Assembly: GCA_015099395.1 (NCBI GenBank)
Contig: AP024096.1
Span: 1,612,001 to 1,676,000 of the forward strand
Length of the DNA: 64,000 nt
Source: Ktedonobacteria bacterium brp13
GTDB taxonomy: Bacteria; Chloroflexota; Ktedonobacteria; Ktedonobacterales; Ktedonobacteraceae
Reading direction: 5' to 3'
Shown: positions 1-64,000 of the stretch, in pieces
Position numbering within the stretch: the stretch's first letter is position 1
Layout: every line of letters starts with the position of its first letter
Translations under genes and position numbers: made by a program
The notes under the pieces: model-generated
What the model was told of the DNA's origin: nothing
Databases searched by the model: none
The model's input: the letters and a program-made list of their open reading frames with translations, nothing else

Positions 1-2
1 TA

Positions 3-626
3 CTCGCCGTCAACGGCGTTAGCTTCCAGGTCGACCTGGGCCAGTTCGCCAGCATCGTCGGCCAGAGCGGCAGCGGCAAAACCACGCTCATGAGTCTGCT
101 CGGTGGTCTTGATAAGCTGACTGAAGGAAGGATTGAGATTGACGGCAAAGACATCGCCAAGATGCACGACCACTCCCTCATCGGTTACCGTAGCAAACAG
201 ATCGGTTTCGTCTTCCAGAGTTACAACCTGGTACCGAACCTGACGGCCATGGAGAACGTGATGTTGCCCATGGAGGCCGCCAAAGTACCGGTCCGCAAAC
301 GGAAAGAGCGAGCCGTAGAACTCCTGAGAGCGGTAGGGTTTACAGACGACCAAATGAAACGGAAGCCAGGAAAACTGAGTGGCGGTCAGCAGCAGCGGGT
401 AGCGATAGCGCGGGCACTTGCCAATAAACCGAGCCTGATTCTCGCCGACGAGCCGACCGGCAACCTGGACAGCCAGACCGGTCAAATGATATTCGACCTG
501 CTCAAAGGTCTGGCCCATAGCCAGCGGACGACCGTCATCATGGTCACGCACGACCTGTCCATGGCCAGACAAGCCGATATGATGTTTCAACTCAAGGACG
601 GAAAGTTCATCGAGGAAGAGGGATAG
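3..626 (+). CDS. ABC transporter ATP-binding protein, MacB/LolD type (5' end outside window)
   Basis: ATPase subunit of an ABC exporter of the MacB/LolD (FtsE-like) class, which drives transport or lipoprotein release by ATP hydrolysis at the inner face of the membrane. The reading frame is open from base 3, so the start lies upstream of the window. Visible motifs are Walker [10 protein letters not shown] (bases 60-86), a Q-loop [10 protein letters not shown], the signature LSGGQQQR (375-398), Walker [13 protein letters not shown] and the H-loop MVTHD. The spacing and the [15 protein letters not shown] segment are typical of this class. The permease that should pair with it is not downstream; the next 1 kb holds only fragments, so the partner is presumably upstream. 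The 3' end is intact (TAG at 624-626). Confidence 0.93.
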
Positions 627-714
627 TCTGTAAATCCCAACAGTGCGCGGGTAGGAAGCTCGGATTCATGGAGCGAGATTGACAGCAGAAACAAAGCGAG
701 CAGGAGAACGCGAA

Positions 715-828
715 ATGGCAAGGAAAAGCGGTCGTGCCCCAGCCACGACAGCGCACACACTCACCTGTCTGCGAACCCATTGTGGTACCTGTGGTTCCCC
801 GATCACGGTGGCCTACCGCACGCTGTAA
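715..828 (+). pseudogene. N-terminal scrap of a transposase with a Cys-rich head
   Basis: A short frame of 37 codons (ATG 715, stop 826-828) encodes a Cys-containing segment ending CGTCGSPITVAYRTL. It resembles the head of the transposase on the minus strand at 16801-17892 (CVACEQPMWVAYHTERTI), with the same Cys-x2-Cys spacing followed by a VAY-T motif. I read it as the decayed start of a related insertion sequence. Nothing of the catalytic part follows. No feature was recognised between 829 and 1197. Confidence 0.45.
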
Positions 829-1197
829 ATGTTGGAATTAAGCTGTTGGAGTTTTTGCAATTATCCTGGCGAGAGAGTTTTCCCTCCTTTGGCGCGCCTT
901 CGCCAATTTCTGGGGAACTGGTCAAGAAAGAATGCCCTCTGATCAACAGAGTAATTGCCAAAAAATCAACAGCTTAATCTCAAAATTTACAACGAGGGAG
1001 CATACACAATTTGCATCTTCTACGTGGGCCTTCTGAATAGTTACTATGAGTTACGAAATGGAGAGATCTTTTTACCGTTTCTACCTGTTTCCCCTATGTC
1101 CTATTTTCAGCGTATCTCGGTCCTGGCTCTTAGAGGGAAGGAAATACTATACTAGTATCTTCATTAAAGTAATACCGTTTATGCCCGCTACTCTGCC

Positions 1198-1355
1198 CCA
1201 GGTGTATGACTTTCGATCCTTGTGACCCAGGGTATTTCCGCAACTCGTAGCCATCTCATCAATACAGCTTCAGCTATCTTACCCTTAAAATTGTTGAGTA
1301 GGCTACGAGTTGAGAAAACAGGTTGGGTCACAAGGATCGAAAGTCATACACCTGG
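1198..1355. repeat. 158-bp palindromic element with 32-bp perfect inverted ends
   Basis: The arms at 1198-1229 and 1324-1355 are perfect reverse complements over 32 bp (outer end CCAGGTGTATGAC). A second nested pair, CAACTCGTAGCC at 1241-1252 and GGCTACGAGTTG at 1301-1312, lies inside. No protein is encoded. The form fits a miniature inverted-repeat element. It abuts the methyltransferase scrap on its right, so it may mark the point where that gene was broken. Confidence 0.7.
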
Positions 1356-1371
1356 TGACAGCTTACGTAGC

Positions 1372-1551
1372 TCTACCCCTCGTCCGGGTGGGCGGCTTGT
1401 CTTTGAGGTGCGTGATCCAACCAAGGAAGCATGGAAAGGTTGGAACCGAGACCAGTCCTACCAGACGATTGAAGCGCCCGGAATCGGTACTGTCGAGTCC
1501 TGGGTGGAGTTGATGAACGTACAGATGCCGCTGGTCTCTTTTCGCTATAGG
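1372..1551 (+). pseudogene. SAM-dependent methyltransferase fragment
   Basis: The frame carries RPGGRLVFEVRDPTKEAWKGW (from 1381), followed by a segment ending WVELMNVQMPLVSFRYRS. This is the usual 'LRPGG' post-motif region and the C-terminal strands of class I methyltransferases. The SAM-binding head is missing, the left side runs straight into the palindromic element ending at 1355, and the right side stops matching near 1551. It is a gene remnant and cannot encode a working enzyme. Confidence 0.55.
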
Positions 1552-1577
1552 TCCATTCGTACTCGAGGGCCCATGTG

Positions 1578-3626
1578 CTACCCTCGATCCCCCAGCAGAC
1601 CGCGCTCAAGAGCTGCAGCCACAGCGGAGGCGCGGGAATCGACATTGAGCTTGAGGTAAATATTGGTGATATGGGAGCCGACCGTGCGAATACCGATGCC
1701 GAGGCGAGCCGCGATCTCTTTGCTGCGTTCGCCTCGCGCAATGGCCTGCAGGACTTCTCGCTCACGGTCGGTCAAGACTTCGTTCGCAGGTATGGCAGGC
1801 GGCTCAGACGGAATGTGAGGCTCGGGGGGAGGACGGTGGGCCAGGATGCGGGCCATAATCTCTGGCTGGATGAGCATATCGCCACGGGCGGCCAGTTGCA
1901 CGGCCTGAAAGAGCGTTTCGCGATCGGTATCCTTGAGCAGGTAGCCACGTGCTCCGGCACGTAGGCCCTGGACCATCAGCTCATCTTCGTCATAGGTGGT
2001 GAGAATCACCACCGCAATGTGCGGCCAACGCTGGCGGAGGTGGGTGATGGCCTCCATGCCGTCCATGCCAGGCATGCGCAGATCCATCAGCACGACATCT
2101 GGCTGAAACTCTTCAATCACCCGCAGGCCCGTCGCTCCATCTGCTGCCTCACCCACCAGGGTAAAGCCCCGCCCGGCAATTTCCAGCATCATCCGCAGTC
2201 CCTCGCGCACCACGAGATGGTCATCTACCACCACAATGCGCACAGGTTCCCGTCCCTCGCTCATGCCACACCAGCCTCTCTGCTGGGAAGGCGGAGCACG
2301 AAGGGTAGTCCCGACCTGGAGCTCGCTACTCAGGTGCAACTGGCCTCCGAGACTCCGCGCCCGTTCGTGCAGACCAGCCAGACCATAGTGACCGGCACCC
2401 ACCTGTTCAGGGTCAAAGCCGACCCCGTTGTCCCCGATCTCCAGGAGGATGTTTCCCGGTTCGCTGGAGGATCTGATCCAGGCGCGGGTAGCGTGGGCGT
2501 GGCGGGAGATATTGGTCAGGGCCTCGCTGACTAGGCGTACCACCTGTTCGGGATGCCTGTCAGGCAGAGGGACAGTGAGGGAACAGGAGCACGGCACCCC
2601 TGTCATCTGCGCGAAATGCCTGGCTTCCGACGCAATGGCCGCGCTGAGCTCTTCCCCAGGATCCGTGCGCAGATCCGTGATGGCCGCACGCGCATTCGCC
2701 AGGGCCGACCGGACGCGCTGCATGGCCTGCTGCACAATCCCGCGCGCCTGGTTCACATCCTGCCTCTCCAGCAGGGCATCGATCGTTTCCAGTTGCATCT
2801 TTAGGCCCACCAGACCCTGAGCCAGCGTGTCATGCAGTTCGCGGGCCAACCGTTGGCGTTCGGTGGTCAGGGTGAGATCCTGAACCTGTGCGGCATAGGC
2901 CGCCAGTTGCTCATGAGCAGTGGCGAGCTCGCGCACCAGTTTCTGATCGCGTTGATGAGCCCTGGTCTGCGTGAGCGATAACATGACGCTGGCACAAATA
3001 CAGGGGAGCAGGGTGGAACCTCCAATGGAGGCGGCATATTTCAAAAACAGCGCGAGCGTATCGATATGGTCAGCCGTTTGCATCTCAGCCCGAATATGGA
3101 ACGTCTGCATAAGGATGCCAAACACCAGTGAGCTGCCGGCCAGGATCAGCACCATGGGGAGATGTTTGCTCAAGAGAAACACTTCCATGACCATGATCAG
3201 GGAAAGGCCCAAAGCAAGATCATCGGAGAATCCCAGATTATCAGCTCCTGCGACGGTAGAGATGCAGAAAATGCAGAGGAGCTGGATCACAACATAGCCC
3301 CAGAGCCTGCGAGGATTGATTCCTCTGAACAGAGCCAGCCAGTGGAGTCCACCATGGAGCGCCATGAGCGCCAGAAACAAGATCAGGATCACAGCAAGAG
3401 TGAGGTTGGGCTTCAAGAAGGGGTAAACAGAGGAGAGGATGCTGCTAGAGGAACCAGACTGGGCCTCAGTAGCATACCGTTGCGGGCCCTGGCTGACGAA
3501 GCGATAGACCATCGCCTGGCCAAAAATCAGGCCGAACCAGAAGAGCAAAAACCAGTGGACTGCACCTTGAGGGTGTTCGGATCCCTTTCTCTGATCGGGC
3601 CGCTGGCGCGTCAGCACGGATAGCAT
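1578..3626 (-). CDS. Fused sensor histidine kinase / LuxR-type response regulator
   Basis: A two-component system in one 682-residue chain. Residues 1-220 contain about five to six membrane segments (e.g. 25-42, 75-100, 109-126, 137-153, 156-173). A NarL/DesK-type HisKA_3 domain follows, with RELHDTLAQG (phospho-His about 265), an N-box (EALTN, about 369-373) and a GDNGVGFD ATP loop (398-405). From residue 455 comes a NarL-family regulator: receiver with DD468-469, phospho-Asp 515 in LMDLRMPG, Lys 565, and a LuxR helix-turn-helix at about 618-675. Such proteins are normally two genes overlapping at ATGA. Here the ATG of the regulator (2262-2264) is in frame with the kinase because the kinase tail has shifted frame just before it. 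The start is placed at 3626 behind an AGGAG. Confidence 0.85.
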   Translation of the reverse strand: MLSVLTRQRPDQRKGSEHPQGAVHWFLLFWFGLIFGQAMVYRFVSQGPQRYATEAQSGSSSSILSSVYPFLKPNLTLAVILILFLALMALHGGLHWLALFRGINPRRLWGYVVIQLLCIFCISTVAGADNLGFSDDLALGLSLIMVMEVFLLSKHLPMVLILAGSSLVFGILMQTFHIRAEMQTADHIDTLALFLKYAASIGGSTLLPCICASVMLSLTQTRAHQRDQKLVRELATAHEQLAAYAAQVQDLTLTTERQRLARELHDTLAQGLVGLKMQLETIDALLERQDVNQARGIVQQAMQRVRSALANARAAITDLRTDPGEELSAAIASEARHFAQMTGVPCSCSLTVPLPDRHPEQVVRLVSEALTNISRHAHATRAWIRSSSEPGNILLEIGDNGVGFDPEQVGAGHYGLAGLHERARSLGGQLHLSSELQVGTTLRAPPSQQRGWCGMSEGREPVRIVVVDDHLVVREGLRMMLEIAGRGFTLVGEAADGATGLRVIEEFQPDVVLMDLRMPGMDGMEAITHLRQRWPHIAVVILTTYDEDELMVQGLRAGARGYLLKDTDRETLFQAVQLAARGDMLIQPEIMARILAHRPPPEPHIPSEPPAIPANEVLTDREREVLQAIARGERSKEIAARLGIGIRTVGSHITNIYLKLNVDSRASAVAAALERGLLGDRG

Positions 3627-3638
3627 AGAACATGTTCT
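3627..3638. promoter_or_regulatory. 12-bp perfect palindrome next to the kinase start
   Basis: AGAACATGTTCT is a perfect palindrome directly in front of the start codon of the kinase-regulator gene and overlaps the gap between its Shine-Dalgarno sequence and the ATG. It could be a repressor site or an RNA hairpin controlling translation. It also supplies an alternative out-of-frame ATG. Confidence 0.3.
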
Positions 3639-3720
3639 CCTCTCTGGAATCTCTGCACATCAGTATACCATGCGGCCACAGCCAGCGCCATGTCACTATC
3701 TGCCAGTTTACTTGCAGATG

Positions 3721-3763
3721 TCTGCACGTGATCCTGGCAGAACTCGGCAGGATCACGTGCAGA
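3721..3763. promoter_or_regulatory. 16-bp perfect inverted repeat in a divergent promoter region
   Basis: TCTGCACGTGATCCTG (3721-3736) and its exact complement (3748-3763) surround an 11-base loop. The genes on either side point away from each other (kinase leftward from 3626, lipoprotein rightward from 3917), so a terminator is not expected here. An operator for a regulator, perhaps the NarL-type regulator itself, is the simplest reading. Confidence 0.5.
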
Positions 3764-3916
3764 GTCTGACGAGGGCACCTGCCGACATTCTGGATAGCGC
3801 CGGACGGCCCTTCCAGCTACACTTCCTCTCTAGAAGCTTCATGCTGGACCACACGCTCTGTGGTTCCCGCTGAGGCGCAAAGCGATCCCTCTCTTCAGAT
3901 ACAAAAAGGAGTCCAC

Positions 3917-4183
3917 ATGAAAAAAAAGGATCAGGCTGTCGCGCAAGGTGTGGAGTCTGTAGCCAGCCATGAGGAACACTTCTCGCTACTGCGGATCGAT
4001 CCGATCTCCCGCCGGAGCCTGCTCCGTGGCGGAGTGGCCGCAGTGGCCTTGGCGGCGCTGTCCTCCTGCGACAGCGCGAGATCACCAACCAGTGCGGGAT
4101 CACCAACCAGCACAGGATCACTAGTGCAGGTTCAAGGAAGCTCTTGTGCAAAGGAGAGAGAAACTGCTAGAATGAGAGCATGA
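3917..4183 (+). pseudogene. Tat-exported lipoprotein or substrate-binding protein, truncated by IS630
   Basis: Starts at ATG 3917 behind AAAGGAG. Residues 31-51 form a twin-arginine signal: SRRSLLRGG, then a hydrophobic stretch AAVALAAL and Cys in SSC, which could be a lipobox. A low-complexity Ser/Thr/Gly linker follows (SARSPTSAGSPTSTGS), as in lipid-anchored solute-binding proteins. The frame enters the IS630 end at about 4121-4124 (CTAG) and ends after 88 codons within IS sequence. The mature domain is missing and was not found elsewhere in the window. Confidence 0.6.
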
Positions 4184-4653
4184 AAGCCCCCATGTATGTC
4201 AGAGCCTTGAGTCCAGCCGAGCAGGCAGGGATAGAAGCTGGATTGCGCTCCTCGGATGCCTTTACCCTGCGTCGAAGTCAAATTCTGCTAGCCTCCAGTC
4301 GAGGGCAACGCCCCAAAGAAATCGCCTGCAACCTGGGCTGTGCAACCCAAACCGTACGCAATGCCATCCACGCCTTTGAGCAGAAGGGCTTAGAGTGTCT
4401 CAAGTCCGAGTCCTCTCGGCCCAAAACCGTGCAAGCACAGTTTGACCAGAGCAAATGTGAAGCGCTGCGAGCCCTGTTGCATCAGAGTCCCCGGACGTTC
4501 GGCAAAGCGACAAGCTGTTGGACCCTTGAGTTGGCAGCAGTGGTCTGCTTTGAGCAAAGCTTGACGGCGAATCAGGTGAGTATCGAGACCATTCGACTTG
4601 CCCTGAAGCGACTTGGGGTCAGTTGGCAGCGGGCCAAACACTGGATTACCAGT
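4180..4653 (+). CDS. IS630-family transposase, exon 1 (N-terminal DNA-binding half)
   Basis: Encodes the helix-turn-helix half of an IS630/Tc1-type transposase. LRRSQILLASSRGQ, PKEIACNLGCATQTVRNAIHAF and VSWQRAKHWITS are typical of this family. The exon ends on a codon boundary at Ser (AGT, 4651-4653). The next base starts intron A with GTGCGCC. Joined to 12062, the reading is WITS-PDPEYARK, the expected continuation. Unspliced, the frame ends at 4689 after 12 foreign codons. Confidence 0.88.
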
Positions 4654-5269
4654 GTGCGCCGCGTCGGCGCATATGAAATACCCGCATGAAGCGGGAGAGG
4701 AAGAGAGTAAAAAAACCTCTAGGACAATGACTTACCCGGCGGCGAAAGCTAATGGTGGACAGTAGCATGTCATTAACGCGGAGAATACCAGAAGGCATGT
4801 ATGGGATTGCTCTGCAAGTCCTGTGTGCAAGAAGCCCCGCAAGGGGTAGAGGTGAAGCTGGCCAATTGCTAAACCTAAGTTCCTGCATGATGTTAATCCA
4901 CATCCGTCAAACCATGTCTAAGATGACGACATCGAAAAACCGCAACCGGGCTGGTGTTGCGGCACAAAAAAAAAAAAGATTGCCCTACAACTCGACAATC
5001 TCACGCTCTCTTCGATGTATGGCGGGTAATGAACCCGATAAGGAACAAACGGGCACCTAAACACGCTACACGTTTCATATGCGCAAAAGCGGGATCGCCT
5101 GAAAGCCGCGAGGCTCATGGCGACGGAACCCCCATAGTAAGGACTCAAAGAACAAAGAGGTTCCCGCGAGAAATGAAGGGGCAGCCTGCGAAGGCAGGCC
5201 AGAGTGTATGATTGATACCCATGCACAGGGAAGGTATCAAGAAGTCGCTAACGCATGGAGGTATGCGAA

Positions 5270-6169
5270 ATGCAGAACACCGAAGAGCTTTTAGGACTTC
5301 TCCGTGATCGTGGCAAGCGGGGCTTGCCGTTAAAACGCGTCTATCGGCAACTCTACAACACAAACCTGTACCTCTCGGCCTATGGCCGGGTCTACCGCAA
5401 CGCCGGCGCATTAACACCCGGCGTCACGGATGAAACGGCTGATGGCACTTCGCTGGAAACCTTTGACACCATTATTACTGCACTGAGGCAGGAACAATAT
5501 CAATGGCAACCAGCACGACGAACCTACATCTTGAAAAAGAACGGGAAAAAGAGGCCGCTAGGCTTACCCACCTGGAGCGACAAGCTTCTTGCTGAGGTTA
5601 TGAGGATGATCCTGAACGCTTACTTTGACGAGACATTCAGTGACCACTCTCATGGCTTCCGCGAAGGACGGGGATGCCATACGGCGCTGCGAGAAATCTA
5701 CCACACCTGGAAAGGCTGCGCCTGGATCATCGAGGGCGACATAGCGGATTGCTTCGGAAGCCTCAACCATGACCTCATCATTTCAGCACTCGCTGAACAC
5801 ATCCAGGATGGACGATTTCTCAATCTCGTGAAGAAGCTCCTCGACGCAGGATACATGGAGGACTGGAAACTGAACAAAACCCTTAGCGGTACGCCGCAAG
5901 GTTCGATCCTCAGCCCGATCCTTTCCAATATCCTGCTCTCGAAACTAGACAGGTTCGTAGAAGGAGAACTCATCCCACGATACAACAAAGGGGAGAAAAG
6001 AAGAGAGAATCGGGAATACAAAAGCCTGATGCACCGCGCCTACCGCCTGAGGAAGAAAGGGCAGAAGGAGGCTGCTCAAAAATTAAAACAACAGGCCCAG
6101 AAGCTCCCCTCACAAGACCCACAAGACCCTGATTACCGACGACTGCGGTATTGCCGATATGCCGACGAT
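5270..6169 (+). CDS. Group II intron reverse transcriptase/maturase A, exon 1
   Basis: N-terminal part of the intron-encoded protein: RT0-RT5 up to the catalytic YADD. Motifs include LKRVYRQLYN (RT0/1), KKNGKKRPLGLPT (RT2), SHGFREGRGCHTAL (RT3), IIEGDIADCFGSL (RT4/5 with a catalytic Asp) and TPQGSILSPILSN. The exon stops exactly after GCC GAC GAT (ADD, 6161-6169), where intron B begins with GTGCGCC. ATG 5270 is preferred over 5255 because GGAGG lies 8 bases before it. Spliced to 11035 it gives YADDFALAFTGPRDEAEAIK and a 605-residue protein. Confidence 0.9.
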
Positions 6170-6687
6170 GTGCGCCACTTAACCGGTGGTTAGATCCCTC
6201 TCACAGAGAGGAGAAGTTTGGAGGAAAAGACTTCTGGGTCACTCAACCTACCTGGATGTGAAAGCTGAAGGGGAAATGAGCATGTTGAGAAAGCGGAAAA
6301 GGCAAAGAAGACGCTAAAGGCCTTGTTCTGCAAGACCCGCCTGAACGGTGAAACCTACACTGGCTGAATCGTAGCTTCCAGCGATGAAAGCGTACATCTC
6401 TCGATTACAGCGTCTGTTGCGAGATCGTCCTCATAGGGTGTCAAAATCGTCGGCACCTGAACCCTCCAGAGGATGAGCGGTGAAGAATGACTTCACTCAA
6501 GGGAGCGAACACGGCACCTACGTCAGGCTCGATACGTCTAGCCACACGGGAACTTGGGATGGCCTAAACCGCGCGAGCGGTAAGGTCACGGAACCATCGT
6601 AGTAGTCCGCGCAAGGGAACAAGTAACCTTGTACATGGCGAAGGATGGTAGGTGTTTTCGATACTTACAGAAAGAAAGGTACGCGAG

Positions 6688-7597
6688 ATGCGAACAGCCG
6701 ATCAGGTGTTAAGTATCATCCATGAACGCGGCAAACGAGGATTGCCACTGGAACGAGTCTATCGATTACTGTTCAATCCGGCTTTGTACCTCAAAGCGTA
6801 TGGGAAAATCTATCGAAACAACGGTGCATTAACACCAGGCTCAACGGAAGAAACGGTGGATGGTATGTCCATGTCCAAAATCGCAGCGATCATTGAAGCA
6901 CTGCGATATGAGCGCTATCACTGGACACCAGTGCGACGCATCTACATCGAGAAACGTCACTCGAAGAAGAAACGCCCGCTCGGACTGCCTTCTTGGTCGA
7001 ATAAATTGCTGCAAGAAGTCATGCGACTCATCTTGTCTGCATACTACGAGCCGCAATTCAGTCCCAGTTCACATGGGTTTCGACCAGGCCGAGGATGCCA
7101 CACCGCGCTCTCGGAGATCTACCACACGTGGATAGGCACAAAGTGGATGGTGGAGGGAGATATCGCCCAATGCTTCGACGCGCTCGACCATTCGGTCTTG
7201 CTGTCAATCTTGAGCGAGAACATCCACGATGGTCGATTTCTTCGACTCATCGAAGGACTCCTCAAAGCTGGATATCTGGAAGAGTGGCGCTATCATGCCA
7301 CGTACAGTGGCAGCCCCCAAGGGGGCATTTTGAGCCCGCTGCTCGCCAATATCTATCTGGATAAATTGGACAAATTTGTTGAAACGACTCTTGCTCCAGC
7401 CTACACGCGCGGAGAGCGAAGACGGGTCAATCCCCCATACGGAGCACTCCAAAGACGCGCGTTGGATCTGCGAAAGACAGGAAAACGAGAAGAAGCGGAA
7501 ACACTGCGTCATCAGATGCAGTGTCTGCCCTCCCTCGATCCAACTGACCCAGGATACAGACGGATGCGGTACCTCCGCTATGCCGATGACTGGCTGA
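6688..7597 (+). CDS. Group II intron reverse transcriptase/maturase B, exon 1
   Basis: N-terminal RT half, parallel to RT A: LERVYRLLFN, KKKRPLGLPSWSNK, SHGFRPGRGCHTAL, MVEGDIAQCFDALDH, SPQGGILSPLLAN and YLRYADDWL. ATG 6688 has AGAAAGG in front; an upstream in-frame ATG at 6652 is less likely. The exon ends after the first base of an Ile codon (7597), and intron C begins with GTGCG at 7598. Joined to 10050 the catalytic segment reads YADDWLIGFSGPRKEAEEIK, which is canonical for bacterial intron RTs. The full product would be 596 residues. Confidence 0.9.
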
Positions 7598-8191
7598 GTG
7601 CGACCTGAAGTCGCTTGTGTTGAGTGGAGCAAAGGCGCTCCCAGCCTAGTATCCAAGGCTGTCTCCAATCCCTCTCTGCGTCACTGGCAACGGTGAGGTG
7701 GAAAGCGAGGGGTAACGTCCAAGGAAGCTTCGAGCCGAATGAGGCAACCGGGCAAGGGGAAAACTGGAAGGATGAATGCAAATGAACCTTCGATGAGGCT
7801 GCGTGACGTCGCGGTCATCGAAACGGCTAAAACGATGATGAATGGGACAACGGTCCCTGTGGGCTAAGCCATCCCAGGAATGGATACCCAGTCCCCGCAG
7901 TAAAGAAGGCACTCCTCACCAGTTGTATCTCACACATGCGAAACAGGATAACCCCAATGAAGTCTCAGAGATGGTCGATGCTCTGAGTAAGCCAACCGCA
8001 AGGAAAGCCGAACTCTTCAGTGGGAAAGGGAGGGATCAAAAAGCGAATGCTGCCAGCCGAAAGGCAACAGGAATTCATAACTGGGCAGATAGGGCCGGAA
8101 ACGGAGATACCCACGCCGAAAGGCGGCTGACGTGATCCTGGTGCATTACCCAAAGAACGATGTAAAGGCTATTTATCAAGGGAAAAGTTCG

Positions 8192-9967
8192 ATGCAAGCC
8201 ACACGCTTTGCAAACGGAACCGAGAAGCAGACCGACTGGAACGCGATCAACTGGCGTAAAGCCAATCGGACTGTTCGTAACCTGAGACACCGCATCTTTC
8301 GGGCAGCACAAGAGGGCAACCGGAAACGGGTGCGCTCGCTTCAAAAACTCATGCTGAAAAGCTACTCCAACCGGCTGGTGAGTGTCCGGCGAGTAGCACA
8401 GATCAACGCTGGGAAAAACACGCCCGGGGTGGATAAACTGGTTATCAAAACACCAGCCGCCAGAGGAAGAATGGTCGATACCCTCGCCCACTACACCCTC
8501 TGGAAAGCCAAACCAGCAAAAAGGGTTTACATCCCCAAAGCCAACAACAAGTTAAGGCCGCTCGGAATCCCCGTCATTCAGGATCGCTGCCTTCAGGCAA
8601 TGGTCAAGAACGCCCTGGAACCTTTCTGGGAAGCCAAGTTCGAGGGCACAAGCTACGGATTTCGACCAGGGCGCAGTGGACATGATGCGATCGAGAAAAT
8701 CTTCGGATTGGCTCGACCAAACAAGACCAAGAAATGGGTCTTGGACGCAGATATACGCGGCGCCTTCGACCACATCTCACATGAACACTTGCTCCGGGCC
8801 ATTGGTCCGGTTCCAGGGATGGAACTCATCAAGCAATGGCTCAAAGCAGGTTATGTCGAAAAAGAGGTCTTCTACGCAACAGAGCAAGGAACGCCCCAGG
8901 GCGGCGTCGTGTCGCCCTTATTGGCCAATATTGCCCTACACGGCATGGAAGAGGCCATTGGGGTCAAATATGACTCCCGAGGCCAACTTACTGGCAAACG
9001 GGCAGTCGTGAGGTATGCAGACGACTTCGTATGCTTTTGTGAAACCAGGGAAGATGCCGAGCGAGTGCAAGGCATCCTGACGGAATGGTTGAGAGAGCGC
9101 GGTCTGACCCTCTCGGAGGAAAAGACGCGGATTGTCCACCTGACTGAAGGGTTTGACTTTCTTGGTTTCAATATTCGGCATTACCCCGCGCCGAAAACCT
9201 CACGCACAGGATGGAAACTCCTCATTAAACCCAGCAAAGAGTCAGTACAGGAAGTGCGAACGAAGCTCAAAGTTTTGTGGAAAAAAGCCCACGGAACAAA
9301 CGTCCAAACCGTCCTGGGGCAATTCAACCCGGTTATTCGGGGATGGGCGAACTACTTTCGCACGGCGGTAGCCAAAGAAATCTTTAGCGGCTTGGACTGC
9401 TGGATGTTCTACAAAGAAGATCGGTACACCAGGCGCGCACACCCCAAAAAGGCCAAAGACTGGCGGCATCAACACTATTGGGGCCGATTGCATCTCGAAC
9501 GGAACGATCCCTGGGTGTTTGGTGACAAACAAACCGGGGCGTATCTGCTCAAATTCAGTTGGTTCCCCATTGAACGACATACGCTGGTCAAAGGGACATC
9601 CTCACCCGATGATCCCCGCCTGAGGAGTTACTGGATGGAACGGCAGGCGGCGAAAGCCAAGGACCTGACCTTCTCCAAACAAAAGCTCGTCAAAAGGCAA
9701 CATGGTCGATGTCCACAATGCGGAGAGTCCCTCTTCAAGGATGAAGAACTCCAGATCCATCACCTCCATGCCCGCGCCGATGGGGGAAAGAATGTCTACA
9801 GTAATCTTGTTCTGGTTCATTTGCTCTGCCATCAGCATATTCACGCCGCGTCGAAACGAGCACTGAGCGATTGCCAGGAGTTCAACAACCGTGACCCGCT
9901 GGCGACAAAACGCAAAGCCGCTCGATACACAAAGCGCAGAGAGGAAGAGAAGCAGTGCTGTACGTGA
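8192..9967 (+). CDS. ltrA: Group II intron reverse transcriptase/maturase C with HNH endonuclease (intact)
   Basis: Complete multidomain intron-encoded protein, about 591 residues. Motifs in order: NTPGVDKL (RT1), KLRPLGIPVIQDR (RT2), TSYGFRPGRSGHDAI (RT3), WVLDADIRGAFDHI (RT4), GTPQGGVVSPLLANIAL (RT5) and RYADDFVCFCETREDAE (catalytic). These are followed by GLTLSEEKTRIVHL and a GFDFLGFNIR motif (RT7), a thumb/maturase X region, and a C-terminal HNH nuclease (CPQCGESL, IHHLHARADGG, LLCHQHIH). It is of the cyanobacterial/chloroplast-like type. ATG 8192 is chosen because the N-terminus then matches LtrA proteins; a GTG at 8132 is in frame. It is the only RT in the nest that can be translated without splicing. 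Confidence 0.92.
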   Translation: MQATRFANGTEKQTDWNAINWRKANRTVRNLRHRIFRAAQEGNRKRVRSLQKLMLKSYSNRLVSVRRVAQINAGKNTPGVDKLVIKTPAARGRMVDTLAHYTLWKAKPAKRVYIPKANNKLRPLGIPVIQDRCLQAMVKNALEPFWEAKFEGTSYGFRPGRSGHDAIEKIFGLARPNKTKKWVLDADIRGAFDHISHEHLLRAIGPVPGMELIKQWLKAGYVEKEVFYATEQGTPQGGVVSPLLANIALHGMEEAIGVKYDSRGQLTGKRAVVRYADDFVCFCETREDAERVQGILTEWLRERGLTLSEEKTRIVHLTEGFDFLGFNIRHYPAPKTSRTGWKLLIKPSKESVQEVRTKLKVLWKKAHGTNVQTVLGQFNPVIRGWANYFRTAVAKEIFSGLDCWMFYKEDRYTRRAHPKKAKDWRHQHYWGRLHLERNDPWVFGDKQTGAYLLKFSWFPIERHTLVKGTSSPDDPRLRSYWMERQAAKAKDLTFSKQKLVKRQHGRCPQCGESLFKDEELQIHHLHARADGGKNVYSNLVLVHLLCHQHIHAASKRALSDCQEFNNRDPLATKRKAARYTKRREEEKQCCT

Positions 9968-9974
9968 TGTGCTT

Positions 9975-10008
9975 GAGCCGTGTGCGTTGAGAGGCGCACG
10001 CACGGTTC
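9975..10008 (+). ncRNA. Group II intron domain V (intron C)
   Basis: A 34-nt hairpin beginning GAGCCGTGTGCG and ending GCACGCACGGTTC. The catalytic AGC triad is at its second to fourth bases and a GAGA-type tetraloop sits at the centre, the usual bacterial domain V layout. Domain VI and the 3' splice site (CCCGAC, 10049) follow at once. Confidence 0.92.
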
Positions 10009-10049
10009 TCAGGGGGCCGGGGGACAGCAATGTCCTCTGGCTACCCGAC

Positions 10050-10930
10050 TTGGTTTTAGTGGACCACGTAAAGAAGCCGAAGAAATCAAACACCAAGTAG
10101 GAGTATTCCTCAAGGAAAGACTTCATCTGACGCTTTCCGAGGAAAAGACGCTCATTACTCATGCACGGAGCAATCCGGCAAAATTTCTCGGTTACGACAT
10201 CGTTGTTCTCAACAACAATCGCAAGCATGACCGGCATAGGCATCGTAGTATCAATGGACAAATTGGACTGAAAGTGCCTGCGCAGGTCATACAAGCGAAA
10301 AGCCAGCAGTTTCGTCGCCACGGCAAACCTGTGGCCCGAAAGGAACGGAGCGAAGATACTTGCTACAGTATCATCGCTCAATATCAACAGGAATACCGGG
10401 GACTGGCGCAATATTACCAACTGGCAGTCAACCGTTACCAACTCAATCGGCTCAAATGGGTGATGGAGCGCTCATTAGTGGCCACGCTCGCTGAGAAACT
10501 TCGCATCACGGTTTCTCAGATCTATGACCGCTACGAAACCATGATGGAAACAGTTGATGGACCACGAAAGGTCCTTCAGGTGACAGTAGAACGGGAAGGG
10601 AAACGGCCACTGACAGCCCATTGGGGGGGCATTTCGCTTGCCCGAAATACGAAAGCAATTCTCGCCGACACCATCGCTCCGATCTGGGGAGATCGATCAG
10701 AGCTAGAAAAACGGCTACTCGCAGACACCTGCGAACTCTGCGGATCGCACGAACAGGTGGAAGTCCACCATATTCGAGCTTTGAAGGATCTCCAACAGAA
10801 AGGACAGAAAGAGCGTCCACGATGGATGTATATTATGGCGGCACGACGACGCAAAACGTTAATCGTTTGTCGTTCCTGCCATGATGACATTCATGCTGGG
10901 AGCTTTAGCGGATACCGGACAGGGACATGA
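10050..10930 (+). CDS. Group II intron reverse transcriptase/maturase B, exon 2
   Basis: C-terminal half of RT B, entered only after intron C is spliced: IGFSGPRKEAEEIK, LTLSEEKTLITHA, AKFLGYDIVV (RT7), the maturase segment RSINGQIGLKVP and YRGLAQYYQLA, and an HNH endonuclease (CELCGSHEQVEVHHIRALKDL, CRSCHDDIHAG). The stop at 10928-10930 lies 10 bases before domain V of intron B, the typical domain IV position. An ATG at 9980 extends the same frame upstream into intron C but has no RT similarity. Confidence 0.9.
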
Positions 10931-10940
10931 AAACACTGGA

Positions 10941-10975
10941 GAGCCACGTGCTACGGAAACGGGCATGCGTGGTTC
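10941..10975 (+). ncRNA. Group II intron domain V (intron B)
   Basis: A hairpin starting GAGCCACGTGC and ending GCATGCGTGGTTC, with the AGC triad in place. It lies between the end of RT B and the 3' splice site at 11034 and supports the border assignment of intron B. Confidence 0.88.
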
Positions 10976-11034
10976 GGCGGGGGGCCGGGGGAAAAGGGCT
11001 GCGCACACAGTACCTCGCCTGCGGCCTACCCGAC

Positions 11035-11952
11035 TTCGCGTTAGCCTTTACCGGGCCAAGGGATGAGGCAGAAGCTATCAAACAGTGTCTCCGAACGTTC
11101 CTGCTTGACGAACTCAAGCTGAATCTCTCGGAAGAAAAGACGTTGATCACCCACACACGGGACAGCGCTGCCACATTTCTGAACTATGAAATCACCATCA
11201 TGCAAAGCAACACCAAACAAAACCTCACGAACGGGCACAAACGCCGAAGTATCAATGGAGCAACCGGCTTGAAAGTCCCACGAAGGGTTGTCGAAGACAA
11301 ATGCAAAAGATACATGCGAAAGGGCAAACCCATTCATCGAGCAGAATTGCTCAATGAGAGTGATTTCACCATTGTCGCAACGTACCAACTGGAATATCGG
11401 GGGCTGGTCAATTACTACCGCATGGCCTACAACCTTCACACGCTCCAAAAACTCAAATGGGTCATGGAGCAATCGCTGACAAAGACGTTGGCGCATAAAT
11501 TCAAGATATCAGTTCGCAAAGTCTACAAGGAATACCAGACAGAATTGGATGTCAACGGAAAGAAATACAAGGGGCTACAGGTAATGGTCCCGCGTGAAGG
11601 AAAGAAACCACTGGTAGCCACATGGGGAGGCATCCCCCTCACCTGGGATGTCGCCGCGCCCATCGAGGACGAAATAGAGCGATACCACTGGAAACGGTCA
11701 GAACTCGAACAACGACTACTCGCCCAGGTCTGCGAACAATGCGGGGCAACCCGTATGACCGCAAAAATTGAGGTCCACCATATCCGGGCACTCAAAGATC
11801 TGCAACTGTACGATGGACGAGAAAAGCCCCAATGGGTTCAGATCATGGCCGCTCGCCGAAGGAAAACGCTCGTTCTCTGCCATACTTGCCATGGGGACAT
11901 TCAACACGGACGCCCGCCAAGACGCCATAAGGTATCACGTTCACGGACGTAA
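11035..11952 (+). CDS. Group II intron reverse transcriptase/maturase A, exon 2
   Basis: C-terminal half of RT A: FALAFTGPRDEAEAIK, LNLSEEKTLITHTRD, a maturase X domain (RSINGATGLKVPRR, YRGLVNYYRMAYN) and an HNH module (CEQCGATRMTAKIEVHHIRALKDL, CHTCHGDIQHG). The exon starts at 11035 with TTC, directly following the YADD codons at 6161-6169. It is about as long as, and very similar to, exon 2 of RT B (10050-10930), confirming that A and B are sister introns. Confidence 0.9.
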   Translation, partial: FALAFTGPRDEAEAIKQCLRTFLLDELKLNLSEEKTLITHTRDSAATFLNYEITIMQSNTKQNLTNGHKRRSINGATGLKVPRRVVEDKCKRYMRKGKPIHRAELLNESDFTIVATYQLEYRGLVNYYRMAYNLHTLQKLKWVMEQSLTKTLAHKFKISVRKVYKEYQTELDVNGKKYKGLQVMVPREGKKPLVATWGGIPLTWDVAAPIEDEIERYHWKRSELEQRLLAQVCEQCGATRMTAKIEVHHIRALKDLQLYDGREKPQWVQIMAARRRKTLVLCHTCHGDIQHGRPPRRHKVSRSRT

Positions 11953-11965
11953 TAATGATGCTGGA

Positions 11966-11999
11966 AAGCTGATTACAGTGAAAGCTGTACGATCAGTTT
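11966..11999 (+). ncRNA. Group II intron domain V (intron A)
   Basis: A 34-nt hairpin, AAGCTGATTAC...GATCAGTTT, with the AGC triad at bases 2-4 and a GAAA tetraloop. The closing pair is A-U rather than G-C. It precedes the 3' end of intron A (CCTACCCTAC, 12061). Confidence 0.85.
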
Positions 12000-12061
12000 G
12001 GAGGGGGGCATTCGGATAAAGTACCATTTTCGGACGGCAACTCGCCGGGTGCCTACCCTAC

Positions 12062-12705
12062 CCCGATCCTGAGTATGCCAGAAAAAAAAACGGCGGAATG
12101 CCCTGATTGCGCTGGCCCAGTGCTACGGATGGGTCGTTGGCTACCAGGATGAGGTGTGGTGGAGTCGTGTGAGCCAACCAAACATGCATAGTTGGAGCGA
12201 AGCGAAAGAGCCACTCCATTTGCAGGAACTGACCAAGGACAAGGCCGATCCTGACCCCAAAGCCCTGGCGTGTTATGGGATGCTTTCCGCCGAAACGGGG
12301 CAGATGCACCTGCGCTTTGTTTCCGGACGCCCGGTGAGCCAGGTGACGACCGATTTTCTGGAATGGTTGTGTGAGCAGGTCCAAGCACAGGGGAAAAATG
12401 TCCTGGTGCTTATTTGGGATAACGCTTCCTGGCACGTGAGTAAGCAGGTCAGAACCTGGCTGCGCGAGCACAATCACGCGGTGCTGCAAGACGCTCAAAC
12501 GGGGAAAGCAGGTGTCCGCATCATCCCGTGCTGGCTGCCCACCAAGAGCCCCTGGCTCAACCGAATTGAGCCGAAGTGGGTCCATGGTAAGCGAGCCATT
12601 GTCGAGCCTGCTCGGCTCTTGACCGCAAAGGAGCTCAAACAGCGTGTCTGTGACTACTTTGGCTGTGAACAGGCTGAGCTACTTACACAACAGGTCGCTT
12701 CCTGA
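12062..12705 (+). CDS. IS630-family transposase, exon 2 (catalytic DDE half, needs -1 frameshift)
   Basis: Begins PDPEYARKK directly after intron A. An A9 run (12082-12090) then separates it from the catalytic frame: a -1 slip gives KKKRRNALIALAQCYGWVVGYQDEVWWSR (first catalytic Asp/Glu region). The catalytic DDE part follows in the new frame: LIWDNASWHVSK (second Asp) and LPTKSPWLNRIEPKWVHGKRAI (the P-x-LNPIE-like motif with Glu). Without the slip the frame ends a few codons later. Several IS630 elements use frameshifting on A-runs, so this may be programmed; it could also be decay. Confidence 0.82.
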
Positions 12706-12741
12706 GGCTGGAGTAGGAACTCTTCCATTGGATTCTCCCTT

Positions 12742-13356
12742 TTAAAATGATGTGAGCGCAGCGAGAATACGAGCAGATTGGGCCTTGAACTCTTCAAGGG
12801 GAAGCGGGAGCTTTTCGCTAATGGGGGCGAGCGGGCCGTTCGGCGCAAAATCGCCATGGTAGCGTGGCTGCAGATGACAATGTAAATGCGGGATGGTGTT
12901 GCCCAGAATTTGCAAGTTCATTTTAATCGGCTGGTAGACCTTCTCCAGCGCCTGGGCAACACGCATCAGATCTGCAAAAAACGCGGCCTGATCGGCGGAA
13001 GAGAGATGATAGGGTTCACATACATGCTGCTTACAAATAAACGTGCATTGTCCAGGTGTATCTGGATAATTGTTCAAACGCAAGCGTCCCATTGGGAGGT
13101 CGATCACCGTGCAACCATACGCGTCAATAAGATCGGGCGAAGCAATCGCATCACAAAGTGGGCAGCCATCACCGCGCCGAAGCGCATCCCACTGGTCGCG
13201 TGGCATCCACTCCCCCAGTGCCATCATTAAAAATCCTCGCGTATAGTTGCTCACTCCCCAGGCAAGAAACTCTGCCGCGTTCCGGTTCTGACGCGAAGCA
13301 AACGTTTCTAGCGTTTCTATAATTTGATCATCTAGCTCAAGCTCAATTTTTGGCAA
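12742..13356 (-). CDS. HIT-family protein (histidine triad nucleotide hydrolase/transferase)
   Basis: About 204 residues. A TTG start at 13354-13356 has AGGAGG six bases before it. Residues 1-60 are an extra helical head. CPLC (65-68) resembles a zinc site seen in some HIT proteins. The catalytic triad is HLHCHLQ (His 157, 159, 161), preceded by LGNTIPH. HIT proteins act on nucleoside phosphoramidates or dinucleotides; the substrate cannot be told here. The frame is also open upstream of the TTG and is continuous with a truncated glycosyltransferase up to 14199, so a 485-residue fusion could be read. I take the HIT gene as independent because of its strong ribosome-binding site. Confidence 0.8.
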   Translation of the reverse strand: MPKIELELDDQIIETLETFASRQNRNAAEFLAWGVSNYTRGFLMMALGEWMPRDQWDALRRGDGCPLCDAIASPDLIDAYGCTVIDLPMGRLRLNNYPDTPGQCTFICKQHVCEPYHLSSADQAAFFADLMRVAQALEKVYQPIKMNLQILGNTIPHLHCHLQPRYHGDFAPNGPLAPISEKLPLPLEEFKAQSARILAALTSF

Positions 13357-13469
13357 ATCTTTCCTCCTGAAAAAGCGCAAATCGGAATCATTGGAACGCT
13401 CCGACCTGCTTGCTCTTGAGATTTTTTGATTTCGGACGCGAAGCCCCTTGCTTAGGTTAACAGCTTTCC

Positions 13470-13505
13470 CTCCTTTGCACAAGAGCTTCCTTGAACCTGC
13501 ACTAG
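13470..13505 (-). repeat. Second IS630-type terminal sequence, inverted relative to 4121-4156
   Basis: These 36 bp are the exact reverse complement of 4121-4156 and finish in CTAG. They lie exactly where the glycosyltransferase reading frame stops matching its family, so they mark the end of an IS630-like element of which only about 35-130 bp remain (13357-13505), the rest being replaced by the HIT locus. Confidence 0.7.
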
Positions 13506-14199
13506 CAACAGAAGTAGTTAGCAAACTATAAGCTTGAATAAGCCTCTCTAGATTCTTTCGTGGAAAATTATCACCTACGTATAAGAGGTAGGGATCAGAA
13601 ACACCTAATTCTGTCAATACTATAGTTTTAGATATATCACGATTGTTTGGGGCAAATAACAGCGCGGGTGCAATGTATACAGGTCTGACTGGAATATGAT
13701 CGATGTTCCATAATTCATAGATATCTTGAGCTGTGAATTGTGATACTGTGATAATTGCATTTGCATGTTCAGCACACCGTTTAGCCCACTTCCGATAATA
13801 TTTAGTACTACGTTCTGAATTATAGTGGTCAGATCTTTCAAAAACCAGGTCATGTACTGTTACAACTTTTGGTCCATCCCATTTCAAGGGAGCCATAAAC
13901 GCTGGATTAAAGAAAACATCTACTTTGTGGTTTTCCAATTGCACAGGTAGTATCTCCTGCTTCCAGTACACGCGGAAATCATAGGGGTCCTCTGGAGTAT
14001 TTTCGTCCGCATTTATGACCTGAATACTCAAGCGCTTAGAGGTGGTTACTAATTCAAGATCAGGCAAAAGTGCCTCAGGAACAAATGCTATTATCTCATC
14101 TTGATCTAGATTTATGAGAGCATTGATAATATTTGTGGTGTAAGTCCCTATACCACCATGACGTGACGAAGCAAATTTCGCATCGATACCAATTTTCAC
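13506..14199 (-). pseudogene. Glycosyltransferase (GT4-like) N-terminal half, truncated
   Basis: Begins MKIGIDAKFASSRHGGIGTYT, a typical GT4 N-terminus with the GGIGTY loop. VVTVHDLVFE and AIITVSQFTAQDI follow, then LGVSDPYLLYVGDNFPRKNLERLIQAY, the start of the C-terminal nucleotide-sugar domain. The match ends at an IS630-type end (13505), so the EX7E active-site region is lost. The DNA is clearly more AT-rich than the flanking IS, as is the next gene rightward. The two may once have been part of one polysaccharide or glycolipid locus. Confidence 0.75.
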
Positions 14200-14470
14200 G
14201 AGAGTCCTCCTTGCACATAAAACAAGCTTTCATCCTGATTTGCTTGCTATTCCGTTTCTATAGGTATTTATGTTTACAATTACTCCGCTCTCATAGCTTC
14301 AAAATAGTCATATGATTTTTTTATGTCACCATTACACCATATTATAAATACACATATCTTATCCCTTGCAGATGTATCATCACGTTTATTAAGATAATGT
14401 TACACAGATATTAAGATAGTGTCAAGTGATGTTTTAACACAAAAATACATTTACTAGAAATTATCCATGT

Positions 14471-14499
14471 TTGCTTGTTTTATGCAAATAGACTATAAT
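14471..14499 (+). promoter_or_regulatory. Sigma-70-type promoter
   Basis: TTGCTT (14471-14476), a 17-bp spacer and TATAAT (14494-14499). It lies about 110 bases before the start of the glycosyltransferase at 14609, in an AT-rich gap (14200-14608) that holds no gene. Confidence 0.5.
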
Positions 14500-14608
14500 G
14501 ACCACATTTCCATTGAAGCCAGCCATCTTTATTTAGCAAAGACCATGTAGACACCATTGAAATGTTGCCGTTATAGGCGATGTTTTAGTGAAGAAAGGAA
14601 GCAGAGAC

Positions 14609-15764
14609 ATGAAATTGCTTTTAGCTCCATGGGGCCGAGGAATGGGACATATTACACGCTGTCTCGCTGTTGCTGTTGAGGCAGCGCAATATGATGATCC
14701 GAAACAGGTAAGCATCGTAGCAGAGGACCGATGGGCAACACTCATAGAACGCATTGGTTGCATGCAAGAGTTCTTCCCACCAGAATTAACCTCCATAGCA
14801 CCATGGGATGAATGGGATAATATACACCATGTACGACAGTCTCTCGCTGCAGACCTATGTCTCCTAGAGTCAATCAAACCAGATATTGTAGTGCATGATA
14901 CACGCCTGACTATGCCGATCGCTTGTGCTCTCACCGGTATTTTCTGTGCTATGATTGGTCAGTACGATGTATTTCCTGGCTTTATTTATCCCGGCGAGGT
15001 CATGCCACTACCGCTTTGGGTCAAAACTTTAACGACATTTAATATAATACTGAGCGATTATAATCTGCCTCTTCTCAAAGATGATTTACGTGAATTGCTC
15101 GTTAGAAATCCTGTAATAATTCCAAGTATTCCAGAGTTTGATCCTTTACCAGAAAAAACGGAATGGCCTGAAGCGTGGTATACAGGACCATTGCTTTGGA
15201 GTGAGGGCACTTATCAGCATATTCCTGTGCTTGGAACCCCCCCCCATCATATTCGTCTATGGAGTAGTACAGACTCAACAGGATCTTGATCAATTACTCG
15301 TTGCCTTTCAGGGTGGTCCATTTCACCTATTAATCACGGCATTGCCAAGCAATGTCAACCTTCCTGAAAAAGAAAATAAATTCCCTCAAGTAAGCATTTA
15401 CTCTTTAGTGGATGTTCCTGAAATCCTTCCAAGATGTGATGCTGCCATTATCCATGGTGGTCATGGTATTTGTATGGCCGTGTTGACAGCGGGAATACCA
15501 GCTGTCGTTTTACCAGGCTCCGAGCAAGAACAAGAACGTATATTCAATGGCAAACGCCTGGAGACGATGGGCACAGCACGCTGTGTTCCCGGCAACATAG
15601 AGTGGAATAAAGTGCACAATGACATCGAAGCAGTAGCGCAAGAGCCTATATATCGTACAAATGCGCAGAGATGGCAAAAACATATACAACAGTGGAGAGG
15701 ACCAAAAGATGCTTGGGAACAGCTTGTGAGGCTCGTATCTGACACCACTAGTTCGATTCAGTAA
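14609..15764 (+). pseudogene. UDP-glycosyltransferase-like (GT1/MurG-like) gene, broken at a C9 tract
   Basis: ATG 14609 follows AAAGGA. The first frame begins LLLAPWGRGMGHITRC, a MurG/GT1-like N-terminus, and runs to 15289. The second frame (to 15764) carries the C-terminal nucleotide-sugar site: VDVPEILPRCDAAIIHGGHG, then AGIPAVVLPGSEQEQER. The two join at a run of nine C residues (15237-15245). Eight C residues would restore LGTPPIIFVYGVVQ and one protein of about 384 residues. This could be a phase-variable switch, an inactive gene or an assembly error. The neighbouring truncated GT4 gene suggests a cell-surface glycan locus. Confidence 0.72.
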
Positions 15765-16038
15765 TACAAACCATGTCCAGTGAGATCATTGATCTCGACA
15801 AACCACTTTGTTGAAAATGTGCTTGCGCATAGATGTTCCGTACGTTGTGTTACGATAGCAAACTTGCGATCACAACACAACTTGGTGAGAAAATGCATGC
15901 TATCATGCGGAAAATCTCAACCAAAACACGTAATGTATTGTAGGATTAAAACACTGACAATGAAACATTCTAACAGAAACGTCACTGTGTAATTGCTTGG
16001 TATTCAATTACCTCACATTTAGCTTGGAGATTGTGAAA
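15765..16038. other. Intergenic region with small hairpins
   Basis: No gene was recognised. A short palindrome, GAGATCATTGATCTC (15782-15796), and an inverted pair GTTGTGTT / AACACAAC (about 15844-15882) are present. They may act as a weak terminator or an operator between the broken glycosyltransferase and the NUDIX stump. Confidence 0.3.
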
Positions 16039-16206
16039 ATGAACGATAAACCTGAAGGCGCGAGACTAGGATGGAAAATAGTAGAAACGTTATATCCGTT
16101 CTCAACTCCTTGGATGAAACTGCGTCAAGATCGTATAAATATTAAGGGGAAAGGCGAGATCCTTTATACATACCATCAGAACAGAGGTTCTGTGTGCATC
16201 GTTCCA
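16039..16206 (+). pseudogene. NUDIX hydrolase N-terminal stump
   Basis: ATG 16039 has GGAG upstream. The sequence WKIVETLYPFSTPWMKLRQDR, then ILYTYHQNRGSVCIVPLT, matches the N-terminal strand and extension of ADP-ribose pyrophosphatase-like NUDIX proteins. The NUDIX box itself (GX5EX7REUXEEXGU) is absent because the insertion sequence beginning at about 16207 cuts the gene. The rest is not found at the other side of the IS. Confidence 0.6.
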
Positions 16207-16219
16207 TTGACAAAAAAAA

Positions 16220-16816
16220 CTAGGATCGTAAACTTTCCTTGATGAGTTTGGCCTCAAGATCGGCAAGATAGGTCGCGGGATCTCTGCGAAAGCGAGATTG
16301 CTTGCAGCGACTCTCTTGCCGAAACGAGACCTGCGCGCGAAGGTCCCGCCAGACTTGAACATCGTGGGGTACGAGTTGCTGAGCCGTAAAGATCTGCAAG
16401 CGAGAAGCCAGAGCCGCCTGCACACGCACCGCCCCATGCACAACCAGTCCCGGGAGCGCACCTTTTCGTCCCGTGGCTCTGCGTTCATGGAAGCGTACCT
16501 GACCAAAGGCTTGTTCCAGATCATTGTTGGTGCGTGGCAAATCAGGAACCTGATAACAGAAAAAGAGATGAGGGCCATAGCTCTGCGTGACCTTGAGAAA
16601 ATGGGCGATCGCTTGCGGCCAATTCCCTGGCAATTGTGCTGCATGCTGTTGCATATGCAATAAAACGACCTGAAAACCGAGCTGTCGTTCTTCGACGGTC
16701 ATCTCTTTGGCATCATCAAGCACGTGGGCGAGTCGGTGAACCCATCCATACACACAGGCAAGCGTTTCCCAATCGATTCCTGTGCCTTGAAGCCCTTTTT
16801 TCAGCAGTCGTTGCAA
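16220..16816 (-). CDS. Transposase, C-terminal part (second frame)
   Basis: About 198 residues: RLLKKGLQGTGIDWETLACVYGWVHRLAHVL, later PDLPRTNNDLEQAFGQVRFHERRATGRKGA, the glutamate-bearing helix expected at the end of a DDE domain. It continues the reading frame at 16801-17892 after a shift near 16845, where the minus strand has GAAAAAAGGGG. A -1 slip there gives ...VAEKKGLPVQLERLQRLLKKG. Whether the slip is programmed or a mutation is open. Confidence 0.65.
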   Translation of the reverse strand: MQRLLKKGLQGTGIDWETLACVYGWVHRLAHVLDDAKEMTVEERQLGFQVVLLHMQQHAAQLPGNWPQAIAHFLKVTQSYGPHLFFCYQVPDLPRTNNDLEQAFGQVRFHERRATGRKGALPGLVVHGAVRVQAALASRLQIFTAQQLVPHDVQVWRDLRAQVSFRQESRCKQSRFRRDPATYLADLEAKLIKESLRS

Positions 16817-17892
16817 TCGCTCAAGCTGAACGGGAAGCCCCTTTTTTCAGCGACTCGATCAATCGAGGCGCTGATCTGCGTGAGACGCTCATGCAATGTG
16901 AGCCCTGGTGCCGACAGTGGTGGATGCCCATCGTCGGTGAGCGCGCTGCGTACCGCCAAACAATAATCACGCACGACGGGTGCTTCTTGCCCACCTTCCC
17001 CACCTTCCCCACCTTCCCCACCTTCCCCACCTTCCCCACCTTCCCCACCTTCCCCACCTTCCCCACCCTCTTCTTCCAGACCTCGCTCAATGGCACGGAT
17101 GCCTCGCACTTTTTTCTTCAACTCTTTTTTCGCATGCCGGTCGGCCTCATAGATCGGTTTCGCCGCCTCCCGTAGGTAATGAAAATGGCACAGTTGATGG
17201 GGGATACTGGGAAACACGCTGACGACGGCTTTGCGAATGCTCTGTTGTCCATCGGAGATGATCCCACTCACCGGGACGGCCAGCAGTTCCTTTGCTTCGG
17301 TCAGCAGCCCCGCCAAATCCTTGTGTGCCGAACTGAGTAAGGCTCGCGCCAGCACAATTTCCCCTGAGAGGACTTCGCGGATGACCCAGAGGACTTCATG
17401 CCCCACATCTGGTTGCAGGCCATCGATGGCCAACAGTGCTCGTCCCTGTTTCTCCATCTGCTGGTGCAGACGCTCCCGGCGCTGCAAGTGCACGGTCACC
17501 AACTCTTCGTAGCGGTGCATTGCATGCTCAACCGTTCGTTCGCACACCTGCACCCCTCGCTCCTTCAGCTCCTGATGGATTTCAGGAACGCTCCGGTGTT
17601 CTCGATAGCGCAACGTCCCTATCAATGCAATCACATCCAGTCCGCACTCTCCATGCGGCAATGCCCAACGCCCCTCTTCCTCTGGACGATAGGGCTGCTG
17701 ATAACGTGAACACTGCTGATTACGACATCGACGTACCACGAGCCGGATCTGGCACAATCCTTGGAGTGTAAGGATGGTTCGCTCGGTATGATAGGCGACC
17801 CACATTGGTTGTTCACAGGCGACGCAGGTTTTTCTCTGGGGTTCGAGTTGTCGCTGCTGTTGTGCGGGAGGACGTCGTTCGTTTCGGGACAT
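16801..17892 (-). CDS. Transposase, N-terminal and central part with EGG repeat (first frame)
   Basis: Starts with a Cys-rich zinc-ribbon-like head (CVACEQPMWVAYH, RRCRNQQCSRY). The catalytic core has LLAIDGLQPDVGHEVLWV (first Asp) and GIISDGQQSIRKAV (second Asp), then PHQLCHFHYLREA, the C-x2-H style MULE/ISL3-like region. A run of EGG tripeptides encoded by a 9-bp tandem repeat follows. It ends out of frame 75 codons later. ATG 17892 is preferred; a GTG at 17907 is also in frame. The fragment at 715-828 is a relative. Confidence 0.7.
   Translation of the reverse strand: MSRNERRPPAQQQRQLEPQRKTCVACEQPMWVAYHTERTILTLQGLCQIRLVVRRCRNQQCSRYQQPYRPEEEGRWALPHGECGLDVIALIGTLRYREHRSVPEIHQELKERGVQVCERTVEHAMHRYEELVTVHLQRRERLHQQMEKQGRALLAIDGLQPDVGHEVLWVIREVLSGEIVLARALLSSAHKDLAGLLTEAKELLAVPVSGIISDGQQSIRKAVVSVFPSIPHQLCHFHYLREAAKPIYEADRHAKKELKKKVRGIRAIERGLEEEGGEGGEGGEGGEGGEGGEGGEGGEGGQEAPVVRDYCLAVRSALTDDGHPPLSAPGLTLHERLTQISASIDRVAEKRGFPFSLSDCNDC
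16990..17069. repeat. 9-bp tandem repeat (about eight copies) within a transposase gene
   Basis: Units of CTTCCCCAC repeat about eight times without interruption, read on the minus strand as GGEGGEGG. The length is a multiple of three, so copy-number change leaves the frame intact. It lies between the second catalytic Asp and the Glu helix, in a linker-like position. Confidence 0.9.
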
Positions 17893-18114
17893 CTTTGCTT
17901 TTTCCACCTTCTGCTACTTTTCTTCCTCCTTATATTACCTCTCTTGTCAATATATCCATCTTTTATGGTACCTTGCTTGATTCATTTACGCTGTGTCAAG
18001 AAACCTTTACGATTCTAGTTTTTTTGACCCCTTAGCGGGTCTGTTGGCGCACCGCGTGAGCTCAACCTCTGCCGCTAGTAGAGCAGAAAACAGCAAGAAA
18101 TGTCTCTTTCCTAC

Positions 18115-19353
18115 CAGGGCGATCGCATCTAAATAACCCCATCAACAAAAAGAAAAGGACGAGGAGGTGATAAAATAGGTCGAAAAAGCTGGAGACAAGA
18201 TGATGGAAGAGAACGACCGACGAGATCTGGAAAGCATGTTTGCGCAAGTGGAAGACCCTCGAATGGAGCGGACCAAGCTGCATCGCTTACGAGATATCAT
18301 CATTCTGGCGATCTGTGGAACCATTTGCGGAGCAGAAGGATGGGTTGAGATCGAGGAATTTGGGAACGCCAAAAAGGCTTTTTTTACGGATTTGCTCGAC
18401 TTGCCCAATGGAATTCCGTCTCACGATACGTTCGGGCGGGTATTTGCCCTCATTGATCCGAAACAGTTTGAAGCGAGTTTCATCCAATGGGTGCAAGGGA
18501 TCAGCCAAACAGTCCAAGGAGTGATCGCGATCGATGGCAAAACGCTGCGCCGCTCACACGATCAAGCAGCAGGCAAAAAAGCGCTGCATCTGGTCAGTGC
18601 CTGGGCAGTCGAAAATCGTTTGGTGTTGGCTCAGCTCGCGACGGAAGAGAAATCCAACGAGATTACCGCCATCCCGCTGCTTTTAGAGCAACTGGCACTC
18701 AAAGGCTGCATTGTGACCATTGATGCGATGGGGACACAAACGAAGATTGCCGCGCAGATTATCGAGCAAGGCGGCGACTATGCTCTGGCTCTCAAAGACA
18801 ATCACGGGAACCTGTTTGACGAGGTGAAAGCAACGTTTGCGCTCGCAGAAAAAGACGGCTTTGTGAACTCGTACTGGGAGTCGGATCGACAGGTAGAGAA
18901 AGGTCACGGTCGATTGGAAATTCGCGAACAGTGGACTCTGAATGATCCAGAAATCCTGGCGTATCTCGACCCAGAACACCAGTGGAAAGGCTTGCGAGGC
19001 ATTGGGGTTGTGCGGGCGGAACGGCGCATGGAGCAGAAAACCACCAAAGAAACGCGCTACTTCTTGCTCAGTTTTTCGTCAGTCAAAACCTTTGCTACTG
19101 CGGTCAGAAGCCACTGGGGCATTGAAAACAGCCTACATTGGGTCCTCGATATCGCCTTTCGGGAGGATGAATCGCGCGTCAGGCTCGGTCATGCCGACGA
19201 AAATCTCGCGGTGCTCCGCCATATCAGCTTGAATTTGTTGCGCCAGGAACACTCTTCCCGTGTTGGCATCCATGCCAAACGTCTCAAAGCCGGGTGGGAC
19301 AACCAGTATCTTTTACGCGTTCTGGATGGGGTTAATTAGATGCGATTGCCCTG
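18115..19353 (+). mobile_element. ISAs1-family insertion sequence, complete, with 10-bp target duplication
   Basis: The inverted ends start CAGGGCGATCGCATCTAA (18115) and, at the right, GATGCGATTGCCCTG (to 19353) in complement. The flanks are identical: TCTTTCCTAC at 18105-18114 and 19354-19363. The element is 1239 bp and looks recent. The host sequence rejoined across it was not recognised as a gene. Confidence 0.93.
18200..19339 (+). CDS. ISAs1-family transposase (intact)
   Basis: A 379-residue DDE transposase. Motifs: [26 protein letters not shown] (N-terminal domain), [14 protein letters not shown] (first Asp), [18 protein letters not shown] (second Asp), [12 protein letters not shown] and [24 protein letters not shown] (Glu motif). 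The length is normal for the family and no frameshift is seen. It lies within matching inverted ends and a target duplication, so this copy may be active. Confidence 0.93.
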
Positions 19354-19471
19354 TCTTTCCTACTGTATTTTCGCCCTTTTTGTTTGACCCTCTTTGGCCC
19401 TCTTCGATTCTCTTGGGTGCTCAGTGCCCACGAATTGCGCAACGAGATTGAGAAAGTGCTGAAGAAGTCTT

Positions 19472-20332
19472 CTACTTGATCTGGATACCAAGTCGTTCGA
19501 GGAGGTTACGGCTCAGTTCTGCCTGATATTTGATGGGTTTTTTCTCTGGGCCATGAGAGTCTGACCCTGAACTGATCAATAAGCAGTGGATCTTTGCATA
19601 CTCCCGATACATGACTATCTGCTCTGGTGTGTGGGCGGGATAATAGACTTCAAAGCCATCAATGGGAACTTGCTTTCGGAGCTTATCGAGCAAATGCGTA
19701 TCATAGCGAGTAAATCCGTCTCCCCGTCCAGGGTGGGCGATGAGACACACCGCCCCACTCTGATGAGCAGCATCAACCACCGCAGCAATGTCGTTGGTGG
19801 CCCAAAAGAAACCAGCATCCGTGAGCAATTTCCCTGCGGATGGTTCTCCTGTTCCATAGCCCTGTTTTTTCAAGAGAGCAACCAGAGCGTGTGGTTGTTG
19901 TGCGCTCGGTTTTTCTAAGAGAGCAACCAGTTCATGCTGGTGAAGAAAGAGATGTCCCATCTTTCGGAGGTTCTCATAGACTTCGCTAGTGTTCTCTTGC
20001 TGACGACGCGCAATATCTTGTGCTAAGTCATGCAACTCGTTGTGTTCTGGGTCAAATCCATAGCAGAGCACATCGGTCAGTTCACCGTTCCACGAGGTAC
20101 TCATTTCCACTGCCGTGAGCACGGGCAACTGCTTGCGTGCTGCAAGTTGTTGCAGCGAGGTGGCAGTATCCACACGATCATGATCGGTGATAGCCACCAG
20201 GCCAAACTGTTCACTCACCAGGTAGTCGATCAATTGTTCAGGGGTCCAGGTGCCATCGCTGGAGGTGGTATGCATTTGGAGGTCAATTGTAGCATCAGCC
20301 GCTAGGACCAGATGAGAAGTCAATGGCTTCAA
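19472..20332 (-). CDS. PHP-domain phosphoesterase (RNase AM/YciV-like)
   Basis: A 286-residue protein of the polymerase and histidinol phosphatase family, which uses a metal cluster to hydrolyse phosphoesters. Motifs: DLQMHTTSSDGTWTPEQLI (17-35), AITDHDRVDT (48-56), a lone Glu in LTAVEM (76), LIAHPGRGDG and the C-terminal GSDSHGPEK. These give the His/Asp/Glu ligands of the metal site. Relatives trim 3' ends of RNA or act on short nucleotides; the exact substrate is not shown. The start is a TTG at 20330-20332 behind AAAGGA. It appears complete and stands alone between an IS scar and a repeat region. Confidence 0.85.
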   Translation of the reverse strand: MKPLTSHLVLAADATIDLQMHTTSSDGTWTPEQLIDYLVSEQFGLVAITDHDRVDTATSLQQLAARKQLPVLTAVEMSTSWNGELTDVLCYGFDPEHNELHDLAQDIARRQQENTSEVYENLRKMGHLFLHQHELVALLEKPSAQQPHALVALLKKQGYGTGEPSAGKLLTDAGFFWATNDIAAVVDAAHQSGAVCLIAHPGRGDGFTRYDTHLLDKLRKQVPIDGFEVYYPAHTPEQIVMYREYAKIHCLLISSGSDSHGPEKKPIKYQAELSRNLLERLGIQIK

Positions 20333-20690
20333 GAGCGAATCCTTTCAAAGTCAGCAGATCAGCGTAGACATCTGAAGATCTCTGTTCTCTCTATCTGAAA
20401 TGGATATATCAGTGATAGATAGAGTAACTATTGCCTGAATGGTTTGTCAAGAGGGGGCGCATCAGCCTCTTAGCATCCCCTCTCCCAGCCTGATGACAAG
20501 CTCATTTCTTACGGTTCCTCCACCTCGTTGCGCAATTCGTGGGAGTGGATCGCGGCCCTCTGCAACCACGCGCCAGCCGAACGCATACACACGCTTATGT
20601 AGGTCCTTACAGTATCCTCAGCGGATCGTGGTCCTCGGCAACCTCGTCCTCGTTGCCAGCGCACAATACAAATACACACTTACGGTATCC
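20333..20690. repeat. Intergenic region with a diverged tandem duplication of about 75 bp
   Basis: Two related units, about 20548-20621 and 20624-20696, share GATCGYGG-CCTC-GCAACC, AATACAxxxACAC and finish TATCCTCAG. No reading frame is conserved between them. No gene was recognised here. Confidence 0.45.
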
Positions 20691-21128
20691 TCAGGCTCTG
20701 TATAGATTAATCCACAGAGCGTCTAAAAACCTGAAAATGGGTTTGTAAAAAATAAGGAGTAGTGAGCTTGTAATAACTGGAACAAGTAGCCAATGGGAAA
20801 ATTGCTCAGGTGTAGTTACAAATTTTAAAGTGTCTGTGCTTACAAAACCAAACTGGTTATACCACATGCTTAAGCTCATCAAAATAAAAAATAGATGTAC
20901 GCTAATGTAAAATAAAGCAGGTTTTTTTAGGCTAAATGAAAATAAAAGCATGCTCAGAGACAAGCATGGAACAAATATTCTCATGACATCATAAGCAAAG
21001 AAGGCACCAGGAGAAGAAAGATCATTTATCCAGAGTGGGTAGGTCATAATTGGATATACTACTAAGACTAGGAATGAAATAATGCGCAGAATGACATTAT
21101 GTTTGTTGAAATATGTGACTACGGACAT
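20691..21128 (-). CDS. Small integral membrane protein, unknown function
   Basis: A 145-residue protein with four predicted hydrophobic segments: about 13-31 (VILRIISFLVLVVYPIMTY), 45-64, 69-89 and 112-130. The start at 21128 follows AGAAGGA. AT-rich codon use differs from the flanking IS DNA. No family was recognised. It has no clear operon partner; the nearest genes are a PHP protein downstream and a P-loop ATPase far upstream on the same strand. Confidence 0.6.
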   Translation of the reverse strand: MSVVTYFNKHNVILRIISFLVLVVYPIMTYPLWINDLSSPGAFFAYDVMRIFVPCLSLSMLLFSFSLKKPALFYISVHLFFILMSLSMWYNQFGFVSTDTLKFVTTPEQFSHWLLVPVITSSLLLIFYKPIFRFLDALWINLYRA

Positions 21129-21648
21129 ATTTTTCCTTCTTTCTATTTTTGTTAGTTGGTAAATACCAGTGATAAGTGGAATCTGGACAATTACTCTGGT
21201 GATTGCATGAGATGCTGTTACACAAAGAAACGTGTCTTTCTTGGCTTACCAGGGCGTATGAGCAGCAAATGAACAAGGCGGAAAGAACTGATAACCACCA
21301 GAATAATTGTACAGATTTCGCCATCGGAATAGATTTATTTACACATAGCGATCAAAAACACGCATCCTTGCCCTCCAAAACAACTATTCAAATTTGTCTA
21401 TTACAATAACGCATTGGATTCAATTAAATCAAATCTTGAATATATACGTATTCTGTATCTCATCGTTCTTTTCAAAGGACCAGTAGGAACGGAGGTGCAA
21501 CATGGCATGTTTTCCCCGTTCCTTTCTATTTGTACCTTCAGCTCATGAAGAATTTTTTTACATATGCAGCGCTTGCTACCGTTTTTGTAGAAGAGGGAAA
21601 GATTACTGTCTATAGAGAAGGAAGAACTTTCCATGAAAGGAGTTTGCG
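21129..21648. other. Intergenic region, no recognised gene
   Basis: About 520 bases of mixed composition. Short frames on both strands have no coding character. Nothing firm was seen. Confidence 0.4.
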
Positions 21649-21750
21649 ATGAAAAAAAGTGTGCTCGTCTTGGTGGTGACGGTCCTCGCATTGCCAGTGT
21701 TATTTGTGCTGAGGACCGTCTTACATCAGGTAGCTTTCGGGGAAACCTAG
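21649..21750 (+). CDS. Possible 33-residue single-span membrane peptide
   Basis: ATG 21649 follows AAAGGAG at a good distance. The product, MKKSVLVLVVTVLALPVLFV and a short polar tail ending VAFGET, has a positively charged head and one hydrophobic span, like a small membrane peptide or a bare signal peptide. The frame is short and isolated. Stretch 21751-21907 holds nothing else. Confidence 0.35.
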   Translation: MKKSVLVLVVTVLALPVLFVLRTVLHQVAFGET

Positions 21751-21907
21751 CCAAATGAGTCCTGACTCTGGCGTGTAGCAATTGCTGGAACAAAATTGAG
21801 TCCCTCTTGGAACAATGGCGAGGGTCTTCAAGCTCAGAGAGCTGTTTGAAAATGGGAAATGCCTGTTTTACAGTCCTTTTTATTCCAGGCGATACTACCC
21901 ACTAGAG

Positions 21908-23569
21908 TCAAGACTCACTTGGCCAGGTTTCATCCCAAAGTGTTGGTGACATATTTGCATTGGGGATTTTAATTATTTTCTTATCCTTAATTTTAATTTC
22001 TTCTGGGTCATAGATAAGGCTGGATTTACGTAGTGAATCATCACTATCTGGTCTCCAAAACTTTATATCGTCCAAACCATATTTCATCCTAGCTCCAGTA
22101 TACTGGCTAATATCTATCATATATGCCTCAAATATCTGCCTAGGATGCCCACTTTTGACCGTGACATGACTCCTAATCTTATGAAGAAGTCGCAAGTCTA
22201 CAAGTTCTTGAATAAGATCTACCCATCCTCCATGAGCTTTCTGATCAATAAGAAACACGTTCGTGTTTAAATCATCAACGTAATAAGAAACCAGCTTTTG
22301 AAACATACCTTCTAGCTTCGTTTGATCATCAGTTGCATCTCTTATAAGCTCTTGTCTTTTGGATGTATCGTAATCCCCTGCTGCTCCGTTCACATCCTCT
22401 ATTGCTATTCTTGGTCCTCTCTGAGCAGTGCCATGACTCATAATACGCTCTCTAGCAACAGTCACAGATCGCCTAAAAATACCTAAGAAATCTCTAGCAA
22501 CGCCCCCACTAGCAAGAATAAGGCGATCAACAGCATCATCAACGAGGAGATCTTGCCTTGTAACTTCTTGAGTATCGTCTATAAATTTGTTGAGGATCCT
22601 AATGAGGAATTGTTTCGTAATAGTATATTTTTCCAAAGTTAAATCTAGATCAATATCTTCTGCGTCATCTCCTAGTTTGATACCTACTGGGGGATCTCCG
22701 TTAATATACCATTGAGTTCGATGACGAATGGTACCAATCTTTAACCAGAGATTATGGCCTTTTGCAAGCCGATGAAAGTAATCAATCAGACGTGCTTGAT
22801 CAACCCGTCGTATGTGATACAAGTCATCTAGAAATAGATAAGAATCTCCATCTGAAAGTTGATTCATTCTATCGAAAAGGCCTTGGAATTCAAGGATATG
22901 TGTGTGAAGATAATCTGTCTTAGATCGACGATACGCTTCATCCAATTCTTGGCTTCCATTTACCTTATGACTATCACTAAGTTTACCAGAAACATTGATT
23001 TTATTTAGCCCAACTTGCAATCCTAATTCTGTTTGCCCGGTTACTTCGTGTTCATTTCTAATGATTCGATGTGTGTCTATATCATCCGCAGAATGTAGCT
23101 GACTAGTGAGTAAGTCAATGTGTATATGAAGAGTTTGGGCAAGTATAATAGCATCTTCCCTGTTAAAAGCAGCACGACTCGGATGAGTATCAAAGTATTT
23201 ATTCCAAAAGGAAGTTTTAGTAGCAGGATTAATTGCAGCCGTAGTAAGCCATTCTTCAAACTCACTGAATGTTTTAATTAAGACACTTAATAGAACATCT
23301 GGATAACTATGACCTTTAAACACTTCCAGATCAATATAAGCTATAGGGCGTCTATCAATAGTAAGGTCAGAAGCGGCTTTGCGGAGTAAGCTTGATTTTA
23401 CAGAACCTCGTCGTCCAAATATTACATGATGTTGTTTACTCACTGCTCGCTGAAGTGTTCCTTGACTCGGCTCAATAAAACGTCTAATATCTTTTGTGGA
23501 GCGCATATTTTGTTCAATATCAATAGTTAACTTTTCGACAGCTGGAGATTCTAGAACATTCTTTACCAT
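21908..23569 (-). CDS. P-loop (AAA/STAND-type) ATPase with altered Walker A
   Basis: A 553-residue cytosolic protein. The P-loop is HHVIFGRRGSVKSSLLRK (48-65), where the family has GRRGSGKSS: the glycine before the catalytic Lys is Val 57 (GTA, 23399-23401). Walker B is SYLFLDDLYHI (243-253). A sensor-like segment LKIGTIRHRTQW and a winged-helix-like C-terminal part (YVDDLNTNVFLIDQ, VDLRLLHKIRSH) follow. The layout is that of the Sll1717-like or ORC/Cdc6-like regulatory ATPases often found in defence or accessory islands; its role is not known. The gene is AT-rich and alone. The G-to-V change should weaken ATP binding or hydrolysis. Confidence 0.7.
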   Translation of the reverse strand: MVKNVLESPAVEKLTIDIEQNMRSTKDIRRFIEPSQGTLQRAVSKQHHVIFGRRGSVKSSLLRKAASDLTIDRRPIAYIDLEVFKGHSYPDVLLSVLIKTFSEFEEWLTTAAINPATKTSFWNKYFDTHPSRAAFNREDAIILAQTLHIHIDLLTSQLHSADDIDTHRIIRNEHEVTGQTELGLQVGLNKINVSGKLSDSHKVNGSQELDEAYRRSKTDYLHTHILEFQGLFDRMNQLSDGDSYLFLDDLYHIRRVDQARLIDYFHRLAKGHNLWLKIGTIRHRTQWYINGDPPVGIKLGDDAEDIDLDLTLEKYTITKQFLIRILNKFIDDTQEVTRQDLLVDDAVDRLILASGGVARDFLGIFRRSVTVARERIMSHGTAQRGPRIAIEDVNGAAGDYDTSKRQELIRDATDDQTKLEGMFQKLVSYYVDDLNTNVFLIDQKAHGGWVDLIQELVDLRLLHKIRSHVTVKSGHPRQIFEAYMIDISQYTGARMKYGLDDIKFWRPDSDDSLRKSSLIYDPEEIKIKDKKIIKIPNANMSPTLWDETWPSES

Positions 23570-23891
23570 ATCTTATTCTCAATCACTTTCCTTACATGAC
23601 ATGTGCATAAAGAACATATTTTCGAAACATCTTAAGTAATTACATATAATACCAGAAACAATATTTTCTGTCTACTCATACATAACGTATAAAATAACTT
23701 AGAGTACAAATAACCACCGTTATCTGCACTCAGCTATACAGCATGGAAGGCTACTCTTCCTCTATTTCCCTTTACTACTCCGGTTGTGAAATTTGTCACT
23801 TGAATGCGTATATACATATATATATGTATATACCATATTTTATCTGGTATGACTATTTGCTTGTTTTCCTGACGAGAGGAAGGAGCTGCTC
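23570..23891. promoter_or_regulatory. AT-rich divergent intergenic region with a 26-bp palindrome
   Basis: The ATPase gene leaves to the left and the NLR-like module to the right. GTATATACATATA and its complement (23808-23833) form a perfect 26-bp palindrome about 60 bases before the start of the small gene at 23892. It could extrude as a cruciform or bind a dimeric regulator. Confidence 0.45.
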
Positions 23892-24266
23892 ATGACCCAA
23901 TTTCATCAAGAGCATCAGCAGGTGTTCGGCCAGCAGCAAAACGCTGGTGGGGATATCCACAATGCCAACCAATCGCTCACCTTTGGCACAGTGCAACGCC
24001 CTGAAGATCTTGCCACCCTGCTGACCCAGCTACAGGATACCATCACGCATGCCACGACGGATGGGATATTGCCGAAAAAGACGGGGATTGATGCCAAGGC
24101 TGCCCTGGAGAAAGCCGTGGTAGAGGCAGAAGAACCCAAACCAGATAAGAAGAGCTTGCTGGATTATCTCACGACGGCGAAGACCTTGATCGAAAGTATT
24201 ACGGCCGCCAGTGGCCTGATTCCTTCCATCGTGACGGCCATTGAGGCAGTGCACAAAGTCTTGTAG
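23892..24266 (+). CDS. Small partner protein of a STAND/NLR-like receptor (shared N-terminal motif)
   Basis: A 124-residue protein whose N-terminus, FGQQQNAGGDIHNANQ (12-27), is shared with the N-terminus of the next gene's product (FQQNAGHDIINHY). The middle is charged and helical (KAALEKAVVEAEEPKPDKKSL) and the C-terminus is a hydrophobic helix (TAASGLIPSIVTAIEAVHKVL). Proteins of this form are widespread beside NB-ARC/TPR genes. A short motif repeated on receptor and partner is the hallmark of amyloid-type signalling pairs described for bacterial NLR-like proteins, so a membrane-acting effector is plausible, but that is inference. SD is GGAAGGAG upstream; the next start is 10 bases downstream of the stop. 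Confidence 0.75.
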   Translation: MTQFHQEHQQVFGQQQNAGGDIHNANQSLTFGTVQRPEDLATLLTQLQDTITHATTDGILPKKTGIDAKAALEKAVVEAEEPKPDKKSLLDYLTTAKTLIESITAASGLIPSIVTAIEAVHKVL

Positions 24267-24276
24267 AGGGGCTGGC

Positions 24277-27200
24277 ATGACTGAGTTTGATCAAAGGGGT
24301 CAAGTAAATTGGGGCTTCCAACAAAATGCAGGCCATGATATCATCAATCACTATCCCAAGGCTGCCTGGATCCCACCAGTAATGCTGCCTCCGCGTGCGC
24401 AATCCTTTGTGGGCCGTGAGGAGGAACTGGCTTGGCTCCTCCAGCAGTTAAGGCGTGAAGGTGGGGTAACGCTGGCGCTCTGTGGCCCTGGCGGTATGGG
24501 CAAGACCGCGCTTGCCGCTGAAGCACTGACCCGTGTGGTTGCACAGAAGGATTGGTTGGCCCGCTTTCCTGGGGGCATCTTCTATCATTCCTTCTATGCC
24601 TCCCCATCACTTGCTGCTGCCTTTGAGGACCTAGCACGCGTTTTTGGAGAAGATCCTGGTGTTGATCCACACCGTTCTGCTGTGCGTGCTTTGAGCCGTC
24701 GCCGCACCATTCTGGTGTTTGATGGTGTCGAAGTCCTTGACGATCTGCTCCCATTGCAGGATCTGGGTGGACAGCATTTCGTGCTCTTGCTTTCCCGTCG
24801 CCGATCAGATGCCCCCGACCAAGCACATCGCTGCGATCTGAGTGTCCTTCCTCAGGAGCAAGCCATCAGACTACTACAGGATTTGGCGGGTCCACATGCA
24901 TCTGATCGCCAGAGTGTGGAGCGACTCGTGGAACATATCGATGGCTATCCGCTGGCCTTACAACTCATCGGGAGCTATCTATCCTCCCGTCAGGAGGAAG
25001 TCGCAGATTACTTATGCTGGTTTGAGGAAGAAGGATTGGCGGCGATGCACCAGGGGGAGCATCAACGACAGAGTGTCCCTGTACTTCTCCAACGGACCTA
25101 TGCTGCCCTAACATCCAATGAGCAAGCGGTATTTCTGGTCTTGGGGTTGCTAGCTTCTGCCCCTTTTCCGATAGCGTTAATCCAAGGTATCCTCGACCTG
25201 CCTGAACGAGGGATGCGACAGGCTCTCGGCTCGCTGATCAATCTGAGTGTGCTGCGTCGCTCCGACGTGGGTGATGAAGGCTATGAAGTCAGTCATCCCC
25301 TGGTGCATACCTTCGTTACCGAGTGTCTCTCATCCCAGAAGCCTGTTGCTTCTGCTCCTTCCCCTGACACGATCACTACGTGGAGAGAACGACTCCTCAC
25401 CTCGCTGGCGACCCACTTTGACCAGAGTGATCCCTATGATCAAGCCCTAGTTCTCTGGCATCCCCATATCCAGCCCCTCCTCGTTGCGGAATTCCTGATT
25501 GCCGCACAGCCCCTTAAAGCCGCACGTCTGTTCCATGCGGTCGGCTTTGCTGTTTTTACACAGGGCAAGTATGTCGAAGCCGAACCGTTATACCAACGCG
25601 CTCTAACGATCTTTGAGCAACAGTTGGGTCCATTCCATCCTGACGCCGCAGCCAGTCTGAATAACCTGGCGATGCTCTACAAGGCACAGGGCAAATATGC
25701 CCAAGCCGAACCGTTATACCAACGCGCCTTGACCATCTGGGAGCAGCAGTTAGGTCCATTCCATCCCAACACGGCGAGCAGCCTGAATAACCTGGCAATG
25801 CTCTATAAGGCGCAGGGCAAGTATGCCGAGACAGAACCGTTGTACCAGCGCTCCTTGGAGATCTTTGAGCAGCAGCTGGGACCAACTCATCCCGACACGG
25901 CGAGAAGCCTGAACAATCTGGCCGCACTCTATCACACACAGGGCAAATATGCCCAAGCAGAACCGCTGTACCAGCGTACCCTGGCCATCTGGGAGCAGCA
26001 GTTGAGTCCTGAGCATCCTTATGTGACCTCTCCACTCCATGGACTGGCGATGCTCTATAAGGCGCAGGGTAAGTATGCCGGGGCGGAGCCGCTCTATCAG
26101 CGAGCCTTGCACATCTGTGAGCAGCAGCTGGGACCAACGCATCCCACCACAGCGAATAGCCTGAACAACCTGGCAGGACTCTATGAATCGCAGGGCAAGT
26201 ATGCCGAGGCCGAACCGCTCTACCAACGCGCCCTGGCGATCAGGGAGCAGAAACTGGGTTACTCCCATCCCGACACTGCTCAGAGTTTGAATAACTTGGC
26301 TTTTTTATATAACTCGCAGGGCAAGTATGCCGAGGCCGAACCGTTGTACCAGTGCGCCTTGGAGATCCGAGAGCAGCAACTGGGACCAACTCATCCCGAC
26401 ACGGCGAGCAGCCTGAACAACCTGGCCTTTTTATATGAAGAGCAGGGCAAATATACCCAAGCGGAGCCGTTATACCAACGAGCCCTGGTCATCTGGGAGC
26501 AGGAGTTGGGCGCCTCTCATCCTCACACCGCAAGCTGCCTCTATAACCTGGCAGGACTCTATCAAGCGCAGGGCAAGTATGCCGAAGCCGAACCGTTGTT
26601 TGTGCGCGCTCTAGCGATCAAGGAGCAGAAGCTGGGTATCATCCATCCTAACACGGTGGCAAGCCTCAACATCCTGGTGGCATTCTATCAAGCGCAGGGC
26701 AAATATGCCGAGGCCGAATGGCTGTTGCAGCGCGTCCAGGCTATCCGGGAGCACCAGCTGGGTGCTACTCATCTGGACACCGCAAGCAACCTCAACAATC
26801 TGGCTCTCTTATACTATGAGCAGGGCAAATACGCCGAGGCCGAACCGTTGTTGCAGCGTGCCCTGGCGATCTGCGAGCAGCAACTGGGAGCCACCCATCC
26901 TGACACGGCCCAAAGCCTCAACAACCTGGCAGCGCTCTATCACACGCAGGGCAAGTACGCCGAAGCCGAACCGTTGTACCAGCGGGCCCTGGCAATCAGA
27001 GAGCAGCAACTGAGAGCCCGCCATCCTGACACCGCTCGCAGCCTCAACAACCTGGCGGAACTCTATCGAGCGCAGGGCAAGTACGCCGAAGCTGAACCGT
27101 TGTTGAAGCGGGCCCTGGCAATTTATGAGCAGCACCTGGGAGCCAGCCATCCTGACACGGCTCTGAGCCTCAATAATCTGGCGGAACTCTATCGAGCGCA

Positions 27201-27495
27201 GGGCAAGTACGCCGAAGCCGAACCGTTGTACCAGCGGGCCCTGACGATCAGAGAGCAGCAGTTGGGAGCCAGCCATCCTGACACCGCTCGCAGCCTCAAC
27301 AACCTGGCGGCACTCTACCACACGCAGGGCAAGTACGCCGAAGCCGAACCGTTGTACCAGCGGGCCCTGGCGATCGTTGAGAACATCCTAGGTCAAAACC
27401 ATCCCAGCGCCCAAACCGTTCGTGCGAATTATACCTCCCTTCTCCGGGCCATGGAACACGATGGAGAAGCAAAGCAGCGAGAAGAAGGTTTCTAA
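24277..27495 (+). CDS. STAND (NB-ARC) ATPase with 15 TPR units, NLR-like receptor
   Basis: 1072 residues in three parts. Residues 1-30 hold the FQQNAGHDIINHY motif shared with the preceding small protein. An NB-ARC/STAND ATPase follows: FVGREEELAWL (44-54), P-loop CGPGGMGKTALA (69-80), Walker B TILVFDGVEVLDD (145-157), LLSRR (sensor), GYPLALQLIGSYL (GxP motif) and a winged helix ending in a YEVSHPLVHTF motif. From about 428 come 15 TPR units of 42 residues (consensus QGKYAEAEPLYQRALAI then EQQLGxxHPDTAxSLNNLA). Such proteins are kept off by ADP and assemble when the repeats sense a ligand. ATG 24277 is preferred over 24241 because it starts the shared motif. It lies 10 bases after its partner gene. 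Confidence 0.88.
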   Translation: MTEFDQRGQVNWGFQQNAGHDIINHYPKAAWIPPVMLPPRAQSFVGREEELAWLLQQLRREGGVTLALCGPGGMGKTALAAEALTRVVAQKDWLARFPGGIFYHSFYASPSLAAAFEDLARVFGEDPGVDPHRSAVRALSRRRTILVFDGVEVLDDLLPLQDLGGQHFVLLLSRRRSDAPDQAHRCDLSVLPQEQAIRLLQDLAGPHASDRQSVERLVEHIDGYPLALQLIGSYLSSRQEEVADYLCWFEEEGLAAMHQGEHQRQSVPVLLQRTYAALTSNEQAVFLVLGLLASAPFPIALIQGILDLPERGMRQALGSLINLSVLRRSDVGDEGYEVSHPLVHTFVTECLSSQKPVASAPSPDTITTWRERLLTSLATHFDQSDPYDQALVLWHPHIQPLLVAEFLIAAQPLKAARLFHAVGFAVFTQGKYVEAEPLYQRALTIFEQQLGPFHPDAAASLNNLAMLYKAQGKYAQAEPLYQRALTIWEQQLGPFHPNTASSLNNLAMLYKAQGKYAETEPLYQRSLEIFEQQLGPTHPDTARSLNNLAALYHTQGKYAQAEPLYQRTLAIWEQQLSPEHPYVTSPLHGLAMLYKAQGKYAGAEPLYQRALHICEQQLGPTHPTTANSLNNLAGLYESQGKYAEAEPLYQRALAIREQKLGYSHPDTAQSLNNLAFLYNSQGKYAEAEPLYQCALEIREQQLGPTHPDTASSLNNLAFLYEEQGKYTQAEPLYQRALVIWEQELGASHPHTASCLYNLAGLYQAQGKYAEAEPLFVRALAIKEQKLGIIHPNTVASLNILVAFYQAQGKYAEAEWLLQRVQAIREHQLGATHLDTASNLNNLALLYYEQGKYAEAEPLLQRALAICEQQLGATHPDTAQSLNNLAALYHTQGKYAEAEPLYQRALAIREQQLRARHPDTARSLNNLAELYRAQGKYAEAEPLLKRALAIYEQHLGASHPDTALSLNNLAELYRAQGKYAEAEPLYQRALTIREQQLGASHPDTARSLNNLAALYHTQGKYAEAEPLYQRALAIVENILGQNHPSAQTVRANYTSLLRAMEHDGEAKQREEGF
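25556..27391 (+). repeat. 126-bp tandem DNA repeat coding the TPR array (15 units)
   Basis: Fifteen in-frame units of 126 bp, each reading AGGGCAARTAYGCC near its start. Units 11-15 (about 26815-27391) are nearly identical at the DNA level, while the first units differ more. This points to recent expansion by unequal recombination at the 3' side. Confidence 0.92.
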
Positions 27496-27736
27496 TCTTG
27501 TTTTCTGTGCTCGAAATTGTCCTGGCTTGATTCAGTTGGAAGTGTGTGAAAAACGTTCCAGCCTGTTGAAAAAGTCTGTGCTGAGTTTATTGAAGAACAC
27601 GTGAGTTTGGCTGAACATCAGTTTACGCTGAGGAGATAAACGAGCAAAAAGAAGATTTTCAGGCAAAAGGAGATAGTTGAGGTTGACAAGAGCGAGGAAC
27701 GTGCAGTGCAATGAGAGGCGAGGAGGAGTATCAACA

Positions 27737-28033
27737 ATGATAGGCTTGAAAGAGCGGGCCTTTACCCCATTCGTCGCGGTGTCGCTGGAGGAGCTCGTTC
27801 CCCAGGATCATTTTTACCGACACCTCCAAAAAGTGCTGGACCTCTCGTTCGTCTATGACCTGGTGCGTGAGTCTTACGCAGCCGTTGGACGACCATCAGT
27901 TGATCCGGTGGTGTTCTTTAAGCTCCAACTGGTCATGTTTTTTGAAGACATCCGCTCCGAACGCCTGCTGATGCGTCAGGTGGCGGATCGGTTACGTGTG
28001 CGCTGGTATGTCGGGGTGGTATGTGGGCTATGA
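27737..28033 (+). pseudogene. IS1182-family transposase, first part (frameshifted)
   Basis: ATG 27737 follows GAGGAGGAG. MIGLKERAFTPFVAVSLEELV, VGRPSVDPVVFFKLQLVMFF and SERLLMRQVADRLRVRWYVG are the DUF772-type N-terminal domain. After WYVG the sequence repeats 'TGGTATGT(C/G)GGG': a 13-bp duplication at about 28005-28030 shifts the frame, and this part ends at 28033. The intact gene should read RVRWYVGYDLDEPLPDHS. Confidence 0.8.
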
Positions 28034-29500
28034 TCTGGATGAGCCTCTGCCTGATCATTCAACCCTCAGCAAGATTCGCACCCGCTACGGCCTGGAGGTG
28101 TTTCGGCACTTCTTCGAGGCCATTGTCGAACAATGTCAGCAAGCCAAGTTGGTCTGGGGCAAGGAGTTGTACTTTGACGCCACGCAAATCGAGGCCAATG
28201 CCGATCTCGATTCGCTGGCACCGCGTTTTGCCGTTGAGGCTCGTGAAGCGATCCAAGACCACCTCACCACCCTGTTTTCCTCTGAGTCGACAATGCTTGA
28301 GAAAACTGAAGAAACGCACAGGGACTCCGCCGTTCTCGAACCCGTCTCGCAGAAGGAAACCGTTCCAGAACCCTTCCTGCTCCCCACATCCCTTTCCCAG
28401 ACGCGGCGTGAGGAACTTGCTGCCAACAACGCCACTCACAACGCCACTCGCCACGATTGGATCGCTGAGGAGGGTCGGCCTCAGCGAGAAGTCCATGGCG
28501 TCTATCAACGGACGGCGGACCTGCGGATGAGCACCACTGATCCCGATGCCACTCCCATGCGTCTCAAAGGAGGGGGCACCCACCTGGGCTATCATACCCA
28601 CTACGTCGTCGATGGGGGGGGAAATCGGATTATCCTGTCGGTACTCGTGGTGCCAGGGGAGGTCAATGACAATCAGCCCATTCTCGATCTGATCTGGCGA
28701 ACGGTGTTCCGCTGGCATATTCGACCGGCACAGGCAACGGGTGACATGATGTACGGAACCATCGAGATTATCAAAGCCTTGGAGGATGCTCATATCCGCG
28801 CCTCTATTCCCATCGCCGAGAGAGGACAACGTCCTGGCTATTATGGATCGGCGCAGTTCACCTATGATGCAGTCCATGATCAGTTTTACTGTCCTCAAGG
28901 ACAAATCTTGCGGGCAGCGTACCGCCTGGAGGAGTCGCAGGAAGTGCAATATCGCGCGGATGCTGCTATCTGTAACGCTTGCCCAGTGAAGAGTGCCTGT
29001 ACCGAAAGTAACCGCGGTCGGCATGTCCATCGCCCTTTTTGGGCCGACTACCTGGACCGTGTGAGAGCCTACGAATCCACCTTTGCGTATCAAAAAGCGC
29101 TCAACAAACGCAAAGTGTGGGTTGAACCACTCTTTGGGGAGGGCAAGCAGTGGCATGGGATGCGGCGATTTCGTTTACGACGACTCTGGCGGGTCAACTG
29201 TGAGGCGCTAGTGATTGCCTCTGGACAGAATCTTAAACGTCTCCTCCAGAAGCGAGGGTGGGGGCGACGCCCGTTTCCTACCCAGGCAATGGCGATAGTG
29301 CCACCTCCCAACTGGGAGGCAGAAGAATTCTTCAGAAACACCCACAAGAGAAAGGCTGCTGTGGCCTTGACGACCTTGACGGCCTTGACAGCCTTGACGG
29401 CCTTGACGGCCATATTCAGCTCCAGCAAGACGTGTTTCACCACGCCAAAGAGGTGTTTTTCTCTTTTCATTACAAATATTCCTTACTTTCTGTATTTTAG
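28020..29500 (+). pseudogene. IS1182-family transposase, catalytic part
   Basis: Continues in the +1-shifted frame: YDLDEPLPDHSTLSKIRTRYG, LYFDATQIEANADLDS (first Asp), GYHTHYVVDGGGNRIILSV, ATGDMMYGTIEIIKAL (second Asp), a Cys cluster ICNACPVKSACT and KRKVWVEPLFGEGKQWHGMRRFR (Glu). The tail has a tripeptide repeat LTALTALTALTA coded by 9-bp units (29364-29411) and then runs into IS end sequence. Because of the duplication upstream the copy is probably inactive unless a frameshift is tolerated. Confidence 0.8.
29364..29411. repeat. 9-bp tandem repeat (five copies) in the IS1182 transposase tail
   Basis: Five units of GCCTTGACG (with two single-base variants) code ALT tripeptides. This is the second unrelated transposase in the window that holds an in-frame 9-bp repeat (see 16990-17069). 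Confidence 0.88.
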
Positions 29501-29804
29501 ATGTATTTTGCTGTTTTTTTAACTTATCCCTCTTTTCTCTGGATTTCCCCTTTTTCGGGAGAACGTTTGAGACTTTTTAGCTCAGGCTTTCTTATAAACT
29601 CAACAAGGAGTTTTTCAACAGGCTGCTTCGTTTGTTGTACTCATCCATTCACACCGCACCAACCCCCTCTGGACAGCCACATGCGTGTGCGTAGTGCCGT
29701 CTGGAAATCAACGTCCGGAAACGTGCCTCCTCCGATGAGTTCTGATACAATAAACTCATCAAATAGAGAGCGAGGGAAACCACGACAATGAAAATTGGCT
29801 ACAT

Positions 29805-30040
29805 GGCCCATTTCCAACGTCGATGACACCAGGGGCAACATAGTTATAATATTGCTGGAATACTTACCTATGGTATACAATAGCGGCAATAAAGGCATTT
29901 CCTTTGGAGAATAGGGGGTGGCAAAAGACCATTTACCATCTTATCTTTTTAGGATTCACCTTGTCTTTGGCGTTTTGTGAGCTTATATAGCTGGGATATA
30001 ACTATCTTGCCCCTGGCGTCATCGACGTTGGAAATGGGCC
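29805..30040. repeat. 236-bp inverted-repeat element (MITE-like)
   Basis: GGCCCATTTCCAACGTCGAT (29805-29824) and onward is repeated as complement at 29995-30040 over about 46 bp with two or three differences; both arms continue AGGGGCAA.ATAGTTATA. Inside is no gene. The stretch 29626-29804 to its left also holds no recognised gene. Confidence 0.75.
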
Positions 30041-30057
30041 AACATAGAGCGTAAGGT

Positions 30058-30130
30058 GTCGCTTATCGTCACACATTTCTGGCAGCTTTTTTCACGAATA
30101 TTTGGCGAAACCTCGCTTATCGTCACAGAT
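30058..30130 (+). repeat. Short direct repeat
   Basis: TCGCTTATCGTCACA occurs at about 30059 and again at 30112, each followed after a few bases by ATATTTGGC(G/C)AAACC. The pair may be a duplicated operator or a recombination scar just before an MFS remnant. Confidence 0.45.
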
Positions 30131-30136
30131 ATTTGG

Positions 30137-30250
30137 CCAAACCTTGTGCTTCACGGCGAGGCGCTGCAGATCGGCCAGTTGATGAGCGCGCAGGCTGCGG
30201 GCGGACTGCTCGGAGGACTCCTGCTGGGATGGCTGGGGCAGCGGATGATA
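30137..30250 (+). pseudogene. MFS transporter scrap
   Basis: Encodes GQLMSAQAAGGLLGGLLLGWLGQRM, the glycine-rich transmembrane helix and GQR loop typical of major facilitator transporters. The frame loses similarity at about 30250 and has no start. Everything up to 30675 is otherwise without a recognised gene. A C-terminal MFS piece is found separately at 52294-52908. Confidence 0.45.
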
Positions 30251-30675
30251 TCTGCCACCGATAGATATGGCCGTTGGTGCCGAAGAAGGAAGCGGCACAA
30301 CATCCCCACGCTCCCATCTTTACCCGGTTCCCAAGCAACCGATGTGGCAGGAGACAGAAGAGTAGTCCAGCTGACCCTTCGCCTGGTACGAGGAAACCTC
30401 TCTACTTATTCTACCTCTGAGCCTAGCGAATCTACAGATTGGTAGATTTTATTCCACTCTCTACAAGCACAGGCAGAGATGTCTGTCAAACTTCCTGTAA
30501 GTGTGAACGTGCTACACATAGTGATGTTTCGCGTGACGCATCATGGGGCGGAGAAAGGCAGAAGTGTCATGTCCTATCGGGGCAAGCTCTCGACTGGATC
30601 GGTACTATACAGGTGTTGATGTGGTGTGTCCGTGTAGTCCCTCCCTGTTACAAGGGAAGTGTTGAGAGGCTAAAA

Positions 30676-31665
30676 ATGGCAGTGCATTCTCTCAAGGCTG
30701 AGCCGAAGAATCTTCATGGCTTTTTTTCTCGTGACCTTTCCGCTGTTCTGACCGTTGACACGGGCGATACCGTCCGCTACGAAACACTGGATGCTGGCTG
30801 GGGGGCGCTTCAACAGGCGAAGACTTTGGGCATTCCCCAGGACTTTGCGCCCCGGGATCGCCAAAGAGATTTTGGCCACGCCCTCACTGGTCCTCTCGCC
30901 GTGCGTGGCGCTGAGCCGGGTATGACCTTGGAAGTGCGGGTCAACCGAATCCGCACGGGCACTTGGGGCTGGTCGGCCGGGCCTGGATTGCCCAGCCAGA
31001 TGGATGAAAGGCTGGGCTTCGCAAAGGCCCCAAGTGGCCCACCGGCGGTGATCACGGTACCCACTGGAGATCAAGCGACGATGTGGTCCCTGGACCCAAA
31101 CCAAGGCTTGGCTCATAACCGACTTGGTCAGACGCTTCGCATGCGCCCGTTCATGGGCGTCATGGGAATGCCCGCCAATGAGCCGGACGTGCAAACCACC
31201 TTTCCGCCACGATTCTGCGGAGGGAACCTGGACTGCAAAGAACTCGTGGAACAAAGCCGGTTGTACCTGCCGATTGCTGTGGAAGGAGGACTGTTTTCTC
31301 TTGGTGACGGGCATGCCGTTCAAGGGGATGGAGAGGTGGCGGGACCGGCATTGGCCTGTCCGATGGAGTTGGTCGAGCTTGAGTTCCATCTCCATACGCG
31401 TATGCAATTGTCTCTGCCTCGCGCGTTCACCCCGGCAGGTTGGCTCACCTTTGGGTTTCACGAGGATTTGAATGAGGCCTGGGTCATAGCAACCCGAGAA
31501 ATGGTGCAGTTAATGGGTGAGTTCTATCAGCTGCAACCGAAAGAAGCACTCGCTCTGGCCAGTCTGGTGATGGATTTGCGGATCACCCAGGTGGTCAATG
31601 GGGTTCGTGGCGTGCATGCGCTTCTTGCGCATGATGCAATTGATGACAGTAAGAACGGAGTGTGA
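30676..31665 (+). CDS. Acetamidase/formamidase family protein
   Basis: A 329-residue enzyme of the FmdA_AmdA family, which hydrolyses short-chain amides to ammonia and a carboxylate in the cytosol. Features: LTVDTGDTVRYETLDAGWG near the start, FGHALTGPLAVRGAEPGMTLEV, FMGVMGMPANEP, PPRFCGGNLDCKELVEQSRLYLPI (conserved Cys and NLD motif), LFSLGDGHAVQGDGEVAG and a C-terminal LASLVMDLRITQVVNGVRGVHALL. The length is normal. ATG 30676 is chosen because family similarity begins at once; upstream in-frame codons are unrelated. The next frame begins 2 bases after its stop, suggesting an old operon. Confidence 0.88.
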   Translation: MAVHSLKAEPKNLHGFFSRDLSAVLTVDTGDTVRYETLDAGWGALQQAKTLGIPQDFAPRDRQRDFGHALTGPLAVRGAEPGMTLEVRVNRIRTGTWGWSAGPGLPSQMDERLGFAKAPSGPPAVITVPTGDQATMWSLDPNQGLAHNRLGQTLRMRPFMGVMGMPANEPDVQTTFPPRFCGGNLDCKELVEQSRLYLPIAVEGGLFSLGDGHAVQGDGEVAGPALACPMELVELEFHLHTRMQLSLPRAFTPAGWLTFGFHEDLNEAWVIATREMVQLMGEFYQLQPKEALALASLVMDLRITQVVNGVRGVHALLAHDAIDDSKNGV

Positions 31666-31666
31666 T

Positions 31667-31786
31667 ATGAAAGCCGCTTACATTGGACACCCCGGTCCGC
31701 CAGAGTCCATTCGCTATGGGGAGTTACCGGCATCTGTGGTTGGAGAGCAGGATGTCCTTGTGAAGGTCGCTGCAGTGACGGGGTGA
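31667..31786 (+). pseudogene. Quinone oxidoreductase / zinc-type alcohol dehydrogenase N-terminal stump
   Basis: ATG 31667 has GGAG in front and overlaps the acetamidase end region. MKAAYIGHPGPPESIRYGELP, then DVLVKVAAVTG, is the N-terminal strand set of NADPH:quinone reductases (MDR family). The expected 'GVNPVDTYIR' is replaced by a stop and unrelated sequence. The rest of the gene is missing. Confidence 0.6.
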
Positions 31787-32462
31787 TAACATTTTTTCCT
31801 GCTGTTTTTCCCGCTAAGAATAGGGAAATGCATGCAAAAGAGGTGTATTCAGCCAGGATTGGTCCAAGGACCACCAGAAAATTGATTCTGGTCTCTCGTT
31901 TTCTCGAACAAACCTTTGTGCTCAGCTTTCCGAGGAGTGTACGCACTCTATAAAAAGCATCTCTTCTTAGGAAATACCGCTGGAATGCCTTCATTCTTGT
32001 CATTTCTCAGGTAAATTGGCGCGTTTCTCTCAGATAATTTGCCGACAATTGGCTTGAGGAGTGCATTGAGACGATTTATGAGAAAAATTTCTCTCTTATA
32101 ATATGGCGGTACAATTTCATCTCATCTCTTTGATGCTTTTCAGAACAATGCAACAGCCCATTTTGTAAGCATAAAATGGCGTCCATTTCGAGCAGGTGCT
32201 TCGATCACGAGAACTGCGGCGAGAAGCAAATTGTGGCGGATGCCCAGTGAAGCATGACCACTCACACGCAGGTCACCACTCTCTGCTTTCAATGGGGTAA
32301 CGCACATGAAGTAGGCCGAAGGCTCGGTCCCATTGCTGGCCCTTTTCCATCGTCCCCCCTTCCCGACATACGGGCGGCATGTTTCCATGGGCTTGCCAGA
32401 CTTTTTTGGAGAGAAGAAATCGGTCCTTGTATCGAGTGTGTCATCTTTGTGTGTCATCTTTC
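31787..32462. other. Intergenic region, no recognised gene
   Basis: About 675 bases with only incidental short frames. It probably includes the breakpoint that removed the oxidoreductase. No repeat or RNA structure was recognised. Confidence 0.4.
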
Positions 32463-33410
32463 TCATTGCCCAGAGAAGGCGAGTGTTTTTCCTCGCAGCC
32501 GTTGTACGTCGCGTATGGGAGGGACGCCAAAGAGGCTTCTGTACTCGCGATTGAAGTAGGAGGCGTCCTGGTATCCCACACGATAGGCCACACTTGCGGC
32601 GTCGAGATTTTCGTTCAACATGAGACGACGAGCCTCCTGGAGCCGCAACCGTTTTTGGAATTGCAAGGGACTCATCGCCGTGACCTCCTTGAAGTGGTGG
32701 TGCAACCCGGAGACGCTCATGCCAAGCTCACGTGCGAGATCCTCGATGTGCAGTGGCTGGTCAAAGTTCTGACGAATACGTGCGACAGCTCTCGCGATGT
32801 CTGATGTGTATCCTCCCATGATTGCCAGGTGGCGGAGCCGATCCCCCTGCTCTCCCATGAGGAGACGGTAGACGATTTCCCGTGTAACGAGCGGCAGCAG
32901 GACTGGTGCTTCGGAAGGGGCATCCAGGAGTCGGAGGAGCCGCACGGCAGCGTCCAACACATTTTTATCTAACAAACTGACAGCAATGGCTCTTGCATCC
33001 GCCTGCTTTCTCGGAGAGGTGTACCCCGCTTCCAGCAGAACTGAACTTACGACGGTGGGAGGGAGTTCCAGGCGCAAGCTCAGGTAGGGCTGGACTTTTG
33101 AGGCTTCCAGAACCTGGCCGATGCTGGGGAGCTCGATGGTGGCCAGCAGGTAATGCCAGGGATCGTAGCGATAGCGGCTTTCGCCGAACAGAACCATTTT
33201 GCTACCCTGCGCAATCACGCACAAGGATGGCGTGGACACTCCATGTAATGGCTCCGTTGGTGCGGAGGCGCGGGCCAGGTGCAGCCCGGGGAGTGGCTCT
33301 TCTACCCCATCTTCGGGCACAACTCGCCCTATCCGCTCCACCAGTTCCTCACGATAGGCTTGTTGCATCACGGTCTGGCGTTCTCGCCGCTGATCATCTC
33401 GTGCATCCAT
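32463..33410 (-). CDS. AraC-family transcriptional regulator
   Basis: A 315-residue regulator. Residues 20-205 form the AraC_N (cupin-like) effector domain (GLHLARASAPTEPLHGVSTPSLCVIAQGSK, YRYDPWHYLLATIELP). The C-terminal 100 residues hold two helix-turn-helix motifs: LHIEDLARELGMSVSGLHHHFKEVTAMSPLQFQKRLRLQEAR and DAASVAYRVGYQDASYFNREYRSLFGVPP. It is divergent from the split-barrel protein and aldo/keto reductase genes at 33669 and 34087, so those are its likely targets. Confidence 0.9.
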   Translation of the reverse strand: MDARDDQRRERQTVMQQAYREELVERIGRVVPEDGVEEPLPGLHLARASAPTEPLHGVSTPSLCVIAQGSKMVLFGESRYRYDPWHYLLATIELPSIGQVLEASKVQPYLSLRLELPPTVVSSVLLEAGYTSPRKQADARAIAVSLLDKNVLDAAVRLLRLLDAPSEAPVLLPLVTREIVYRLLMGEQGDRLRHLAIMGGYTSDIARAVARIRQNFDQPLHIEDLARELGMSVSGLHHHFKEVTAMSPLQFQKRLRLQEARRLMLNENLDAASVAYRVGYQDASYFNREYRSLFGVPPIRDVQRLRGKTLAFSGQ

Positions 33411-33668
33411 CGCATGTCCTCTCCTATTGCTCTCTCATCTCTCTAGAAAGATTTGCAGAATCCTCCAATCATTTTCGACAATCATTCTATCACCCAGAGC
33501 TTTGATGCGTCTATACTATTCCCAGGCGGGGTACCTGCCACTCTGTTTGGGAATAGTCTGCTGGACTTTTGTTCAAGAACAGAGCCGGTGGCGAACCTGC
33601 ATGGTGTACGGTCTCTCATGGCCGTGAAAAGCAGCGAACACTGAAGAACGGAAGGAGTTCTCTTATAT
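33411..33668. promoter_or_regulatory. Divergent promoter region between araC-type gene and the oxidoreductase genes
   Basis: The 258-base gap separates leftward and rightward genes and should carry both promoters and the AraC-type operator. I could not place a clear -35/-10 pair with confidence. Confidence 0.35.
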
Positions 33669-34022
33669 ATGGCACCCACCGATTTTTGCTCTGGCGTGCA
33701 AAACGACAACCTGATTGAGATCACCGTGACCGGGCGCACGTCTGGTCGTCCCATTTCGCTTCCCATCTGGTTCGCTCTGGATGGCAACACGCTCTATCTG
33801 ATCCCGGTGAAAGGATCAGAGACTGAATGGTACAAAAACGTGCTCAAGACGCCGACTATCCAATTGTCAGCCCATGGCAAAACGTTGACCACGAGTGCCC
33901 GTCTTCTCACCAACGAAGCACAACTCGATCAGGTTCTTGAGCGGTTTCGAGACAAGTACGGCAGGAACGTGAAGTCCTATTATCCGAAATATGATGTGGC
34001 CGTTGAGGTTCCGCTCGAATAA
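33669..34022 (+). CDS. Nitroreductase/deazaflavin-dependent split-barrel protein
   Basis: A 117-residue protein with a PNPOx-like split barrel: LIEITVTGRTSGRPISLPIWFALDGNTLYLIPVKG, then TEWYKNVLKTPTIQLSAHGKTL. The GR.SG......W motif is typical of flavin/F420-binding proteins of the deazaflavin-dependent nitroreductase group, which reduce small electrophilic substrates. The cofactor is not decided by the sequence. ATG 33669 lies after GGAAGGAG. It is followed after 64 bases by an aldo/keto reductase, probably in the same transcript. Confidence 0.7.
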   Translation: MAPTDFCSGVQNDNLIEITVTGRTSGRPISLPIWFALDGNTLYLIPVKGSETEWYKNVLKTPTIQLSAHGKTLTTSARLLTNEAQLDQVLERFRDKYGRNVKSYYPKYDVAVEVPLE

Positions 34023-34065
34023 GATGCCAACAGGTACTGATTTGATTTTGTTCAAAGAAAAATAA

Positions 34066-35052
<987 letters not shown>

Positions 35053-35065
35053 AGGAGAAGCCAAC

Positions 35066-35206
35066 GTGAAACCCAACGAGCGAGCGCAAAAAAAACATGA
35101 CGAGCTTCTTCCCGGACACGTCTCCACCTGGGCGGTAACCGAGCCGGAGCGTGTCGAAACCTTCGATCATGTTGCCTTTGACGAGGTTCTTTTGCGCGTC
35201 GCTCTA
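35066..35206 (+). pseudogene. Carboxymuconolactone decarboxylase-like N-terminal stump
   Basis: GTG 35066 follows AAAGGAG, 13 bases after the reductase stop. NERAQKKHDELLPGHVSTWA, then FDHVAFDEVL, matches the N-terminus of CMD/AhpD-like proteins. Similarity ends at about 35206, before the CxxC active site. The frame then continues into the next stump. Confidence 0.6.
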
Positions 35207-35248
35207 ACAAGGTCATCAGGGTCAACAGACCCGAAAGGAGAATTACCA

Positions 35249-35323
35249 ATGTCAGCTATTCCATCGGTCCCCCTCAATAACGGGGTGAAGATGCCCCTCT
35301 TGGGATTTGGCGTCTTCCAGATG
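35249..35323 (+). pseudogene. Second aldo/keto reductase (AKR5-like), 25-codon stump
   Basis: ATG 35249 is preceded by AAAGGAG. MSAIPSVPLNNGVKMPLLGF and GVFQM are the start of 2,5-diketo-gluconate reductase-like proteins. The gene is cut by the IS whose left end begins at 35324. Confidence 0.6.
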
Positions 35324-37725
35324 CCCACGGGATGCGCAACGAGATCACAATCAGCAAGCAAAGAGAAAGAGTAGGCAGACAAAAGGGGGAAAATCCTTGT
35401 AAAAAAGAGAAACATGTGTCTCCTTAAAAGGAAGAAATAACACATCCCAATAAGGAGAACAGACATAGTATGACACATCCATCGGTCCATCTCCAGCTTT
35501 CTTCAGAAGTCGTTCCTTCGGTTCCCAGTTGGTTTGGTGAGGTCGCGATCGTGGCACAGCTCTTCACCACCTCAGGTGTCCTCAAAAGCATTGAGGAGCA
35601 GGTTCGTTTTGCACGTGCACGATTCGGCATCTATGAGCTCATTGATTTTGTCGCCGTGCTCATTGGATATGCAGTGAGTGCAGAACCAACCCTGCTGGCC
35701 TTTTATGACCGACTCATGCCGTTTGCCACTCCTTTTATGGCTCTCTTTGGTCGCCAGAACCTGCCCCATCGCTCCACACTCAGCCGCTTTCTGGCGTCCC
35801 TCGATCAGCCAACGGTCGAAGCATGGCGTTCGCTGTTTCTGGAAGATCTGGTCCTGCGAACCGCCCAGACCTTTCCTCCAGGCGGGCTGTGGGATCGTCT
35901 CGGTCGTCACTGGCTGGTGATCGACGTCGATGGCACCAAACAAGCCGCCAGACAACGAGCGCTTCCCTCGCTTGCCGAGCTTCCCTCTGCGCATCGACGC
36001 TTTGACCGGGTCTGTGCTCCTGCCTACCTTGGGCGCAAACGAGGCGAGGTCGCTCGGACTCGAACGACCGTGCTGCAAGCGCACTCACACCACTGGCTCG
36101 GCACGTTTGGCGGTCCTGGGAATGGAGACTATCGAGGCGAATTGGCACGCGCACATGACGCCATCCTCAGCTATGCCGGTTGGCTCTGCATGCCTTTGTC
36201 CCAGATCATGATCCGCTTAGATGGCCTCTATGGCAATGGGGGGGTCCTCAAAGATCTGGTGCAGTCTGGAGTAGGAATCACGGGGCGCAGTAAGGACTAC
36301 GGGCTCCTCGATCTGCCATCGGTTCAAACCCGCCTGCAATCTCCTGCCGACCAACAGACCACACACCCAGAGAGTGGAGCAAGCCGCTCACTCTTCGATT
36401 GCCCCGCCGTGCCACTGACCCCAACGGGACCCTGCGTGCGCTTGATCGTGGCGACCCATCCAACTTCCTCCACGAGCAAACCGCCCATTGGCGTTCTGCG
36501 AGATGCGATGGTGTACGAATTGTTTCTCACGACGGCGTCCCCTTCTGCCTTCACCTGCGCTGATGTGCTTGATCTCTATCTGCATCGAGGGTCGTTTGAG
36601 ACCGTCCTCTCCGATGAAGATCAGGAACAATCCACCGATCGTTGGTGTTCTCACACCGCGTGTGGTCAGGAATTTTGGCAAATCCTGAGCCAATGGCTTT
36701 GGAACCTTCGTCTGGATTTGGGGCAACACCTCTCTCCCTCTCCTCTGCGTGTGACCGAATTTGCTCCGGCTGCCGAACCGCTATCGGTTCCTCCCAGCAA
36801 CGCAGTTCAGGAGCCGCTCTCCGTGGCACCTCATGAACCACCTCGGAAGTCGCCATCGGTTCCTGCCAACGAACCGGTTCACTATGGCCCTCCCCAATGG
36901 GCTCGCCCCTCGTTCACCAGAGGGTTTGCTGGTTCCGATTTTGAGCCGCAACCTGATGGCTCGGTGCGTTGCCCTGCTGGCCATCCTCTCACGGTACAAG
37001 AGCGCAGACCCGAACGCCATGGCTTGGTCCGCGTGGTCTATGGTGCGCGCATTGCGCATTGTCGCCCTTGCCCTCTTCGCGCACAGTGTCAAGAATCCCT
37101 CACGACACGAAAACCGCGGCAAGTCAGCGCTGTTTTGTGGCCTATTGACGTCACCCCATCCGTTCCAGTACAGCCCTCTCCACCCACAGTGGATGTTCCC
37201 ATCGAGGGCAAAAGTCCCCCACCGCCTGCTGCTCGTCCTCCGGCATCTGCTCTTGCCCCTGTCCTTTGGGGAGACTGGCCTCGTTGTCAGCTTCGTCGGA
37301 GTTTTGTTCATCTGCTGCGCACCCAAACCGTCGAGCTGACCTTGCGTGCACGTCCACCAGAAGAAGACCTCTCTTCTCGCCATGAGGAGGTACAAACTCG
37401 AGCACAGCGGGCGCATTGGCGTCTCACGTGGCAGCAGCGCATGGCTCGCAATGCCCGCCCTGCTTCCGCTCCTCCAGTTGAGGTTACAATCTATGGGCTT
37501 CCTGTTGCTCTCGCTGCGTATGTGGGGGCGAACCAGGTGACCGCTGCTTAAAGATTTCCGGTCCCACGCGCTTGCTTCTCCCTGTCCTCTTCTGCTCCTC
37601 GCGGCCTCTTCATTGGCGTCTGTCTATCTCTGCCTTTCTCTCATCCTTTGTTTCCCGTCCTGAAGGATGGATCTCGGCTTTTTTTTATTGCTTCCTTGCT
37701 TTCATCTCGTTGCGCATCCCGTGGG
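35324..37725 (+). mobile_element. 2.4-kb insertion sequence with long transposase (family uncertain)
   Basis: The inverted ends are CCCACGGGATGCGCAACGAG (35324) and its complement to 37725, matching over at least 22 bp. One transposase gene fills most of it. No clear target duplication was found. The stump on the left and unrelated sequence on the right imply a later deletion. Confidence 0.82.
35470..37551 (+). CDS. DDE transposase, 693 residues
   Basis: A long transposase starting at ATG 35470 behind AAGGAG. The N-terminal region (FARARFGIYELIDFVAVLIGYA, LPHRSTLSRFLASLD) is followed by HWLVIDVDGTKQAARQRALP (first Asp), LGTFGGPGNGDYRGEL, MIRLDGLYGNGGVLKDLV (second Asp) and a Glu region near RGSFETVLSDEDQE. 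There is a Pro/Ser-rich linker (about 420-470), a Cys cluster CPAGHP...CRPCPLRAQC and a basic C-terminus. It resembles long IS4/ISH3-type enzymes; I could not fix the family. No frameshift is seen. Confidence 0.72.
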   Translation: MTHPSVHLQLSSEVVPSVPSWFGEVAIVAQLFTTSGVLKSIEEQVRFARARFGIYELIDFVAVLIGYAVSAEPTLLAFYDRLMPFATPFMALFGRQNLPHRSTLSRFLASLDQPTVEAWRSLFLEDLVLRTAQTFPPGGLWDRLGRHWLVIDVDGTKQAARQRALPSLAELPSAHRRFDRVCAPAYLGRKRGEVARTRTTVLQAHSHHWLGTFGGPGNGDYRGELARAHDAILSYAGWLCMPLSQIMIRLDGLYGNGGVLKDLVQSGVGITGRSKDYGLLDLPSVQTRLQSPADQQTTHPESGASRSLFDCPAVPLTPTGPCVRLIVATHPTSSTSKPPIGVLRDAMVYELFLTTASPSAFTCADVLDLYLHRGSFETVLSDEDQEQSTDRWCSHTACGQEFWQILSQWLWNLRLDLGQHLSPSPLRVTEFAPAAEPLSVPPSNAVQEPLSVAPHEPPRKSPSVPANEPVHYGPPQWARPSFTRGFAGSDFEPQPDGSVRCPAGHPLTVQERRPERHGLVRVVYGARIAHCRPCPLRAQCQESLTTRKPRQVSAVLWPIDVTPSVPVQPSPPTVDVPIEGKSPPPPAARPPASALAPVLWGDWPRCQLRRSFVHLLRTQTVELTLRARPPEEDLSSRHEEVQTRAQRAHWRLTWQQRMARNARPASAPPVEVTIYGLPVALAAYVGANQVTAA

Positions 37726-37863
37726 ATATACAATGCACTCGGCACAGACCTGCGCCGCTTGCTCAATGGCTTCGGTCTGCGTCGCGAGGAGTTCTTCCTG
37801 CATCTGGAGGAGTTGTAGCCAGCACGCTTGCAGCGAAACAGGTTGATAGTGGTGTTCGTTCAT
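37702..37863 (-). CDS. Short frame entering the IS end (doubtful)
   Basis: A 53-codon frame with GAAGGGAAAAT before its ATG at 37863: MNEHHYQPVSLQACWLQLLQ, MQEELLATQTEAIEQAAQVC, then residues translated from the IS end. It has a plausible helical composition. Either a host gene stump cut by the IS or a chance frame. Confidence 0.3.
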   Translation of the reverse strand: MNEHHYQPVSLQACWLQLLQMQEELLATQTEAIEQAAQVCAECIVYPTGCATR

Positions 37864-38281
37864 ATTTTCCCTTCGACACTCCATTCTCATTCTGATCGTT
37901 TCTACGCCTGGAGTAGGTGATGAGAGCGAAGCAAGACATATTGCACAGATAGCAGAACATGTCATCGACCTTGATACTCGCGAATACTCGCGGAGCACTT
38001 GCACAGAACGTCTCTGTTTCTGTAACTAGAAGCATAATTTGTCGCCGAAAAAAAGCATATCCTGACACAATGAAGAATAACCTGTCGTTTGTCATGCTCA
38101 GATGCTTCTGGCTAAGAAGTACAATGAGGAAGTATATGCTGTCTGAAAGTTATCAAAAAAGCATAACTTGCTCGCAAGTCGTGCTCTTGATACGCGTCGA
38201 CTCTGATATTGTAGCTTCATTTCAGGCTAGAAGGGCATTCTTCTCTTGTTGCTCAATCTGAGTGAAGCAAATCCCGTCGTG

Positions 38282-38501
38282 GAGGTAACTCTAAGATCCC
38301 TGCGAAAATAGGCAATAGAGTACCTTTGTTCTAGAAAAGTGCCTTCTTAAGGTTATTTTGAGGCGAGTAATAAAGAACAAAAAGAGTATTTTTGTTCAAT
38401 AGCCTCGTCAGCTCTTGCTCTCCACTCTGCCCTCTGAAATGGCTTCAGAGCGTGTCTCATGGCTCTATTGCCTATTTTCGCAGGGATCTTAGAGTTACCT
38501 C
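38282..38501. repeat. 220-bp element with 39-bp perfect inverted ends
   Basis: The arms 38282-38320 and 38463-38501 are exact complements (outer end GAGGTAACTCTAAGATCCCT). No coding sequence lies inside. Identical arms imply a recent insertion or active stem conservation. Confidence 0.85.
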
Positions 38502-38593
38502 AGGGACGCCGTTAAGCTCGCCATCGCCAGCAACACGAAAGCAATTGAGTATCTCAAAGACAAGTGAGAAGACAGACAGGAATAACAAGAACT

Positions 38594-38625
38594 CCTGAAG
38601 ATTGCTCGTCTTCAGGGGCCTTTTT
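38594..38625 (+). terminator. Rho-independent terminator
   Basis: The stem CCTGAAGA / TCTTCAGG with a 7-base loop is followed by GGCCTTTTT. No gene ends directly before it, so it may belong to a lost gene or a small RNA. Confidence 0.6.
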
Positions 38626-38956
38626 GTGCTCGACGCTACTTATTTTTCTTTTTCGTAACTTTGATGCCTTTTTTCGAGGTCGAGACCGTGAATTTTTTCG
38701 TTGCGAGAATTGCCATCTTTTTAGATCCTTCCTTCCATCCCTGAATTTGGGCGCTTGATGGATGAGCTAATTATACCGGAGTGAGCAGATAAAAACAACC
38801 TGCTCATGTCTGCTCAAGTGATTGAAGACCTGAAAGGCAAGTAGCAAGACGGGATTGACGCGCATATATATAGTCGGGTATACTTCTGATGTCGCGTGGA
38901 CCTCCATGTTCAAGTGCTGTCTACACTGTTTTAAGTTTGGTTTGTTTCACGCCAAC

Positions 38957-38998
38957 AAAAAAGAGACCTCCACCATAGCGACGGAGGTCTCTTTTTTT
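38957..38998. terminator. Strong bidirectional terminator
   Basis: AAAAAAGAGACCTCC, an 11-base loop and its perfect complement ending in seven T residues. It works on either strand. It lies upstream of the ISL3 element with no recognised gene on its left. Confidence 0.75.
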
Positions 38999-39196
38999 AG
39001 TTTTTTGCGCGACATGTTGAACACATCCCCTTACCAGGAGAATATAAATAGGGGCTAGGCCAATCAATACACACCAGACACAAAGGGTGTCCACAGATAC
39101 GACAATGACCGGCCAACATTCGCACCTTGCAATCTACACAAAAAAGATGTTTGTGCAGAAATTTCAATATATTCATACCTGGTCTTGGAGTCTCTT

Positions 39197-41149
39197 GGTA
39201 AATGACCTGAAATGTGGTTCTCCCGCGCTTTTGATGAAGCTCGCTTGCTTGATAAGAAATGATATAATGAGAGGTGAGGTTGCCAACGAGAGCGATCTCA
39301 GGTTTGGGGTGCTCCTATGTTCTCATCTCCATTTCTCCCTCTTCCTGCAGGATTAGAGATTGCAATGACGACCATGCGTGATGATCTGTTGGTGGTTCAG
39401 GTGGTTTCGACGAACGTGAGATCATGCTGTCCGCTCTGTTTCTGTCTTGCCGAACGCCGTCATAGCCAGTATACTCGCGTGGTGGCAGATCTGCCTTGCG
39501 CGGGCTTCCGTATCCAGCTGACCCTGCACGTGCGTAGATTCTTTTGTGACCACGCTGACTGCATCAGGAAGATCTTTACGGAACGGCTTCCCGCCTTCGT
39601 TCTGCCATGGGCACGTCTCACCGTCCGTCTCTGCGAGGCGCTTCAATCACTTGGTGTAGCGACGTGTGGAGAGTTGGGAACCCGACTGGCGGAGCGTCTG
39701 GCTATCCAAACGTCGCCAACAACGATCCTTCGTCGCATCATGGCGCTTCCAACAGCAGCCATAGAACGGGTATCGGAGCTTGGGATAGATGATTTCTCTT
39801 TCCGTCGTGGGAGAAAATTTGGCACCATCCTGGTAGACCTGCAAAGCCGCAACATCATTGATCTCTTGCCTGATCGCAAGGCAGAAACGGCCAAAGCTTG
39901 GATGAAAGCGCATCCAGAAATCGTGTTGGTGAGCCGAGATCGCGGCGGCGACTATGCCTCTGCGGCAGCCAGTGGCGCTCCTCAAGCTATCCAGTGTGCA
40001 GATCGGTTTCATCTGCTCAAAAATCTTGGAGAGGCTCTGGAGGGAGTACTGGCACAGTATCTAGCTGCTCATCGGACCCACTTGACTGAAGAGATAAGAG
40101 CTACGCCTCTGGAAACTGCACACGGCATCCAGCCACCGAAATTGAGCCCAAAGGCGGCACAACAGAGTCAAGCGAAACGAGAGGAGCGCCTGGCTCAATA
40201 CCAGCACGTTGCGGCCCTTCGCAAGCTTGGCTTCTCACAGACCGCTATCGCCGATCAGGTGGGAGTCGCCCATTCCACCGTCTCGCGCTGGTTGAGCAGT
40301 GGCGTGTTCCCTGAACAAAAACCTCGCCCACGAAAGATGGAGCTTGATTCCCACCTGTCCTATCTTCGCGAACGGTGGGAGGCTGGCTGCCACAATATTG
40401 CTCAGTTGTATCGGGAACTGGTAGCCCGTGGCTACACCCATTCGTACTGGTCGGTGTATGAACAACTGGTTCGTTTCTTTCCAGAAGGACGGAAGAATCC
40501 CCACATTCCCGATCAGCTTGCACGCCCTCCTGTGCTTGCACGACAGGCTGTTTTCCTTTTTCTTCGCCGCCCGAGCAAAGAACTTTCCCCTGAAGAACAG
40601 GAAACGCTTGCGCAACTTCGATCTTTGCACCCCGAGGTCAACCAAGCCTATGAATTGGTCCAGCAGTTTGTCCACATGCTGCGCACACGTACAGGAGAAC
40701 AACTCGATGACTGGCTTGAGAACGTCAGAGCCAGCCAGATCCGCGAATTCCAAGGCTTTGTTCTAAGTATTGAGCGAGATAAGGCAGCTGTAGTAGCCGG
40801 GCTGACTCTTCCCCAAAACAACGGTCTGGTCGAAGGAAACGTCAACAAGCTCAAACTCATCAAGCGCATGATGTACGGTCGGGCAGAATTTCCCTTGTTG
40901 CGCCAGCGTGTACTGCATGCCCTGCAATTAAAAGCATACTATACACACTGAGATTTATTATGTTGATATATTCGTTGTAAGTCACCTATTTCTACATTTA
41001 AAGAAAATGTAAGTAACAGACGTCTTCATGAAGTGAAGATGAACCAATATGATGATAGTCTTGAAATACTCCTTGTATTTACTCGCTTGTATCACAAGCA
41101 AGCGAGCTTCATCAAAATCGACGGAGAACCAACATTCGCGCTATTTACC
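39197..41149 (+). mobile_element. ISL3-family insertion sequence
   Basis: The ends are imperfect inverted repeats: GGTAAATGACCTGAAATGTG at the left, and the right-end complement GGTAAATAGCGCGAATGTTG. Both continue GTTCTCC, then TTTTGATGAAGCTCGCTTGC. It holds one transposase gene and is about 1.95 kb. The right end touches a truncated frame (41152-41415). Confidence 0.8.
39365..40951 (+). CDS. ISL3-family transposase
   Basis: About 528 residues. The N-terminal zinc finger (CCPLCFCLAERRHSQYTR, RRFFCDHADCIRKIFTERLP) is followed by a helix-turn-helix. The DDE core is LGIDDFSFRRGRKFGTILVDL (Asp), VLVSRDRGGDYASAAA and AIQCADRFHLLKNLGEAL (Asp). An inserted HTH region (GFSQTAIADQVGVAHSTVSRWL) precedes LPQNNGLVEGNVNKLKLIKRMMYGRA (Glu). 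This is the full ISL3 layout with no internal stop. ATG 39365 is chosen; an ATG at 39317 is in frame but lies within the upstream leader. Confidence 0.9.
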   Translation: MTTMRDDLLVVQVVSTNVRSCCPLCFCLAERRHSQYTRVVADLPCAGFRIQLTLHVRRFFCDHADCIRKIFTERLPAFVLPWARLTVRLCEALQSLGVATCGELGTRLAERLAIQTSPTTILRRIMALPTAAIERVSELGIDDFSFRRGRKFGTILVDLQSRNIIDLLPDRKAETAKAWMKAHPEIVLVSRDRGGDYASAAASGAPQAIQCADRFHLLKNLGEALEGVLAQYLAAHRTHLTEEIRATPLETAHGIQPPKLSPKAAQQSQAKREERLAQYQHVAALRKLGFSQTAIADQVGVAHSTVSRWLSSGVFPEQKPRPRKMELDSHLSYLRERWEAGCHNIAQLYRELVARGYTHSYWSVYEQLVRFFPEGRKNPHIPDQLARPPVLARQAVFLFLRRPSKELSPEEQETLAQLRSLHPEVNQAYELVQQFVHMLRTRTGEQLDDWLENVRASQIREFQGFVLSIERDKAAVVAGLTLPQNNGLVEGNVNKLKLIKRMMYGRAEFPLLRQRVLHALQLKAYYTH

Positions 41150-41151
41150 AG

Positions 41152-41415
41152 CAACTGCACACGCTCAACACACTCACCCGCCATCCCGAGCGCGTGAAAT
41201 CTCCCCAGCAGGACGCCGATGCACAGACCCTGGCGGCGATCCGCCTGGTCATCAATCTCTTACCAGAGGAGATCCATCAGCAAATGACAGAGATCCTGGC
41301 GCTGCGCGATCAGCTCCATAGCCCCTATTTGCAGCACGCCACCGAGATGACGAGTCTGCATCACGCTACCGACCATCATCAGGGTCTTGCGGTAATGAAA
41401 GAACTGGTAATTTGA
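41152..41415 (+). pseudogene. C-terminal fragment of an unrecognised protein
   Basis: The frame is open from the ISL3 right end to 41415: QLHTLNTLTRHPERVKSPQQ, then LVINLLPEEIHQQMTEILAL and HHATDHHQGLAVMKELVI. It looks helical and coding but lacks its start because of the IS. The first bases of the inverted-repeat segment (41406 on) supply its last codons and stop. Function unknown. Confidence 0.4.
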
Positions 41416-41602
41416 CTCTATGTTTGAAGAGTTGCGGACCACATGATCGAAAATCGACGGAATCTTCGAATTTGTTGTTCCTCCCACCTTCCCATTCCGC
41501 TCCACACCTGTATCTTTCCACTGGGATGGTGTAAATTCGTGTCGTTTGACTCATAGCCTCGACGAAACGTTGAGATATGCGTCACATTTCAATCATATTT
41601 TC

Positions 41603-41643
41603 AAAAAGGAACTCTATCACTTTCAGTAATGGAGTTCCTTTTT
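41603..41643 (-). terminator. Terminator downstream of the methyltransferase
   Basis: AAAAAGGAACTC / GAGTTCCTTTTT with a 17-base loop, 45 bases beyond the methyltransferase stop on the minus strand. The T-run is present on both strands. Confidence 0.7.
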
Positions 41644-41687
41644 CATCATCGCTCACCAATCGACCACCCGCCGGGATAGCAGTGGGA

Positions 41688-42686
41688 TCACATCGGACGA
41701 CACTCGACGGCAAAGCGACCAGACGGGAGCTGCCCAGCGGCCTGAACCTTGAGCCCGGCCTGGTGGGCTAACTCTCGAAACTCTGTGAGTGTGCGGTCCT
41801 TGCCTCCAAGCAAGACCATCTCCGGCGTGAGTTCTCTTCTCACGCTGTCATCTGGGGACACTCCGCCCAGGATCACCAGGCGACCGCCAGGGCGTGCTGC
41901 CTCGGCACAATGGCTCAAGATCTGCTGTGCTTCTCGATCGGGCCAGTCATTAAGAATAGACTTCAGGAGATAGAGATCCGCCCCGGCTGGTAGCGGGTCG
42001 AAGAAGCTTTGCCCAACCGTTTGGACACGTTCACTCACACCAGCCGCCTGCAAGATCAAGCCTGCGCGGGCCACCGTTCCGGGGAAATCGACCAGTGTGC
42101 CCGGGACCTCGGGTCGGGCACGTACGATCTCTGCGAGCAATGCTCCCGTCCCACCGCCCACATCCACCACCGTCTTGACCTCCTCCCAGTCTCCCGTGAG
42201 GAGCACCTCCGGGTCGGGAGTGCCGTGACCCGGCGACCCCATCAGCGCATCAAAGCTCGCCGCGACGTCCGGATGCGCTTGCAGGTCCTCCCAGAAAGGC
42301 AGGCCGAAAATCTCGTGGTAGGCGGGAGCGCCTGTCCGAACAGCGCTGAGAAGGCTGCCCCAGGCATAGGCTATGCGACCGCCGATCCCACCCAGATCAA
42401 GGAATTGCTGCGTAGGGCCAAGCAATCCCCGAGCGGCTTCATTCAGCGCAAACTGACCGGGTGTTGGCTCGACAAAGACGCCTTTGCCCACCAGATGTCT
42501 AAGGACCCTCTGCAGAACATCTGCGTTGCACTCTGCCTTCTCGGCAAGGGTCTTGATATCGGTGGTGGAAGCCTCGATGTGGTCGGCGATCCGCAAGGTC
42601 GCCACCACATGAATGCACCAGGGCGTGCAGAGATCGCTCAGCGCGCTCAGGTCGGCGCTGGTCTCCAGGGATTTGTCATGTCTCAT
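41688..42686 (-). CDS. SAM-dependent O-methyltransferase (AcyM/hydroxyneurosporene type)
   Basis: About 332 residues from ATG 42686, preceded by AGGAGG. The N-terminal winged-helix dimerisation domain (TPWCIHVVATLRIADHIEAST, LQRVLRHLVGKGVFVEPTPGQFALNEAARGLL) is followed by the catalytic fold: VVDVGGGTGALLAEIVRARP (SAM motif I), GTLVDFPGTVARA, QSFFDPLPAGADLYLLKSILNDWPD (motif with catalytic region) and RPGGRLVILGGV. The family methylates hydroxyl groups of secondary metabolites, e.g. polyketides. It lies alone as the cargo of an inverted-repeat segment; an AraC stump lies upstream on the same strand. Confidence 0.88.
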   Translation of the reverse strand: MRHDKSLETSADLSALSDLCTPWCIHVVATLRIADHIEASTTDIKTLAEKAECNADVLQRVLRHLVGKGVFVEPTPGQFALNEAARGLLGPTQQFLDLGGIGGRIAYAWGSLLSAVRTGAPAYHEIFGLPFWEDLQAHPDVAASFDALMGSPGHGTPDPEVLLTGDWEEVKTVVDVGGGTGALLAEIVRARPEVPGTLVDFPGTVARAGLILQAAGVSERVQTVGQSFFDPLPAGADLYLLKSILNDWPDREAQQILSHCAEAARPGGRLVILGGVSPDDSVRRELTPEMVLLGGKDRTLTEFRELAHQAGLKVQAAGQLPSGRFAVECRPM

Positions 42687-42856
42687 TTTTTGTTCCTCCT
42701 CATCGGTTTTCTGAGAGCTCCCGCACACGCACTACAACTGGATCTGGATCTGGAACGGGACGGGAGATAATCTTGATCTCCACAAGAAGTATCGAGCCAG
42801 GAGCATGACTCATATGCTAGTGCAGGAAAAGCGACCTGTCTTGTAAAAATTTGTCC

Positions 42857-43147
42857 TCAATCGGGAAGAGGAACATGATTGTGGTGCTCACCCCGCTGCG
42901 CCAGATACGCGTTGGGAGTGAGCCCAACAAATGCCTGAAAGTTGTGAATGAAATGGGCCTGGTCAAAATAGCCGGCGTCCAGCGCGAGGTCTGCCCACCG
43001 GACGGGTTGCCCTCTGGTGATCCGCTGGAGACCATCCTGAAAGCGAAGCAGGCGGCAAAACACTTTCGGTGTGAGTCCAACAGCGTCCTCGAACAGGTGG
43101 ATGAAGCGCTTGGGACTCAACCACAAACGTGAGCGTTTCCAGAACCA
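42857..43147 (-). pseudogene. AraC-family regulator, C-terminal HTH fragment
   Basis: The frame reads FWKRSRLWLSPKRFIHLFED, VGLTPKVFCRLLRFQ, WADLALDAGYFDQAHFIHNFQAFVGLTPNAYLAQRGEH. This is the second half of an AraC DNA-binding domain with the usual GxxDQAHF-like second helix. The effector domain and first helix are missing, cut near the right inverted repeat (from about 43150). It may once have controlled the methyltransferase gene that follows on the same strand. Confidence 0.7.
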
Positions 43148-43610
43148 AGAAACACGAAGCGAATTTACACTCTTTTAAGGGTCTCCAGAAGAAGTATAGC
43201 CGATGCCGAGCAGAATGTGAAGGTGGAAGGAATGCCATATTCGAAGATTCTGTCGATTTTCGATCATGTGGTCCGCAACTCTTCAAACATAGAGTCAAAT
43301 TACCAAGAACAACTGCGCATCTGGAAAGCAATCATGATCGCGTGCTCAGTTACAATCAGACACGCCCTTGGGCGCAGGTCACCATGAGGCTTCTTCTCGC
43401 TTGCTTGATGAGCGCATGCTCCATGCACGCTGAGGTGACGATGGAGGAAAGTCATACACTCAGTGCTCCTCGTTGCAGTCTTCCCGCGTAGAAGCATCGC
43501 AAAATACCGTGACTCCCTGCTGATCTGCAACGTGTCCCTTTTATTGAGCGCTGGAACGATAGCATTGTTGCATTGTTCATGCGTCCCGTGAGAGATACCG
43601 TGAGACCCTG

Positions 43611-43806
43611 ATTTCGCCCGATCTAGCAAATGTTGAATCGTATACGGTGCAGCTTCTCCCATTGCTTCTGCCACTTGCCAGGCGTTTTTTCGTGAGGCGT
43701 CACTCATCAATCCCTGGAGGTAGGCCAACGCTCGCTGGTGCGATTCTGGTCGGACGAAATGCGGCCTGATCTGTTGGCTCAAGGAATTGAGCGCTGTTGT
43801 CCACAT
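43611..43806 (-). pseudogene. IS701-like transposase N-terminal fragment
   Basis: From ATG 43806: MWTTALNSLSQQIRPHFVRP, then RALAYLQGLMSDASRKNAWQVAEAMGEAAPYTIQHLLDRAKSG, the conserved head of IS701-type transposases. It then runs into unrelated sequence (43300-43610) without the catalytic domain. No other gene was recognised in 43305-44003. Confidence 0.7.
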
Positions 43807-44003
43807 TTCTTCAAGGGAAAAAAAGCCATAGAAGATTCCTTTGCTACTCCTGTCTTTTTTCGCGGAAAGATAGTTGTCTTGTCTGAGAGGCAAAGAGGGG
43901 AGAGAGATCATCCGTCTCGGAGGCAGGCAACCCGTTTCCCTGCCAACACCTGGACAAGAGAAGACAGGCGAAACAGGTTGCCCTCGACGCGATGCCCTGC
44001 CGA

Positions 44004-44728
44004 TCAGACCTGAACAGCTTGTCTGCCTGTTGCCAGCAGGTACGCCTCTTCCAGGCTGGGATCAACGACCACGGCTGCCTCATGCGGACGTGTGGCGCTG
44101 ACGATGCGCAGCGTGATGCCGTACACCTGGCTGACCATCGTACTGACCTGGTAGCTCTCCTGCAACTGCAAGGCGGTGGCCTGATCGGTTGTTACGCTCC
44201 AGACCGAGCCTGTGGTCTTTGCCAGCAGCTCCTCCGGCGTCGTATCGACCAGCACGCGCCCTTGCTGCAAAATCACTAAGCGGTTGGCCACAGCCTCCAC
44301 GTCGCTGATGATATGGGTGCTCAGCAGCACAATCCGGTTGCTGGTCAGGCTGGCAAGCAGCGTGCGAAAGCGCACGCGCTCGGCGGGATCGAGTCCGGCG
44401 GTCGGCTCATCGACGATCAGCAGTTCGGGATCGTTGAGCAGAGCCTGGGCGATGCCGATGCGCTGCTTCATGCCGCCGGAGTAGGTCGGAAGCTTGCGAT
44501 CGGCCACGGCTTCCAGATTCACCACGTCCAGCACCTCATCGACGCGCCGGTTGAGAAGCGCGCCTGGCAGCCCCTTCATCGCCGCCAGGTAGCGCAGAAA
44601 CTGGCGCCCGGTGAACTCGGGATAGATGCCGAAATCCTGGGGCAGATAGCCCAGCACCTGCCGTAGCGCCTGGCCATGGGTGCGAATGTCCTGCCCGTTC
44701 CAGCGGATGGCCTGTCGGTGTCTTCCTG
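44004..44728 (-). pseudogene. ABC-2 transporter ATPase lacking its Walker A region
   Basis: From the minus-strand breakpoint at 44728 the frame reads WNGQDIRTHGQALRQVLGYLPQDFGIYPEFTGRQFLRYLAAMKG, then PTYSGGMKQRIGIAQALLND (signature), LLIVDEPTAGLDPAERVRF (Walker B) and IVLLSTHIISDVEAVANRLV (H-loop). The N-terminal 60 or so residues with the P-loop are gone: the MITE at 44729-44960 replaces them. The frame is open back to 44912, so a protein might be made, but it could not bind ATP normally. It is a relative of the ATPase at 60767-61678. Confidence 0.85.
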
Positions 44729-44960
44729 ACGAGAAAGTACGACGTGCCATATAACTGAGGATGAGCTTGCTCTCTTTCAACGCTCCTGCATGTAAAACTG
44801 TTTTTTCGCTTCTGCGAGAGCCTCTTTCGCTGCACTTTTTCTCAATTGATTTCTTCATTCGTATCAAAAAAATGTCGGCATTCAAAAAACCTACAACAGC
44901 CTCTAGAGCCATTTTATCTCAAGCTCATCCTCAGTTATATGGCACGTCGTACTTTCTCGT
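44729..44960. repeat. 232-bp element with 41-bp perfect inverted ends
   Basis: The arms 44729-44769 and 44920-44960 are exact complements (outer end ACGAGAAAGTACGACG). There is no gene inside. It has removed the start of the ABC ATPase gene and adds about 61 in-frame codons in front of what remains. Confidence 0.85.
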
Positions 44961-45095
44961 TAAAATGACACTTATAGGCCAATTGAGCTGGTTTCCAATC
45001 AGGATGCTGTTGTAAGAGACAATACAAGAAGAGGCGTTTGGGATAACATGGATGCATAGCGAAACTCCTTTGGCTTCAGAGACATTCATTCGGGT

Positions 45096-45524
45096 TTGAC
45101 CGAAGGATATCGCTTTTTGCTTGGCGTTTCTAGGGACACGAGGTGGCCGACCTCTGAGGGAGTCGAGGGACCAAATGTATACAGTGTGTGCTTGGTAATT
45201 CGGTGGGAACATGACGGCATTACACCGACACGAACACTTTCAGCGTCAACAGAAGCGTCAGTGCTCGTCGCAATCTGTACACTCCAACATCGGACACAGC
45301 GGCTTGCTGTCTCTATGGATAGGATTGCCGAGGAGGTCATGCGGTATCAAGTTGAAACGATCAAAAAACATGTTCAGCGTCTGTGTTCCTTTGGCTTTCT
45401 TGAGGTGACCGCTGCATCTACTGCATCTACGTCTGGCCTCGTGTATGAGTTTGCGCCGTATTTCCGTAGGCTGCAAGAGATCAAAACTGCTGTGCTTATG
45501 CCCCACCAGGAGGGACAATCGTGA
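45096..45524 (+). CDS. Helix-turn-helix protein, plasmid-replication or regulator-like, uncertain
   Basis: A 142-codon frame beginning with a TTG at 45096 (open from 45060). The centre, VLVAICTLQHRTQRLAVSMDRIAEEVMRYQVETIKKHVQRLCSFGFLEV, looks like a winged helix: a helix, a recognition helix (VETIKKHVQRL) and a wing. Such domains are found in replication initiators and GntR/DnaD-like proteins. I recognise no family with confidence. The next gene follows after 49 bases on the same strand and also has DNA-binding character, which suggests a joint role. Confidence 0.45.
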   Translation: MTEGYRFLLGVSRDTRWPTSEGVEGPNVYSVCLVIRWEHDGITPTRTLSASTEASVLVAICTLQHRTQRLAVSMDRIAEEVMRYQVETIKKHVQRLCSFGFLEVTAASTASTSGLVYEFAPYFRRLQEIKTAVLMPHQEGQS

Positions 45525-45573
45525 CGGATCGCGGCGGCCACCAGGCTGTCACGATTGAAAGAGGAGAACGAGC

Positions 45574-46059
45574 ATGAACGATCAGAAGCGAGCCGCAAGC
45601 GAGGAGAAAATCCGCTACGTGGAGGAGCTCGCGCCGGCCGAAGAATATGAGGGCGACTACTGGCTGACGCTTACGGACGCCGCACGCGTCACGAAGCGGC
45701 AGGATAAGACCATCCGCGACTGGGTGCAGCAAGGCAAGCTCCCAGTGCGGGCCAGTGATCTGGCGCAGCTGACGCCGATCCTGGATCAGACAGCGGCGAT
45801 CACCACGGAGGCCGGCCAGGTCTATCTGACCAGCATTCCCGGCGAGATGCAGCAGATCCGCACCACGCATGAGGAGCTGCTCGCAGAGGCTGCGCGTCTC
45901 CAGCAGGAGGTCGAGCGTCAAGGGCAGACCTTCCAAGAGCGTTTGACGACGCATCAGGAGCAACAGGAGCGTGATCTGGAGGCACTCAGCACGACCTGGC
46001 GGCAACAGTGGGAGCAGATGTCTACCCAGACGCAGGACGCCTTTGAGGCCCAGCGTTAA
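45574..46059 (+). CDS. HTH plus coiled-coil protein (KfrA/MerR-like), C-terminus truncated by a MITE
   Basis: A 161-residue product beginning at ATG 45574 after GAGGAG. Residues 28-55 (YWLTLTDAARVTKRQDKTIRDWVQQGKLPVRA) form a MerR/excisionase-type helix-turn-helix. Residues 85-155 are a long coiled coil rich in Gln/Glu/Leu. KfrA-like plasmid proteins have this layout. The final codons and the TAA come from the inverted-repeat element at 46048-46456 (CAGCGTTAAG), so the coiled coil was probably longer. Confidence 0.6.
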   Translation: MNDQKRAASEEKIRYVEELAPAEEYEGDYWLTLTDAARVTKRQDKTIRDWVQQGKLPVRASDLAQLTPILDQTAAITTEAGQVYLTSIPGEMQQIRTTHEELLAEAARLQQEVERQGQTFQERLTTHQEQQERDLEALSTTWRQQWEQMSTQTQDAFEAQR

Positions 46060-46456
46060 GATAGCGACTTTGCAGCCGCAAAGTGGATAAGTGCGGAGTA
46101 GTTGTAAGATTCTCCGTTGCAATGAGGAGGTGAAACTGCTCCACTGTTCAGCTTAATGCTGGTAACAACAGGAAAAAATGGGGATGACCGGCATCAGTAC
46201 CTCTCAACTATCGCTTCTTATTTTATGGCAGCGATGCAAGCACGACGATCCAATCAAACTGAGCCAATAACCTTTCTTATCGGTCGAGTTTCCTCGCTCC
46301 TGTGAGGGGTTATCGGCGCAGTTGACTACTGTATCCCGCCAAAAACTGCGCCGATAACCTAACTCTGCCGATAACTAAGCATGTCAGCGTCCCCCAAAGA
46401 CAAAACTGGACCGCACTTATCTACTTTGCGGCTACAAGCCTGCTATCTTAACGCTG
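46048..46456. repeat. ~0.4-kb inverted-repeat element with inner GCCGATAAC repeats
   Basis: The ends GGCCCAGCGTTAAGATAGC and, further in, AGCCGCAAAGT(G/A)GATAAGTGCGG (to about 46097) recur as complement at about 46408-46456. Inside, GGTTATCGGCGCAGTT (46308-46323) pairs with 46345-46360. Copies of (G)CC(G/A)ATAAC on either strand occur five times in about 46265-46378. No gene lies inside. Confidence 0.75.
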
Positions 46457-46504
46457 GGCCCTCTAGTCGAGTTTTTCCTTGATTGAGCCTGTTCTCAATG
46501 TGGT

Positions 46505-46564
46505 GACTCCACGCATCCGGATCAAGACCACTCTGACTCCACGCATCCGGATCAAGACCACTCT
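46505..46564. repeat. 30-bp perfect tandem duplication
   Basis: GACTCCACGCATCCGGATCA plus 10 further bases occurs twice in a row, just downstream of the SHOCT-domain gene's stop codon on the minus strand. Confidence 0.85.
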
Positions 46565-46566
46565 GA

Positions 46567-46809
46567 CTACTCGTGGGGCCGGTCAGAAGATTGCAGGCGC
46601 TCACGCATGTGATCAAAGGTAGTGCCATCGATCTCGCCACGGGCATAGCGCTGGCGCAGGATCTCCTGCGCGTTTGCTTCAACAAAAGGCCCGCGCCTGC
46701 CTCGCCAGCCAAACCAGCGGCCAGCGCCCCGGCACAGCCAGACAATCAGCCCGATCCAGAACAAGGGAAACAGCGGCCAGAAGCCAAATCCCGAGTGTAG
46801 CCAATACAT
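46567..46809 (-). CDS. Small SHOCT-domain membrane protein
   Basis: 80 residues. The start at 46809 follows GAAGGAG. Residues 8-27 form a transmembrane span (FGFWPLFPLFWIGLIVWLC). The C-terminus AQEILRQRYARGEIDGTTFDHMRERL is a SHOCT motif, a short bihelical oligomerisation or anchoring element. It lies downstream of the HK/RR pair on the same strand, a common location in envelope-stress loci. Function unknown. Confidence 0.8.
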   Translation of the reverse strand: MYWLHSGFGFWPLFPLFWIGLIVWLCRGAGRWFGWRGRRGPFVEANAQEILRQRYARGEIDGTTFDHMRERLQSSDRPHE

Positions 46810-46955
46810 ATATATGCTCCTTCTTCGCTTCGCTCTGCGCGTTTTGACACATTCGCACGCTCATCGTATGAGCGTATGACCAAAGTATAGCGAAGGAAGA
46901 TGACCAGGGCGTGAATTTTGACGCGCTGTTCTGTCATGAATTTGTCATCTACACC

Positions 46956-48464
46956 TTATTCGTCTGCCGGCTTGAGCAGCAGCAGACGAATTTCAAAGAG
47001 CGAGCCGGCTCCGATAGTGCTCTCGACACGAATCTGGCCACCATGTGCGTGGACAATCCATTGCACAATGGATAGGCCCAGTCCGCTGCCGCCGGGCAGA
47101 TCGTGTTCTGGCTGCGCGGATCGCTTTTGTCCGCGCGAACGCGCTTTATCCACACGATAGAAGCGCTCAAAGAGCAAAGGCAGATGCTCTTCGGCAATGC
47201 CGGGGCCATCATCCTGCACGCGCACTACGGCCCAGCGTCCCTGTTCGTAGGCCAGGTTTACGGAGACGCGTTTGCCGATACCACTGCTATATTTGATCCC
47301 ATTCTCAATCAGGTTGGTCAGCATCTGCCCCAGATAGTGAGGATCTCCGCGCACCAGCAGTTCTGGCAAGTCTTCAGTTGCCAGGCTGATCTGGTTCTGA
47401 TGAGCTAGCGGCAGGAGGCGTTCCACGCTGGCCAGGGCAAGATCGCTCAGATCGACCGTTTGCAGGACCAGCGCCATCTGACCCGTATCGGTTCGCGCCA
47501 GCAGCAGCAGGCTGTTGACAATCGCAGTCATCTGCGCGTTCTCAGCCTGGATTTGTTCCAACGCCTGGCGGTAATCTTCTGGCTGCTCGACCTGTGTCAG
47601 CGCCCGGTTGATCTCCAGGTCGATGATGGTGAGCGGCGTGCGCAGTTCATGGCTGGCATCGGCGGTGAACTGGGTCTGGCGTTTGAATGCAGCTTCCAGG
47701 CGCGCCAGCATGCGATCAAAGGTGGCGGCCAGTTCACCGAACTCGTCTCTGCGTTGCAAATGCAAGCGCTGGCGTAGATCGGTTGCACTCGTCTCATTGG
47801 CCATGCGGGTAATCATTTTCACCGGGCGCAGCGCTCTACCCGCCAACCAGTAGCCTCCGATGGCCGCCACCAGCAGGGCCAGGGTGCCGTGAAAGAGCCA
47901 GATTGCCAATAGAGGGACGGAGCTCTGGAGAGGTAATCCCACTAGTAAGGTCGCGACACGCGCATTCTGGTTCAGGATCGGCGTCATCAGAACGCGATAG
48001 GTGGGATCGTTCGTCCCCGATCCCCACCAGCCATGGGTATTCTGCTTCTGGAGAACGACGATGCTGATTAGCGCGGAGTTCTGCTCAACCCTGGCCTGGA
48101 GTTGTTGGGTTATGCTGCCTGTCAGAGGACCGCGCGCATCCAGGATGCTTCTATCGGGGCGCAACAGCAGCAGCAACTCCTGCGCGGACTGGTTGAAATG
48201 AAGATCCGCGGGCGCCTGGTGATCGAGTAGGGCCTGCTTGTAGGCGGACGCGAACTGCGAGCTATCCTGGTATAATTGTGTCTCAATCCTGCTATTGGCG
48301 ACATCAGTATTCAGAAAGGTCTCAGAAGCATGAAGACTGCCACCAAAGATGATAATGATAATCGCCATCACTGCCAGATACCAGAGGGTCAGGCGCGTCC
48401 GTACGCTGGAGGCCAGGGAGGCGCGAAAGTGATGCTCTGCAGTTCGTTTCATGGTCGTCCTCAT
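46956..48464 (-). CDS. Sensor histidine kinase (OmpR-partner type, intact)
   Basis: 502 residues: membrane spans at about 27-43 and 185-208 flank an extracytoplasmic sensor domain. A HAMP linker (209-262), HisKA with [15 protein letters not shown] (phospho-His 272), an N-box ([12 protein letters not shown]), and G1/G2 boxes ([41 protein letters not shown]) follow. The start ATG at 48464 overlaps the stop of the upstream response regulator (ATGA), so it is translationally coupled to it. The regulator has lost its phospho-acceptor region, so this kinase has no intact partner here. Confidence 0.92.
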
Positions 48465-48730
48465 GCTGGTGGTGGTTGCAAACGATAGCCGACGCCGCGA
48501 ACCGTCGTCAGCAATTTGACGGCGAACGGGTCATCGATTTTTCGCCGCAGTCTCCGTACGTACACATCAATCACATTCGATTCGAGAATCAGATCATACG
48601 GGGTTATCTCCGCGAGATCCTGTCCCTCCTGTCCATCGTAAGCACTATCGACGCTATAGCCTTCGTGAATAAGGCTGGCTGCCAGGGAGCTATTGAGACG
48701 ATGATTATCTTCGATCACCAGAATACGCAT
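48461..48730 (-). pseudogene. OmpR-family response regulator with in-frame internal deletion
   Basis: Begins [48 protein letters not shown] (receiver residues 1-48) and jumps at about base 48586 to [37 protein letters not shown], the recognition helix and wing of the OmpR-type DNA-binding domain. The normal length is about 225 residues; 89 remain. The phospho-Asp loop, the receiver's second half and the first part of the winged helix are missing. The frame is kept, so a small protein may still be made. Confidence 0.85.
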
Positions 48731-49177
48731 GGAAAAGTTTCCTTACTACATTGCACGCCAGGCCGGAGTGCAATGCTTTAACAGTACAAACACTCAAGCA
48801 ACCATGGTTCATCTGGTTCCATTATGCCCGATTCAGATGACAAATCAATGACAAAATTGGGCGGAAATGTTCATGTCCTCGTCACCTGCCAGAACTATAC
48901 TCGTGCTAGGAGCTGATTAACCTTCTTGATTCCGAACAAGACACCGGGCAAGTGCAAAAGGATTCGTGCAAAAATCGCTCATAAGCGTTGAGATCCGCTT
49001 CCCAGACCGGGCTCAGGCTATAACAGCAGAAGCAAGAGCTGGCTTGAGCAACGCATGAAAGATACGGCGAAGCCGCTTGTACGACATCTCTCGAATGGTT
49101 TCACCGGCACTATTTTAGCATATCCGTAAGGTATGACGGTAACGTATGATGGTTACATTTGAAAGGCAGGTACTCTG
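48731..49177. other. Intergenic region, possible transposase scrap
   Basis: It should contain the promoter of the leftward two-component operon. On the minus strand at about 49030-49105 a short frame (TIREMSYKRLRRIFHALLKP) has the look of a decayed transposase end, but this is weak. Confidence 0.3.
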
Positions 49178-49639
49178 ATGCAAAGAACCTCGACTCGCAC
49201 GGCAGGCGCTAATGCCCTCCGTTTTCTGGCTGGTGCAGCCCTCTTGCTGCTGGTTGTCGAATTCCTTTTGGGCATGCTGGTAAATCTCTTTGTGCAAATT
49301 CCCAGTCCCCTGCCAGGGACAACAGCATCAACTTCAAAGGGCTTGTTGCAAGGACTGGCATGGTCTTTGACGCAGACAAGTATGCCCATGTTACTGGTGC
49401 ACGTCGTGTTGGGAGTCATGCTGGTTCTCATCTCGCTCGTCTTAATGGTGCTGTCGATTGTCGCTCGGCAGAGGCGATGGATCATTGCCTCAGTGATCGC
49501 AGCTTGTGGAATCATCATAGCGGCATTGAGCGGGTCGGGTTTTGTAGCTAGCGGAGCGGCTGCCAGTTCACTGGTGATGTCCATCGGCTTTCTCGTCTCG
49601 CTGGTCGCCTACGCAATAGGCTTCTCCATTACACGCTAG
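49178..49639 (+). CDS. Four-span membrane protein, unknown function
   Basis: 153 residues with hydrophobic segments at about 14-40 (LRFLAGAALLLLVVEFLLGM), 71-95 (MLLVHVVLGVMLVLISLVLM), 102-122 and 130-150. The motif MPMLLVHVVLG resembles small cytochrome-like or DoxX-like four-helix proteins, but no family is certain. It is followed by another small membrane protein 48 bases later. Confidence 0.6.
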   Translation: MQRTSTRTAGANALRFLAGAALLLLVVEFLLGMLVNLFVQIPSPLPGTTASTSKGLLQGLAWSLTQTSMPMLLVHVVLGVMLVLISLVLMVLSIVARQRRWIIASVIAACGIIIAALSGSGFVASGAAASSLVMSIGFLVSLVAYAIGFSITR

Positions 49640-49687
49640 ATCAATGAACATGACTCCCGCAACAACCACTGCGAAGGAATCAGGTGA

Positions 49688-50131
49688 ATGCCTCTACTAG
49701 GCTGGATCGGAGTCGTCGTGACGATCCATTTTTTTGTATGGCTAGGAACACGCCTGTTTCGCGTACAGGTTTCCTTTGTGCAGAGGAAAGTGGCGTCCAT
49801 CCGAGGACTGATTGTTGGAGTCATGTTGGCTTCGGCTATCGCTGTGAATAATCCTGGAGTGGTTTCAGATGCTCGGCATACTGCTTTGATCCTGATTCCC
49901 GCTCTTTTGACGACGATAGCGTTGATCGTTCTTCTGGGGTGCATGGGTCGTCCCCGCACGGCTATGCATCTCAACATACCAGGTAGCTCCACCTTTATCC
50001 CATCTCCCCTGCATGCTGTGCAGTTCAACTTTGCGATGTTCTGTGCCCTTTTCCAGTTACTGCAAGAGTTCGGCATTGCTTTTCCTCCGATGGTAGTAAG
50101 AGTAACTGGACATCAATCACTTCTTGCATGA
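49688..50131 (+). CDS. Small membrane protein, 3' end replaced by transposase DNA
   Basis: A 147-codon frame. Three spans are visible: 5-20, 36-55 and 70-88 (LILIPALLTTIALIVLLGC). The stretch after about residue 125 (50060 on) overlaps the complement of an IS630-like transposase scrap, so the true C-terminus has been lost or the insertion happens to leave an open frame. Function unknown. Confidence 0.45.
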   Translation: MPLLGWIGVVVTIHFFVWLGTRLFRVQVSFVQRKVASIRGLIVGVMLASAIAVNNPGVVSDARHTALILIPALLTTIALIVLLGCMGRPRTAMHLNIPGSSTFIPSPLHAVQFNFAMFCALFQLLQEFGIAFPPMVVRVTGHQSLLA

Positions 50132-50228
50132 AGTGGGTCCAGTCCTTGCTGGTTTTCTGCTCAGTCACCTTGACCACCCGTTTGCCGGCGAGGGGCTCAC
50201 AGTGGTTCACAAGCCAGAAAGGGATCAC
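50058..50228 (-). pseudogene. IS630-like transposase internal scrap
   Basis: Minus-strand frame: HCEPLAGKRVVKVTEQKTSK, then DWTHFMQEVIDV. This is the segment just before the second catalytic Asp of IS630-type transposases (usual form EPLAGKRxVKVT...DWA.F...L). Both sides are missing. It is a different IS630 subgroup from the element at 4-13 kb. Confidence 0.65.
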
Positions 50229-50316
50229 TAGATTACGGCGGGTAAAACATACGCTAAGCCAGTCGTACTCGTCAATGCTCCCTGTTTGACTACGCTAAGC
50301 GCTCCTCATCGGTGTT

Positions 50317-50354
50317 GGGGTCCCGACATAAATTCCCCGATAGATTCCGCTAAG
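50317..50354. repeat. 38-bp Tn3-family-like terminal inverted repeat
   Basis: The sequence starts GGGGTCCCGACATAAATTCC and ends ATTCCGCTAAG, 38 bp. It has the GGGG start, the CGCTAAG end and the exact 38-bp length of Tn3/Tn21-type ends. Further CGCTAA motifs occur at about 50252, 50293 and 50391. No second full end was found nearby. Confidence 0.55.
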
Positions 50355-50416
50355 GGCGAGCAAGCAGTGAGGTGCCTCTGACTTTTTCCGCTAAAGCCGG
50401 AAACATCGCATTTGGT

Positions 50417-50686
50417 TTACAGTTCCGAGGATTTTTGCTTTATTTCTCGCACATATCGATACAATGTCGAGCGAGAGATCCCAAGCGTTGAGCAAATCTC
50501 TGGGATGGAATGATTCGGGTCAGCAAATAAGCGGCGAGCGAGAGCCACCTTTCCATTGGTAGCCAGTCTCTTCGGCCTTCCTCCTACGCGTCCCCTGGCC
50601 CGCGCAGCGACGAGCCCGGCATTGGTCCGCTCACGAATAAGGTCGCGTTCAAACTCCGCCAGCGCTCCCATCAGCCAAATTACCAA
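50417..50686 (-). pseudogene. Serine resolvase/invertase, C-terminal fragment
   Basis: FGALAEFERDLIRERT-type sequence is present as MGALAEFERDLIRERTNAGL, followed by RGRVGGRPKR and a helix-turn-helix (IPEICSTLGISRSTLYRYVRE), the end of a Tn3-type resolvase. The catalytic Ser domain is missing. The cut is at about 50690, just before the promoter region of the methyltransferase. With the Tn3-like end at 50317 it marks a transposon remnant. Confidence 0.8.
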
Positions 50687-50763
50687 TAGTGCTTGACAAC
50701 ATTTATGACTAATTATAAGATGAAAAAGTCAACTACAAAAATAAAGGAGGAAGGAGAATTTTA

Positions 50764-51562
50764 ATGCCTTGGTTTAAGAGGAAGGAAAATGCTACAAATA
50801 AATCCTCTTATGAAAAACATGGCAATAGAACCTCGAATGAACAACAGTTGAGTGGTCAAGGCGCATATATGCTCCCGAAAGATTTTCGGGAAGTGAACCG
50901 GCTGGATTTTCAACATTATTTACTGAAGCAGGCCATCTCCGGCAATTATCTTGCTCCTATTGAACGACCATCGACGATTCTGGATGTGGCGTGTGGAACT
51001 GGTCGCTGGATGCTGGAGATGGCGCACGAGTTTCCCCAGACGAACATCATAGGTGTTGATATTACTCCTTTAGATACATCGACAATCACTTTTCCGCCGA
51101 ATTGTCATTTTCGGCAGTGTGATATTTTCAAAGGGCTTCCATTTCCATCCGGCTTCTTTGATTTCGTCCATCAACGTTTTCTGATCTTTGCTCTGCCCGT
51201 CAAACAGTGGCCCGTTGTATTAAGGGAGCTGCGACGTGTCACGCTTGCTGGTCAATGGATTGAAGTGACCGATCCCGATCTCACCTTTACCAATCAGGGG
51301 CTGCAAACCACCCGGCTGATGAACTGGATCTCCCAGGCTAGCGGGAAACGAGGCCTGGATATCACTATCGGGAGCAAACTCGGTTCCTTCATGCAAGCGG
51401 CGGGCTTACGCAATGTCTCGGTCAGAAAAGTGCCAATACCTCTAGGAGAGTGGGGGGGGACGTATGGGGAGTTTCTTGATAAAAGATTTTTATGGTGCCG
51501 CGCTTACGTTGAAACCACTTGTGATTGCTTCAACTGATGCGACTTCGGATGAATATGATTGA
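50764..51562 (+). pseudogene. Class I SAM methyltransferase, frameshifted at a G8 tract
   Basis: ATG 50764 follows AAAGGAGGAAGG. The SAM site is TILDVACGTGRWMLEMAHEFP, then IIGVDITPLD, a FPSGFFDFVHQRFLIFALP segment and VTLAGQWIEVTDPDL. At 51452-51459 a run of eight G residues puts the tail out of frame; with seven it reads GEWGGRMGSFLIKDFYGAAL and ends at 51562, as expected for the family. In the present frame it ends at 51537 with a foreign tail of about 20 residues, so the enzyme may keep its core. Target unknown. Confidence 0.75.
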
Positions 51563-52080
51563 ACGTTGAAGCATATTGTGGCAAAGATGATCTTTGGAGT
51601 AAAGAACGTAGAAACAACTTCTATCCTTGCGCGAATGTCCTTTCATACGTGAAAGAGCGAAACGAACATACAAAGGAGTTGTCTTGAGAAGACCAACGGA
51701 ACGGAAAGGTCTTTTCAAAAAAGCCGAGAAACAACGTTACGTTGTAACGTAAAACGGAACGTTCTTTTCGTTATTTCTCCTACGTTTTTGTCTCTAAAGA
51801 AAAAATCTGGCGAAATATGCTTCACAGAGGAAAGGGCATGATATGCTTCACAGAGAGCGTTCACGTCGAGATGAGCGGCTTCTCATCATGCGGCTTTGCT
51901 TGTAAAGCGTGCCCATATGTATCTGGCTCTGTCTCCACTTTTTTCCCAAGGCTGTTTGAGGATGGCTGCGGAGCGTTTCCCTCTCTTGCGAGCAAGCAAA
52001 AAGAGGTGCCAAGATATGCTTCACGAAGCATATTCGCGTCATGTGCCTCCCTCTCATGCTTCCTCTGCATTTGGGTCTTT
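51563..52080. other. Intergenic region with repeated ATATGCTTC/GAAGCATAT motifs
   Basis: No gene was recognised. The 9-mer ATATGCTTC or its complement occurs near 51569, 51817, 51842 and, as a full 20-bp inverted pair ATATGCTTCACGAAGCATAT, at about 52013-52032. These may be operator sites or fragments of repeats. Confidence 0.4.
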
Positions 52081-52263
52081 GAGTATTATCTGTACGAAAA
52101 ACCACGCTAAGTAAGTTTGTGTCCTCTTAACCTCTGAAACCCCGCAGGCATATCCAGCTTGTATATATTTTAGGCGCTCTATCGCATGTCAAAGTGTAGA
52201 GGTATAAACGTTCATTTTCGCCTCTACAAGCTCTTAGCATGGTTTTTCGTACGGATAATACTC
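52081..52263. repeat. 183-bp inverted-repeat element
   Basis: GAGTATTATC(T/C)GTACGAAAAACCA(C/T)GCTAAG at 52081-52111 recurs as complement at 52233-52263 with two mismatches. An inner pair GTAGAGG / CCTCTAC is present. No gene lies inside. Confidence 0.75.
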
Positions 52264-52293
52264 TACCCTTCTAAGAACAAATACTGCTCTGCC

Positions 52294-52908
52294 CTACCCG
52301 GCTTTTTGTAGCGCACGGCTCCAGGTTGCAAGCGAAGCGAGGAGAAGCAAGCAGGCCAGGAAGACCAAGATAGTCGGGCGTGCGCCAGCTACTTGCAAGA
52401 GAAAACCGGCCAGAAAGTAGCCCAATGGCGACGTGGAGAGTGCGAATAACCGATAAGCACTGTTGACGCGGCCCTGGAGTTCATCGGGAATGAGTGCTGC
52501 ACGGTAACTGAACTGAGTAATATCGTAGATCGGATCGACTATCGAAAGCAAGGTGGTAATCATCAGAAGCGCAGCAAAGCCCGTTGAAAACAAGTAAAAA
52601 GACCAAAGCAGGGCGAAGAGCCAACAGGAGCCAATGATCAGACGACGCAGACGTAGGAGGCGCAACAAACGTTCACTCAGGAACGAACCTGCAATATAGC
52701 CCAAACTGGCGACTGAGAAAATCAGACCAATTGCAGCAGTTGAAGTGGCTTGTTGACGAGCCAACACCAGGACGATCAGTGCGCTCGTGTCAGGAAAAAC
52801 CAGATTGATTAGCCCAGTAAAGAGGGCTAGAGAACCGGTCAAGAAATTGAGATAAGGATCGGGTAGAACTGCGCTTGGAAAGCCAAGAGCAAATGGGACC
52901 AGAACCAC
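52294..52908 (-). pseudogene. MFS transporter, C-terminal half
   Basis: 204 codons with about five or six hydrophobic helices: FLTGSLALFTGLINLVFPDTSALIVLVLARQQ, GLIFSVASLGYIAGSFLSERLLRRLRLR-like loop, then FAALLMITTLLSIVDPIYDIT and LIPDELQGRVNSAYRLFALS, the conserved loop and helix pair of drug-type MFS proteins. The N-terminal six helices are absent. A GTG at 52906-52908 behind GGAGGTGA could start a protein, but it would be half a transporter. Confidence 0.75.
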
Positions 52909-53007
52909 CTTTCACCTCCGGCTGCAATTTTCGCAGAAGAGGTGGTCGTCATGCCCAATGTTCTACATGCCTTGACGGTTATATAATCGTTATGGTATAT
53001 TCATGCC

Positions 53008-53322
53008 ATGATGACACCCTTTGAGGCATTGGCTGAGCCGGTACGTAGACGTATCCTGGACTTATTGCGCGAGCACCCCCGCCTGGTCGGAGAACTGGTC
53101 GAACTGCTTGACATGAGTCAACCTGGCATCTCGAAGCATCTGCGCGTGCTCCGGGAGGCTGGTCTGGTCCGTGCGCGCCAGGATGCACAGCGGCGTTGGT
53201 ACGAATTACGCTACGAACCTCTAACCGAGGTTGACACCTGGCTCGAACCCTATCGCCGGCTCTGGAATGATCGTCTTGACGCCCTGGAACGTCACTTGAA
53301 TGAGAAAAAGGAAGAATCGTAA
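53008..53322 (+). CDS. ArsR-family transcriptional regulator
   Basis: A 104-residue winged-helix repressor: FEALAEPVRRRILDLLREHP, then LVELLDMSQPGISKHLRVLREAGLVRARQDAQRRWYELR. The recognition helix is SQPGISKHLRVLR. No metal-binding Cys is present. It overlaps the next gene by TAATG, as usual for ArsR-SRPBCC pairs, where the regulator controls its own operon. Confidence 0.92.
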   Translation: MMTPFEALAEPVRRRILDLLREHPRLVGELVELLDMSQPGISKHLRVLREAGLVRARQDAQRRWYELRYEPLTEVDTWLEPYRRLWNDRLDALERHLNEKKEES

Positions 53323-53882
53323 TGTCCACATCGTCATACTCACACCCTTCGAGGAACCAGGCCGATGGAACACTTGAAACCCAGGCGAGTTCCACAATTG
53401 TCCGTTTTGAGCGCTCGCTCCCCCATTCCATCGAACGCGTTTGGGCAGCCATTACCGAACCGGAGGAACTGGTCGCGTGGCTGGCCGAGGCCGAGATCGA
53501 CCTCAGGCTCGGGGGAAGCGTTCGGCTCCACTGGCTCAATAGTGATGGCCCGGCCAGACAGGCGACGATTACGCAGTGTGAACCGCCACGGCTGCTTGAG
53601 TACCGCTTTGAGCCGCGAGAGGACGCCCAGTCTTTCTGGGGGGTGCTTCGCTGGGAACTGCAAGAGGAAGGCAATAGATGCCTGCTGACACTCACGCATA
53701 TTCTGCCCCTTTCCGCTACTCACTTGCCCGAAAAACTCGCTGGCTGGCATACCCATCTGGATTTTCTCGCGGAAGCGCTTGCTGGTCAGGTGGTCGATTG
53801 GCCTCGTTGGCCCAAAGAACGCTGGACCAGACACCACGAACACTATTGCCACGAACAGCTTTCGTCAGGGAACACGAGATGA
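53322..53882 (+). CDS. SRPBCC (AHSA1-like) domain protein
   Basis: A 186-residue START-like ligand-binding protein: IVRFERSLPHSIERVWAAITEPEELVAWLAEAEIDLRLGGSVRLHW, then EPPRLLEYRF and GWHTHLDFLAEALAG. The hydrophobic cavity fold binds small lipophilic ligands. Translation is coupled to the ArsR gene (overlap at 53319-53324). The pair is complete. The gap 53883-54086 holds only the lead-in of the next IS. Confidence 0.9.
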   Translation: MSTSSYSHPSRNQADGTLETQASSTIVRFERSLPHSIERVWAAITEPEELVAWLAEAEIDLRLGGSVRLHWLNSDGPARQATITQCEPPRLLEYRFEPREDAQSFWGVLRWELQEEGNRCLLTLTHILPLSATHLPEKLAGWHTHLDFLAEALAGQVVDWPRWPKERWTRHHEHYCHEQLSSGNTR

Positions 53883-54086
53883 GGAAACAGGTTACGAACT
53901 GAACAGGTTTTTCTCTTTGAGGCGAGCTTGAAAATGGAGTTCGCCAGGAGCAGTATCAAAAGCGAGCCAGATCATTGACCGAATCAAACAACACCGGCTC
54001 TTCTGCCAAGCGGGCGAGAACCTATCTTCTCGTCCGCTTTTTGACAACTTGAGCATTCCAGAGAGCTTTCGGAAAGCGAGTATCAC

Positions 54087-55537
54087 ATGCGTCCCTCAGC
54101 CTGGCATCCTCCAATTGAACCATCATCCTTTGAGCAAACCATCATCACACGCATCAAACGAGCGAAATTATTTGTCTTTCTCCGTTATCACCGTCACGAG
54201 CTCTTTGATAACGCTTTTCAAGAAGAACTGGCGACGCTCTATGCACCGAGTCTCCGTGGGCAACCTCCCATTCCGCCAGCGCAATTAGCTCTCGCTACCA
54301 TTGTGCAAGCGTACACAGGAGTCTCCGATGATGAGGTCATTGAAGCAACGCTGATGGATCGGCGCTGGCAATTGGTGCTGGATTGTCTGGATACCGAGCA
54401 GGCACCGTTCAGCAAAGGAACCCTGGTGGCTTTTCGGAAGCGATTCATCGCAGCGCAGATGGATCGCCGACTCATCGGGCGAACGATAGAGATTGCTAGC
54501 CAAAGTCAGGATTTTGGGCCACGAGCGCTGCGTGCAGCCCTGGATAGCAGTCCATTGTGGGGAGCCGGACGCGTTGAAGATACCTGTAATCTGATTGGTC
54601 ACGCCCTCAGAAAGATCATGCGCGTGGTAGCTGATCAGCAGGGAAGAGAACTGGCTGAGTTGGGACAAGAGGCTGGGGCAGAAATAGTGTGTGGAACGAG
54701 TTTGAAGGCAGCGCTCGACCGGGATTGGGATCAGCGGGGGCAACAAGAAGAAGCGCTGAACCTGGTCTTGAAGGTGTTGCAGACAGTGGAAACGTGGGTG
54801 CAGACACTGCAACAGGATGAGGTGGAACTGGCCGAACCATCGCTAGAAATCGCTCGCCAAGTGAAAGAGCAGGATGTACAGGTCGATGAGCATGGGGAAG
54901 CCAGTCTGGTCAAAGGTGTAGCAAAAGATCGGCGCGTCAGCGTCGAAGATGCCGAAATGCGTCACGGACGCAAAAGTCGAAGTGTGCGAATAAATGGATA
55001 CAAACGTCATGTCTTGCACGATCTGGATACCGGTCTCGTCCGTGCGGTGGGGATCATACCTGCGAATGTGCCGGAAGCGACCGTCACCAGAGCGATTGGC
55101 GCTGACCTGGAGCAACAAGGAGCGTATTTAAAAGAACTCCATATCGATCGCGCCTATTTGAGTAGCCATTTCGTGCATGAGCGGGGTGATGATTTGCAGA
55201 TCTATTGCAAAGCCTGGCCAGTTCGCGAGGGGAAGCGTTTTTCCAAGCAGGCGTTTACGCTGGATTGGGAACGGCAGGTCATTCGCTGTCCAGCGAAACA
55301 AGAAATGCCCTTTCAGCCTGGTGGAATCGTCCACTTTCCTCAAGAAACCTGCGCCCAGTGTCCCCTGAAAGCGCAATGTACCACCAGTACGAAAGGACGG
55401 AGCGTGTCAGCATTCATCCTGACGAAGCCTTGCTCATCGAGTTGCGTGAGCGCCAGCAGACTCCGCAAGGGCGTGCCCGACTACGTGAACGAGTTGCCGT
55501 GGAACACACCCTCGCACATGTTGAGGTAGGCCCAGGA
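54087..55537 (+). pseudogene. IS1182-family transposase, frameshifted and interrupted by an ORF-less intron
   Basis: RIKRAKLFVFLRYHRHELFD, LALATIVQAYTGVSDDEVIEATLMDRRWQLVLD and ALDSSPLWGAGRVEDTCNLIGHAL (first Asp) are seen. VDEHGEASLVKGVAKDRRVS and RSVRINGYKRHVLHDLDTGLVRAVG follow, then ELHIDRAYLSS (Asp) and a Cys motif (CAQCPLKAQC). Near 55405 the frame shifts by one; the true continuation (SIHPDEALLIELRERQQTPQ, then VAVEHTLAHVEVGPG) is in the neighbouring frame and stops at the intron beginning at 55538. After the intron only about 10 bases of exon (CGCTACTACG) remain before IS66. Confidence 0.8.
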
Positions 55538-56295
55538 GTGCGCCTGTTAGCTTATCGAGGAGTTGCTCAAAAGAGCCGTACTTGAGTAGTGGTACGAGGG
55601 GTAAGCGGCCTGCGTCCAACAGCGGCACTGTTGGGGGTGGGAAGCCCGCTGACAATGTACCGGATGGGTCTAGCCAAAAGACCCATCGGGCTACCCCTGC
55701 GACCTATGCTGACGAATGGGGAAAATATGACCCCGCGAAGGAACCTGCGTAAATGTCGTTACTACCGAAGAAGGAAATGGCTGATACCCTCTAGCCAAAA
55801 GGCACGGCGGCTGACTCATTGGTTTCCTGGTCCAATGAGTGCTACTTCATTGTCCGCCCAGCGTAAAGCAGGCATGCTAAGGGTTGCTTTCACTTCTCGA
55901 TAGGAAATCAGGGAACTCTCAAACCGCTTTCCCCGGAAGGGATGCGAGAATGCCAGCATGCGGCAGAGAGGGCGGAGGCGGCGTAGTAATCAAATGCTCT
56001 CCTGTAATGGGAGAGACACGGTGAAGGTCCGCCAGGGGAGACTCAAACGAACAGAAGATCAACAAGCGAACCAGAGAAAGCAGATGACAGAAGAAGTAGT
56101 GGGGCCTTGTTCTCCGGCATAGCGGGGGACCCCATGCAACAGGTTGTGCTGTGCTTCGACTGGTGCGCTCTGGAATGGATGACATCATCCATTAGTTTGC
56201 CGCTTCCTAGTAGCCGAGTCGAACTGGAAAGCCGGATGTGTTAAAAGGCACCTGTCCGGTTTGGAGCGGGGGAAAGGCCGTGAGGCCCTACCTAT
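55538..56295 (+). mobile_element. ORF-less group II intron (copy D1)
   Basis: Starts GTGCGCCTG (55538), carries domain V at 56229-56262 and ends CCTACCTAT (56295), 758 nt. It has no RT gene, so it needs a maturase in trans. It interrupts the IS1182 transposase on a codon boundary (VGPG | RYY). A nearly identical copy in inverted orientation lies at 57964-58722. They differ by a 1-nt indel and at least one base change. Confidence 0.82.
56229..56262 (+). ncRNA. Group II intron domain V (copy D1)
   Basis: AAGCCGGATGTG...CCTGTCCGGTTT, 34 nt with the AGC triad at bases 2-4, followed by a domain VI-like stem (GGCCGTGAGGCC) and the 3' end. Confidence 0.82.
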
Positions 56296-56305
56296 CGCTA
56301 CTACG

Positions 56306-57953
56306 TGTAAAATTCGTAACTATTCAGAAGGGCTATGCAGTTGCAGAAGAATGATCGATCTGCTAGAGTAGCCACATGACGAACGATGAAGAATTGGGAC
56401 AACTCCGATCTGAGAAGACGAAGTGGTACGAACTCTTGCGGCAGAAAGACGAAAAGCTGGAGCAGTCGTATCAGGCAAATCAGACGCTGCGTGAAGGACT
56501 CACACAAGCGATCACCGCCATTGAGTCTTTGCAAGAACGTGTCAAAGACCTCGAAGCGCTGGTCGAGTCGAAACAAGAGCGCATCAAAATCCTCGAAGGA
56601 CAGCAGGCCAAGGATAGCCACAATAGTAGCTTACCTCCTTCCTCCGATCGCTTCGTTCGTCCCCCGAAGAGCTTGCGACAAAAAAGTGGGAAGAAAGCAG
56701 GCGGGCAACCAGGTCATCGCGGGCACCATTTGCAGCAGGTAGAAACTCCTGATCAAGTCCTCATTCACCCTGTTGAACGTTGTGAGCGCTGTCAGTATGA
56801 TCTGCGAGCTCAAACCGCAGACCTCCCAGAGCGGCGTCAAGTGATGGATTTGCCGGTCAAACGACTCTGGGTCACCGAACATCGAGTCGAAGAAAAGCAA
56901 TGTCCCCACTGTTTTCACCTGACGCGAGCGTCCTTCCCCGCAATCGTGAAAGCTCCTGCGCAGTATGGGACGGGCATCCAGACAATAGCCACCTATCTGG
57001 TAGAAGGCCAGGCTGTTCCTTACGCTCGCGCCAGTCAACTCCTGCAGGAGCTGCTCGGCGTCCAACTCTCGGCAGGCAGCATCGCCAGCTTTGTCAAAAC
57101 GTGCCATCAGCAATTAGCCGACGTGGAACAAGAGCTCAAAGCGGGTCTGGTGAAAGCATCTGTCGTCAATCAGGATGAAACGGGACTGCGTGTCGGAACT
57201 GATGGATGGTGGGTTCATGTCTGCTCGACCGACCGACTTACCCACTATGCAGCTCACCCTTGCCGAGGGCGAGCAGGCTTGGATGCCATTGGCATTGCTC
57301 CTCTCTTTCGTGGCACCAGCGTCCACGATGGTTTGAAGAGCTACCAGGGATACTCCTTCACGCAAGCATTGTGCAACGTCCATCACCTGCGCGAACTGAC
57401 CTTCATCGAAGAAGAACTCAAACAAGCCTGGGCACGCAAGATGAAAGATCTGCTTTTGGACATGAAAGCCGAAGTTGAGCAGGCCAAAGCCTTGGGCCAA
57501 CAGGAACTCGATGTGCTGGTGCTGGCACGTTTGCTCTGCCGTTACGATGAAATCCTCAAAGAGGGCTACCAAGCCAATCCCCCTCCCCCACCGCCGAGGA
57601 AGACTGAGCAGTCGAAGCGCAAACCAGGGCGAGCCAAACAAAACCCTGCTCGTAACCTGCTGGACCGATTCTCCACGTGCAAATGGCAGGTGCTGCGGTT
57701 CCTGCACGATTTTGCCGTTCCATTTGACAACAATCTGGCGGAGCGAGATCTCAGGATGATCAAAGTACAGCAAAAAGTCTCTGGTTGCTTCCGAACTGAG
57801 CATGGAATCGCCATGTTCTGTCGCATTCGCAGCTACCTCTCGACACTACGAAAACAAGGTATTGCGCTCTTCTCTGCACTTAACAACACTTTGGCTGGGT
57901 ATCCTGTTCTTCCCACTTTTGCATGAGCCTTCTGAATAGTTACGGTTTTTACA
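56306..57953 (+). mobile_element. IS66-family insertion sequence
   Basis: The ends TGTAAAA(TT/AC)CGTAACTATTCAGAAGG match in inverted orientation (56306 rightward, 57953 leftward). The element is 1.65 kb with a single transposase gene and lacks the TnpA/TnpB accessory genes of classical IS66. Outside it on both sides is TATCGCTACT in inverted orientation, part of the surrounding intron-exon repeats; no direct target duplication is evident. Confidence 0.85.
56376..57926 (+). CDS. IS66-family transposase (TnpC type, intact)
   Basis: 516 residues. An N-terminal coiled coil (about 5-75) is followed by LPPSSDRFVRPPKSLRQKSGKKAGGQPGHRGHHL (basic linker) and a zinc-binding CERCQYDLR...CPHCFHL. The DDE core is SVVNQDETGLRVGTDGWWVHVCSTDRLTHY (Asp), GTSVHDGLKSYQGYSFTQALCNVHHLREL (Asp) and DNNLAERDLRMIKVQQKVSGCFRTEHG (Glu). 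It is full length and without internal stops, so the copy may be active. Confidence 0.93.
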   Translation: MTNDEELGQLRSEKTKWYELLRQKDEKLEQSYQANQTLREGLTQAITAIESLQERVKDLEALVESKQERIKILEGQQAKDSHNSSLPPSSDRFVRPPKSLRQKSGKKAGGQPGHRGHHLQQVETPDQVLIHPVERCERCQYDLRAQTADLPERRQVMDLPVKRLWVTEHRVEEKQCPHCFHLTRASFPAIVKAPAQYGTGIQTIATYLVEGQAVPYARASQLLQELLGVQLSAGSIASFVKTCHQQLADVEQELKAGLVKASVVNQDETGLRVGTDGWWVHVCSTDRLTHYAAHPCRGRAGLDAIGIAPLFRGTSVHDGLKSYQGYSFTQALCNVHHLRELTFIEEELKQAWARKMKDLLLDMKAEVEQAKALGQQELDVLVLARLLCRYDEILKEGYQANPPPPPPRKTEQSKRKPGRAKQNPARNLLDRFSTCKWQVLRFLHDFAVPFDNNLAERDLRMIKVQQKVSGCFRTEHGIAMFCRIRSYLSTLRKQGIALFSALNNTLAGYPVLPTFA

Positions 57954-57963
57954 GTGAGTAGCG

Positions 57964-58722
57964 ATAGGTAGGGCCTCACGGCCTTTCCCCCGCTCCAAAC
58001 CGGACAGGTGCCTTTTAACACATCCGGCTTTCCAGTTCGACTCGGCTACTAGGAAGCGGCAAACTAATGGATGATGTCATCCATTCCAGAGCGCACCAGT
58101 CGAAGCACAGCACAACCTGTTGCATGGGGTCCCCCGCTATGCCGGAGAACAAGGCCCCACTACTTCTTCTGTCATCTGCTTTCTCTGGTTCGCTTGTTGA
58201 TCTTCTGTTCGTTTGAGTCTCCCCTGGCGGACCTTCACCGTGTCTCTCCCATTACAGGAGAGCATTTGATTACTACGCCGCCTCCGCCCTCTCTGCCGCA
58301 TGCTGGCATTCTCGCATCCCTTTCGGGGAAAGCGGTTTGAGAGTTCCCTGATTTCCTATCGAGAAGTGAAAGCAACCCTTAGCATGCCTGCTTTACGCTG
58401 GGCGGACAATGAAGTAGCACTCATTGGACCAGGAAACCAATGAGTCAGCCGCCGTGCCTTTTGGCTAGAGGGTATCAGCCATTTCCTTCTTCGGTAGTAA
58501 CGACATTTACGCAGGTTCCTTCGCGGGGTCATATTTTCCCCATTCGTCAGCATAGGTCGCAGGGGTAGCCCGATGGGTCTTTTGGCTAGACCCATCCGGG
58601 TACATTGTCAGCGGGCTTCCCACCCCCAACAGTGCCGCTGTTGGACGCAGGCCGCTTACCCCTCGTACCACTACTCAAGTACGGCTCTTTTGAGCAACTC
58701 CTCGATAAGCTAACAGGCGCAC
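57964..58722 (-). mobile_element. ORF-less group II intron (copy D2, inverted)
   Basis: Reading the minus strand: GTGCGCC at 58722, domain V at 57997-58030, CCTACCTAT ending at 57964, 759 nt. It is a near-perfect copy of D1. The 5' exon matches D1's over GAGGTAGGNCNAGGA and the 3' exon starts CGCTACT as at D1. Its 5' exon borders the D-Ala-D-Ala ligase stump. Confidence 0.82.
57997..58030 (-). ncRNA. Group II intron domain V (copy D2)
   Basis: Identical to the domain V of copy D1 (56229-56262), on the opposite strand. The AGC triad is intact. Confidence 0.8.
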
Positions 58723-58738
58723 TCCTAGTCCTACCTCC

Positions 58739-58987
58739 ATTGGAGAGACGATGACGGAAAATCATACAGAGAAGATCCGCCGCTACGCTATCCAGGCATT
58801 TCAGGCTCTGGATCTCAGTGGTCTTTCACGTATCGACTTCTTCATCGATAAAGATACCGAGCAGATCTATATCAGCGAGGTCAATACCTTGCCGGGCTTC
58901 ACACCGATCAGTATGTATCCCAAACTCTGGGAGGCCAGCGGTATCCCTTACAGCGAGCTGCTGGACCGTCTGATAGGCGGTCTATAA
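58739..58987 (+). pseudogene. D-alanine--D-alanine ligase, C-terminal fragment
   Basis: The frame [73 protein letters not shown] is the last third of a Ddl ATP-grasp enzyme: Asp in RIDFF and Glu/Asn in SEVNTLPG bind the Mg ions. The N-terminal and central domains are absent, removed at about 58737 beside intron copy D2. An ATG at 58751 is in frame but cannot give a working ligase. An intact copy must exist elsewhere if this one was once essential. Confidence 0.85.
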
Positions 58988-58996
58988 TATCATTGC

Positions 58997-59356
58997 TCAA
59001 CAATTTATGTTACCCGTTTTAACTACTGTACCATCAGAACCTGTAAAGGTCATATTGACTGGACACTGCTTATGCAAAGCTTGAAAGTCAATTTCATTAC
59101 TCCCTCCAGGCGTAATTGTTCCTGATGAGATACCGAGATGGATATCGCTGGGCAGAACCACTACTTTCCAGTTGAAGGCTTGTGGAGAACGTGGATCATT
59201 GACTAGCTTAACTGAACATGTGGCTGGTGTGGTCGTTGAATTACAAGACGATGAAACCTGAATTGACACCTTGGATAACGGTGGCCATGAGGGGGTACAC
59301 GCAGTCATAAGCCCAAGAATGGCAAGAAAGAATAGGAAGAGTATCACCTGTTTCAT
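58997..59356 (-). CDS. Small secreted lipoprotein, unknown function
   Basis: 119 residues from ATG 59356, preceded by GAAAGGA. The signal MKQVILFLFFLAILGLMTAC ends in a lipobox (LMTAC), so Cys 20 would be lipidated. The mature part (VSSSCNSTTTPATCSVKLVN, then TITPGGSNEIDFQA) looks like an all-beta, Ig-like domain with three to four Cys that could pair. It lies downstream of a small membrane protein on the same strand. Confidence 0.7.
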   Translation of the reverse strand: MKQVILFLFFLAILGLMTACTPSWPPLSKVSIQVSSSCNSTTTPATCSVKLVNDPRSPQAFNWKVVVLPSDIHLGISSGTITPGGSNEIDFQALHKQCPVNMTFTGSDGTVVKTGNINC

Positions 59357-59460
59357 GGAAATATTTTTCCTTTCACCTAAAGCAGTAATTTTTTCAAGAA
59401 TCATTGTTTTTGTTGCCCCAGACCATTGTATATCCCAGGGAAGAACATATTTTATGAGCT

Positions 59461-59667
59461 TCACTCCATCTTTAGACGTTCGGGACGTCTTACAAAGAAG
59501 TAAAGGAGGGCACCAATAAACTGCGTAAAGAAGATAATAATTAACCAAAAAAGCATGGTTCTGGAAGATCGTTCGTGGACAAAACAATCATAAAGCATCC
59601 ACAACCAAAAGAGTATTACAGGTACAAGGAAGTATGGAAAAACATCTATGTATGTCCGATAAAGCAT
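59461..59667 (-). CDS. Small two-span membrane protein (PLDc_N-like)
   Basis: 68 residues starting at 59667 behind GAGGAGTGAG. Two spans, YFLVPVILFWLWMLYDCFVHE and TMLFWLIIIFFTQFIGALLYFFVRR, match the phospholipase D/nuclease N-terminal domain (PLDc_N) arrangement, with W..YD between and FIGALLYFF..R at the end. Stand-alone versions are common and of unknown role. The lipoprotein gene follows about 105 bases downstream. Confidence 0.75.
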   Translation of the reverse strand: MLYRTYIDVFPYFLVPVILFWLWMLYDCFVHERSSRTMLFWLIIIFFTQFIGALLYFFVRRPERLKME

Positions 59668-59859
59668 ATCTCACTCCTCAATTACATTTATCTATGGAAT
59701 AGTACAATATCTCTATTTTCTTATTCCGTAAGTAACATTTTACATTCTTAACTTAAATCAAGTAGAATTACTAAATTTTATCTTTTGAATATAGTATATT
59801 TTACTTCGATATTCAAGTTCTGAGTTTACTCCTGCTTTATCCAGATGCTTTTCTTGCAA

Positions 59860-59906
59860 GTACGAAGGTGACAAAAACATGGATTCGCGCTTTGCCACCT
59901 TCGTAC
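59860..59906. repeat. Hairpin
   Basis: GTACGAAGGTG (59860-59870) and CACCTTCGTAC (59896-59906) form a perfect 11-bp stem with a 25-base loop. No T-run follows. Confidence 0.6.
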
Positions 59907-59928
59907 CTGTTAAGTGTAAATGCGATCA

Positions 59929-60091
59929 TTAGATGAGGGCAAATTGTACAATTATCTGAGGTAATATTTGCCTGCACCTTTTTCTTGCCTTGGTTGCTCA
60001 AAGCGCTTTGTAAGCCAGTAAAATGATGTTGGTATGGCTGAAGAGTTCTTTGCTTTACCGCAGATAATTGTACAATTTTGCCCTCATCTAA
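59929..60091. repeat. 163-bp inverted-repeat element
   Basis: TTAGATGAGGGCAAATTGTA (59929 on) through GGTAA at 59964 recurs as complement at 60055-60091 with one indel and one mismatch. Confidence 0.8.
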
Positions 60092-60221
60092 TTCTGGGAT
60101 TTACAGCGGTAAGACGGGCAAACAGCTAAATAGATCATTAAAAAGGATACGTTGCAAACATTTTGTAGATTCTTGCTCGTTTTACCCGCTCATTGAATTG
60201 TCAAAATTTCCGCTCACAGAA

Positions 60222-60408
60222 TGGCTGATGGCCACTTTGGGGGCTTACTGCCTGTTTGCTCCGCATAAAGAAGGAAAAAATGAGAAAGCATGCTTTTCTG
60301 AAATCAAACTGCCCTCACACAGCTTCTCATGGGAAGAAATAGACCATTCCATGCCAGTGTTTCGTTGAAAGCAAGCGGTCAGTAAGCCCCCAAAGTGGCC
60401 ATCAGCCA
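60222..60408. repeat. 187-bp inverted-repeat element with 29-bp perfect ends
   Basis: TGGCTGATGGCCACTTTGGG through CTTACTG (60222-60250) and its exact complement at 60380-60408. Confidence 0.8.
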
Positions 60409-60542
60409 CAGAATTCCAACATTTACACCTCCAGCCATCGGCGCTGCTCCTCACTTAATCTCACGGGATAGCAGTAGTGATAGGCTCTCATGTTTGCGCT
60501 CCTTCTCGCGGACTATCGAACCTCGTTCGTTTTCTGAAACTT

Positions 60543-60684
60543 AGAGCGTGTTTTGTAAAGAGATTGAAGCCGCTTCCTGAGACGCTTCAGCCTCTGTGAT
60601 AGGTGAAGTAGGTGGAAGTATGTTAATGCTTGCCTACTCCTTCACCTTGTCTCTCGCTCTGTGGTTATTTGCAAAACACGCTCT
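60543..60684. repeat. 142-bp inverted-repeat element
   Basis: AGAGCGTGTTTTGTAAA (60543-60559) and its complement with one mismatch (60668-60684). The ends resemble those of a small transposon; no gene lies inside. Confidence 0.65.
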
Positions 60685-60766
60685 TAAAAGATGTGTCTCC
60701 CAGTTCTAGACAGAGGAACCGTTCGGGGAGAGGACCAGATCCTGGTCTTTCTTCCCTTTACGACGA

Positions 60767-61678
60767 TTAGAAGCTTCTGGCAGGCAAGGGCGTTGTTCCA
60801 TTGCTTACCGATAGTTTTCGAAGCCAGACATAGCCATCTTCCAACGTTGGCGATAAAGACTGGACTTCTTGCACTGGTCCGCGTGGTTCTGGCCCGACCA
60901 CATGGTAAAGCGTTCCCGCTTTCTGCGGCAGGGCCGAGATGATGCTCAACTCTGCTGGCAGGACATAGTTGGGTGCCGCGAGAAATTGCCAGGTATGACT
61001 GGCAGCGGCTTCGATTAACTGGCGTGTCAGGCCGTCAAAAACCAGTTGGCCTTGATCAAGCACTGCTAGGCGCTCACAGGTCTGACTGATATCCTCAACC
61101 ACGTGGGTGGAAAGGATGACCACACAGTTCTCGGTCAGCCCGGTTAAGAGGGTACGTAGGCGGATGCGCTCTTCGGGATCAAGCCCGGCAGTTGGCTCAT
61201 CGACCACCAGGATTTGGGGATCACCTAACAGCGCCTGGGCAATTCCCAGGCGGCGTTTCATGCCCCCTGAATAGGTTTTGATTTGGCAATCGGCGCTCCC
61301 AGTCAGGTTCACCACTTCGAGCAAGGCCGCGATTTGTCGGCGGCGCGCGGTACGATCATACAGGCGTTTGAGCAGGCCCATATAGTCCAGAAACTCGCGC
61401 CCGGTCAGGTCCGGGTAGAGGCCAAGCTCCTGGGGAAGATAGCCCAGGTGAGCACGGACTGCCTTGCGATGCGCAACCTGACCGAGATCAAAGGAATCAA
61501 TGACGACGCGTCCATTGGTAGGACGAAGCAGCGTAGACAGGATACGCAGCAACGTGGTTTTCCCTGCTCCATTTGGGCCAAGCAGACCGAACATCCCCTG
61601 CTTAATGTGCAGGTCGATGCCTCGTAAGGCTTCATGCGAACCATACCGCTTCGAGACGTGTTCAATCAGAATCTCCAT
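60767..61678 (-). CDS. ABC-2 transporter ATP-binding protein
   Basis: 303 residues from ATG 61678. Walker A is LLGPNGAGKTTLLRIL, the Q-loop LGYLPQELGLYPDLTG, signature TYSGGMKRRLGIAQALL, Walker B ILVVDEPTAGLDPEERIRL and H-loop VILSTHVVEDISQ. The C-terminal 80 residues are a variable extension. It is the last gene of a leftward operon with at least two permeases, so it powers that exporter. It closely resembles the beheaded ATPase at 44004-44728. Confidence 0.93.
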   Translation of the reverse strand: MEILIEHVSKRYGSHEALRGIDLHIKQGMFGLLGPNGAGKTTLLRILSTLLRPTNGRVVIDSFDLGQVAHRKAVRAHLGYLPQELGLYPDLTGREFLDYMGLLKRLYDRTARRRQIAALLEVVNLTGSADCQIKTYSGGMKRRLGIAQALLGDPQILVVDEPTAGLDPEERIRLRTLLTGLTENCVVILSTHVVEDISQTCERLAVLDQGQLVFDGLTRQLIEAAASHTWQFLAAPNYVLPAELSIISALPQKAGTLYHVVGPEPRGPVQEVQSLSPTLEDGYVWLRKLSVSNGTTPLPARSF

Positions 61679-61710
61679 ACCAATCTTTCCTTTCCAAGAG
61701 ATCCGCCGGG

Positions 61711-62496
61711 CTACTGTAAACTGCCCAGCAGGCGTTCTTCGTGATGCAGTAACCACCAGTTCCAAATGGCAAACACCAGAGCGACTCCCAGTAATGCCAG
61801 ACGGTTTGTCCACCAATCTGACGCATCTTGCCCTCCCGAGTAGGTGTAGGAAAGGAAAAACGGGTGAGTCGCCTGGATCGAGAGCAGTTTCTCATACAAA
61901 AAAAGCGAACCCGCTAGAGGAACTGCGGCGATTACCATACCAAGAGCGGCATTGCGCGTGGCCAGCGAGCTGAATAGCCCCAGCATACTCATAACCAGCA
62001 CGGGCGCCAGCCAGACGAGCAGGAGAAAGAGCGGACTTTGCTGCCTCGCGTAGCTGATTCCGTTTCCAAGCGACCAGGCCAGGTACGCGGCGGAACAAAG
62101 GAGCAGCATGAAGAAGGTCAGCAGGTAGCGCCAGGTCAACACTCCATACATTCCAGCACGCGTCGCCATCATCACCTCCAGCAGGGGATCGCCCACGAGC
62201 AGCGAGCCGGCGAGCATGCCCACGAGCAGCCCCGCGCCAGGCTCCATTACAAACCGGCTCAGTTCGGCGGCGCGGCTCAACCCCTGAGAACCGCCCGTGT
62301 GCAATTGCAGCCAGACCAGGCCACCGGCACCAAGAAAGCCGAGCAACATGAGCAGAAACAGCCACCAGTTGAGCAGGCGCAGGTGATAGAAGATCCACAA
62401 AGTAATCTCGCGCAAGGGCATATGTTGCTGCGCAGGAATGGGTTCGTACTGCAATGGTGAGGTGCTTCGTGAAGCGCTTTTCTCGCTGGTTTGCAT
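61711..62496 (-). CDS. ABC-2 transporter permease
   Basis: About 261 residues starting at ATG 62496 behind GAGGAAG. Six or so hydrophobic helices: WWLFLLMLLGFLGAGGLVWL, AGLLVGMLAGSLLVGDPLLE, YLLTFFMLLLCSAAYLAW, LFLLLVWLAPVLVMSMLGL, AALGMVIAAVPLAGSLFL and a final one near the C-terminus. This is the usual ABC-2 permease topology. It starts 1 base after the stop of the upstream permease gene and ends 32 bases before the ATPase gene. Confidence 0.85.
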   Translation of the reverse strand: MQTSEKSASRSTSPLQYEPIPAQQHMPLREITLWIFYHLRLLNWWLFLLMLLGFLGAGGLVWLQLHTGGSQGLSRAAELSRFVMEPGAGLLVGMLAGSLLVGDPLLEVMMATRAGMYGVLTWRYLLTFFMLLLCSAAYLAWSLGNGISYARQQSPLFLLLVWLAPVLVMSMLGLFSSLATRNAALGMVIAAVPLAGSLFLYEKLLSIQATHPFFLSYTYSGGQDASDWWTNRLALLGVALVFAIWNWWLLHHEERLLGSLQ

Positions 62497-62497
62497 G

Positions 62498-63364
62498 CTA
62501 GGCTTCCTCCTCACGATGCCGCTGGAAGGCCAGGCTCCCATAGGTTAGGAACAGCGCCACAATGGCGGTCAGGAGTAACACTGCGATATTGAGCAGCGCC
62601 AGTTGCATGGAAGTCTTAAAGTTCGGGTAGACGGTAGGCATGAGCGTTGTAAGGGGAAAGAACACCGGGTAGACATAGAGGCCACTCGGATTAAAAATGC
62701 TGGCACCGAACCCATACCGACCCAGACCTGTATTGAAGTACAACCAGAGCAGTGAAAAACCGACCTGGACAACGCGCAGCGGCAGGAAGCTCGCCAGCAA
62801 GAGCGTCAGACCCACAGCAGCAAGCGAGGAAGGGACAAAAACGAGCACAAAGGCTTGCATAAGCTTCAAGAGAAGCATTAGCGGCCAACCCAGCACGAGC
62901 GAAATCAGTGCGCAGAGCAGGTACACGAGCAAGGTTGGCACAAGGACCGCGACATAATTGCCAAGAAATTTACCCAGAACGTAGGGAGCATATCCTTGCG
63001 GCGTGGCACGTTGCAACTCGAACATGCCCAGGCTCCGATCCCGTCCCACACGATCAACCACGAGCAGGGCTACGACAAGACCAAAGAATATCGAACCATA
63101 CATGCCAGTGTCGTAGACCATGAGATTGTCTAAATCCTCAGGTGTGTAGTGTTGCCGCACATAGATCGAGTTTGGTGGAAGATGTAACAGGTAGGTCGCG
63201 GCCTGTATCGTCAGCAGCAATAGCAGACCGGTAGCGCAAGCAAAGGCTACCCAGAGACCCCAGCGCCGCCACTGCATCACGATCTCGGCCCGCATCGTGG
63301 CCCAGATCTGCCCAGATGCAGCAAACAAGCTGCGGCCAGGCACAAGACGAGGAATAGCTATCAT
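62498..63364 (-). CDS. ABC-2 transporter permease
   Basis: 288 residues from ATG 63364. After MIAIPRLVPGRSLFAASGQI come a first helix (LWVAFACATGLLLLLTIQAA), an extracytoplasmic loop with an HYTPEDLDNL segment, and five further helices (IFFGLVVALLVVDRVGRDRS, YVAVLVPTLLVYLLCALISLV and so on). The start overlaps the stop of the 33-residue frame upstream (ATGA), so translation is coupled. It is a partner of the permease at 61711-62496. Confidence 0.85.
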   Translation of the reverse strand: MIAIPRLVPGRSLFAASGQIWATMRAEIVMQWRRWGLWVAFACATGLLLLLTIQAATYLLHLPPNSIYVRQHYTPEDLDNLMVYDTGMYGSIFFGLVVALLVVDRVGRDRSLGMFELQRATPQGYAPYVLGKFLGNYVAVLVPTLLVYLLCALISLVLGWPLMLLLKLMQAFVLVFVPSSLAAVGLTLLLASFLPLRVVQVGFSLLWLYFNTGLGRYGFGASIFNPSGLYVYPVFFPLTTLMPTVYPNFKTSMQLALLNIAVLLLTAIVALFLTYGSLAFQRHREEEA

Positions 63365-63462
63365 TGACCTGGACGCTCCTTTTTCCCAAAAAGCACGAGA
63401 AAGAGAAAAACAATCAGAACCATAACTAGCGAGACAATTACAAGACGAGGAATAGCTATCAT
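63361..63462 (-). CDS. 33-residue single-span membrane peptide within the ABC operon
   Basis: ATG 63462 overlaps the stop of the upstream permease (ATGA), and its own stop overlaps the start of the next permease (ATGA). The product MIAIPRLVIVSLVMVLIVFL, FLVLFGKKERPGQ has one hydrophobic span. Its first eight residues are identical to those of the downstream permease and its C-terminus echoes that of the upstream protein (VLERKERFVR). It may be a real small subunit or a by-product of a short tandem duplication. Confidence 0.5.
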   Translation of the reverse strand: MIAIPRLVIVSLVMVLIVFLFLVLFGKKERPGQ

Positions 63463-64000
63463 CGAACGAAACGCTCCTTTCTTTCAAGAACAATGAAGGT
63501 CAGAAGAACAGCCAGGATAGCAACTACGAACAGCAGCGGCCCCTGATGCCAGAAACTCTCATATTGTTGCTGCCAGGGTGCTTCCGGGAGTGGTCGCGAG
63601 CCGCCAAACAGGATTGTTTGCACACTGTTTAGCAGGCGCAGTGCCCAGAGAAGGGCACAGACGAGCACAGCAGTACCTGAGTTCACCAGAATACTCAGGA
63701 GCAAGGCAATGGCGCTCAGGCAGCAGAGCGGAGCCAGCCAGTTCACCAGGAACCAGGCTGGTGTGACGACGCCATGCAGGGCCAGGAAAGGGAGCACCAG
63801 ACCGCAGTTGAGCAGCAGGTCGTAGCCAAAGACCAGGCAACAGCGTACACCCAACACCAGGCGGGGCGAGGTCCGAGTGACCAGCGCTATCTCGCGAGCT
63901 GGATCAACCCTCTGGCCGTAGAGAAAAGCCATGCCGAGCGCGGTGAGCAGCGCGGCCAGCAAAGCAGCCGGACCCGGCGTATCCTGCCACGGTCGAGGTA
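63459..64000 (-). CDS. ABC-2 transporter membrane protein, C-terminal part (continues beyond window)
   Basis: The frame is open to the window end; the start lies outside. Visible helices: LAALLTALGMAFLYGQRVDPA, CCLVFGYDLLLNCGLVLPFLAL, PLCCLSAIALLLSILVNSGTAVLVCALLWAL and GPLLFVVAILAVLLTFIVLE. EIALVTRTSPRLVLG, a cytosolic loop, is typical of ABC-2 permeases. It is the first visible gene of the leftward exporter operon, followed with an ATGA overlap by the small peptide. Confidence 0.8.
   Translation of the reverse strand, partial: PRPWQDTPGPAALLAALLTALGMAFLYGQRVDPAREIALVTRTSPRLVLGVRCCLVFGYDLLLNCGLVLPFLALHGVVTPAWFLVNWLAPLCCLSAIALLLSILVNSGTAVLVCALLWALRLLNSVQTILFGGSRPLPEAPWQQQYESFWHQGPLLFVVAILAVLLTFIVLERKERFVR

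Follow-up and report, generated by a model that had tools for sequence, protein, structure and literature searches.

Can a three-layer nest of group II introns unpack itself by splicing, and can an RNA guide evolve to recognise a protein motif by way of its codons? Both are testable questions raised by a locus in Ktedonobacteria bacterium brp13 (AP024096.1), a relative of Ktedonobacter, where an IS630 element contains intron A, intron A contains intron B, and intron B contains intron C. The window referred to below is the whole stretch of DNA that was analysed, 64,000 nucleotides long.

Architecture of the nest and its transposon host

The initial annotation described three nested group II introns in an IS630 transposase gene, and Rfam matches, continuous reverse transcriptase (RT) frames and comparison of flanks support that description. 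The coordinates it gave for A (4654-12061), B (6170-11034) and C (7598-10049) are exact, the RF00029 matches ending at 12061, 11034 and 10049. The main features are as follows.

about 4124..12713, + strand: IS630-family element around the nest (imperfect terminal inverted repeats; ends inferred)
4180..4653, + strand: IS630 transposase 5' exon, HTH part, ending W-I-T-S (domain matches, empty homologues)
4654..6169, + strand: intron A, 5' half, domains I-III and RT up to YADD (sequence, virtual splicing, flank comparison, consensus fold)
6170..7597, + strand: intron B, 5' half, directly after the YADD codons of RT A (virtual splicing, flank comparison)
7598..10049, + strand: intron C, in RT B, 7 bases past the YADD codons, between TGGCTGA and TTGG (RF00029, virtual splicing, flanks, identical copies)
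8132..9967, + strand: RT/maturase/HNH gene of C, the sole uninterrupted RT in the window nest (ORF, domain matches)
9973..10049, + strand: domains V-VI of C (RF00029, 60.6 bits)
10050..11034, + strand: intron B, 3' half, remaining RT B and domains V-VI (RF00029 at 10939-11034, 47.3 bits)
11035..12061, + strand: intron A, 3' half, remaining RT A and domains V-VI (RF00029 at 11964-12061, 54.3 bits)
12062..12705, + strand: IS630 transposase 3' exon, DDE part (domain matches)
12082..12090, + strand: A9 run where a -1 shift is needed to keep the transposase open (sequence, homologue comparison)

Comparison within the brp13 genome confirms the boundaries: two host introns contain C and three contain B, with differing flanks. 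After virtual removal of inner layers, C, B and A measure 2452, 2413 and 2543 nt, and their RT frames, all continuous, span 624, 608 and 611 aa from stop to stop. As in twintrons, removing an inner intron restores the outer one, as judged by the RT frames and by relatives with empty sites. The same virtual splicing applied to seven host introns (A, F, G, H, K, L and A16) gave RTs of 585-687 aa, with YADD restored in all tried. The window nest is not unique, since the brp13 genome holds at least five related nests or twintrons, this one included; introns may be missing from our list because RF00029 scoring across the whole genome covered 150 of 615 candidates.

A covariance-model check of the three layers, proposed in the initial annotation, bears them out. 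Domains V-VI at the 3' ends of A, B and C all exceed the RF00029 gathering score, and RF02012, a partial domain I-IV model, matches C at 7641-7752 (47.4 bits against a cut-off of 34). No Rfam D1-D4 model matches A or B (E up to 0.1), for which domains I-III come from our own consensus of 108 pairs; among 8 relatives, both sides have changed in 81 of them. Cells are paired in 91.4% of cases, versus 68.1% for shuffled and 35.9-41.4% for slid controls, as counted on the same sequences from which the consensus was derived. At the protein level, the RT of C scores above the TIGR04416 cut-off, the interrupted halves of A and B match that model in order, and RVT_1, maturase and HNH domains are matched in the intron RT genes. 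Four RT pairs have dN/dS of 0.10-0.13, values that mostly reflect pre-nesting history.

The outer exon shows the marks of an IS630 element: HTH and DDE parts (the latter matched by DDE_3), inverted repeats, and TA on both sides (4122-4123 and 12714-12715). NF033545 matches both transposase exons (60.5 and 74.2 bits), each half falling below the full-length cut-off of 100. The proposal that removing the introns rejoins the reading frames holds for RT A, for RT B and for WITS-PDPEYARK at the junction itself, but the transposase frame closes 14 codons past the A junction (PDPEYARKKNGGMP, then a stop), so that the transposase either needs a -1 frameshift or is dead. Intron removal therefore does not yield an uninterrupted transposase frame; a -1 shift at A9 reopens it, and programmed frameshifting there is possible. 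A wholly intact transposase is ruled out by this stop unless such shifting occurs. The description of the locus as intact-looking thus fits the introns (each has an RT frame and a domain V, A and B show covariation in domains I-III, and C has a partial domain I-IV match) but not clearly the transposase.

Two other IS630 copies (L087 and L089) also need a -1 shift. The transposases of L077 and N4 would need another shift and contain in-frame stops. In L074, L078 and the part of L076 past its intron, the frame is open; L088 was out of register in this comparison. L075 has the same run as L087 with different sequence upstream.

Insertion sites and predicted guide pairing

The inner introns of the nest lie in YADD-box codons, and relatives lie at the same codons elsewhere, a site rule absent from the initial annotation. 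In two species, six different intron RT genes carry a member of the B family immediately behind their YADD codons (hosts A, F and H in brp13; K, L and A16 in Ktedonobacter sp. SOSP1-85). The C site, 7 bases beyond the YADD codons, is filled in two RT genes, and C is also found in host G without B. A fourth intron, D, lies just 3' of domain V in three introns.

Relatives with empty sites bear on each layer. Within the brp13 genome, intron F occurs with B at 1.58 Mb and without it at 4.65 Mb; these copies are 99.6% identical, and in the unfilled one the halves of the site adjoin. An A-like intron of the same genome has YADDFALAFTG unbroken. The C site is empty in B16 of SOSP1-85, which is 79% identical to B and has an open 608-aa RT. 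IS630 relatives without A (L074 and L078) are open across WITS-PDP, and a relative of A (84.5%) occupies the same IS630 site in genome G013 without B at YADD. The empty sites stand although two of these comparison copies are damaged: the unfilled F is truncated at its 3' end and lacks domain V, and a frameshift near RT residue 100 affects the G013 relative of A.

A search for copies elsewhere in the genome, also suggested at the outset, found C identical at three sites (0 of 2452 positions differing) and a near-identical A (2 substitutions and a 3-nt indel in 2543) in another IS630 host, the two hosts being only 82-83% identical. We take these near-identical copies as support for what appears to be recent mobility.

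The sites of A and B can be read in terms of guide pairing, with the predicted exon-binding segments (EBS) listed here.

4895..4899, + strand: predicted EBS2 of A (AATCC), pairing with GGATT of the 5' exon (loop in consensus fold)
4950..4955, + strand: predicted EBS1 of A (GCTGGT), pairing with ACCAGT of the 5' exon (loop in consensus fold)
6390..6394, + strand: predicted EBS2 of B (GCGTA), pairing with TAYGC, the Tyr-Ala codons (loop in B/B16 and consensus folds)
6446..6451, + strand: predicted EBS1 of B (ATCGTC), pairing with GAYGAY, the Asp-Asp codons (loop in B/B16 and consensus folds)

The predicted EBS1 and EBS2 pair with the 5' exon in both A and B, and for the EBS1 and EBS2 loops of six introns the pairing with their own exons beats all 719 other exon assignments, in columns that were chosen after inspection of A and B. 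One of the six EBS1 positions is mismatched where B lies in host F, and EBS1 of A is only partly unpaired when A is folded alone. An unguided pairing search found 1 of 300 shuffled exons as good as the real one for B, gave a weak result for C (30 of 300) and no signal for A (162 of 300); a search for EBS columns among C-type introns failed, 80 of 120 permutations being as good. The middle intron B is likely to be steered by RNA guide loops matching the YADD codons. Such pairing is not sufficient for occupancy, because 4 of the 22 YADD-like sites without an insert (among 31 in sampled stretches of the brp13 genome) pair fully with EBS1 and EBS2 of B.

We considered whether YADD codons followed by GTGCG mark a phylum-wide habit and rejected the idea: 5 of 400 genomes matched, reduced to 2 because the matches in L067-L069, judged by eye, do not resemble RT genes. 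Within the family, this arrangement was found in 2 of 29 genomes, the C-type site in 1 and the A-type IS630 site in 3, the two A copies in G014 matching A over about 200 nt only. A contig scan with two peptide patterns, which may omit the window's own records and gives no measure of how rare B is, matched only SOSP1-85.

Probable assembly and predicted unpacking of the nest

We consider it highly probable that the nest arose by repeated site-specific retrohoming, the inner introns being predicted to aim at YADD codons and splicing to proceed in the order C, B, A. In this scheme, A is predicted to target the IS630 site directly after TGGATYACNAGY. EBS2 of B (GCGUA) would pair with UAYGC and EBS1 (AUCGUC) with GAYGAY. 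Because the four-fold degenerate base of the Ala codon would stay unpaired, many RT genes could be open to a single intron B; C would target a site seven bases beyond that of B. We infer cascade splicing because only C has an uninterrupted RT in the window nest: removal of C would make RT B readable, removal of B would make RT A readable, and removal of A would join the transposase exons, with the -1 frameshift at A9 still needed. If so, the enzyme of each layer cannot be read until the layer inside it has spliced out, although RTs from other genomic copies could serve instead.

The same layers might instead have moved as ready-made composites or by gene conversion, without separate homing for each, a possibility that deserves weight although we judge it clearly the lesser one. 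B, C' (the counterpart of C at other loci) and D occur together nearly unchanged at two loci with different outer hosts (0 of 2452 differences in C', 0 of 2404 in D and 1 of 2413 in B), so that part of the nests may have been passed on as blocks or through gene conversion, and in SOSP1-85 the four copies of B16 show no difference over 2412 nt. Yet at one and the same site, in B copies about 0.2% apart, C and C' diverge by 9.3%, so this site was filled or replaced more than once. The six hosts of the B family, the presence of C in G without B, and the occurrence of F both with and without B also speak for layer-by-layer entry.

It is unlikely that the locus is merely a dead heap, formed by insertions into a parasite graveyard under weak selection and never spliced from the inside out. 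The in-frame stop in the N4 transposase, the damage in the empty F and in the A relative of G013, and the truncated similarity of the two G014 copies to A are signs in its favour, but RT frames are open in all seven host introns tried, copies differ at zero to five positions, the structure of domains I-III is kept by compensatory change, and dN/dS is low (0.10-0.13, with the reservation about pre-nesting history made above). An assembly artefact that merged near-identical introns is very improbable: the A, B and C copies are almost identical and thus hard for assemblers, but each nest is set in outer flanks of its own, some differences are private to single nests, and SOSP1-85, an independent assembly, contains nests of this kind too.

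The findings suggest that bacterial group II introns act as site-specific hyperparasites of one another, and a single genome carries one host intron in both filled and empty form. More tentatively, and with the balance tipping slightly against it, a bacterial intron family may use the catalytic YADD motif of RTs as its homing site, its guide loops reading the Tyr-Ala-Asp-Asp codons; together with D at domain V, such introns would strike two indispensable intron parts and build self-unpacking nests. With G opposite most of the synonymous Y positions and no pairing at the free base of the Ala codon, silent mutation would hardly let victims escape. Natural retargeting rules of this kind may be on offer for intron-based gene insertion tools.

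Relation to known nested introns

Our literature search, with most subscription journals outside its coverage, found no bacterial triple nest and no targeting of YADD codons. Nested group II introns of Methanosarcina acetivorans and M. mazei were reportedly described by Dai and Zimmerly in 2003. The view that the brp13 nest is unusual can be kept for bacteria, as far as the literature shows, but not more widely: up to five nested introns are reported in M. acetivorans (PMC4424553), and Methanosarcina introns are said to tend to enter the RT genes of other group II introns (PMC1712230). The brp13 nest is therefore new as a bacterial form only, since Methanosarcina already provides examples of nested introns that home into RT genes.

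The likeness lies in repeated homing into other group II introns, with a tendency toward RT genes (PMC4424553, PMC1712230). The Methanosarcina nests, compared here by description only, are archaeal and reported without coding ORFs in their flanks. In brp13, a transposase gene forms the outer exon, several intron families supply the hosts and guests, and insertion is tied to the YADD codons.

Two-layer systems offer parallels in single respects. One inner intron occupies two different outer introns in the Porphyridium mat1f twintrons, as in brp13, but these are plastid, two-layered and have outer IEPs that are remnants (PMC4476101). The Trichodesmium erythraeum twintron is likewise a bacterial intron within an intron in a protein-coding gene; it has two layers and its sequential splicing has been shown (PMC4649490), whereas brp13 has three layers, each with its own RT, known from sequence. 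In the TeI3/TeI4 twintrons of Thermosynechococcus elongatus, too, a family of introns shares a single conserved insertion site within the RT gene of other introns, some of them with continuous ORFs; those inner introns are ORF-less and lie between two start codons (PMC2882425), whereas the inner introns of brp13 carry their own RTs and split the catalytic motif region.

The nest and its IS630 host gene

The window (G000:C1:1612001-1676000) comes from a genome consisting of a single contig of 8.88 Mb, that of Ktedonobacteria bacterium brp13, and carries three group II introns placed one inside another:

IS630 element, about 4124-12713: TA at either side, imperfect inverted repeats
Intron A, 4654-12061: in the IS630 transposase gene
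Intron B, 6170-11034: in the reverse transcriptase (RT) gene of A
Intron C, 7598-10049: in the RT gene of B

The three layers proposed in the initial annotation are borne out by matches to Rfam RF00029 (domains V-VI), whose 3' ends fall exactly at 10049, 11034, and 12061, and by the RT frames of 624, 608, and 611 aa restored when C, B, and A are taken out in turn by virtual splicing, which leaves introns of 2452, 2413, and 2543 nt. The group II RT/maturase model is matched in the right order by the two halves of RT A and by those of RT B, and above the cut-off by the RT of C. In the seven host introns tried, virtual splicing gave RT frames of 585 to 687 aa. Exact in-frame rejoining had also been claimed for every layer; it held for the RT frames and at the transposase junction itself, but the transposase frame without A reads PDPEYARKKNGGMP and then stops, the DDE half lying in the -1 frame, reached across an A9 run. 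The same shift is required in two further IS630 copies (L087 and L089), and in-frame stops occur in the copies of nest N4 and L077, while the frame is open in the intron-less L074 and L078. In the window, the transposase gene may rely on programmed -1 frameshifting or may have decayed.

A short frame at 3860-4183, with what we take to be a twin-arginine-like lipoprotein signal (RRSLLRGGVAAVALAALSSCD), contains the IS630 end and is apparently interrupted by the element. At 12742-14199 (reverse strand), a single frame is made of two joined parts, presumably glycosyltransferase-like (N-terminal) and HIT-like (C-terminal).

Intron boundaries and empty sites

The intron boundaries rest on comparison between copies. 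The flanks of C differ between B and host intron G, as do those of B between A and host introns F and H, with the break in each case at an identical intron base. F carries B at 1.58 Mb; its copy at 4.65 Mb (99.58% identity over 1435 nt, 99.60% over 748 nt) is without B, both site parts being adjacent with neither duplication nor loss there. This copy ends prematurely after its 748-nt part, and no domain V was found downstream. About 250 bases before this copy begins lies the end of a domain V match (L053 8615-8940, 44.8 bits), pointing to another intron remnant at that place.

YADDFALAFTG, spanning the RT active-site motif, is uninterrupted in an A-like intron of brp13, as in spliced A. YADDWLIGFSG is uninterrupted, as in spliced B, in the 608-aa RT of B16, the relative of B in Ktedonobacter sp. 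SOSP1-85 (G016), a member of the same family. Intron-less IS630 copies are open at WITS/PDP in G014 (L074) and G005 (L078). At that site, genome G013 has an A relative (84.5% identity) with no B at its YADD and with an RT frameshift near residue 100. G013 also holds a short derivative of A at the same IS630 site (L109 1872-2635, reverse strand), too small for an RT gene. In A-like intron I, an unassigned stretch of about 2 kb (L051 12265-14228) separates the RT middle from the 3' part of the intron.

Ribozyme structure, guide loops, and site occupancy

Aligning the 5' parts of eight relatives (B, B16, A, A13, A16, I, H, and J) gave a consensus structure of 108 pairs, 81 with changes on both sides. 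Paired cells amounted to 91.4%, versus 68.1% when shuffled and 35.9 to 41.4% when slid, a control that favors the consensus because the structure was derived from the very sequences counted. The only such match for C was to RF02012, a partial model.

Two hairpin loops of the consensus fold are the predicted guides EBS2 and EBS1 (GCGTA and ATCGTC, respectively, in B; AATCC and GCTGGT in A). At fixed alignment columns, picked once A and B had been seen, EBS1 paired with its own exons at 33/36 positions and EBS2 at 27/30 in six introns (A, A16, I, B, H, and J), the count leaving out ten of sixteen rows (second A and B copies, two A13 rows, two A14 fragments, and B16). None of 719 other exon assignments equalled this for EBS1, EBS2, or both. 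EBS1 of A16 paired at 3/6 in the strict column and 6/6 one base off; EBS2 gave 3/5 in H and 4/5 in B in the strict column; A13 reached 5/6 for EBS1 by eye.

EBS1 of B pairs 6/6, 5/6, and 6/6 at its sites in A, F, and H, and that of B16 6/6 in each of K, A16, and L; EBS2, read one column on, pairs 5/5 at all six. Three degenerate Y positions face G, G, and A in B and G, G, and G in B16; the fourth degenerate base is unpaired. Because B and B16 are related, their pairing is not independent evidence. Pairing and alignment-column searches found no guide of C. Among 31 YADD-like sites in the fetched stretches of the brp13 genome, 4 hold B, 5 hold C or its relative C', and 22 have no insert there; 4 of these 22 pair fully with B. 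These counts speak against a simple picture.

Other nests and known systems

The brp13 genome has five nests or twintrons, N1 (the window) and four others, in which D is a fourth intron family:

N2: F containing B containing C
N3: G containing C
N4: IS630 containing A containing B, with C' and D in B
N5: H containing B, with C' and D in B

The A copies of N1 and N4 are separated by two substitutions and a 3-nt indel, the IS630 exons of these nests being only 82 to 83% identical. Copies of B differ at no more than 5 of 2413 bases, and C is identical at three places. C' (90.7% identical to C) is inserted in B just where C is, which implies two or more rounds of filling or replacement there. In SOSP1-85, four identical B16 copies follow YADD at four loci in three host introns (K, L, and A16), and L containing B16 containing D16 is likewise three layers deep. 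None of the copies examined, four of B and four of B16, had a B inserted in it.

D-family introns lie directly 3' of domain V in B, B16, and K, 6 to 10 bases after the GGTTC that closes it, in three different hosts:

L037, 8367-10770
L038, 7813-10216
L063 and L064 (reverse strand)

As long as D is in place, it would probably interfere with the host ribozyme. The dN/dS values were 0.098 (A/A16), 0.100 (B/B16), 0.125 (C/C'), and 0.112 (D/D16).

Elsewhere in the window (55600-58700), an IS66 transposase gene (56376-57923) lies between two group II intron stretches that are in inverted orientation and appear nearly identical, an arrangement resembling a composite element; the RF00029 matches of the two stretches lie at 56227-56301 (forward) and 57958-58032 (reverse), 49.5 bits each.

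Prokaryotic twintrons have been described in Thermosynechococcus (PMC2882425) and Trichodesmium (PMC4649490). For Methanosarcina, introns nested up to five deep and a tendency to enter RT genes have been described (PMC4424553, PMC1712230).
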